Positions 1 to 34,193 of a stretch of DNA of 34,193 nucleotides are shown piece by piece. The position numbers were made by a program, and so were the translations under genes. A model generated the notes under the pieces. It made no database searches, was not told the DNA's origin, and saw nothing but the letters and a program-made list of their open reading frames with translations. The stretch's first letter is position 1, and the number at the start of each line of letters is the position of its first letter. This DNA comes from Candidatus Binatia bacterium (GTDB lineage: Bacteria > Desulfobacterota > Binatia > UBA9968 > JAJDTQ01). Location: positions 1 through 34,193 of the forward strand of contig JAJDXX010000183.1 in assembly GCA_022823055.1 (NCBI GenBank), given 5' to 3'.

Positions 1-1
1 G

Positions 2-307
2 GCCGCGGAAATCTCGAGCCCTTCGTGGCTACGCAACTTCACGTTCATCCTGCTGCCGTTGATCATACCGAGCCTGCTGGTGGGATGGATCTACGTGCTG
101 ACACTGTCGCTCAAGGTGCTGTCGCTGCCCATCCTGCTGTCGCACGTGGGCACGGAGGTGCTCCCGGTGGTGATCTTCAGCCTGTACGAGAGCGGCGAGT
201 ATCCGCAACTGTGCGCCATGGGCGTGATCCTGATCGTCGGCATCGCTTTCATCGGAGCCGTGGCGAAGCTCTTGAGCCTGCGCTTCGGCGTGCACGCGGG
301 AGATTGA
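2..307 (+). CDS. ABC transporter permease (Fe3+/spermidine-putrescine type), C-terminal part, truncated by window start
   Basis: Frame open from nt 2 (AAEISSPSWLRNFTFILLPLIIPSLLVGWIYVLTLSLKVLSLPILLSHVGTEVLP...); hydrophobic and clearly similar to the C-terminus of the permease at 2674-4380. Confidence 0.85.
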   Translation, partial: AAEISSPSWLRNFTFILLPLIIPSLLVGWIYVLTLSLKVLSLPILLSHVGTEVLPVVIFSLYESGEYPQLCAMGVILIVGIAFIGAVAKLLSLRFGVHAGD

Positions 308-313
308 AGCGGC

Positions 314-1414
314 ATGATCGAAGTCAGCCATCTGCTGAAGACCTTCGCGGGCGGTGACGTGAGGGCCGTGGACGACGTGAGCTTCACCGTCGCCGCCGGC
401 ACCATCTTCACGCTGCTCGGACCGTCCGGCTGCGGCAAGACCACGACGCTGCGCTCCGTGGCCGGGCTCGAACGCCCCGACGCCGGCGCCATCCGGCTGT
501 TCGACGAGACCGTCTTCTCGTCGGACGCGCGCGTCTTCGTGCATCCGTACCGGCGCCGCGTCGGCATGGTGTTCCAGTCCTACGCCATCTGGCCTCACAT
601 GACGGTGATGCAGAACGTGGCCTACCCTCTGCGGGGCCGGGAGTTCAGCCGCGGCGAGATCCGCGAGCGCGCCCTCAAGGCCCTGGAAATGGTCAACCTC
701 GGAGAGCTGACGGAGCGTCCGGCGCCTGCCCTTTCCGGCGGACAGCAGCAGCGCGTGGCGTTGGCCCGGGCCATCGCCGGCGATCCCAGGATCCTGCTGC
801 TGGACGAGCCCCTGTCGAACCTCGACGCCAAGCTGCGGGAGGAAATGCGCGGGCAGATCCGTCAACTGCAGCGGAAGCTGGGCCTCACCTCCCTCTACGT
901 CACCCACGACCAAGTGGAAGCCCTCTCGCTGTCCGACGTCATCGCCATCATGGACGGTGGCAAGCTCATCGAGATGGGCACGCCGCGCGACGTGTACCTC
1001 CATCCCCGTAGCCGCTTCGCGGCCCAGTTCGTGGGCCTGACCAACGTGGTCCCCGGCCGCTGGCAGGCAACGGAGGAGCACGGCCTCGCCCGCGTCGAAA
1101 CGCCCTTCGGACCCATCCGCTACGCCGCCGCCGAGAGCGAATCGTTCGCCGCGGAGGATGCCGTCCTGGTGTTGATCCGGCCCGAAAACATCCGGCTGTC
1201 TCCCGGTTCGGCCGCGGGCGACAGCAACGCGTGGAGCGGGCGCGTGGCCTCCACCACGTTCCTGGGCGAGTTCATCGACTGCGAGGTCGCGTGCGGCGAC
1301 CGCATGGTCCGGGCGCGCGTGAGCCCATTTCATGGCGTCGAGGAAGGGGCCGAAGTACAGCTTCGGGTGGAGCCCGACCGGTGCTCGGTGATCGCGGATT
1401 CCCCTGCCATGTGA
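314..1414 (+). CDS. ABC transporter ATP-binding protein (PotA/FbpC/AfuC-like)
   Basis: Walker A GPSGCGKTT, signature LSGGQQQRVALARA, Walker B ILLLDEPLSNLD, H-loop VTHDQVEAL, C-terminal TOBE-like region. Confidence 0.95.
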   Translation: MIEVSHLLKTFAGGDVRAVDDVSFTVAAGTIFTLLGPSGCGKTTTLRSVAGLERPDAGAIRLFDETVFSSDARVFVHPYRRRVGMVFQSYAIWPHMTVMQNVAYPLRGREFSRGEIRERALKALEMVNLGELTERPAPALSGGQQQRVALARAIAGDPRILLLDEPLSNLDAKLREEMRGQIRQLQRKLGLTSLYVTHDQVEALSLSDVIAIMDGGKLIEMGTPRDVYLHPRSRFAAQFVGLTNVVPGRWQATEEHGLARVETPFGPIRYAAAESESFAAEDAVLVLIRPENIRLSPGSAAGDSNAWSGRVASTTFLGEFIDCEVACGDRMVRARVSPFHGVEEGAEVQLRVEPDRCSVIADSPAM

Positions 1415-1438
1415 CCCCAACCCCCACAGGAGCCCAAG

Positions 1439-2662
1439 ATGACCGATTTGTATCCCTACCCTCGATTCTCCCTCGCCGAGAGGGACCGGCGCTGGAAGGC
1501 CGTGCGCGCGCGCATGGCCGAGCAGAGACTGGACGTCATCGTTACCCCGCAGAACACCGGCCACTCCATGGACTTCCAGTCCAACACCCGCTACCTGACC
1601 CACTGCGGCGGCGGCGGCGACGCGGACATCGCCGCCGTCTTCCCCCTGGATGGAGACGTCACCGTGCTCGCCACCTCCGCGGCCGCGCGCTGGCCCAACG
1701 TACAGGACTGGACCCACGACATCCGCGAGGCGCGGCGGCGCTACGGCGACCTCATCGTGGAGCGGCTGCGCGAGCTGGACGTCGATTCCGGACGCATCGG
1801 CATCACCGGGCTGGGCGAGACCAGGGGTACGCGCACGCCCGAGGGAACGATCCTCCACGGCACCTGGAAGACCATCCGCGAGGCGTTTCCGCGCGCCGAA
1901 CTGGTGGACGCCACCGCGATCCTGACCGACGTGCGCTACACCAAGAGCGCGGAGGAGATCGAGGTCCTGACCCAGTCCATGGCAATCATCGAGTCGGCTT
2001 ACGAGGCCGAGATCGAGGCGGCACGCCCGGGCGTGAAGGACTGGGAAGTGTGGGCGGCCACCCAGTATGCGCTCATGCGCAACGGCTCCGAGATGCCCGT
2101 CCACTGCAACTGGGTGTCGGGCAAAAACCCCGTGCGTACGCTGACCCGCCCGAGCATGCGCATCCTGGAACGCGGCGACCTCATCATCAACGAGGTGGAG
2201 GCATCGTGGATCGGCTACCGCTCCCAAGGGGTCCAGCCCGTTTTCGTCGAGGTCGCCGACCCCGTGCACATAGAGCTGATCAAGGTGCAACGGGAGATAT
2301 TCCACGAGTTGATGGAGGCCTTGAAGCCCGGCACCACGGTGGCGGAACTGGCCCGCCTCACGGGGGAAAGCGCGGAGCGAGCGGCGCCGTCTGCCGGTCC
2401 CGCCGCCGGCGCCCAGGGCAAGCTCACCATGCACGGCCGCGGCGCGGGTGACGACGGCCCCATCATCACGGGCACGGCGCGCGACCCGGAGCAGCTCAAG
2501 GTGGCGCTGCGGGAGAACATGGTGTTCATCTGCAAGCCCTCGGCCGTCAGCGCCGACGGCAAGTCCATCTCCACGTGGGGCGACACCGTGGTGGTGACCC
2601 CGGACGGAGGCCGGCGGCTGGGCAAGCGCGCGCACGATCTCGCCGTCGCTCGGGGGAGCTGA
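1439..2662 (+). CDS. M24-family (pita-bread fold) Xaa-Pro peptidase/creatinase-like protein, metal ligands largely not conserved
   Basis: N-terminal creatinase-type domain (FSLAERDRRWKAVRARMAEQRLDVIVTPQNTGHSMDF) and C-terminal M24-like order (GDLIINEVEASWIGY...MHGRGAG...NMVFICKPS...GDTVVVTPDG). Confidence 0.85.
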   Translation: MTDLYPYPRFSLAERDRRWKAVRARMAEQRLDVIVTPQNTGHSMDFQSNTRYLTHCGGGGDADIAAVFPLDGDVTVLATSAAARWPNVQDWTHDIREARRRYGDLIVERLRELDVDSGRIGITGLGETRGTRTPEGTILHGTWKTIREAFPRAELVDATAILTDVRYTKSAEEIEVLTQSMAIIESAYEAEIEAARPGVKDWEVWAATQYALMRNGSEMPVHCNWVSGKNPVRTLTRPSMRILERGDLIINEVEASWIGYRSQGVQPVFVEVADPVHIELIKVQREIFHELMEALKPGTTVAELARLTGESAERAAPSAGPAAGAQGKLTMHGRGAGDDGPIITGTARDPEQLKVALRENMVFICKPSAVSADGKSISTWGDTVVVTPDGGRRLGKRAHDLAVARGS

Positions 2663-2673
2663 AAAGCGCGGGC

Positions 2674-4380
2674 ATGGGACAGATCACCCGACTCCTGACC
2701 TGGGACAACCTTTTCCTCGGCGGCGTCGTCCTTGCGGTCATCTACCTGGCCATCATCCCCGTGGCCGTGATGATCTTCGGGAGCCTGCAAAGCGGCCTGC
2801 CGGGGACCTTCACGCCGCTCACCGTGCGCAACTACGTCGCCGCCTTCGGCGAGCCCCTGCTCTACCGCTCCATCGGCAACACCCTCGTCTACTCCGTGGG
2901 CGCGGGGATCATCTCGTTTTCCCTGGGAACCTACCTCGCCTGGCTCACCGAGCGCACGGACGTGCGCTTCAAGGGTTTCATCTACGTCTCCGTGCTCACC
3001 GCGATGATGATCCCCGGGGTGCTCTTCACCATCTCCTGGATCCTGCTGATCTCGCCCCGGGCGGGCTTGGTGAACGTGTACCTGAACGCGCTCTTCGGCG
3101 TCGGCGAAGGCCTCATCGACCCCTACGGCATGGCGGGCATGATCTTCGTCTCGGGCATCGACGACTTCTACACGCCCTTTCTCTTCATGGCGGCGGCCTT
3201 CCGTTCCATGGACCCGGCGCTGGAGGAAGCCTCGACCATCGCGGGGGCGGGCACCCGCACTACGTTCTTTCGCGTGACGCTGCGCCTGATGATGCCGGCG
3301 GCCCTGGGGGTGTGGCTGCTGATCTTCATTCGCGGCCTCGAGGACTTCGAGGTGCCCGCGCTGCTGGGGATCCCGGTGGGGACCTACGTCCTGTCCACCG
3401 AGATCTACCTGACGGTGCGGCGCCCTCCTTCCGATTTCAACATGGCCGCCACCTACTCGATGTTCTACCTGGGCGTGGCCATGCTCGGGCTGTACCTCTA
3501 TCATCGCTGGACCCGCGCATCGGACAGCTACGCCGTCATCTCGGGCAAGGGCTACCAGCCGCGGGTGACGTCCCTGGGCCGCTGGCGCCCCTTCGCCACG
3601 CTGAGCGCCATGGGACTCCTGGCCGTCGCCGTCTACCTGCCGCTGGTGGTGCTCGCCTGGACCTCGTTCCTGCCGTGGTACGGCCCTCCGTCCGCGGCCC
3701 TGGCCAAGGCCATGACCCTGGAGAACTACCTGTGGCTCGCCGAGGACGACCTGGTGCTGTCGTCACTCAAGAACAACCTCATCGTGGGCTTCGCGGCCGC
3801 CGCCGTGGTGACGCTGTTCGCCGCGGTGGTGGCGTGGATCGTCATCCGCACCCGCCTTCCGGGCCGGCGCCTGCTGGACGGGCTGGCATTCTCCGGCACC
3901 GCTTACCCCAGCATGGTGCTGGGGCTGGCGCTGATCTGGTTCTACCTGACGGTGCCGATACCGATCTACGCCACCCTCTGGATCCTGATCATCGCCTACG
4001 TGACCAAGCGGCTGCCGGTCTCCGTGCGCATCTGCTCCGCGGTGCTGGTGCAGGTGAACCGGGAACTGGAGGAGGCGTCCTCGGTGGCCGGCGCCGGGTT
4101 CCTGCGGACCTTCACCCGGGTGGTGCTGCCCCTGCTGGTCCCGGGACTCTTCGTGAGCTTCGCCACCACCCTGACCATCTCCTTCAAGGCCCTTTCCATT
4201 CCGATCCTGCTGGGCCACGCGGGCACGGAACTCATGCCTCTGCTCATCTTCGACCTGTTCGAATCGGGCGAGTACCCCAAGGTGGCGGCCCTTGGAGTCG
4301 CCACCATTGTCGTGATAACGTTTGCCACGGCCGCCGCCAGACTGGCGAGCCGAAGGGTGGGTGTCACGGCGCCGGGTTAG
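2674..4380 (+). CDS. ABC transporter permease with two fused transmembrane permease domains (iron(III)-type)
   Basis: Two copies of EAA-type motif (LEEASTIAGAGTRTTFFRVTLRLMMPA; LEEASSVAGAGFLRTFTRVVLPLLVPG); many TM segments. ATG at 2674 preferred over the upstream ORF start at 2575. Confidence 0.92.
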   Translation: MGQITRLLTWDNLFLGGVVLAVIYLAIIPVAVMIFGSLQSGLPGTFTPLTVRNYVAAFGEPLLYRSIGNTLVYSVGAGIISFSLGTYLAWLTERTDVRFKGFIYVSVLTAMMIPGVLFTISWILLISPRAGLVNVYLNALFGVGEGLIDPYGMAGMIFVSGIDDFYTPFLFMAAAFRSMDPALEEASTIAGAGTRTTFFRVTLRLMMPAALGVWLLIFIRGLEDFEVPALLGIPVGTYVLSTEIYLTVRRPPSDFNMAATYSMFYLGVAMLGLYLYHRWTRASDSYAVISGKGYQPRVTSLGRWRPFATLSAMGLLAVAVYLPLVVLAWTSFLPWYGPPSAALAKAMTLENYLWLAEDDLVLSSLKNNLIVGFAAAAVVTLFAAVVAWIVIRTRLPGRRLLDGLAFSGTAYPSMVLGLALIWFYLTVPIPIYATLWILIIAYVTKRLPVSVRICSAVLVQVNRELEEASSVAGAGFLRTFTRVVLPLLVPGLFVSFATTLTISFKALSIPILLGHAGTELMPLLIFDLFESGEYPKVAALGVATIVVITFATAAARLASRRVGVTAPG

Positions 4381-4485
4381 AAGCCCGCGCCGCGGAAGAT
4401 TGGTTGCATTGTCATGCCCTGTTGCGTTGGTCATTCCCGCTTGTCGGGCTGTGTTGAAACTCATGAGGCAGGGGACCCTTCAAAT

Positions 4486-4586
4486 CGTCATTCCCGCGGA
4501 AGCGGGAATCCAGGGGTGGAGAGGAGCAAAACGGCGTGTTTCCCGCGCCTCGCCCCGCCTGGATTCCCGCTTCCGCGGGAATGACG
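4486..4586. repeat. 101-bp element with perfect 29-bp terminal inverted repeats, each containing a dRS3-like ATTCCC-N8-GGGAAT core
   Basis: CGTCATTCCCGCGGAAGCGGGAATCCAGG (4486-4514) and its exact reverse complement CCTGGATTCCCGCTTCCGCGGGAATGACG (4558-4586). Confidence 0.9.
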
Positions 4587-4665
4587 TAACCGGTAGGTTG
4601 TTGCCTCGGGAGTTTTGAGACAGCCTCTTGTGCGGAACGACGAACGCGGGCCAAGGAGAGTCGAA

Positions 4666-5748
4666 ATGCGAACTTCAATCCGTTGGATACTGCTGGTCAT
4701 GCTTGCATTTCCCGGAACCGCCTGGGCCGGCGCCCAGGACGTCCTGCCGTCCCTGGAAGGCCTCACGCCCGAGCAACGACACGAACGGCTCGTGGCAGGT
4801 GCGAAGAAGGAGGGACAGGTGATGCTCTACTCGTCCTCGGGTCGGAGCACCATCAAGGCCGTTACCAAGGCGTTCGGCAAGAAATACCCGTTTCTCAACG
4901 TCCAGTTCCTCAAGAAGGGCGGCTCCTCCCTCTTCAAGGTGATCTTGCTGGAGCAACAGGGCGGGCAGAACCTGGCGGACGTCTTCTGGGCGGGCAGCAC
5001 CACCGTGGGGCCGTTGCTCAAGCAAACCAAGGTCCTGATGCGCTACGTCTCGCCGGAAAGCGGCGCCATCGCCGCTACCTTCAAGGACAAGGACGGCCTC
5101 TGGACGGGCACGCGCGTGTCCGTGCCCGGCTTCGTCTATCACAAGGGCAAGGTGCCCGGGGACAAGGTCCCCAAGAGCTACCAGGACCTGCTGGACCCCT
5201 TCTGGAAGGGTAACATGTCCGCCGACACGAACCGGGGCCGGGCGACGGTGGCCCTCGTGGAAGGCATGGGCTGGGAGCGCGCGGACGAGTTCCAGCGCAA
5301 GCTGGCGGCCCAGGACATGCGGCTGCAGCGCGGCCGCACCAAGCGCATGCAACTGGTGCTGGCGGGCGAGTCCCTGGGAACGTTCGACGTGAACGCCGAC
5401 GGCGTGGCCGACAAGATCAGGAAGGGAGCGCCGCTCGACTACGTGCTGCTGCCGCCCACGGTCTTGTCGGTGACCTCGGTGGCCATGCCCGGCAACTCGC
5501 CCCACCCGCACGCCGCGCTGCTGCTGTACGACTACATCCTGTCGGCCGAGGGACAGAAGGTCCTCGCCGGCGCGCGCAACGTGCCGGTGCGGGACGGCGT
5601 CTCCACGAACGACAAGGAGCTGGCCCGGCGCTACGCCGACTTGCGCAAGTCGAAGAAGTTCGTCGTGCAGTCGCCGGGCAATTATGACCCCGAGGTCGAG
5701 GACCGCTACGACCGCATGTACATCAAGAACGTCGTCCGGAAGCAGTGA
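4666..5748 (+). CDS. Extracellular solute-binding protein of ABC transporter (iron(III)/family 1 type)
   Basis: Signal peptide MRTSIRWILLVMLAFPGTAWAGA, then EKKEGQVMLYSSS-like region (AKKEGQVMLYSSSGRSTIKAVTKAFGKKYP); SD AAGGAG upstream of ATG 4666. Confidence 0.9.
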   Translation: MRTSIRWILLVMLAFPGTAWAGAQDVLPSLEGLTPEQRHERLVAGAKKEGQVMLYSSSGRSTIKAVTKAFGKKYPFLNVQFLKKGGSSLFKVILLEQQGGQNLADVFWAGSTTVGPLLKQTKVLMRYVSPESGAIAATFKDKDGLWTGTRVSVPGFVYHKGKVPGDKVPKSYQDLLDPFWKGNMSADTNRGRATVALVEGMGWERADEFQRKLAAQDMRLQRGRTKRMQLVLAGESLGTFDVNADGVADKIRKGAPLDYVLLPPTVLSVTSVAMPGNSPHPHAALLLYDYILSAEGQKVLAGARNVPVRDGVSTNDKELARRYADLRKSKKFVVQSPGNYDPEVEDRYDRMYIKNVVRKQ

Positions 5749-5752
5749 CGCC

Positions 5753-6742
5753 ATGCCGCGTTACCTGTCTTATGACGACACCTTGCGCATCGACCTCGAT
5801 CTCGAAGAGATCATCACGGCCTTCGAGGAGGCGCACCGGCGCGTTGCCGACGGTGAGGGGGTCTACAGCCCGCGGCTGAGGCTGGTCTATCCCCCGCTGT
5901 CCGGGAACGGCGCCGGGCGTCCATGGCGCCAGAACCTGCGGATTCTGCCGGGGATCGTCTCCGGCCTGGGAGCCGGCGTGCGCGTCGGCGGCTCGCGCGC
6001 GAGAGAGGGCAGCGGCGGTTCCTTCCTGCTGCTGTTCGACTTCGACACCATGACGCCGGCGGCCATCATCTCCGACCACATGGTTCACGGATTGCGCAGC
6101 GGCATCCCCAACGGCATGGCAGCCAGGCGCCTGGCGCTTAAAGACGCACGGGTTCTGGGCGTCATCGGTTCCGGACGGATCGCTCGGTGGGGCACCCGGG
6201 CGGTGTGCGCCGTGCGCTCCATCGAGCGCATCCACGTGTTCAGCCCGACGCCGGAGCATCGCCGGGACTATGCCCGCGCCATGCAGGAGGAGCTGGGGAT
6301 CGAGACCATCGCATGGGAGGACCCGCGCACGGCGGTGGCGGACGCGGACATCGTCGTCGCCGCCACCAACACCACCACGGGACCGATCCTGAGCGGCGGC
6401 TGGCTCAAGTCGGGCTGCACGGTGATCTACAACACGCCGGAGGAAATCGACGTCGAGACGGCCCGCATAGCCCGCATCGTGGTCGGCCTCAAGGAAGAGA
6501 TCATGGGCCACCTGCCGCCCTACGAGGCCGTCGAGACCCTGATGGCCTCCGGCGAGCTGACCGACGCGGACATCTCCTGCGAGATCACCGACGTGCTCCT
6601 GGGCCGGAAGCCCGGCAGACAGTCTCCGGAAGACGTCATCGCTTACCTGAATCCCGGTTGCGGCATCTACGACACCGCGGTGGCGTCTTACTTCCACCGC
6701 AAGGCCGAGGAACAGGACATCGGCACTGTGCTGCCCGTCTAG
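5753..6742 (+). CDS. Ornithine cyclodeaminase / mu-crystallin family protein
   Basis: Rossmann region VLGVIGSGRIARWGTRAVCAVRSIERIHVFSPTPEHR and ADIVVAATNTTTGPIL; start ATG 5753. Confidence 0.9.
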   Translation: MPRYLSYDDTLRIDLDLEEIITAFEEAHRRVADGEGVYSPRLRLVYPPLSGNGAGRPWRQNLRILPGIVSGLGAGVRVGGSRAREGSGGSFLLLFDFDTMTPAAIISDHMVHGLRSGIPNGMAARRLALKDARVLGVIGSGRIARWGTRAVCAVRSIERIHVFSPTPEHRRDYARAMQEELGIETIAWEDPRTAVADADIVVAATNTTTGPILSGGWLKSGCTVIYNTPEEIDVETARIARIVVGLKEEIMGHLPPYEAVETLMASGELTDADISCEITDVLLGRKPGRQSPEDVIAYLNPGCGIYDTAVASYFHRKAEEQDIGTVLPV

Positions 6743-6789
6743 TGGCCTGCCGATTGACCGGACGCCCCGCCAGCCCGGTACCGTAAGCG

Positions 6790-8004
6790 ATGACAGGGAA
6801 GCCCACGTCCTCCCGCGGCGCACTCGTCCATCGCGGCTTCCGCTCGCTGTGTCTGGCCATTCTGGCCACGTCCTTCGGCTTCTACATCCAGCGAACCATC
6901 GAGCTGTGGCTCATCTACGAGTTGACCGGCTCAGCCTTGCACCTGGGGTTCACGGGACTGGTGCGCGGGATTCCCGTCTTCGTTCTCTCTCCGTTCGGCG
7001 GCGTCCTCGCCGACCGCATCGACCGCCGCCGGTTCGTGATCCTGGTGCAGGCCGGCAACGGCGTGGTCAATGCCGCGTTGGCGTTCCTGGCGATCACGGG
7101 GCTGATCGAGGTCTGGCACATCTACTTCTCGGGCTTCATGAACGCATCGTTGAACGCCCTCGGCGCGCCCGCCCGAAATGCGATGGTACCGGGCCTGGTG
7201 CCTCGGGAGACCCTCTTGAACGCCCTTTCGTACACGGCCATGAGCCGGAAAATGTCCCAGCTCTGGGGGCCCGTCCTCACCGGCTTTCTCATCGTCTGGC
7301 TCGGCTCCGGCCTGACCTATGCTCTCAACGGCTGCGTCTACTTCTCGGCCGCGTTGCTGGTGGCGGCGGTTCACTACGTTTCGGACACGTCCGGCGTCCG
7401 CGAGTCGCCGCTCCGAAGCCTGAAGGAGGGGTTCGGGTTCGTTCGCCGGGAAGCTGCGGTGTGGATCTTTCTCGCCATGGAGCTCGTCACCGTCTACATC
7501 GGGAGCTATCGGGCCCTGCTGCCGATCTTCGTGACCGCCCTGGGCGCGGGCGCCGAAGCCTTCGGCCTCCTTCTATCCTCGGCAGCCGGCGGCGCGATCC
7601 TCGGCGTCGCCGTGATCATGTCCCTGGGCAACCTTCGGTACAAGGGGCTTTGGGTGGCGTTCAGTCTCTTCGCCTATGCCGCCTCCCTCGTGGTGCTGGC
7701 GCTGTCGGGCTGGTTCCTGCTGGCCATAGCCGCGGTGTTCGTGCTCGGCCTGTTCGAAGCGGTGCAGATGGTGCTCTGCAACGCCATCGTCCAAACCGCC
7801 ACGCCCGACAGGCTGAGGGGACGGGTCCTGAGCTTCCAGCGCATGATGGGCGTCGGCGGCACGAGCATGGGCGAAGCGCAGTCGGGCTTTGTCGCCGCGT
7901 TTCTGGGAGCCCCCCTGACCCTGATCGCCGGCGCCGCCATCGGCGCCGTGACCACGCTAGGACTCATGGCCTTCAAGCGGGAGGTCCGCAGGGCGGACTT
8001 GTGA
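6790..8004 (+). CDS. MFS transporter (EntS-like exporter subfamily)
   Basis: About 12 hydrophobic segments; ...FVLSPFGGVLADRIDRRRFVILVQ... motif A-like; TPDRLRGRVLSFQRM typical of the EntS/MFS_3 type. Confidence 0.88.
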   Translation: MTGKPTSSRGALVHRGFRSLCLAILATSFGFYIQRTIELWLIYELTGSALHLGFTGLVRGIPVFVLSPFGGVLADRIDRRRFVILVQAGNGVVNAALAFLAITGLIEVWHIYFSGFMNASLNALGAPARNAMVPGLVPRETLLNALSYTAMSRKMSQLWGPVLTGFLIVWLGSGLTYALNGCVYFSAALLVAAVHYVSDTSGVRESPLRSLKEGFGFVRREAAVWIFLAMELVTVYIGSYRALLPIFVTALGAGAEAFGLLLSSAAGGAILGVAVIMSLGNLRYKGLWVAFSLFAYAASLVVLALSGWFLLAIAAVFVLGLFEAVQMVLCNAIVQTATPDRLRGRVLSFQRMMGVGGTSMGEAQSGFVAAFLGAPLTLIAGAAIGAVTTLGLMAFKREVRRADL

Positions 8005-8014
8005 CCGGTCGGAA

Positions 8015-8983
8015 TCAGCCGGGAATTCCCACCAAGGACAGGATGCGTGAACGAAAGTCGCGAAACTCGTCGCCTTCGCCGCGCTTGAGTTCGGATATCC
8101 GGTAGAAGCGATTGGTTGACGGAGACTCCCTGCTCGCCATCTCCAGGTCGATGTTGTCCACGTTGACGATGGTCCAACATTCGACGAAGCCGGCTTGTCT
8201 GGCCTTCTGGTGGCTTTTCTCGGCCTCGCCTATGCGGTTGTGGATGTTGGAGAAGTCCGTGCCGGACTTGACCTCAATGGCGATGACGTTTCGATGCTCC
8301 TCGGGAGCCAACTCTTCCACGATGACGATATCGGGATCGGCAGCGAACTGGATCGTCACGTTTCGGCCAGAAGCGTTGTTGATGTCGAGCCGCTTGCTGC
8401 TCTGCCTTTGGATGCTCTCCTTCACCACTTCCCGGATGGCGTCGAAGACGACCACGATGCCCGCGCTGCCCTTTCTGACGTTCGCCCCTCCACGCAGTTG
8501 CGGTCCCAAGGTCAGCAACGTCAAGTCGTCGAGGAATTGTGGTTGGATATCCTCTTCGTCAAGGGCCTCCAACAACAGGGAGGCACAACGGCTCATGCCT
8601 GCACAAAGGTCGGGCAGCAACTCGTCTTGCCGGGAAGAAAGCGCACCGCTGTCTTCCATGCTCTTGAACTGCCCAGCGCCGCCACCGCTGCCGTAGAAGG
8701 CCTTCTGGCTGAAACCGAGCAGTAGCCTGTAGTAGCCAAGAAGCCGCGGGTTCCTGCGAAGCAGGCAGGGGACGGGGAACAGAAGCTCCCCCCGCAGACC
8801 ATGCACCGCTAGACGCTTGAGGTCCACTTCGCTCACGGAATCGCGCAGTTCCGCGTCAATCTCGTGCAGAGACGCCTCCCGGACGGTTGCCAGGAGTGCC
8901 TGCTGCAACAGTTGACTGCGGATTGTCTTCAACAACCTGGAAAAGTCGATCTGCAATTCGGGCGGGGGTAGGTCGATCATCAC
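8015..8983 (-). CDS. Type II restriction endonuclease, XcyI-family-like
   Basis: PD-(D/E)XK pattern DPDIVIVEE...NVIAIEVKSGTD; LLGYYRLLLGFSQKAFYG; immediately downstream of and coupled to a beta-class DNA methyltransferase. Start may be GTG 8983 or ATG 8980. Confidence 0.7.
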   Translation of the reverse strand: MMIDLPPPELQIDFSRLLKTIRSQLLQQALLATVREASLHEIDAELRDSVSEVDLKRLAVHGLRGELLFPVPCLLRRNPRLLGYYRLLLGFSQKAFYGSGGGAGQFKSMEDSGALSSRQDELLPDLCAGMSRCASLLLEALDEEDIQPQFLDDLTLLTLGPQLRGGANVRKGSAGIVVVFDAIREVVKESIQRQSSKRLDINNASGRNVTIQFAADPDIVIVEELAPEEHRNVIAIEVKSGTDFSNIHNRIGEAEKSHQKARQAGFVECWTIVNVDNIDLEMASRESPSTNRFYRISELKRGEGDEFRDFRSRILSLVGIPG

Positions 8984-9918
8984 GGACTGCCGAGGTTCAA
9001 CTCCAGTTGTTGTTCGTGCACTGACAGACGGCCCGCGGCGAGTTCGACGTATTCAGGATGCAACTCGATGCCGATATATCGTCGCCCGGTCTTCTGGCAG
9101 ACCAGACCCACGGTACCGGTCCCGAAGAATGGGTCCAGCACGTAGTCCCCGGGACGGCTTCCCGCCATGATGCAGGGTTCGATGAGCTTGGCCGGAAACG
9201 TCGCGAAGTGCGCGTCCTTGGTGGGCTCGGTGTTCACGTCCCACACCGAGCGGCGATTGCGCTTGCGCCCACCGTTGTCGCTCGGCTCCTTGATCGCCTC
9301 GTGGTCGTAGTAGTAGCGCTCGCTTTTGGTGAAAAGGAAGATGTACTCGTGCGCTCGCGTGGGTCGGTCCTTGACGCTTTCGGGCATGGCATTGGGCTTG
9401 TGCCACACGATGTCGCTGCGCAGGTACCAGCCATCCTCTTGGAGCGCTAGCGCCAAGCGCCACGGAACGCCGATCAAATCCTTGGGCTTGAGACCTTCCG
9501 GCGTCTCCGGGCGAACGGACATGGCACGAGCGCGGTTCTTCTTGTCAGGGGCACGCCAAGTCCTGTTCCCGCTCGTGTAGCCGTCACCCACGTTCAACCA
9601 GAAGGTCCCGTCCGGCTTCATGACTCGCTTCACTTCGCGGAAGACAGCGGTGAGACGGTTGATGAACTGGGACAGCGTCGGCTCCAGGCCGATCTGATCT
9701 TCGATTTCGTAATCGCGAAGACCCCAGTACGGCGGCGAGGTCACTACACACTGAACGCATTCGCAGGGTAGGCGCGAGAGGACGTGTTGCGCGTCTCCGT
9801 GGAGGATCATCGACTCGGTGAGTCGGATGTCCGGCGTGTAGCTAGGCAGCTTCTCGCTAACGATGAAGGCCATCTGTCCCCGCGGTCCAAGTGACAAGGT
9901 ACGGCGGCGAATCTCCAT
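8980..9918 (-). CDS. Site-specific DNA methyltransferase (beta class, N4-cytosine/N6-adenine), R-M partner
   Basis: Motif IV TSPPYWGLRDY near the N-terminus and motif I DPFFGTGTVGLVCQKTGRRYIGIEL near the C-terminus (permuted, beta order). Alternative start at internal MAFIV. Confidence 0.93.
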   Translation of the reverse strand: MEIRRRTLSLGPRGQMAFIVSEKLPSYTPDIRLTESMILHGDAQHVLSRLPCECVQCVVTSPPYWGLRDYEIEDQIGLEPTLSQFINRLTAVFREVKRVMKPDGTFWLNVGDGYTSGNRTWRAPDKKNRARAMSVRPETPEGLKPKDLIGVPWRLALALQEDGWYLRSDIVWHKPNAMPESVKDRPTRAHEYIFLFTKSERYYYDHEAIKEPSDNGGRKRNRRSVWDVNTEPTKDAHFATFPAKLIEPCIMAGSRPGDYVLDPFFGTGTVGLVCQKTGRRYIGIELHPEYVELAAGRLSVHEQQLELNLGSP

Positions 9919-9929
9919 TGAAGCTACAG

Positions 9930-9967
9930 GACAGGGCGAGGTTCTTCAATCCCGGTTGAGCCCTGTC
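9930..9967. promoter_or_regulatory. Nested inverted repeat just upstream of the methyltransferase start
   Basis: GACAGGGC (9930-9937) / GCCCTGTC (9960-9967), with inner TCAA-TCCCGG-TTGA (9946-9959). Confidence 0.4.
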
Positions 9968-10111
9968 ACGTTGGCGCTGTGATCGAAGTCTCCGGAAACA
10001 AGGTGAAACCGCCCGTCCTTGTTGCGCACACGCGCCGTATGGCACATTGGCGGCGGAAGAACCGCTGGCGTTCGCGCAGGCTGGCCCGATTGCAAACAAG
10101 GAGACTCGGCC

Positions 10112-10954
10112 ATGATGGTTTGCCCCTACGATGACGAGCGTTTGCTTTTGATCCTTCAGGTGGACCACTCGCGGGTGACCGGATGGTTAGCCTCCCATTG
10201 GGGCAATGACGAGTTCGCGCGGCCCGCGCCCTATGCGGCCATGGTGCTGGCGGCGCAGGAGCACGACACCGGGTGGTGGGATTGGGAGATCAAACCCCAG
10301 CTCAACGAGGAAGGCCGCCCGCCCGACTACATCGGCAGCATCAAGCACCTGGGGCTGGGCGTGTGGCTCGCGTTCTACCGGAACGGCATCACGCGGCTGG
10401 CGGAACAGGACGCCTACGCGGGCTACATCGTCTCGCTGCACGCGGAGGCGCTCCTGACCCAGGGGAAGGGGCTGCTCTCCTACATGCCCGACTACACCGT
10501 GCATGAAGAGGTGCGTGAGTTCCTGGAGGAGCAGGAAGGCTACCGCGCGGGGCTCATGGCGCGGCTGAAGACTTCGCGGGAATACCGGGACTACGTGACG
10601 GACGAGCAGCTTTGGACAAACTTCAAGCTGATGGAGATCTACGACCAGATGGGGCAGTTCGTCTGCAACCGGTATCCGTTCAACGCGACCGACCGCAAGA
10701 ACGGTCCCAGCCCCACGCTGAGCGGCATCGCGGCGCCGGTGAGGCCGGGGTGTGAAGACGCCGTGTTGACGTTTGACATCCGCGACGAACGGAGTGCCGT
10801 GGTCACGCCCTACCCCTTCGATATCGATCCGTTACCGGTGTCATTCCAGGGACGCACGGTCCCGAACCGGCGCTACGAGAGCCAAGCGGAGTTTCTGGCG
10901 GAGTACTACGGCGCCGACCGGTTGCCGATCAGCTACACGCTGTGTTCGAGCTAG
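10112..10954 (+). CDS. DUF3891 family protein
   Basis: Pattern VDHSRVTGWLASHWGNDEFARPAPYAAMVLAAQEHDTGWWDWEIKPQLNEEGRPPDY; ORF ends 10954; starts at tandem ATG 10112/10115. Confidence 0.75.
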   Translation: MMVCPYDDERLLLILQVDHSRVTGWLASHWGNDEFARPAPYAAMVLAAQEHDTGWWDWEIKPQLNEEGRPPDYIGSIKHLGLGVWLAFYRNGITRLAEQDAYAGYIVSLHAEALLTQGKGLLSYMPDYTVHEEVREFLEEQEGYRAGLMARLKTSREYRDYVTDEQLWTNFKLMEIYDQMGQFVCNRYPFNATDRKNGPSPTLSGIAAPVRPGCEDAVLTFDIRDERSAVVTPYPFDIDPLPVSFQGRTVPNRRYESQAEFLAEYYGADRLPISYTLCSS

Positions 10955-10971
10955 CACCCCGCCGCCCCTGG

Positions 10972-10991
10972 ATTCCCGCTTTCGCGGGAAT
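10972..10991. repeat. dRS3-like palindromic repeat ATTCCC-GCTTTCGC-GGGAAT
   Basis: CCTGGATTCCCGCTTTCGCGGGAATGAC directly after the 10954 stop; nearly identical to the arms of the 4486-4586 element. Confidence 0.85.
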
Positions 10992-11098
10992 GACTCATTG
11001 GGGGTGTAGCAGGATTCCGTAACTACCAGAAATCACTGAACAAGATTTTATTTTCATATCAATGACAGTTCTTTTGCGCTTCGAAAGGAGACTCGACC

Positions 11099-11431
11099 AT
11101 GTGGTACCTCGTGCTCTCTCGTTCCCTTCCCGAGAAGGAGGAACTCAAGCAACGCAACTACGATGATCACCGCGACTGGCTGGAGCAGCAGCATCGCGCA
11201 GGCCGCCTGCTGTTCTCGGGGCCGACGTCCGACCGGGCATACGGAATCTACGTCATGCTGGCGTCAAGCCTGAGCGAAGCCGAGGCCCTAGCGGGCGAGG
11301 ATCCTCACCACGCCCGCGGAATCCGGACCATGGAAGTCCTGGAATGGGCCCCGCACCGGGCATTCCGCATGGACGGCACCACCATCGCCGACGTGGAGGC
11401 CATGGCGACCGGGAACGGACCGGCCTTATAA
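11099..11431 (+). CDS. YciI-like (YCII domain) protein
   Basis: MWYLVLSRSLPEKEELKQRNYDDHRDWLEQQHRAGRLLFSGPTSD...GIYVMLASSLSEAEALAGEDPHHARGIRTMEVLEW; SD AAGGAG upstream. Confidence 0.82.
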   Translation: MWYLVLSRSLPEKEELKQRNYDDHRDWLEQQHRAGRLLFSGPTSDRAYGIYVMLASSLSEAEALAGEDPHHARGIRTMEVLEWAPHRAFRMDGTTIADVEAMATGNGPAL

Positions 11432-11452
11432 GCTCATATGTGACGCACGCCA

Positions 11453-12154
11453 CTAACGCCGGCCGCGACGGTCGGCCCGGTCGTGGCGATGATGCCGGTC
11501 ACGCCGATCAGCGCGGTCGTGCCGGCGGAGCCGGTCATGCCGGTGAGGCCGGTCATGCCGGTGCAGCCGGTCGTGCCGCTCAGCACGACCATGACGGTGG
11601 AGGCGGTCGTGCCGGTGCGGCCGGCCGCGGCGGTGCAGCCTGTCATGACGACCCGACCGGTCATGACGATGGTACCGGCGCGGCCGTTCGTGACCGATCC
11701 CGTAGAACAGGATGATGGACGCCGCCCGGTAGTAGGGATACGGGCGTGGACGGGGGTATTGGTGGCGGTGATCCTTGTAAACGCGGGCATGGACCGGCTT
11801 GGGCGCGACGGGTTGGAGCCAGACTCCGGCCGCCGTGCGGCAGCGCGTGCTCCAGACCTGGGCCTGTCGGTTGTCGATGATGACCGCGCGTTCGAACTTT
11901 CGGCAGTCCTGGCCCGCCGCATTGCGGTAGGTCAGCGTCGGGGTGACCGTGCCCCAATGGCCAGTCTCGGCGTTCTCCCAGATTTCGGCCTCCCCGGTCC
12001 TGTTGAACTCGAGCGCGTTCTGAAGCGCCTGCTCCTGATGACGTCGATCGGCATCGGACAGCAGCGCATCCGGCGACGGCGCGCCCGCCCACGCCGCGCT
12101 CATCAAGAGCGCGAGCGCAACCGGAACCGCAAACGCGGTGACAAGACGTTTCAT
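11453..12154 (-). CDS. RT0821/Lpp0805-type surface-antigen-like protein with His/Arg/Asp-rich repeat tail
   Basis: Signal peptide MKRLVTAFAVPVALALLMSAAWAGA; LSDADRRHQEQALQNALEFNRTGEAEIWENAETGHWGTVTPTLTYRNAAGQDCRKFE...; C-terminus of HRHDR-type hexads. Confidence 0.65.
   Translation of the reverse strand: MKRLVTAFAVPVALALLMSAAWAGAPSPDALLSDADRRHQEQALQNALEFNRTGEAEIWENAETGHWGTVTPTLTYRNAAGQDCRKFERAVIIDNRQAQVWSTRCRTAAGVWLQPVAPKPVHARVYKDHRHQYPRPRPYPYYRAASIILFYGIGHERPRRYHRHDRSGRHDRLHRRGRPHRHDRLHRHGRAERHDRLHRHDRPHRHDRLRRHDRADRRDRHHRHDRADRRGRR
11483..11680. repeat. Degenerate about 18-bp tandem repeat (CCGGTCATGCCGGTGnGG-like)
   Basis: Repeated ccggtcatgccggtgaggccggtcatgccggtgcagccggtcgtgccg...; encodes R-x-H-R-H-D hexads on the minus strand. 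Confidence 0.75.
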
Positions 12155-12265
12155 GAGACCACCCCCATGCCGTGAGTCTGCCGTGGCTGCCTGCAAACCG
12201 TCTTCAATTATACGCCCCGGAGTGCCGCCCCACAAACCACCGGCACGAATTTCTCGGACAAGCCA

Positions 12266-12514
12266 CTAGCGTCCCTCACGCTCCATCGCCGCCAACCGTT
12301 CCCGTGCCTTGGCCGCGAACGGGCTGTCGGGATGGTCGCGCAGGATGCGGTTGTAGAGCTTGCGCGCGTGCTCCTTGTTGTTCTGCACCTCCTCGAACCT
12401 CGCGGTCTCGAACATCTCCTCCGCCCCGTCGCCGCAGCCCGCCAGGGGCATCGCCAGAATCAACACCAGCAGCACGCGAACACAGGTCATGCGCATCGAT
12501 TCAAACGTCGTCAT
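12266..12514 (-). CDS. Small lipoprotein with TPR-like helix pair
   Basis: Lipobox LAMPLAGC; FEEVQNNKEHARKLYNRILRDHPDSPFAAKARERLAAM. Start could be 12496 or 12490. Confidence 0.65.
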   Translation of the reverse strand: MTTFESMRMTCVRVLLVLILAMPLAGCGDGAEEMFETARFEEVQNNKEHARKLYNRILRDHPDSPFAAKARERLAAMEREGR

Positions 12515-12633
12515 CGTATTTCACCCCGTGTGTGTCACCCGATTCCCAATTTGACAGGAACCTGCGACTGTGGCGAACTGAACGCCGTATCGTTATCCAT
12601 CGGAACCCCGCGCTGAGCCCGGAGGGAAAGACC

Positions 12634-13707
12634 ATGCCGATCATCGACGCAGACGCCCACGTCGTGGAAATCGACGAAACCTGGGAATACCTCGGACCCT
12701 CCGAGCGGGAGTACAAGCCCGGCGTGGTCTACGAGAGGCTGGAGACCGGCGAGACCCTCAAGTCCTGGGTCATCGGCGGCAACAAGGTGGGGACGCCGTG
12801 GCCCGGCGGCGGCGCCCGCAGCGACGCCATCACCGGCACCTTCATCGGCAACGTGCCGCTGGACCTCAAGGCCAAGTACATGCTCGACGTGGATGCACGA
12901 ATCGCGCACATGGACGAGCTCGGCACCGACATACAGGTGCTGTTCCCGACCCTGTGGGTGCACCCGCTCACGGACCGACCGGCAGTGGAGAACGCGCTGT
13001 GCTGGAGCTACAACCGCTGGATGGCCGACATCCATTCACGCGGCCGCGGCCGGTTCCGCTGGGCCTGCGTGGCGTCGCTGAGCGACATCCCGGAGGCGCG
13101 CCGGCAGATGCGTTTCGCCCGGGACCATGGCGCGGTGGCGGTGAACATCTCCGGGCTCGACTACCGCAACCGGCTCATCAACGACCCCGACTTCTTCCCG
13201 CTCTACGACGAAGCCAGCGACCTCGACATGCCCGTGTGCATCCACTCGGGCACCAACAGCCCGGACATGGACCGTGTATGGGGAAGGCCCCTGTGCGGCT
13301 ACCAGCGCAACAAGTTCGTGGGACTCGGCGCGTTCCACCTGCTGATCATGTCGAGCCTGCCCGACCGCTTCCCCAAGCTGCGCTGGGGCATCATCGAGTT
13401 GAGCGCCGGCTGGCTGCCCTACCTCATCAACGACCTCCGGCGCCGGGTGGAACGGCGCGGCGGCAAGCTCAAGGAGCGCATCCTCGCCGACAACAACATC
13501 TGGGTCGCCGCCCAGATGAACGACGACCTGGAGCACGTCATCAAGTACGTGGACGACAATCGCCTGGTGATGGGCACCGACTACGGCCACGCCGACTCCT
13601 CCACCGAGATCCATGCGCTGCGGTTGCTGCAGCAGCACGAGTTCCTCTCCCAGGAGAGCGTCTCTCGCATTCTTTACGACAACCCGGTGGAGCTGTACGC
13701 GCTGTAG
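12634..13707 (+). CDS. Amidohydrolase family 2 (metal-dependent TIM-barrel hydrolase)
   Basis: MPIIDADAHVVEIDETWEYL...; ...CIHSGTNSP..., LRWGIIELSAGWLPYLI, LVMGTDYGHADS; ATG 12634. Confidence 0.9.
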   Translation: MPIIDADAHVVEIDETWEYLGPSEREYKPGVVYERLETGETLKSWVIGGNKVGTPWPGGGARSDAITGTFIGNVPLDLKAKYMLDVDARIAHMDELGTDIQVLFPTLWVHPLTDRPAVENALCWSYNRWMADIHSRGRGRFRWACVASLSDIPEARRQMRFARDHGAVAVNISGLDYRNRLINDPDFFPLYDEASDLDMPVCIHSGTNSPDMDRVWGRPLCGYQRNKFVGLGAFHLLIMSSLPDRFPKLRWGIIELSAGWLPYLINDLRRRVERRGGKLKERILADNNIWVAAQMNDDLEHVIKYVDDNRLVMGTDYGHADSSTEIHALRLLQQHEFLSQESVSRILYDNPVELYAL

Positions 13708-13721
13708 GAGGAGTTCACAAC

Positions 13722-13831
13722 GTGGCCGACATCCCCGAGCCGGATCCCGTCAAGTACGAGAGGTTCCTGCACCGCCTCCTGAGCTCGACGACGAGAACGC
13801 GCCGGTGCGGGACTTCGGGCTGGAATCGTAG
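13722..13831 (+). pseudogene. Probable frameshifted small ORF (VADIPEPDPVKYERFLHRLL / ELDDENAPVRDFGLES*)
   Basis: SD GAGGAG before GTG 13722; coding-like sequence switches frame around cctcctgagctcgac, and the second frame stops at 13831. Confidence 0.4.
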
Positions 13832-13879
13832 GCGATTCCACGGTGCGCCCATGGACGCATCGTACGGCGGCGCTCCGTT

Positions 13880-14686
13880 TTACTCCTGCAGGAAGTCGAT
13901 CGACTTGCGGTCGTAGACCTCGCCGGCGTCCCACATGAGCATGTGGCAGGCCTTGTCGATGATCTCGAGCCGCAGGTCGGGCATCAACTCCTTGAGCTTG
14001 GCGCATTTCTCGGCCGCCTGGTTGCGGTCCTGCTTGCCGTAGAGCAGCAGCATGGGCGGCTTCACTTCCATCAGCCGTTCCCACAGACGCGGGCCTTCCC
14101 GCTTGGGCTCCACCACCCGCTGCCGTTCCAGGAACGTTTCGAGGTTTCGGCCCACGCTCATGCTGTGGCGCTTCTCCAGCACCTCGGGGGTGATGAGGTC
14201 CTTGTGGTAGAGGTTCGATTCCAGGAGCTTCCTGGAATCCTCCAGCGTTGGAGGTGCGTCCGTGGACTCACTGCTGGAGTGGGCCGGTGGCGCGAAGCCC
14301 GGGAGACCCTGCAGCAGGCTGCCGCTGCAGATCACCAGCACCTTGGCCACCCGATCCGGGTGGTCCAGCGCAGTCTCGACCACGATGCCGCCGGCCTGAG
14401 AGTGCCCGACCAGCGCGGCCTCGTCGGCATCGATAGCGCTCATGAATTGCGGCAGGAACCGGGTCCGGTAGGCCAGGGTGTAGTCCTCCGCCGCGTCGGA
14501 CAGCCCGAACCCCGGCTGGTCGTATGCCACCGCCCGGAACCCGGCATCCGCCAGCGGGCCGAGGTGCCGCTCGAACACGTCCGCGGACGAGCCCAGTGAG
14601 GCGCCGTGCAGCATGATCACCGGCGTCCCTTTCCCCTCCTCCAGGTAACGAATCTTGAGACCGTCTACAGTGACTTCGCGCTCCAT
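13880..14686 (-). CDS. Alpha/beta hydrolase
   Basis: VIMLHGASLGSS oxyanion region, nucleophile elbow GHSQAGG, AYDQPGFGLSD, C-terminal CHMLMWDAG. Confidence 0.92.
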   Translation of the reverse strand: MEREVTVDGLKIRYLEEGKGTPVIMLHGASLGSSADVFERHLGPLADAGFRAVAYDQPGFGLSDAAEDYTLAYRTRFLPQFMSAIDADEAALVGHSQAGGIVVETALDHPDRVAKVLVICSGSLLQGLPGFAPPAHSSSESTDAPPTLEDSRKLLESNLYHKDLITPEVLEKRHSMSVGRNLETFLERQRVVEPKREGPRLWERLMEVKPPMLLLYGKQDRNQAAEKCAKLKELMPDLRLEIIDKACHMLMWDAGEVYDRKSIDFLQE

Positions 14687-14843
14687 TTACCTATCCTCCA
14701 TTGACGACGCACTATAATGCAGTGGCCTGTACCATACTTGAGATGGTACAGGCCACCCGTCTACGATGCGCCCAGGGTCTCTACCAGCGATACCAGCGCG
14801 CCTGTCCGCCCAGCATGGTCGCTCGCCCCTCGGTCCGTAGCCG

Positions 14844-15386
14844 CTACAGCTCTCTCCACACTTCCTCGGATGGCAGGAGCGCATCACACATACCGGTATC
14901 CAGCCCGAAGGCCCGGCCCATGGCGGACAGCACGAGATCAGCGACCACGCGTTCCTCGCCTGCGCGGTCCCGTGCGTTCTTCTTCAGGGTGACGGAACGG
15001 ACCTCCACAGGCCCGCCGCGACACACCGCCACGTGTGCCCGGTGCTCGCCCTTCCGGGGGCGGTCCGTCACCAGCGCCGCGGTGCAGGCGATTCCCAGCA
15101 CCGGCACATCGCCGTCCGGCCCGAGCGCAAGCGCCCGCTCGTAGGCCTTCCGCGCCAACGCTGCCGCGGTCTCCGCCGACACTGCCTGCTCCGGCTCGTG
15201 GCCCAGGAACTCGTGCATCGAACGGTCGCTGTAGGGCACCAGGGCTTCCAGCACGGTGCGGGACGCTCCCGGCACGACGAAAAGGTCCGCCAACGCCTGC
15301 GAGCCGCCTCCGGTGACCACCACGACGGCCATGGACGGGCTCCGGTGAATGGCGGCGATGAAATCGGTGTGGGATGGGGTTGCCAT
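14844..15386 (-). CDS. CinA C-terminal-like (nicotinamide-nucleotide amidase-like) family protein
   Basis: VVVVTGGGSQALADLFVVPGASRTVLEALVPYSDRSMHEFLG ... GIACTAALVTDRPRKGEHRAHVAV. Confidence 0.55.
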   Translation of the reverse strand: MATPSHTDFIAAIHRSPSMAVVVVTGGGSQALADLFVVPGASRTVLEALVPYSDRSMHEFLGHEPEQAVSAETAAALARKAYERALALGPDGDVPVLGIACTAALVTDRPRKGEHRAHVAVCRGGPVEVRSVTLKKNARDRAGEERVVADLVLSAMGRAFGLDTGMCDALLPSEEVWREL

Positions 15387-15406
15387 GCCGATCCGGGAAA
15401 ATCCGC

Positions 15407-16573
15407 TCAGATCACGCCGCGCTCGCGCAGTTCTCGGATCGCGGCGCCGTCGTAACCCAGCCCTTGCAGCACCTCGTCGGTGTTCTCACCCACCAGCGGC
15501 GCCGGGCGCACGAAGCGCGGGGGCGTGTCCGACAGGTTCACGCTGCTGCCGATGAGCCGGGTGGTGCCGCGCTCGGGGTGTTCGATTTCCCGCGGCATCC
15601 CCAAGTGCCTGACCTGCGGGTCTTCGAAGACCTCCTCCGCGGCGTAGATGGGTGCATGGCTCAGATCCTCCTTGCCCAAACGCTCCAACCAAGCGGACCG
15701 CGGGGCGCCGCCGAAGACCTCGCGCAGGATGGCCATCAGGTCGTCGTGATGGGCGGCGCGATGCTCGTAGCTCGCAAAGCGCGGGTCGTCGAGAAGGTCG
15801 GGACGCTGGATGACGCGGATCAACGCCTCCCACGACTGCCGGTGGGTGGCCAGGTGCACCAGCAGCGGCCGTCCGTCGCCGGCCGGAACACAGAACAGCC
15901 GTCCCCGCTGGAAGTTCTTCGGCGTGACCGCGGCGCCGCCGTTCAGGAACTCGGCGAAGTGCGACTCGACGAAGCCCATGCTCGCCTGCAAGAGCGAGAC
16001 GTCCACGAACTGACCGGTGCCGGTGCGGTTCCGCGCCGCCAGCGCGGCCAGGATGCCGTAGGCGGCGAAGACGCCGGCGGCGTGGGCGGTAATGGAAAAG
16101 CCGCCCATCCGAGGGTCGCTCGGGTCGGTGAGGAGGCTCAGCATGCCGCTGACCGCCTGACCCACCGACTCGAAGCCGGGCCGGCTCTCGTACGGACCGT
16201 CCTGGCCGAAGGCCGTGACCGAGCAGTGGATGAGCGCGGGATTGCGCCGGCGCAACGCTTCATGGTCGAGCCCCAGCGCCTTGCGCGTCGCCGGCCGGAA
16301 GCTCTCGATGAGGATGTCCGCCGTTTCCAGCATCCGGCGCAGGATGTCCCGGGCCTCGGCCTCGCGCAGGTTGAGCGTCACGCTCTTCTTGTTCCGGTTG
16401 AGCACTCGGAAGACCGGGCCGTAGCCCTCCCGCCCCCGGGCCGGATCACCCTTGCCCGGAAGCTCCACCTTGATGACGTCGCAACCCAGGTCGCCCAGGA
16501 GACTCCCGGCGTACGGGCCGGCCACGTGTCCGCTGGCATCGATGGCAATCGTGCCGTCCAAGGCTCCCGTCAT
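15407..16573 (-). CDS. CaiB/BaiF family CoA-transferase
   Basis: IAIDASGHVAGPYAGSLLGDLGCDVIKVELPGKGDPAR; KKSVTLNLREAEARDILRRML; TGTGQFVDVSLLQ (catalytic Asp); ATG 16573. Confidence 0.95.
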   Translation of the reverse strand: MTGALDGTIAIDASGHVAGPYAGSLLGDLGCDVIKVELPGKGDPARGREGYGPVFRVLNRNKKSVTLNLREAEARDILRRMLETADILIESFRPATRKALGLDHEALRRRNPALIHCSVTAFGQDGPYESRPGFESVGQAVSGMLSLLTDPSDPRMGGFSITAHAAGVFAAYGILAALAARNRTGTGQFVDVSLLQASMGFVESHFAEFLNGGAAVTPKNFQRGRLFCVPAGDGRPLLVHLATHRQSWEALIRVIQRPDLLDDPRFASYEHRAAHHDDLMAILREVFGGAPRSAWLERLGKEDLSHAPIYAAEEVFEDPQVRHLGMPREIEHPERGTTRLIGSSVNLSDTPPRFVRPAPLVGENTDEVLQGLGYDGAAIRELRERGVI

Positions 16574-16623
16574 GCATTGTCCTCCCCGGCCCGTATTCGT
16601 CATCCTCGCTCCGCCTCCCCGCG

Positions 16624-16839
16624 TCAGAAAGGCTTGTTGAAGAAGGATTTCCCTTCCCGCACCCGGAAGATGCCGACGAAGCCCAGGAGGCCGCCGAGGA
16701 AGGCCCCCAGAAAAACCACCGTAGCCACGAAATCGGTGGTGGAACCCGGCGCCAACACCGCATAGACCACCTGCCGGGCCACCAATCCGACCACCAACGC
16801 CACCACCATACCGATGGCGGTGAGGGTCCTGTACCTCAT
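16624..16839 (-). CDS. Small two-TM membrane protein, hypothetical
   Basis: MRYRTLTAIGMVVALVVGLVARQVVYAVLAPGSTTDFVATVVFLGAFLGGLLGFVGIFRVREGKSFFNKPF; ATG 16839. Confidence 0.6.
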   Translation of the reverse strand: MRYRTLTAIGMVVALVVGLVARQVVYAVLAPGSTTDFVATVVFLGAFLGGLLGFVGIFRVREGKSFFNKPF

Positions 16840-16959
16840 TGATGCCGATCCTCCAGAGCTTCTCCAACGCTGTCCAAGGCAACAATGTTGACAGCGGTTG
16901 CAGGATTGCATACTGTCCTTGACCGTTGCAAGAAACGACATGATGGAGGACAGACCGGC

Positions 16960-17568
16960 ATGGACAACGAAGAGCCCAACGCGCTGGAGCGGTTCATCGA
17001 GAAGACTCGCTCGCTGTTCGCCGCGGAGCCTGACCTGGAGAAACGCTGGACCGCGCTGACGCCGGTCCTGGCGGAGCTGCTCGCCGATCCCGAGGTGCTG
17101 GAGGCCTCCAAGTCGTGGCCCGACTGCGTGCCGCGGGACGGACGCGCCGAGAATCTGCTGTTCTACGAGGACCCCGACTACGGCTTCGCCATCAACGGCC
17201 TGACCAAGGGTAACGCCCGGCAGGGCGGCCGCGCGCGCATCCACGACCACGCCCACATTTATACCCTCTACGGCGTGCTGGACGGTCACGAACGCATCGA
17301 GCGCTACGACCGGCTCGACGACCGTTCCAAGCCCGACTACGCGGAGATACGGCTGGCCAGCGACAAGCACGTGGGTCCGGGCGAGATCGATCTGGTGCGG
17401 CCCTACGAGGTGCACACGGAGACCACCGTGGGCGAGAGGACCGTGGCCTTGATCATCCGCAGCCAGAAGGGTGGCAGCTTCAACCAGGGCCGGTACAAGC
17501 CCGAGACCAACGAGTACTACGAGAGTCTCGGGCCGCGCCAGACGCCGGTGGAGATGCTGCCCCTGTAA
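16960..17568 (+). CDS. Cupin-fold / cysteine-dioxygenase-like protein
   Basis: Metal-ligand-like IHDHAHIYTLYGVLDGHE and YEVHTE; ATG 16960. Confidence 0.7.
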   Translation: MDNEEPNALERFIEKTRSLFAAEPDLEKRWTALTPVLAELLADPEVLEASKSWPDCVPRDGRAENLLFYEDPDYGFAINGLTKGNARQGGRARIHDHAHIYTLYGVLDGHERIERYDRLDDRSKPDYAEIRLASDKHVGPGEIDLVRPYEVHTETTVGERTVALIIRSQKGGSFNQGRYKPETNEYYESLGPRQTPVEMLPL

Positions 17569-17652
17569 CGACTTCCCGCAACTCGCCCGGGAATGATGGC
17601 ATCCCACCCCCGACGGGACCCGGATGCCCTTGCCCCCGGGTGTCCCCGCGAC

Positions 17653-19401
17653 ATGGACGCCATCAAGCTCGAGGTCATCTACAACGCCACCAACCAGATC
17701 GCGTACGAGCTGACGCAGAAGCTCATGCGCAACGGCTATTCGTCCATCGTGAAGGAGAGCCAGGACCTGGCCTTGAGCATCTGCGACCGCGAGGGGCGCA
17801 ACGTCGGACAGTACTCCCCCAACCCGGTGGGGCTCGGGGTGGTGGGGTCCCAGCTCAAGGGCATCCTCCAGGATTTCTCGGGCGCCATCGGAGAGGGCGA
17901 CACCTTCATCCTGAACCACCCCTACCGCTACTGCCAGAACCACCCCAGTGACGTCACGCTGATCGCGCCGGTGTTCTATCAGGGACAGCTCATGGCCTTC
18001 GTGGGCAACACCGCCCACAAGCCCGACATCGGCGGCAAGGTGCCGGGCACCAACGCCGGCGACGCCACCGAGGTGTTCCAGGAAGGACTGCTGATCCCGC
18101 CGCTGAAGCTCTACGAGGGCGGCGTTCTCAACGAGGCGGTGAAACAGCTCATCTGCGCCAACACGCGCATTCCGGAGGTCACCTGGGGCGACATCCGCGC
18201 ACAGGTCACCGCCAACCTCCACGGCATCGACCGGCTCGCCGCGCTGGCGGATCGCTTCGGCCTCGACGACGTGCTCGCCTGCTGGGAGGAGCGCATCGCC
18301 ATCACCGAACGGGAGCTGCGCTCGCGCATCGCCGCCATGCCGCCAGGCACCTACGGACCAGTTACCGACTACATCGACGACGACGGCGTGGAGCTGGACA
18401 CGCCCCTGGAGGTCACCGCGACGCTGCACGTGCGCGGCGACGAGCTGGAGTTCGAGTTCGCCTCCGCCAAACAATCGCGCGGCCCCCTCAACCTGCGTCC
18501 CTGCGTGGTGCGGGCAGTGGCGGAGTACTGCGTGCAGGCCGCCATCGGGCCGGACCTGCCCAAGAACCAGGGCTGCTCCGCGCCCATCCGCATCACCCTG
18601 CCGGCCCCCGGGCACCTGCTCAACCCGGAGTTCCCGGCGCCCGTGAACATGTACGCCACCACCTGCCACCGTCTGGCGCCGGTGATCATGATGGTCTTGG
18701 CACAGGCTCTGCCCGACCGCTTGGCCGCACCCCAGAGCAGCTCCGGCGGCGCGGTCTCGTTCAACGGCGTGGACCCGAGCGGCGGACGCCGCTACTCCCA
18801 GTACGAAATCCTGTGGGGCGGCTACGGCGCCCGGCCGGGGAAGGACGGCGTCAGCGGCTGCGCCGCCGACATCAGCAACGTCATGAGCACGCCGGTGGAG
18901 GCGCTGGAGAACGAGTTCCCGGTGCGCATGCAGTGCTTCGAGGTGAATCCCGACTCCGCTGGGGCAGGGCAATACCGCGGCGGCCTGGGAATCCGGCGCG
19001 CCTGGCAGGTACTGAACGACGACGTCACCCTGAACCTGCGCCTGGACCGCTTCAAGTTCTCCTCCCCGGGCCTGTTCGGCGCGCGCCCCGCCGCGCCGGC
19101 GCGCTGCACTCTCAATCCGGGCACCGGCGACGCCCGCGCGCTTCACTCCAAGACGGCCAACATCCCCCTGTCGAGGGGCGACACCCTGCTGCTGGAGTTG
19201 GGCGGGGGCGGCGGCTGGGGCGATCCCCTGGCGCGCGATCCCGAGCGCGTGCTCGACGATGTGCGCAACGGCTACGTGTCGCCGAAAGCAGCGCGGGAAG
19301 TGTACGGCGTGGTCGTCGACCCCGAAAACACGACCGTCGACACGGCGGCGACGGAGAAGGAACGGGCCGCGCGTTGCCGACCTGCCCTCGCAGATTCGTA
19401 G
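17653..19401 (+). CDS. Hydantoinase B/oxoprolinase family protein (copy 1)
   Basis: DAIKLEVIYNATNQIAYELTQKL..., GDTFILNHPYRYCQNHPSDVTLIAPVF, LELGGGGGWGDPLARDPERVLDDVRNGYVS; alternative start 17593. Confidence 0.93.
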   Translation: MDAIKLEVIYNATNQIAYELTQKLMRNGYSSIVKESQDLALSICDREGRNVGQYSPNPVGLGVVGSQLKGILQDFSGAIGEGDTFILNHPYRYCQNHPSDVTLIAPVFYQGQLMAFVGNTAHKPDIGGKVPGTNAGDATEVFQEGLLIPPLKLYEGGVLNEAVKQLICANTRIPEVTWGDIRAQVTANLHGIDRLAALADRFGLDDVLACWEERIAITERELRSRIAAMPPGTYGPVTDYIDDDGVELDTPLEVTATLHVRGDELEFEFASAKQSRGPLNLRPCVVRAVAEYCVQAAIGPDLPKNQGCSAPIRITLPAPGHLLNPEFPAPVNMYATTCHRLAPVIMMVLAQALPDRLAAPQSSSGGAVSFNGVDPSGGRRYSQYEILWGGYGARPGKDGVSGCAADISNVMSTPVEALENEFPVRMQCFEVNPDSAGAGQYRGGLGIRRAWQVLNDDVTLNLRLDRFKFSSPGLFGARPAAPARCTLNPGTGDARALHSKTANIPLSRGDTLLLELGGGGGWGDPLARDPERVLDDVRNGYVSPKAAREVYGVVVDPENTTVDTAATEKERAARCRPALADS

Positions 19402-19434
19402 ACCCGTTTGTAAGACAGCACGCTAGAGGCGACC

Positions 19435-21459
19435 ATGCTGCGCATCGGCATTGACACCGGCGGTACGTTCACCGACCTGAGCGTGTTCGACGAGGACGAC
19501 GGACGGGTCTGCCTCACCCACAAGCTGCCGTCGCAACCGCAAGACCCCACCGCGGCCATCGCCGCCGGACTGCGCGAGATCACCGCGCGCCTGCCGGAGA
19601 AGGCCCGCTACGTGCTGCACGGCACCACCATCGGGCTCAACACGCTGCTGGAGGGAGGCGAGCCAGCGCCGGGCCTGCTGGTCACCGAGGGTTTCCGCGA
19701 CCTCCTGGAGCTGGACCGGCAATGGCGCGGCGACCAGGTGTACAACCTGTTCTTCGACCGTCCGCGGCAGCTCGTGCCACGGAGGCTGATCCGGCCAGTG
19801 CGAGAACGTGTGGACTCCCGCGGACACGAGGTGCTTCCGCTGGACGCGGAACAGGCCCGCGCGGCCGTCCGGGAGTTGCTGGACGCGGGGGTGCGCTCCG
19901 TCGCCGTGAGCCTGCTCTTCTCCTTCGCCAATCCCGAGCACGAGCGACGGCTCCGGAGGATTCTGGAAGAGCTCGCGCCGGACATCTACGTGACCCTGTC
20001 GTCGGAGGTGGACCCGCAGTTTCGCGAATTCGAGCGCACCAGCACCGCGGTGGTCAACGCGTTCATCGGCCCGCGGGTCAGCGGCTACGTCGGTACCATC
20101 GAAACCGCGGTCCAACAACTGCTGGAAGGCGCCCGGGTGCTGATCATGCAGTCCAACGGCGGCGTCGCCACGCCCGCGGTGATCGCACGGGCGCCGGTAC
20201 AGACGCTGATGTCGGGTCCGGTGGCCGGGGTCGTGGGGACCCACCGCCTGTGCCGTGAGATCGGCCGCGACAATGCCATCTCGCTAGACATCGGCGGCAC
20301 GAGTTGCGACATGTCGGTGATCCCGGGAGAGCTTCTGACCGCGCCCCAGAGCACGGTGGCAAGCTACACCGTGCGCGCCGCCACCGTCGCCATCGAAACC
20401 ATCGGGAGCGGCGGCGGCAGCATCGCACGGGTCGAGTCCGGCCGCATCCTGAAGGTGGGGCCACAGAGCGCCGGCGCGGTCCCCGGGCCCGCATGCTACG
20501 GCACCGGCGACCAGCCCACCCTCACCGACGCTCTTGTCGTGCTCGGGCATCTCAACCGGGAGGCGCTCCTGCAAGGCGCCATGCCCATCGACGCCGGGGC
20601 CGCCCGCCAAGCCATTGCCCAGACCATCGCCGGACCGCTGGAGATGACCCCGGAACGCGCCGCGGCGGGCGTCGTCGAGGTGCTGGCCGCCCAGGTGGCC
20701 ATGTCCATGCGCTCGGTGACCATCGAGAAGGGCTACGATCCCCGGGACTTCATCCTGGTGGCCTACGGCGGCGCCGGACCCACGGTGGCCTGCCCCATCG
20801 CCCGGGAGCTGGAGATCCCCGAAATCTGCATCCCCCAGGACCCCGGCAACTTCTGCGCCGCCGGCATGCTGCTCACCGACTTGATCCGCGGCCACTCCCT
20901 TACGCGCATCGGCGCGCTGGACGACACCCCGCCGGACGCCATCCGGGAAGCTTTCCGGGAGCTGCGCGACAAGGGCGTGCGGGAGCTGCGCGAGCAAGGC
21001 GTGCCCGCGGACGCCATCGACACCGAGGACTTCCTGGACATGCGCTACCCCGGCCAGTCCTATGAGGTCACGGTGCCGGCCGGAGACACCCGCAAGGAAG
21101 TCCTTACCCGGCTCTTCCACGAAGCCCACGGGCGGCTGTACGGCCATACCGCCGAGGAAGAGTCCATGGAGATCGTCAACTACCGCGTGCGCTGCATCGG
21201 CCGACTGCCTAAGATGACCTTCGCCGCCGCACCCGCCGCCGGCGGTCCTGCCCAGGCCGGGAACGAACGCGCCGTGTTGTTCCCGGAGAGCCCCACTCCG
21301 GTGTCCACACCGGTCTACCGCCGCACTGGCCTCACACCCGGCTTCCGCACCGCAGGACCGGCGATCATCGACGAGTACAGCTCCACCACCGTCGTATACC
21401 CTTTCTTCGACCTGTCCGTGGACGCCCACGGCAACCTCAGGCTGCGGAACACGGCATAG
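19435..21459 (+). CDS. Hydantoinase/oxoprolinase subunit A family protein (copy 1)
   Basis: MLRIGIDTGGTFTDLSVFD, ATP-binding-type SLDIGGTSCDMSVI, GGGSIARVESGRILKVGPQSAGAVPGPACYG. Confidence 0.95.
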   Translation: MLRIGIDTGGTFTDLSVFDEDDGRVCLTHKLPSQPQDPTAAIAAGLREITARLPEKARYVLHGTTIGLNTLLEGGEPAPGLLVTEGFRDLLELDRQWRGDQVYNLFFDRPRQLVPRRLIRPVRERVDSRGHEVLPLDAEQARAAVRELLDAGVRSVAVSLLFSFANPEHERRLRRILEELAPDIYVTLSSEVDPQFREFERTSTAVVNAFIGPRVSGYVGTIETAVQQLLEGARVLIMQSNGGVATPAVIARAPVQTLMSGPVAGVVGTHRLCREIGRDNAISLDIGGTSCDMSVIPGELLTAPQSTVASYTVRAATVAIETIGSGGGSIARVESGRILKVGPQSAGAVPGPACYGTGDQPTLTDALVVLGHLNREALLQGAMPIDAGAARQAIAQTIAGPLEMTPERAAAGVVEVLAAQVAMSMRSVTIEKGYDPRDFILVAYGGAGPTVACPIARELEIPEICIPQDPGNFCAAGMLLTDLIRGHSLTRIGALDDTPPDAIREAFRELRDKGVRELREQGVPADAIDTEDFLDMRYPGQSYEVTVPAGDTRKEVLTRLFHEAHGRLYGHTAEEESMEIVNYRVRCIGRLPKMTFAAAPAAGGPAQAGNERAVLFPESPTPVSTPVYRRTGLTPGFRTAGPAIIDEYSSTTVVYPFFDLSVDAHGNLRLRNTA

Positions 21460-21595
21460 GCGGTTCACACTTGGGAGCGCTCTCCGTCACCGGGGACCGA
21501 CCGTTGATCTTCGCGGTGACCCCTTCGCCAAGAGGCAGCCGCACGTCGCCGGGACAGCTCGTACCAGGACCCCAGGCCGGGCCGCGGAGGAGGGG

Positions 21596-22153
21596 CTATC
21601 TGAATTCAATCATGCCGAGCCTCGTGAACTGCATGCGGTCCGCGGCGCCGGCGGGAATCACGGTGAGCTGGTGGATGGCGTACTCGTGCTCGTAGCTGCT
21701 CTTGGCGTTGACGCCGTCGAGCGGGACGACGACGTTGTAGCGATGCACGCGCGCGGCGGCGGTGGCGGTGTAGAGCACGGCGACGTTGGTGAGGGAGCCC
21801 GTGACGACGAGGTTCTCGGTGCCGGCGCGGCTCAGGATCGCCTGAAGCTCGCCGCCGGCGAACTTGTCGAAGGCGTCGGGATGGAGCACGGGTTCAGTAT
21901 CCCGGCGCCCGAGAGGCGCCGCCACCTCCCCCATGGGGGTGCCCTTGAACTGCAGCGAGACGGTGAACACCACCGGGACGGAAGCCTGCCGGACGCGCTC
22001 CAGGAAACCGCCCAGCGGCTCCATCAGCTTTGAGCAGACCTCCTCCGGGTCATGGCAGCGTGCGTTCAGGTCCAGCACCACCACCGCGGTCTTGGCCGCA
22101 TCCAGGGAGACGGGTTTCGGTTCGGGCCGGTTGGGGCCGGTGGTCTCGGTCAT
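21596..22153 (-). CDS. Isochorismatase-fold cysteine-hydrolase-like protein, catalytic Cys and Lys not conserved
   Basis: AVVVLDLNARC, VPVVFTVS, LVVTGSLTNVAVLYTATAAARVHRYNVVVPLDGV; ATG 22153 with GAGGAG upstream. Confidence 0.85.
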   Translation of the reverse strand: MTETTGPNRPEPKPVSLDAAKTAVVVLDLNARCHDPEEVCSKLMEPLGGFLERVRQASVPVVFTVSLQFKGTPMGEVAAPLGRRDTEPVLHPDAFDKFAGGELQAILSRAGTENLVVTGSLTNVAVLYTATAAARVHRYNVVVPLDGVNAKSSYEHEYAIHQLTVIPAGAADRMQFTRLGMIEFR

Positions 22154-22209
22154 CGGACATTCTCCTCTCACATGGAACCAACTGTGCCTCTTCCGCGCTG
22201 TCCTTCGCT

Positions 22210-24039
22210 CTAGCCGACTCGCTCCTCGCGCAGGCGCGCGCGTAGCTCACGGGTCGCGGCTTCGTCGACCTTAAGGGTTCCCTCGTCCACGACAACACCG
22301 TAGATTTCCTCGGCGGTGTCCCGGGAGATGCGCTGGTTCACCAAGCTCTCCGCCACGGCCCCGGGCTCCCGGTCCAGAGGGTCGCCGTAACCACCGCCGC
22401 TCCCCAGCCGCAAATACAGGACGTCGTCCTTGCCGATCTCGAACTCGCAGTAGGGGAGCAGCCGCCGCTCGCCCTCCAGGGCCGGGAGTCCATCAATGCA
22501 CTGGTGGTTCGCCAGCAGCTCGTTGACGCGCGTGCCTTCGAGCAGCACCAGCAGGCTCGGGGCGCCGGGGTAGCCGCCGAACAGGCCCACGCCCGAGTTC
22601 CTCAGGCCGGCCACGCCGAAGGCCACACCGCGGATCCTTTCCTCCGGCGCGTCGTGCAACTTCACCGTGGCCTCCACGCCCACGCCGCCGGCGAACTTGC
22701 CCGCGCCGCCACCGTCCTGCAGGTGGCGCCGAAACAGGTACATGAGCGGGAAGTTCAGCTCGAGCCACTCCACGTTGTGGCAAGTGAGATAGCCGCCGGA
22801 GTCGATGCCGTCGCCGTGGGGGCTCGCGCCGGCGCCGCTCAGTTCCAGCAGCGTGGAGACGTAGAAGCGGCCGTACTGGTTGACGCCAGCGTGGCGCACC
22901 ACGCGGAAGCCTAGTGTCAGCGCCGTCACCTCGTCCCTCCAGGTGTCGCTGCCCGCCAGCATCTGCGCCAACACCGAGGCGGAGACATAGGAGACGGTCT
23001 TGAGGCCCGAGGTGGTGTTCATGGACACCGGACCGGGATACTGCACGTTCACCACCGTGCCTTCCGGGGCAATCACCTCGATGGGGCCGAAGGCGCCGTA
23101 GTTCTTGGGCAGGTCGTAGCCCAGGGCGGTCAGCACCGCCTCGAAGACCCCGCCGAAAGTGGCGTGGTACGGCAGATTGATGCCCTGCCGCGCCTGGGGA
23201 TCGCTGCCGGTGAAGTCGAACGTCAGTCGGTCGCCGCGCTTGCGCAACTCGACGCACACGCGTTTCGTCTCGTTGGCCGCGATGGTGCCGGAGTCGCTCC
23301 AGGTGCCGTCCGGGATCTCCCGGAGGCGCTTCTGGAGGGTCTCACGCGCGTAGCGGATTATTTCCGCGGACACAGCGGTAATGAGCTCGGGGCCGTACTG
23401 TTCGAACATCTCCTCCATGCGCGAGCGGGCGACGTTGTTGGCCGCCATCTCGCACTTGAGATCGAGCCCCACCAGCACCGGCTGCCGGGTCATGTTGGTG
23501 AGGGTGTCGAACACGTCCTGGCGCATCCGGCCCCGCTCCACGAGCTTGAGGCCCGGAATGCGCAGTCCCTCGTGGCAGATCTCGGTGGCGCCCGGGGAGT
23601 TGCCGCCGGGCGACATGGCGCCGATGTCCATGACATGCACGAAGGTGGCGCTCCACGCCATCAGCCGGTCGTGGTAGTGGATCGGCGCGATCATGTAGAT
23701 GTCGGATTGGTGGATGGCGGCCAGGTAGGGGTCGTTGAGCAGGAACACGTCGCCCGGGTGGATGCCGCCGTTGTCCTCGAAACGCTCGATGATGCGCTTC
23801 ACCGCGAACCCGGCGCACGCCGCATGCCGGATCATCGACTCCCCCACCGACAGCACGTCGCCGTTGGCCGTGTAGAGGGAGGCCATGTAGTCGTGAAGCT
23901 GCGTGGTGTTGACCGTGCCGCCCACGCGCTCCAGGGTGGCGCCCATCTCGCGCGTGATCTCGTGGAGGCGGTGAGAGAGGATTTCGAAGGTGACGGGGTC
24001 CACTTGGGAGCTCGCCGCGCCTGTGTCGGTTACGTCCAT
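22210..24039 (-). CDS. Hydantoinase B/oxoprolinase family protein (copy 2)
   Basis: VDPVTFEILSHRLHEITREMGATLERVGGTVNTTQ; GDVFLLNDPYLAAIHQSDIYMIAPI; LRLGSGGGYGDPLDREPGAVAESLVNQRIS. Confidence 0.94.
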   Translation of the reverse strand: MDVTDTGAASSQVDPVTFEILSHRLHEITREMGATLERVGGTVNTTQLHDYMASLYTANGDVLSVGESMIRHAACAGFAVKRIIERFEDNGGIHPGDVFLLNDPYLAAIHQSDIYMIAPIHYHDRLMAWSATFVHVMDIGAMSPGGNSPGATEICHEGLRIPGLKLVERGRMRQDVFDTLTNMTRQPVLVGLDLKCEMAANNVARSRMEEMFEQYGPELITAVSAEIIRYARETLQKRLREIPDGTWSDSGTIAANETKRVCVELRKRGDRLTFDFTGSDPQARQGINLPYHATFGGVFEAVLTALGYDLPKNYGAFGPIEVIAPEGTVVNVQYPGPVSMNTTSGLKTVSYVSASVLAQMLAGSDTWRDEVTALTLGFRVVRHAGVNQYGRFYVSTLLELSGAGASPHGDGIDSGGYLTCHNVEWLELNFPLMYLFRRHLQDGGGAGKFAGGVGVEATVKLHDAPEERIRGVAFGVAGLRNSGVGLFGGYPGAPSLLVLLEGTRVNELLANHQCIDGLPALEGERRLLPYCEFEIGKDDVLYLRLGSGGGYGDPLDREPGAVAESLVNQRISRDTAEEIYGVVVDEGTLKVDEAATRELRARLREERVG

Positions 24040-24142
24040 GGTCGTTCGCTCGCCTGGTACCGCAGCCTCAAGATGAGCGGGGCGATTTTCGCAAGACTCC
24101 CTGTCCTGCGCAAGGCGCGGCGACAAGCGGCCGTAAAACGGG

Positions 24143-26272
24143 TCATGCGCCCGCCTTGTCCCCCACCAGGATCCGTATGTTGCGGAAACCGTCGATCTCG
24201 GCGCGGTCCCGCGGGTTCACCACTACGGTGGTCACGGGGGTCTCGATGACCGCCGGACCCGACAACTCCGTTCCCGGCCCCATGCGCTGGAAATCATAGA
24301 TGGCGGTGGGCGCGAAGTCCCCAAGCTCCTCGAAGAAGACGCTTCGCTCCGGCTTCCGCGCGTCGTCCGCGGACGCCTTGACCGCCGGTTCCTCCTTGAT
24401 GCGGGGCTTGTTCAGCAGCCCCACCGCGGTCACGCGGAAGGTCAGGATTTCCTTGCCGGCCTCCCGGTAGCCCGAGCCCTTGCCGTAGGCTTTCTCGTAG
24501 GCATCGTCGAAGTCGGCGTAGAGCCGCTCCAGGTCGGCATCCGCGAGAGGAGCGGTGCCGGTGGGCAGCGGCACGTTCAGTTCGTGCACCTGGTAGCGGT
24601 AGCGCATGTCGATGCCGCGGGTGATCGCCATTTCGGACGGGCCAAACCCGGCCTCGCCCAGATCCGCCTCAGCCCTGCGGATCAGCTCGGCGAAGTTCTC
24701 GTTGACGCGGCTTGGGTCGGCCGGCACCTGGAGGTGATCGGATTTGCCGTACTCGTGGACCACGTCGGAGCTGATCAGGCCGGTGGCGCCGTGCACCGAC
24801 GCGGTGAGCGGGATCACCACCTGCCGCACGCCCAGGTCCGCGGCGTAGCGGCTGGCGTGCATGGGGCCGGCACCGCCGAAGGCGAACATCACGAAGGACC
24901 GCGGGTCGTGCCCCTTTTCCACGGTGGCCCGGCGGATGAGGTCGCTCATGTGCGCGTTGGCGATGCGGTAGATGCCGCGGGCGGCCTCGGTCACGCTCAT
25001 GCCGAGGGGCTCCGCGATCCGCTGTTCCACCGCCCGGAGCGCGGCGCCGCGGTCCAGGCGCATGCGCCCGCCCAGGAAGTAGTCCGGGTTGAGATAGCCG
25101 AGGATGACGTCTGCGTCGGAGACCGTGGGCTCCACCCCGCCGAGACCGTAGCACACCGGGCCGGGACTGGCGCCGGCGCCCTCGGGTCCCACCTTGAGGA
25201 GCCCCGTATCGCTGTCGATCCATGCGATGCTGCCGCCGCCGGCTCCCACAGACTCCACCCAGATCTTGGGCGCCAGCACCCGGTGGCGCAGCACCACCGG
25301 CGTATAATCGCGTTCGATGCGCCCCTCGCGCACCACGCCCACCTTGAACGTGGTGCCGCCCATGTCCGTGGCCAGGATGTCGTTCTCGCCGATCATCTCG
25401 CCCAGGAACCGGCTCCCCACCACACCCGACGCCGGGCCGGACTCGACGGTGCCCACGGCGTTACGGCAAGTGGCGTCGATGTCGAGCACGCCGCCGTAGG
25501 CCTGCATGATCATCGGCGGCCTTGCCAGCCCCTTGCCCCGGAGCACCTGGTGGAGATTCGTGAGATAGGTCGAGATGCGCGGGCCGATGTAGGCGTTGAA
25601 CACGGTGGTGGCGGTGCGCTCGTACTCGCCCACGAAGGGCGCCGCCGCGCTCGACAGCGTGACGTAGACGTCCGGATGACGCCGCCGCAGGATGCCGGCC
25701 ACGGCCTTCTCATGGACGTCGTTGGCCACCGACCAGAGCAGGCACACGGCCACGGACTCCGCCCCGCGCGCCACCAACTCGTCCAGCGCGGCCGCCGCCT
25801 GCGCCTCGTCGAGGCTCACCGCGACCGAGCCCTTGTAGTCCATGCGCTCGTTCACCTCCGCCACGAGGGACCGGGGCACGAAGGGCTCCGGCTTGCGCAG
25901 CCACGCGAGCCGGCCCGCCTCGGCCTCGGTAAGGCCGTCGGTGACCTTCCCGCGCATCATGAGCAGCGTGTCCGGGAAACCCCGGGTGGCGACAAGCCCG
26001 GTCCTCGGGCCGGAGCGGGTGATCAGGGTGTTCTCACCGATGGTGCAGGCGTGGAAGAAGAGCGTCGTCCGGCGGAGCAATTCCTCCTCATCGCCGAAGC
26101 CGATGTTGCGCGCCGCGTCCCGGACGGCGTCGGCGGCCCCGGTGGAATAGTCGGGCAGGGTGGAAAGCGACTTTCCCACCACCATCTCGCCCCGGTCGTT
26201 GAGCACGACACAGTCGGTGAAGGTGCCGCCGATGTCCACGCCGACCATGTATCGACCTCGGGAATCAGCCAT
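24143..26272 (-). CDS. Hydantoinase/oxoprolinase subunit A family protein (copy 2)
   Basis: YMVGVDIGGTFTDCVVLND; LATDMGGTTFKVGVV; GGGSIAWIDSDTGLLKVGPEGAGASPGPVCYG. Confidence 0.95.
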   Translation of the reverse strand: MADSRGRYMVGVDIGGTFTDCVVLNDRGEMVVGKSLSTLPDYSTGAADAVRDAARNIGFGDEEELLRRTTLFFHACTIGENTLITRSGPRTGLVATRGFPDTLLMMRGKVTDGLTEAEAGRLAWLRKPEPFVPRSLVAEVNERMDYKGSVAVSLDEAQAAAALDELVARGAESVAVCLLWSVANDVHEKAVAGILRRRHPDVYVTLSSAAAPFVGEYERTATTVFNAYIGPRISTYLTNLHQVLRGKGLARPPMIMQAYGGVLDIDATCRNAVGTVESGPASGVVGSRFLGEMIGENDILATDMGGTTFKVGVVREGRIERDYTPVVLRHRVLAPKIWVESVGAGGGSIAWIDSDTGLLKVGPEGAGASPGPVCYGLGGVEPTVSDADVILGYLNPDYFLGGRMRLDRGAALRAVEQRIAEPLGMSVTEAARGIYRIANAHMSDLIRRATVEKGHDPRSFVMFAFGGAGPMHASRYAADLGVRQVVIPLTASVHGATGLISSDVVHEYGKSDHLQVPADPSRVNENFAELIRRAEADLGEAGFGPSEMAITRGIDMRYRYQVHELNVPLPTGTAPLADADLERLYADFDDAYEKAYGKGSGYREAGKEILTFRVTAVGLLNKPRIKEEPAVKASADDARKPERSVFFEELGDFAPTAIYDFQRMGPGTELSGPAVIETPVTTVVVNPRDRAEIDGFRNIRILVGDKAGA

Positions 26273-26582
26273 AACTACTTGATATAACTGTAATCTTAAG
26301 GGTCACGAACTCTGGAATCGCTAAGCGGCTCGATCCTCGTCGTAAGCATACTGTAAGCGAAGTCAATCCAACTTGTGCGCGTCCACGCGCGTCTCTGTCG
26401 TGTCGTCCGTTCACCATTCCGTTGAACGCGAAATAGGCTTTGTGGCACTCCGCGCAGAAGTCTTTCAGGACGTTTATCGCCTTCGCCAGATCCTCCGACG
26501 AGAACGCTCCCGGAGCATGCAGGAGCCGAACACGAAAAGGGCCGCCTGACCAGTAGGCTTGAATCGCGTCGTCTCTATCCAT
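26265..26582 (-). CDS. Hypothetical small ORF, possibly a degraded gene fragment
   Basis: MDRDDAIQAYWSGGPFRVRLLHAPGAFSSEDLAKAINVLKDFCAECHKAYFAFNGMVNG... looks coding-like in its first half only; overlaps the start of the 26272 HyuA gene. Confidence 0.25.
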   Translation of the reverse strand: MDRDDAIQAYWSGGPFRVRLLHAPGAFSSEDLAKAINVLKDFCAECHKAYFAFNGMVNGRHDRDARGRAQVGLTSLTVCLRRGSSRLAIPEFVTLKITVISSSYG

Positions 26583-26835
26583 GTCTGTTCCTGCTAGTAC
26601 ACTTTCAGGCAGCGTATGGCATTGTTCGGTCGGCCCCAAGTTGGATGCCCCCTGATGGCCGATCTCCGTGCACTGCGGCCGCACACAACCTCCGTTCGTT
26701 GGCGTCGGCACGGCCTGACGGAACGCTACCTCTGTCTTGCAGATCCTCCGAAACGCCGCCAACTTGTGCGGAATGCGGAACCGTTTCGCCGGGCGGGCGG
26801 CTCGGGAGCCCTCCCCGACGCGCCTCCGTCACCTG

Positions 26836-27360
26836 TCACTTGACCGTGAGACACGCGCACTCGGCGAGGTGCGCTACCTTGTGCGAGACGCTTCCCATCA
26901 CCAAGCCGGCCACGTTGCCGAGACCCCGGCGGCCCATGACCACCAGCTCCGCCTTTTCATGCTCGGCCGCGGCGATGATGCTGCTCGCCGGGTCGCCGTC
27001 CACGACCTGGGTCGTCACGTCCTGGACGCCCTTCGCCGACAATGCCTCATGGGCCTTCTCGGCGATCCTTTCGCCGACCCTGCGCAGAGTCTCGGACGAC
27101 ACGGGAATGGGGCCCTGCGGGTAACCCGACGCGGCGACCCGCTCGACCATCGCCGCCAGCTCGTCGATCTCCTTCACGACATCCCCTTCGACGCCGATGT
27201 CCTGGCATATCGCCTTGAGATCAGGGGCTGTGGCATGTTGCAGGAGAGCCTGCACGACCACGACGCGCGCACCGAACTTCACGGCGATCTCGCCTGCCAT
27301 ATCGATGGCCTTGTTGGCGTGCCCGGAACCGTCCGTTGGAACTATGATGGTATTGATCAT
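26836..27360 (-). CDS. Universal stress protein (UspA family, ATP-binding type)
   Basis: MINTIIVPTDGSGHANKAIDMA ... ELVVMGRRGLGNVAGLVMGSVSHKVAHLAECACLTVK (G-2x-G-9x-G[S/T] motif). Confidence 0.94.
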   Translation of the reverse strand: MINTIIVPTDGSGHANKAIDMAGEIAVKFGARVVVVQALLQHATAPDLKAICQDIGVEGDVVKEIDELAAMVERVAASGYPQGPIPVSSETLRRVGERIAEKAHEALSAKGVQDVTTQVVDGDPASSIIAAAEHEKAELVVMGRRGLGNVAGLVMGSVSHKVAHLAECACLTVK

Positions 27361-27922
27361 GGCTGTCTCCATAGGCGCTTTTGCGCCAGCCATTTGATTC
27401 GTCGTCCGGACAAGGGACGTGCGTCGATTTTGGCACAAACCTGCTGGCGCTGCCAGACAGGCGCGGCCATCCTTGCCGCTCTAACCTCTCCCTGGCGACG
27501 ACCGGCGGACAACTCCGGGAAGTCGCCTGCTCGACTCGCCTCCGCGCAGATCGACGCCATCCATGCGGAGCTTCGCGACATGATCGATAGTGACGGGATT
27601 CAACGACGCAAAGTTGACGTTGGAGTCGCCGACGCGCCATGCTACTTGTACTTCCTGGCCGCCGGTCAGACCCGCCACCATCGGATCCAAGCGCATGTGT
27701 GAGTCTTGAGTCGGCGGTTGTGTGGCTTGCACCGTGTCTGTGGATGAAGGAGGAGAATGGCAGTGGATTTGAAGGTCACCGCGCACGCGCCGGGTTGGGA
27801 GACGGGTCCCGTCTGAATCGTGTGGACATGTACCGCCGTGTTTCCGCTATGACGCTAGCCACGACGATCCATCTGGCGGATTTGGAGTGGCCGCTTGAGC
27901 GTCTGCCGCCGTAGGCTTCCTG

Positions 27923-28867
27923 GTGCTGACCATCCACCGGAAGATCAGGGGTGAGCGATTGAGCAGCAAACCGTCGAAATCTGAGATTGCCCGTTGTCGC
28001 ACGGGCATGGCTGAACTGCTGACGGATGCGGTCGCGATGACGCACAAGCTTGAGCGGAGGTTGGACGTTACCGGCGGTTGGTGCGAAGCCACAGCGGATA
28101 TCGACATCAATGCAGATCCGGTCGCGACCGTAGGGATCGCAGGCGCGCTGCTGCTTCGCAAGGCGCGGATACACACGGTCGCCGTCCTCCGGGCCAACGA
28201 AACCAGCAACCTGCACTCGCTCGCGGTGCAGATGCGGTCGGTTCTCGAATGTGCCGGACAGGTCGTGTTCCTCTATCAGAACCTGATCATTGCACCGGAT
28301 CTGCTGATGTCTCGGGAAAACGCCATAGCAGCCGTCGGGAACCGATTGAACGCGGATTTCTATCAAGCGCTCCGCAGCAGAACGAGAGGCCAAATCAGTG
28401 GAGAGAAGCTGCGCGAAATGGCTATAGACGCGCAAACCGCAGCGGCAGCATCAGTCGGGGCGGCGACGCCTAAGCAGCAGAAGGCGTGGAGCCTCAATCA
28501 AGTAGACAAGACGGCAACCCTTGAGAAAGGCCACGAATGGTACAGCTACTTGAGCGACCACTTTACTCACGGCAAGCTGGCGGACTGGAAGGGGCTTTCG
28601 TGGCGGGGTGGCGTTATTTCGATCGACATGGTCGAGGACGAATTCACGTTCTTGGGATTGATGTCCTATCTAGTGGACCAAGTGGCTCTTATGAACTCTG
28701 CCGCAGCATTGTGCCCAGTCGCCGGTGACGCGAACGATCAGTGGGACCGTTGGATAGAACCTACGCTGGTGCAACTACGCCACGTGCGGGACTCATCGAA
28801 GAAGCTCGTGGACGCCGCCAGAATTGCCGCGACAGGACAACCGGATGGAAGCACTCGAACCGATTGA
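27923..28867 (+). CDS. Hypothetical helical protein (DUF5677-like impression)
   Basis: Long ORF; LLLRKARIHTVAVLRANETSNLHSLAVQMRSVLECAGQVVFLYQN and HEWYSYLSDHFTHGKLADWKG. Starts possible at GTG 27923 or TTG 27959. Confidence 0.6.
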   Translation: MLTIHRKIRGERLSSKPSKSEIARCRTGMAELLTDAVAMTHKLERRLDVTGGWCEATADIDINADPVATVGIAGALLLRKARIHTVAVLRANETSNLHSLAVQMRSVLECAGQVVFLYQNLIIAPDLLMSRENAIAAVGNRLNADFYQALRSRTRGQISGEKLREMAIDAQTAAAASVGAATPKQQKAWSLNQVDKTATLEKGHEWYSYLSDHFTHGKLADWKGLSWRGGVISIDMVEDEFTFLGLMSYLVDQVALMNSAAALCPVAGDANDQWDRWIEPTLVQLRHVRDSSKKLVDAARIAATGQPDGSTRTD

Positions 28868-29372
28868 GGTGCAGCGCGCTCGGTGCAAACAGTATCGGGA
28901 TCAGCTTCACAACCTTGCTCAAATCCATATCGATATAGACACCCCGAAACGCAGAGTGCGGCCGGACGAGCCAGACTTGGTCTTCCGGCTTCGCAAAGTG
29001 TGCCTTCATGCGCTAGCGATCGCCAAATGCGAAGTCAGCGCCGACGGTATGCACGTGATGACAACGGAGCTGCGGGCGGCGTACGAGCAGATGGACGCCG
29101 TATGGAAATGCCTGCCAGACGAATGCCGATTCGATGAGGACCGCGAATGGTGGTCTGACGAGGCAAGAGATGGGCTGGCGGCGTACAGCCATCCGACGCC
29201 GGTCAGCTTGGCCTTGCCGCTGGCGACGGGCGGCTTCGATGATGCCGATTCACCAGCGACTTTCCTAAAACTCGCCGTATGGCTGGGCCGCCTCGGATGC
29301 GCATACGGACTAGCACTCGGCTATCTGGCACGCCTGCTGGGCATCAACGGCAACATCGACTTCCGTCTGTAG
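28845..29372 (+). CDS. Hypothetical protein, overlapping partner of the 27923 gene
   Basis: MEALEPIEVQRARCKQYRDQLHNLAQIHIDIDTPKRRVRPDEPDLVFRLRKVCLHALAIAKCEV...; 23-nt overlap with the upstream gene suggests translational coupling. Confidence 0.6.
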   Translation: MEALEPIEVQRARCKQYRDQLHNLAQIHIDIDTPKRRVRPDEPDLVFRLRKVCLHALAIAKCEVSADGMHVMTTELRAAYEQMDAVWKCLPDECRFDEDREWWSDEARDGLAAYSHPTPVSLALPLATGGFDDADSPATFLKLAVWLGRLGCAYGLALGYLARLLGINGNIDFRL

Positions 29373-29502
29373 TCGACACTGCATGATATGCGCTAATGCC
29401 GATCCGTGACCTGCGCCATGGTCAATTTAGCCGGCTAGATTCCGGGAGTCAGACTTCAGCGCTCAAAACGGCTTTCGCTGCTGGGGCGTATTCTACAATA
29501 AC

Positions 29503-29526
29503 GTTGTCAACGAAATCGTTGACAAC
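29503..29526. promoter_or_regulatory. Perfect 24-bp palindrome (11-bp arms, 2-bp centre), candidate operator 1
   Basis: GTTGTCAACGA-AA-TCGTTGACAAC; contains the TTGACA -35 hexamer at 29519-29524. Confidence 0.75.
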
Positions 29527-29547
29527 AGACTCCGCGTGTTGTATCGT
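29519..29547 (+). promoter_or_regulatory. Candidate sigma70-like promoter of the tandem ATPase operon
   Basis: TTGACA (29519-29524), 17-bp spacer, TATCGT (29542-29547), 28 bp before ATG 29576. Confidence 0.5.
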
Positions 29548-29567
29548 TCAACAGTTTCGTTGAACGA
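29544..29567. promoter_or_regulatory. 24-bp palindrome (9-bp arms, 6-bp centre), candidate operator 2
   Basis: TCGTTCAAC-AGTTTC-GTTGAACGA; shares TCAAC-N4-TCGTTGA with operator 1. Confidence 0.7.
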
Positions 29568-29575
29568 GGTTCCTC

Positions 29576-30820
29576 ATGAGATCGTCTACGGGCCGCTGGG
29601 TGAGTGGCGATGGCTTCTTCGATCGCAAGGCTGAATTGGAGATACTCGAATCGCGAGTGCGCGGGCGCAACCATGTGCTGTTGACCGGACAGCGCCGCAT
29701 GGGTAAGACCAGCGTCCTCCGCGAGCTCGGGCGTCGGCTCGCGTACGATGGCTGGATATTCCTGTTCGTCGATGTCGAGGGAGCTGCCAGCCCGGAGGAT
29801 GCGATTGCCGACATCGCGCAGGCGGTACACCCATATCGACCCATCGCGTCCCGTTTCGCGGAGGGCATCAGACGCTGGCTCTCCGACAGGATCGAAGAGG
29901 TTAGCGCGAGTCAGTTTCGATTGAAGGTTAGGGCCGGCCTGGATCCCGGTAGCTGGCGCCGATACGGGGAGCGGCTGCTGCGCGACTGTGCAAGCCAGGA
30001 AGAGCCGGTCCTGCTGGTCATCGACGAAGTGCCGATTTTCCTGAAGCGCATGCTTGAGCGCGACGAAAGCGCCGCGCGGGTAGATGAGTTCCTGAGCTGG
30101 TTGCGCGCCACAACCCAAGCGCTGGGAGAGAATTCTCCAGTTCTCATCCTGTCCGGCAGCATCGGGCTGGAACCCCTTGTGCGCCGGCTGGGTATTCCCG
30201 ACCGCATCAACCATCTCGACCCGTTCCGGCTAGGTCCATGGAACCGGGAAACCAGTGTCGCCTGCTTCGAGCGTCTGGCGGAGAGCCATAGATTGCCTGT
30301 CGATGGCGGCGTGGCGGGTGCGGTGTACGACTCGCTTGGCGTGGGCGTTCCTCAGCATGTCCAGTCCTTTTTTGCGCGTCTTCGGGAGCACGCCACCATG
30401 CAGGGGCGGGACCGAGTGACGGTCGAAGATGTCGCCGAGGTCTATCGCAACGGGCTTCTAGGTCCCTCCGGGCAGAGCGACCTCGTGCACTACGAGACGC
30501 GGCTCAGGGAAGCCTTCGATGACGAAGGCTATTCGCTCGCCATGGAGATCGTCGCAGAGGCGGCGATCGAGGGGGCGTTCACGCTGGGCGCAGAGCGCAG
30601 CCTGGCGGCCCTGTACCACGAGCTGGTGGAGGACGTGTCTGTGCGCATCGCGGATGCGCTGGAGGTGCTCGCGCACGACGGCTATCTGGAGGCCGGGGAG
30701 GATGGGTACCGTTTCCAGTCCCGTTTGCTCAAGGACTGGTGGACAGCGCGCTTCAGGGACCACCATGTCGCGCTGGAGAGGCGCCTTGAAGCCTCCGCTG
30801 CGGTGGGAAACACGAAATGA
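29576..30820 (+). CDS. P-loop ATPase with C-terminal winged-helix-like region (archaeal ATPase/STAND-like)
   Basis: FDRKAELEILESRVRGRNHVLLTGQRRMGKTSVLRELG (Walker A), PVLLVIDEVPIFL (Walker B), PVLILSGSIGLEPL (sensor-1-like), C-terminal RIADALEVLAHDGYLEAGEDGYRFQSRLLKDWWTARF. Confidence 0.85.
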   Translation: MRSSTGRWVSGDGFFDRKAELEILESRVRGRNHVLLTGQRRMGKTSVLRELGRRLAYDGWIFLFVDVEGAASPEDAIADIAQAVHPYRPIASRFAEGIRRWLSDRIEEVSASQFRLKVRAGLDPGSWRRYGERLLRDCASQEEPVLLVIDEVPIFLKRMLERDESAARVDEFLSWLRATTQALGENSPVLILSGSIGLEPLVRRLGIPDRINHLDPFRLGPWNRETSVACFERLAESHRLPVDGGVAGAVYDSLGVGVPQHVQSFFARLREHATMQGRDRVTVEDVAEVYRNGLLGPSGQSDLVHYETRLREAFDDEGYSLAMEIVAEAAIEGAFTLGAERSLAALYHELVEDVSVRIADALEVLAHDGYLEAGEDGYRFQSRLLKDWWTARFRDHHVALERRLEASAAVGNTK

Positions 30821-33555
30821 GCGGGACAGAAGCCGCCGTGGCGAACGGAAAGCGTCCCATACGCAAGTTCAACCCGGGTCTGCTCCAGTCCGACGAGGAG
30901 GTGATCGCGCAGTTCGCGGTCAGGCAGCACGAGTTCGAAATCGTCAGCGAAGTGCTGCGGAGCAACATCGGTACCCCATCGTGCCAACACACCCTCATCG
31001 TTGCTCCAAGGGGCCGAGGAAAGACCATGCTGCTTGCCCGCGTGGCGGCGGAACTTCGAGGGAACCCGCAGTTCGCCATGCATCTTCTGCCCGTCCGGTT
31101 CATGGAGGAGAGCCAGGAGGTCTATGATCTCGCCAGCTTCTGGCTGGAGACGCTGTTCCACCTGGCCAGAGAGATCGCGGCGGATCATCCCGAGTTTGCG
31201 CGGGAGTTGTCGGAGACCCACAGTTCCTTGTCCTCCCGATGGCGTGAAGAGGGCCTGGAGGGGATCGCCCGGGCAGCCGTACTGGACGCGGCGGACCGGC
31301 TCGGCCGCAGGCTCGTGCTCATGGTCGAGAACCTGCAGTCGCTCTGCGAAACCGTGGACGAGGAATTCGGGTGGCAACTGCGTGGGGTGCTCCAGTCCGA
31401 GCCCCAGATCATGCTGCTGGCCTCGGCCACCAGCCGCTTCGAGGGTCTGGAGGATGCCGGGGAGCCTTTCTTCGAGCTGTTTCGGATCGTCAATTTGCAA
31501 CCGCTGACCACCGAAGAGTGTCGCCGTCTCTGGACCATCGTGAGCGAGCAGGAGCTCAGCAGGCACGAAATCAGACCGCTCGAAATTTTGACGGGCGGGA
31601 GTCCCAGACTCCTCGTGGTGATTGCGGCGTTTGCGCGGCATCGGTCATTTCGCCAACTGATGGAGGAACTGGTCGGTCTGGTCGACGAGCACACGGAGTA
31701 CTTCCGCGGCCATCTGGAGTCGCTGCCGAAGAATGAGCGCCGCGTCTATGTCGCCCTGATCGATTTGTGGCAGCCCTCGAGCACCGGCGAGATCGCGACG
31801 CGGGCGCGCCTGGATGTCCGGGTCGTATCCACAATGCTCGGACGGCTGGTCGACAGGGGCGCGGTGACCGCGGAGCCGGATGGAGGCGGCAGGAAGCGGC
31901 TCTATGCTGCTTCTGAACGCCTCTACAGCATCTACTACAAGCTGCGCCGCGAGCGCGACGAAGCGGCCGTGGTGGAAGCCCTGATCCGGTTCATGGTGGT
32001 CTTTTACGATGTGGGCGAAGTGTGGCGCATCTCGGACCAGTTGTTTCAGGACGCTTTGGAGTCGGCCGAAATTCATGCCGGAATTGACCGCGCACTGGCT
32101 GGGAAACCCACATTGCGCGATCTCGTGGGAATTGACAGTGCGGGGGCCAGGAAACTACTTTCGGACGACTCCCCCATGAAATGGGATTCAGTCAGGAGAG
32201 TCTCCGATAAGGTCCACGATAGGCGGCGCGTCGACGCCCGAATGCGATTGCACAATGACATCAAGGCAGCCTCTGAAAACAAAGACTGGAAGCGCGTTCT
32301 GGAGATCGTCGAGCAATATGTTTCCCATGGATGGCTCGCTTCGGGATCGGAATGGGAACACGAGGATGACTGGGCCTTTCTCGCGCACATGAGAAGCAAC
32401 GCGCATCTCATGCTGGGCGAATTGGATCAAGTGGTCGCCATCGGGAACGAAGTTGCCGAAAGGCTTGGTGACCCGCGAGAAATGACGTTGCTGTCCAGAG
32501 CGTGCGCAGTGGCGCTCAACAAGGCGGCGGCACAATTGGAACTCGGAAACTTCGAGACGGCGAAATCGGAGTGCCGACGGATCGTCGATCAGTTCGCAGA
32601 GTTCGACACGCGGTGGTTCCAGGAGGAAGTCGCGGCTGCGCTCCTCGGGCAAGCGAAGGCAGAGAACAAACTCGGTGATTTTGGTAATGCAATCGCTTTG
32701 CTGGATGAGGTCCTGGTGCGGTACGGGGAGAGCGAAAATCAACACGCTCAGGTGCAGGTTGCACGATCGCTGGTCCTCAAGGCGGAAATAGTGAGACGGC
32801 GTCAAGACGATCACAGGGGGGCCGCGGCGATTTACGGGGAGATAATCAAGAGGTTTGGCCACAGCAAGCATCTGGAAATCCGCAAGCACTTGACGAGTGC
32901 TCGGATAAACCGAGCTTTTGCTTTTGGGGCAATTGGCGAATTCGATGAGGAGATCGCTTCCTATGACGAACTGATCGTTCGGCTTGATGATCTTGATACG
33001 CTGGGGGAGAAATGGACCGCGCTGGTTGCCCTAGCGTTCAAAACTCGAAGATTGGCAGAGTTGGGTATAGCCGACGAGGCTCTGCGGGCGTGTGACGACT
33101 ACGCTCGTCGCCTTGAGGCCAGTGCCGATGAGTGTTCGATAGAGACGCGAATGTGGATGGATTGGCACGCGAATAGCTCGCGTGCCTTGGCATTGATGAC
33201 CAAGGGTGCGTCAGAGCCTGCCATGGAGGCCTTCCGGTTGGCATACGCCGCATTCCTGCCTCACTACGAAATTGCGATGGGCGAGATGTTGCGGCTGGTG
33301 CCGGAGTTGATCGCGGCGGGTGCTTCGGAGCATGAACTGGTCGGAGTGCTTGCCGGAGACGACGGAAAATCGGAAGCGTTGCTGCCCATGATCATTGCCC
33401 TGCGACAAAGGGCGGGCGAGACGGTTCGCGCTCCGGCAGAAGTGCTCCAGGTGGCGGCCGATCTCCGGAAGAGCATCGAGGAGCGGATCGCCAAGGGTGT
33501 CATGCCCGGCTTCATGCTTCGATTGGAAGACATGAATAGTCAGGACGAAATCTGA
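30817..33555 (+). CDS. P-loop ATPase + winged helix + TPR-like repeat protein (STAND-like), 912 aa
   Basis: Walker A LIVAPRGRGKTMLL, Walker-B-like RLVLMVENLQSL, IMLLASATSRFE; wHTH-like TGEIATRARLDVRVVSTMLGRLVDRGAVTAEPDGGGRKRLYAASERLYSIYYKLRR; C-terminal helical repeats (ELGNFETAKSECRRIVDQF, KLGDFGNAIALLDEVLVRYG, GAIGEFDEEIASYDELIVRL). ATGA overlap with upstream gene. Confidence 0.85.
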   Translation: MSGTEAAVANGKRPIRKFNPGLLQSDEEVIAQFAVRQHEFEIVSEVLRSNIGTPSCQHTLIVAPRGRGKTMLLARVAAELRGNPQFAMHLLPVRFMEESQEVYDLASFWLETLFHLAREIAADHPEFARELSETHSSLSSRWREEGLEGIARAAVLDAADRLGRRLVLMVENLQSLCETVDEEFGWQLRGVLQSEPQIMLLASATSRFEGLEDAGEPFFELFRIVNLQPLTTEECRRLWTIVSEQELSRHEIRPLEILTGGSPRLLVVIAAFARHRSFRQLMEELVGLVDEHTEYFRGHLESLPKNERRVYVALIDLWQPSSTGEIATRARLDVRVVSTMLGRLVDRGAVTAEPDGGGRKRLYAASERLYSIYYKLRRERDEAAVVEALIRFMVVFYDVGEVWRISDQLFQDALESAEIHAGIDRALAGKPTLRDLVGIDSAGARKLLSDDSPMKWDSVRRVSDKVHDRRRVDARMRLHNDIKAASENKDWKRVLEIVEQYVSHGWLASGSEWEHEDDWAFLAHMRSNAHLMLGELDQVVAIGNEVAERLGDPREMTLLSRACAVALNKAAAQLELGNFETAKSECRRIVDQFAEFDTRWFQEEVAAALLGQAKAENKLGDFGNAIALLDEVLVRYGESENQHAQVQVARSLVLKAEIVRRRQDDHRGAAAIYGEIIKRFGHSKHLEIRKHLTSARINRAFAFGAIGEFDEEIASYDELIVRLDDLDTLGEKWTALVALAFKTRRLAELGIADEALRACDDYARRLEASADECSIETRMWMDWHANSSRALALMTKGASEPAMEAFRLAYAAFLPHYEIAMGEMLRLVPELIAAGASEHELVGVLAGDDGKSEALLPMIIALRQRAGETVRAPAEVLQVAADLRKSIEERIAKGVMPGFMLRLEDMNSQDEI

Positions 33556-33618
33556 CAGGCGGTGTTGATTGGCAGGCGCCTGCGTTACGTGGCCGTCGAC
33601 CGGAGGACTGAGTGCATC

Positions 33619-34020
33619 ATGAGTTGGTTGATCAAATGCAGTGGGCATCTCACTAATCGGGTCACGAAGGCCGCCAATATAGTAGGTCTTCTTAACGCCC
33701 ACCGTGATGCTCAAGACTGGTTTCGTTGTGGCTGCTGTGGGGGCCGGGGCTACATCGAAAAATGTTTCAAGCTGCAAGAAGAAGGCGAATACTGGAATCC
33801 TTACCTGTTGGGTGCGGTGCGTCTAAGTGACAATCCTGAGAACACCTATCAGCCGTTCGCGTTCCTGGTCAACGAAGACAGTCCGTCCCAGGCTCCGGAT
33901 GCCGTCTGGTTCTCCTACTACAAGGACCTCCGCCCTCACGGAGGGAGGTTGAAGCTCGGGTACGGTCCCGGCGGGCCGCCTGTAGTTGCGCTGGACCAGC
34001 TTGCCAAACTGATCCCGTGA
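33619..34020 (+). CDS. Hypothetical small Cys-rich protein
   Basis: MSWLIKCSGHLTNRVTKAANIVGLLNAHRDAQDWFRCGCCGGRGYIEKCFKLQEEGEYWNPYLLGAVRLSD...; GGAGG upstream of ATG 33619. Confidence 0.6.
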   Translation: MSWLIKCSGHLTNRVTKAANIVGLLNAHRDAQDWFRCGCCGGRGYIEKCFKLQEEGEYWNPYLLGAVRLSDNPENTYQPFAFLVNEDSPSQAPDAVWFSYYKDLRPHGGRLKLGYGPGGPPVVALDQLAKLIP

Positions 34021-34056
34021 GGTCGTCATGGTGTGGTGTCCGTTGGGGAGTCCTAG

Positions 34057-34193
34057 CAGGTTGTTGAAAAAGTCCGTCTGACGCGGATACATATTTTGAA
34101 TGTTCGTAGTGAGACGGAGGAGTCGATGAGAGGCACTGATCCGCGTCAAGAAGGGATGTTCAGCTATGTATCGCCGGAAGCCCGTGTTCCTAA
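34057..34193 (+). mobile_element. 5' end of an IS1182-like insertion sequence (terminal repeat plus transposase N-terminus), truncated by window end
   Basis: CAGGTTGTTGAAAAAGTC terminal sequence, then ATG 34126: MRGTDPRQEGMFSYVSPEARVP..., a recognisable IS1182/DDE transposase N-terminus. Confidence 0.8.
34126..34193 (+). CDS. IS1182-family-like transposase, N-terminal 22 codons only
   Basis: MRGTDPRQEGMFSYVSPEARVP, frame open to window end. Confidence 0.78.
   Translation, partial: MRGTDPRQEGMFSYVSPEARVP

Follow-up and report, generated by a model that had tools for sequence, protein, structure and literature searches.

Putative operators at the promoter of a widespread two-ATPase operon

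Two related palindromes bracket a predicted promoter ahead of a pair of ATPase genes, A1 and A2, in the 34,193-bp stretch of DNA from a Candidatus Binatia bacterium that we analysed (the window), raising the questions of whether they are operators and, if so, which protein reads them. Palindrome 1 (29503-29526) has the sequence GTTGTCAACGA-AA-TCGTTGACAAC, with perfect 11-bp arms about a 2-bp centre, and palindrome 2 (29544-29567) has the form TCGTTCAAC-N6-GTTGAACGA (TCGTTCAAC-AGTTTC-GTTGAACGA), with perfect 9-bp arms and a centre of 6 bp; both were also recovered by an inverted-repeat search. An earlier note on this DNA had placed the two exactly to the base, 41 bp apart from centre to centre, and had recognised that they share TCAAC-N4-TCGTTGA at the same offsets, all of which holds. 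They sit in the 203 bp that separate A1 (29576-30820) from an upstream ORF (28824-29372).

The promoter elements are interleaved with the palindromes. The -35 hexamer TTGACA (29519-29524, + strand) lies within palindrome 1, and the -10 hexamer TATCGT (29542-29547, + strand) follows after a 17-bp spacer and overlaps the start of palindrome 2; this pair, which agrees at 10/12 positions against 0.2 such matches expected, is the only sigma70-like match between 29300 and 29700. The transcription start predicted from the -10 spacing (29553-29556, + strand) falls in the centre of palindrome 2, which covers the end of the -10 hexamer and the predicted +1 and, because of the position of that start, is probably not transcribed whole. 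A possible ribosome-binding site read from the sequence, GAGG (29566-29569, + strand), precedes the A1 start codon. Symmetrical sites thus overlap the core promoter, the arrangement expected of an operator over its own promoter.

Gene A1 (+ strand) encodes a 414-aa AAA+ ATPase that passes the Pfam cut-off for AAA_16 (47.1 vs 32.6) and is termed only ATPase_2-like because its score with ATPase_2 (PF01637) is under the gathering cut-off (26.0 bits vs 33.2); a confident structure model (mean pLDDT 89) shows a C-terminal winged helix-turn-helix (wHTH) at approximately residues 316-380. Gene A2 (30817-33555, + strand), the start of which overlaps the A1 stop, encodes a 912-aa AAA+/STAND-like ATPase with an N-terminal AAA+ domain, an internal wHTH (approximately residues 305-365) where its profile matches a MarR-family structure, and TPR repeats, and thus has the NTPase core, winged helix and superstructure-forming repeats of STAND proteins. 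Its recognition helix in the structure model (residues 334-347, within DVRVVSTMLGRLVDRG; 31816-31857, + strand) is our proposed half-site reader. The A1-A2 unit is found across at least nine bacterial phyla, and in nearly all loci the two genes adjoin each other; across the related loci neither a regulator nor any third gene is found repeatedly beside them. In the window, a 152-aa ORF with a GTG start (33562-34020) directly follows A2; it has no Pfam or PADLOC match, and no conserved third gene is seen in the relatives.

Motif counts in the window and in its own genome are by themselves suggestive. The 4.27-Mb genome has six occurrences of TCAACN6GTTGA, and two are at this promoter; a search of the window that tolerated one mismatch found no others there. 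With the same tolerance, two hits were obtained in 14 of 100 shuffled versions of the window. The comparison with relatives is what makes the case decisive that the palindromes are real, beyond chance. Regions upstream of A1 homologues were taken from whole-genome relatives and from 80 loci of named genomes, 77 of which had enough upstream DNA (the contig scan for loci used a 5-row alignment). CAACN6GTTG lies within 160 bp of A1 in 69 of these 77, against 0.54 expected from dinucleotide shuffles, and three half-sites in register are present in 60, against 0.02. CAACN6GTTG matches number 19 in the remaining 825,627 bases of the same loci, and several of these are also operators of the A1-A2 family. 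The earlier note had staked its reading on the palindromes being present upstream of orthologous operons; this was checked, and the motif is conserved there. Within its own genome, the full array is found at this promoter alone, and a site that is conserved with the operon while its array occurs nowhere else in the genome is what an autoregulated operon would be expected to show.

The relatives also revise the architecture of the sites. Half-sites are spaced with GTTG to GTTG at 15 bp (86 pairs), CAAC to GTTG at 10 bp and GTTG to CAAC at 5 bp, so that the basic unit is a 15-bp repeat, CAAC-N6-GTTG-N, with alternating 10- and 5-bp half-site gaps, rather than a 24-bp palindrome. From this alternation and period, palindrome 1 is best described as a piece of array, two 15-bp-register units with four half-sites (GTTG-T-CAAC-GAAATC-GTTG-A-CAAC), and palindrome 2 as an additional, out-of-register site. 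The 41-bp spacing that the earlier note took to set two dimers on one face of the helix does recur, as ten further loci have such an additional site at 40-42 bp from a unit of the array (L008, L042, L045, L053, L056, L060, L062, L067, L068 and L084), but it describes a subset only, and most relatives have the 15-bp-register array alone. Thus the conserved motif and the sigma70 promoter of that reading stand, its same-face dimers apply to a minority, and its 'tightly repressed' promoter is unproven.

Promoter overlap is itself a recurrent feature. In the window's clade (clade A) TTGACA forms part of GTTGACAAC and lies within the array as it does here, and a -10 hexamer with at least 4/6 agreement follows at 16-18 bp (mostly 17) in 29 of 43 loci, compared with 8.6% at random single positions, a contrast somewhat inflated by picking the best of several -10 candidates per locus. 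These loci support the earlier assignment of a sigma70 promoter. Many loci of the sister clade, read by eye, have the array across the start, a short way downstream of a -35/-10 pair. The arrays therefore either embed the -35 or cover the +1, and both layouts would suit repression.

We consider it reasonably probable (about 0.66) that the palindromes serve the A1-A2 operon as operators for negative autoregulation by one of its own proteins, most likely A2 acting by its wHTH. A2 would bind CAAC/GTTG half-sites in cooperating pairs, using the winged helix adjacent to its ATPase domain. Because the array holds the -35 and palindrome 2 covers the -10 and +1, the bound protein is proposed to block RNA polymerase and so keep expression of the operon low, and repression could be lifted by the ATP state or by a ligand that the TPR part senses. 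What the sequences show is the sites, how they are conserved and arranged, their overlap with the promoter, their divergence in step with the operon's proteins and their retention at A2 genes that lack A1. That A2 is the binder, that control is negative and that a signal lifts it is our inference, the sign being judged from the promoter overlap, and control may instead be by activation. Counting against A2 as the reader is that the wHTH in STAND proteins often has a structural role only, without binding DNA.

The operator has diverged together with the proteins. The base flanking GTTG is A or T in the clade in which A1 carries SSTGRWV and A2 carries RKFNPG, and mostly G or C in the NWV/KYNPG clade. 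With the operator labels of six divergent rows assigned by eye, this label requires two changes on the A2 tree, compared with approximately 24 in shuffles, and likewise two on the A1 tree, whereas host phylum requires 23. Five phyla (Pseudomonadota, Gemmatimonadota, Acidobacteriota, Chloroflexota and Latescibacterota) hold both operator types, and paired operons within one genome (L045 with L098, and L008 with L029) retain their own. Because operator type tracks protein clade and not host phylum, the reader of the array is most likely encoded within the operon. The earlier note had offered the wHTH regions of the ATPases or an unlinked repressor as binders; the former are favoured, A2 over A1, and the latter is disfavoured because operator type follows the operon proteins across phyla. 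The recognition helix of A2 switches with the operator clade, having R335 in 35/35 sequences of one and S or N in 31/31 of the other with S338 and R343 invariant, although the switch is essentially one deep change. The start of the A1 recognition helix is variable.

Covariation of the operator cannot separate A1 from A2, because both trees need the same number of changes, and A2 genes missing their partner were examined since the congruence of the trees could not single out the binder. Three loci have an A2 without an adjacent A1 and still have the operator. In L043 the operon is followed by a second A2 (L043:10194), which shares 64% identity with the first and has no A1 before it, and its promoter (L043:10100-10200) contains TCAACAATTTAGTTGA and TCAACTATTTGGTTGA, 41 bp apart; a full A1-A2 operon is also present nearby. 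In L214 (genome G008) a short ORF takes the place of A1 and CCAACAGTATCGTTGG is retained, with an A1 copy elsewhere in the genome. The third, L205, is a lone, distant A2 (29% identity) in genome G185, the only one of the three cases free of A1, with no match to A1 detected in the genome; the only exact copy of CAACAAAATTGTTG in its 6.5 Mb sits just before A2, with three near-copies further upstream. Solo A2 genes that keep the operator favour A2 as the likely reader.

An unlikely but substantial alternative is that A1 reads the array by its C-terminal wHTH, or that A1 and A2 bind jointly as a heteromer, just as archaeal Cdc6/Orc1 pairs bind together at origins. The A1 wHTH is confidently modelled and the protein resembles both the archaeal ATPases 2qen and 2fna and the DNA-bound Cdc6/Orc1 2qby. 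However, the start of its recognition helix varies inside a clade whose operator is constant, and the CAAC/GTTG operator survives where A2 lacks A1, in one case in a genome in which no A1 could be detected. A1 nonetheless remains a rival reader because A1-like ATPases without A2, which are closer kin of A1 than of A2, are preceded by their own arrays, some repeating every 15 bp. Repeats or palindromes precede the start (p<0.05) in 9/18 single-gene A1 relatives lacking A2 (Fisher 1.7e-5) and in 7/16 ATPase_2 proteins of 470 aa (Fisher 2.7e-4), both against 6/100 control genes, and in 0/6 of a third single-gene group of about 350-380 aa; these are small sets with start codons chosen by a simple rule and a crude score. 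The half-sites of these arrays are unlike CAAC/GTTG, and the same 15-bp period is present in L143, L172 and L175. A1-type proteins may thus bind DNA too, and autoregulation may be general among these winged-helix ATPases.

Arrays lie just before the start of the single-gene ATPase_2/COG1672-like loci L143, L145, L034, L158, L172, L175, L185 and L187. In the window's own genome, a 471-aa ATPase_2-type gene on contig C28 (L190) has three direct repeats of approximately ACGACTTGTCAAAA, 16 bp apart, before its start.

Far less probable is binding by an unlinked host repressor that would count this promoter among the members of a wider regulon. A sigma70 promoter overlain by symmetrical sites is the usual form for one-component repressors, but this operator moves with its operon over many phyla and tracks protein clade rather than host, exact arrays are private to this promoter in its own genome, and no regulator gene recurs beside the operon. 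More doubtful still is a role for the array in the replication, partition or integration of a mobile element bearing the operon. The occurrence of relatives on plasmids, the movement of the operon between phyla and the ORC-like fold would fit such a role; however, the array is positioned relative to promoter and start codon, and the flanking genes differ by locus with no recurring integrase or replication gene seen. Least credible is that the palindromes function as RNA hairpins or terminators and not as protein sites. Read on the minus strand, palindrome 1 does score as a terminator-like stem with a run of T; however, the arrays include the -35 and are often upstream of the predicted start, the predicted start here is inside palindrome 2, and the 10/5-bp phasing of half-sites is kept while the central 6 bp vary.

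Binding by A2 at its own promoter would set this operon apart from the systems it most resembles. A2 shares its sequence of domains, first NTPase, then winged helix, then TPR repeats, with the STAND-TPR proteins PH0952 (PDB 6mfv, its best PDB structure match) and MalT. MalT-type regulators bind DNA via a separate C-terminal LuxR-type HTH, whereas in A2 the winged helix beside the ATPase is the proposed DNA binder. STAND ATPases with a TPR sensor have been described as a class (PMC6468293). Archaeal Cdc6/Orc1 proteins likewise combine AAA+ and winged-helix domains, and both A1 and A2 match the DNA-bound structures 2qby and 2v1u, a similarity of fold only; the A1-A2 sites are on a promoter and not an origin, and A2 has TPR repeats in addition. 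The nearest solved structures to A1, by sequence profile and by fold, are of the ATPase_2/COG1672 type (SSO1545, 2fna; PABY2304, 2qen), from which A1 and A2 differ in being paired and in having an operator array. We found no paper in the open-access literature on a DNA site or autoregulation for ATPase_2/COG1672-type ATPases, nor any report there of an operator or autoregulation for the families of A1 and A2, so novelty is provisional. A precedent is mycobacterial IniR, a regulator whose N-terminal ATPase domain resembles SSO1545 and which controls the iniBAC operon with a separate C-terminal LuxR-like DNA-binding domain (PMC5760070). WYL/BrxR-type repressors of defence operons are likewise transcriptional repressors tied to mobile operons, and there the repressor has a dedicated gene to itself (PMC9122601, PMC9122589), whereas the A1-A2 neighbourhood has none.

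A broader reading, which we put forward tentatively, is that A1-A2 is a widespread two-ATPase module that moves horizontally, and that a STAND/Orc-like AAA+ protein within it reads a 15-bp-period array on its own promoter with the winged helix adjoining its ATPase domain; nucleotide- or ligand-driven assembly would then directly set transcription, and single-gene kin would have evolved their own arrays on the same plan. Such ATPases are common, and the conserved operator together with a candidate code (A/T or G/C in the flank, R or S/N in the helix) provides a direct test of binding, and of whether a STAND-type winged helix can read DNA. The operator is also a handle on the regulon and the trigger of these ATPases.

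Membership of the MADS defence system was considered and rejected for want of accompanying MADS genes, as A1 has a weak match to mad8 (1.2e-5) and the other five proteins scanned match no PADLOC family. No claim of a defence role is made from the neighbours, among which type I methylase, mad2/mad3, GajB and PDC-S01 are scattered over 56 genes, many of them metabolic. A related two-ATPase operon on a Moraxella osloensis plasmid (L040) has the same 4-6-4 geometry but with half-sites CTAT/ATAG, and adjoins qatD, a Qat gene, as well as a gene for a protein kinase. Elsewhere in the window, an XcyI-like restriction endonuclease gene beside a DNA methylase gene forms a type II restriction-modification pair (8015-9918), and hydantoinase A/B (oxoprolinase-like) genes form two pairs on opposite strands (17593-26272).
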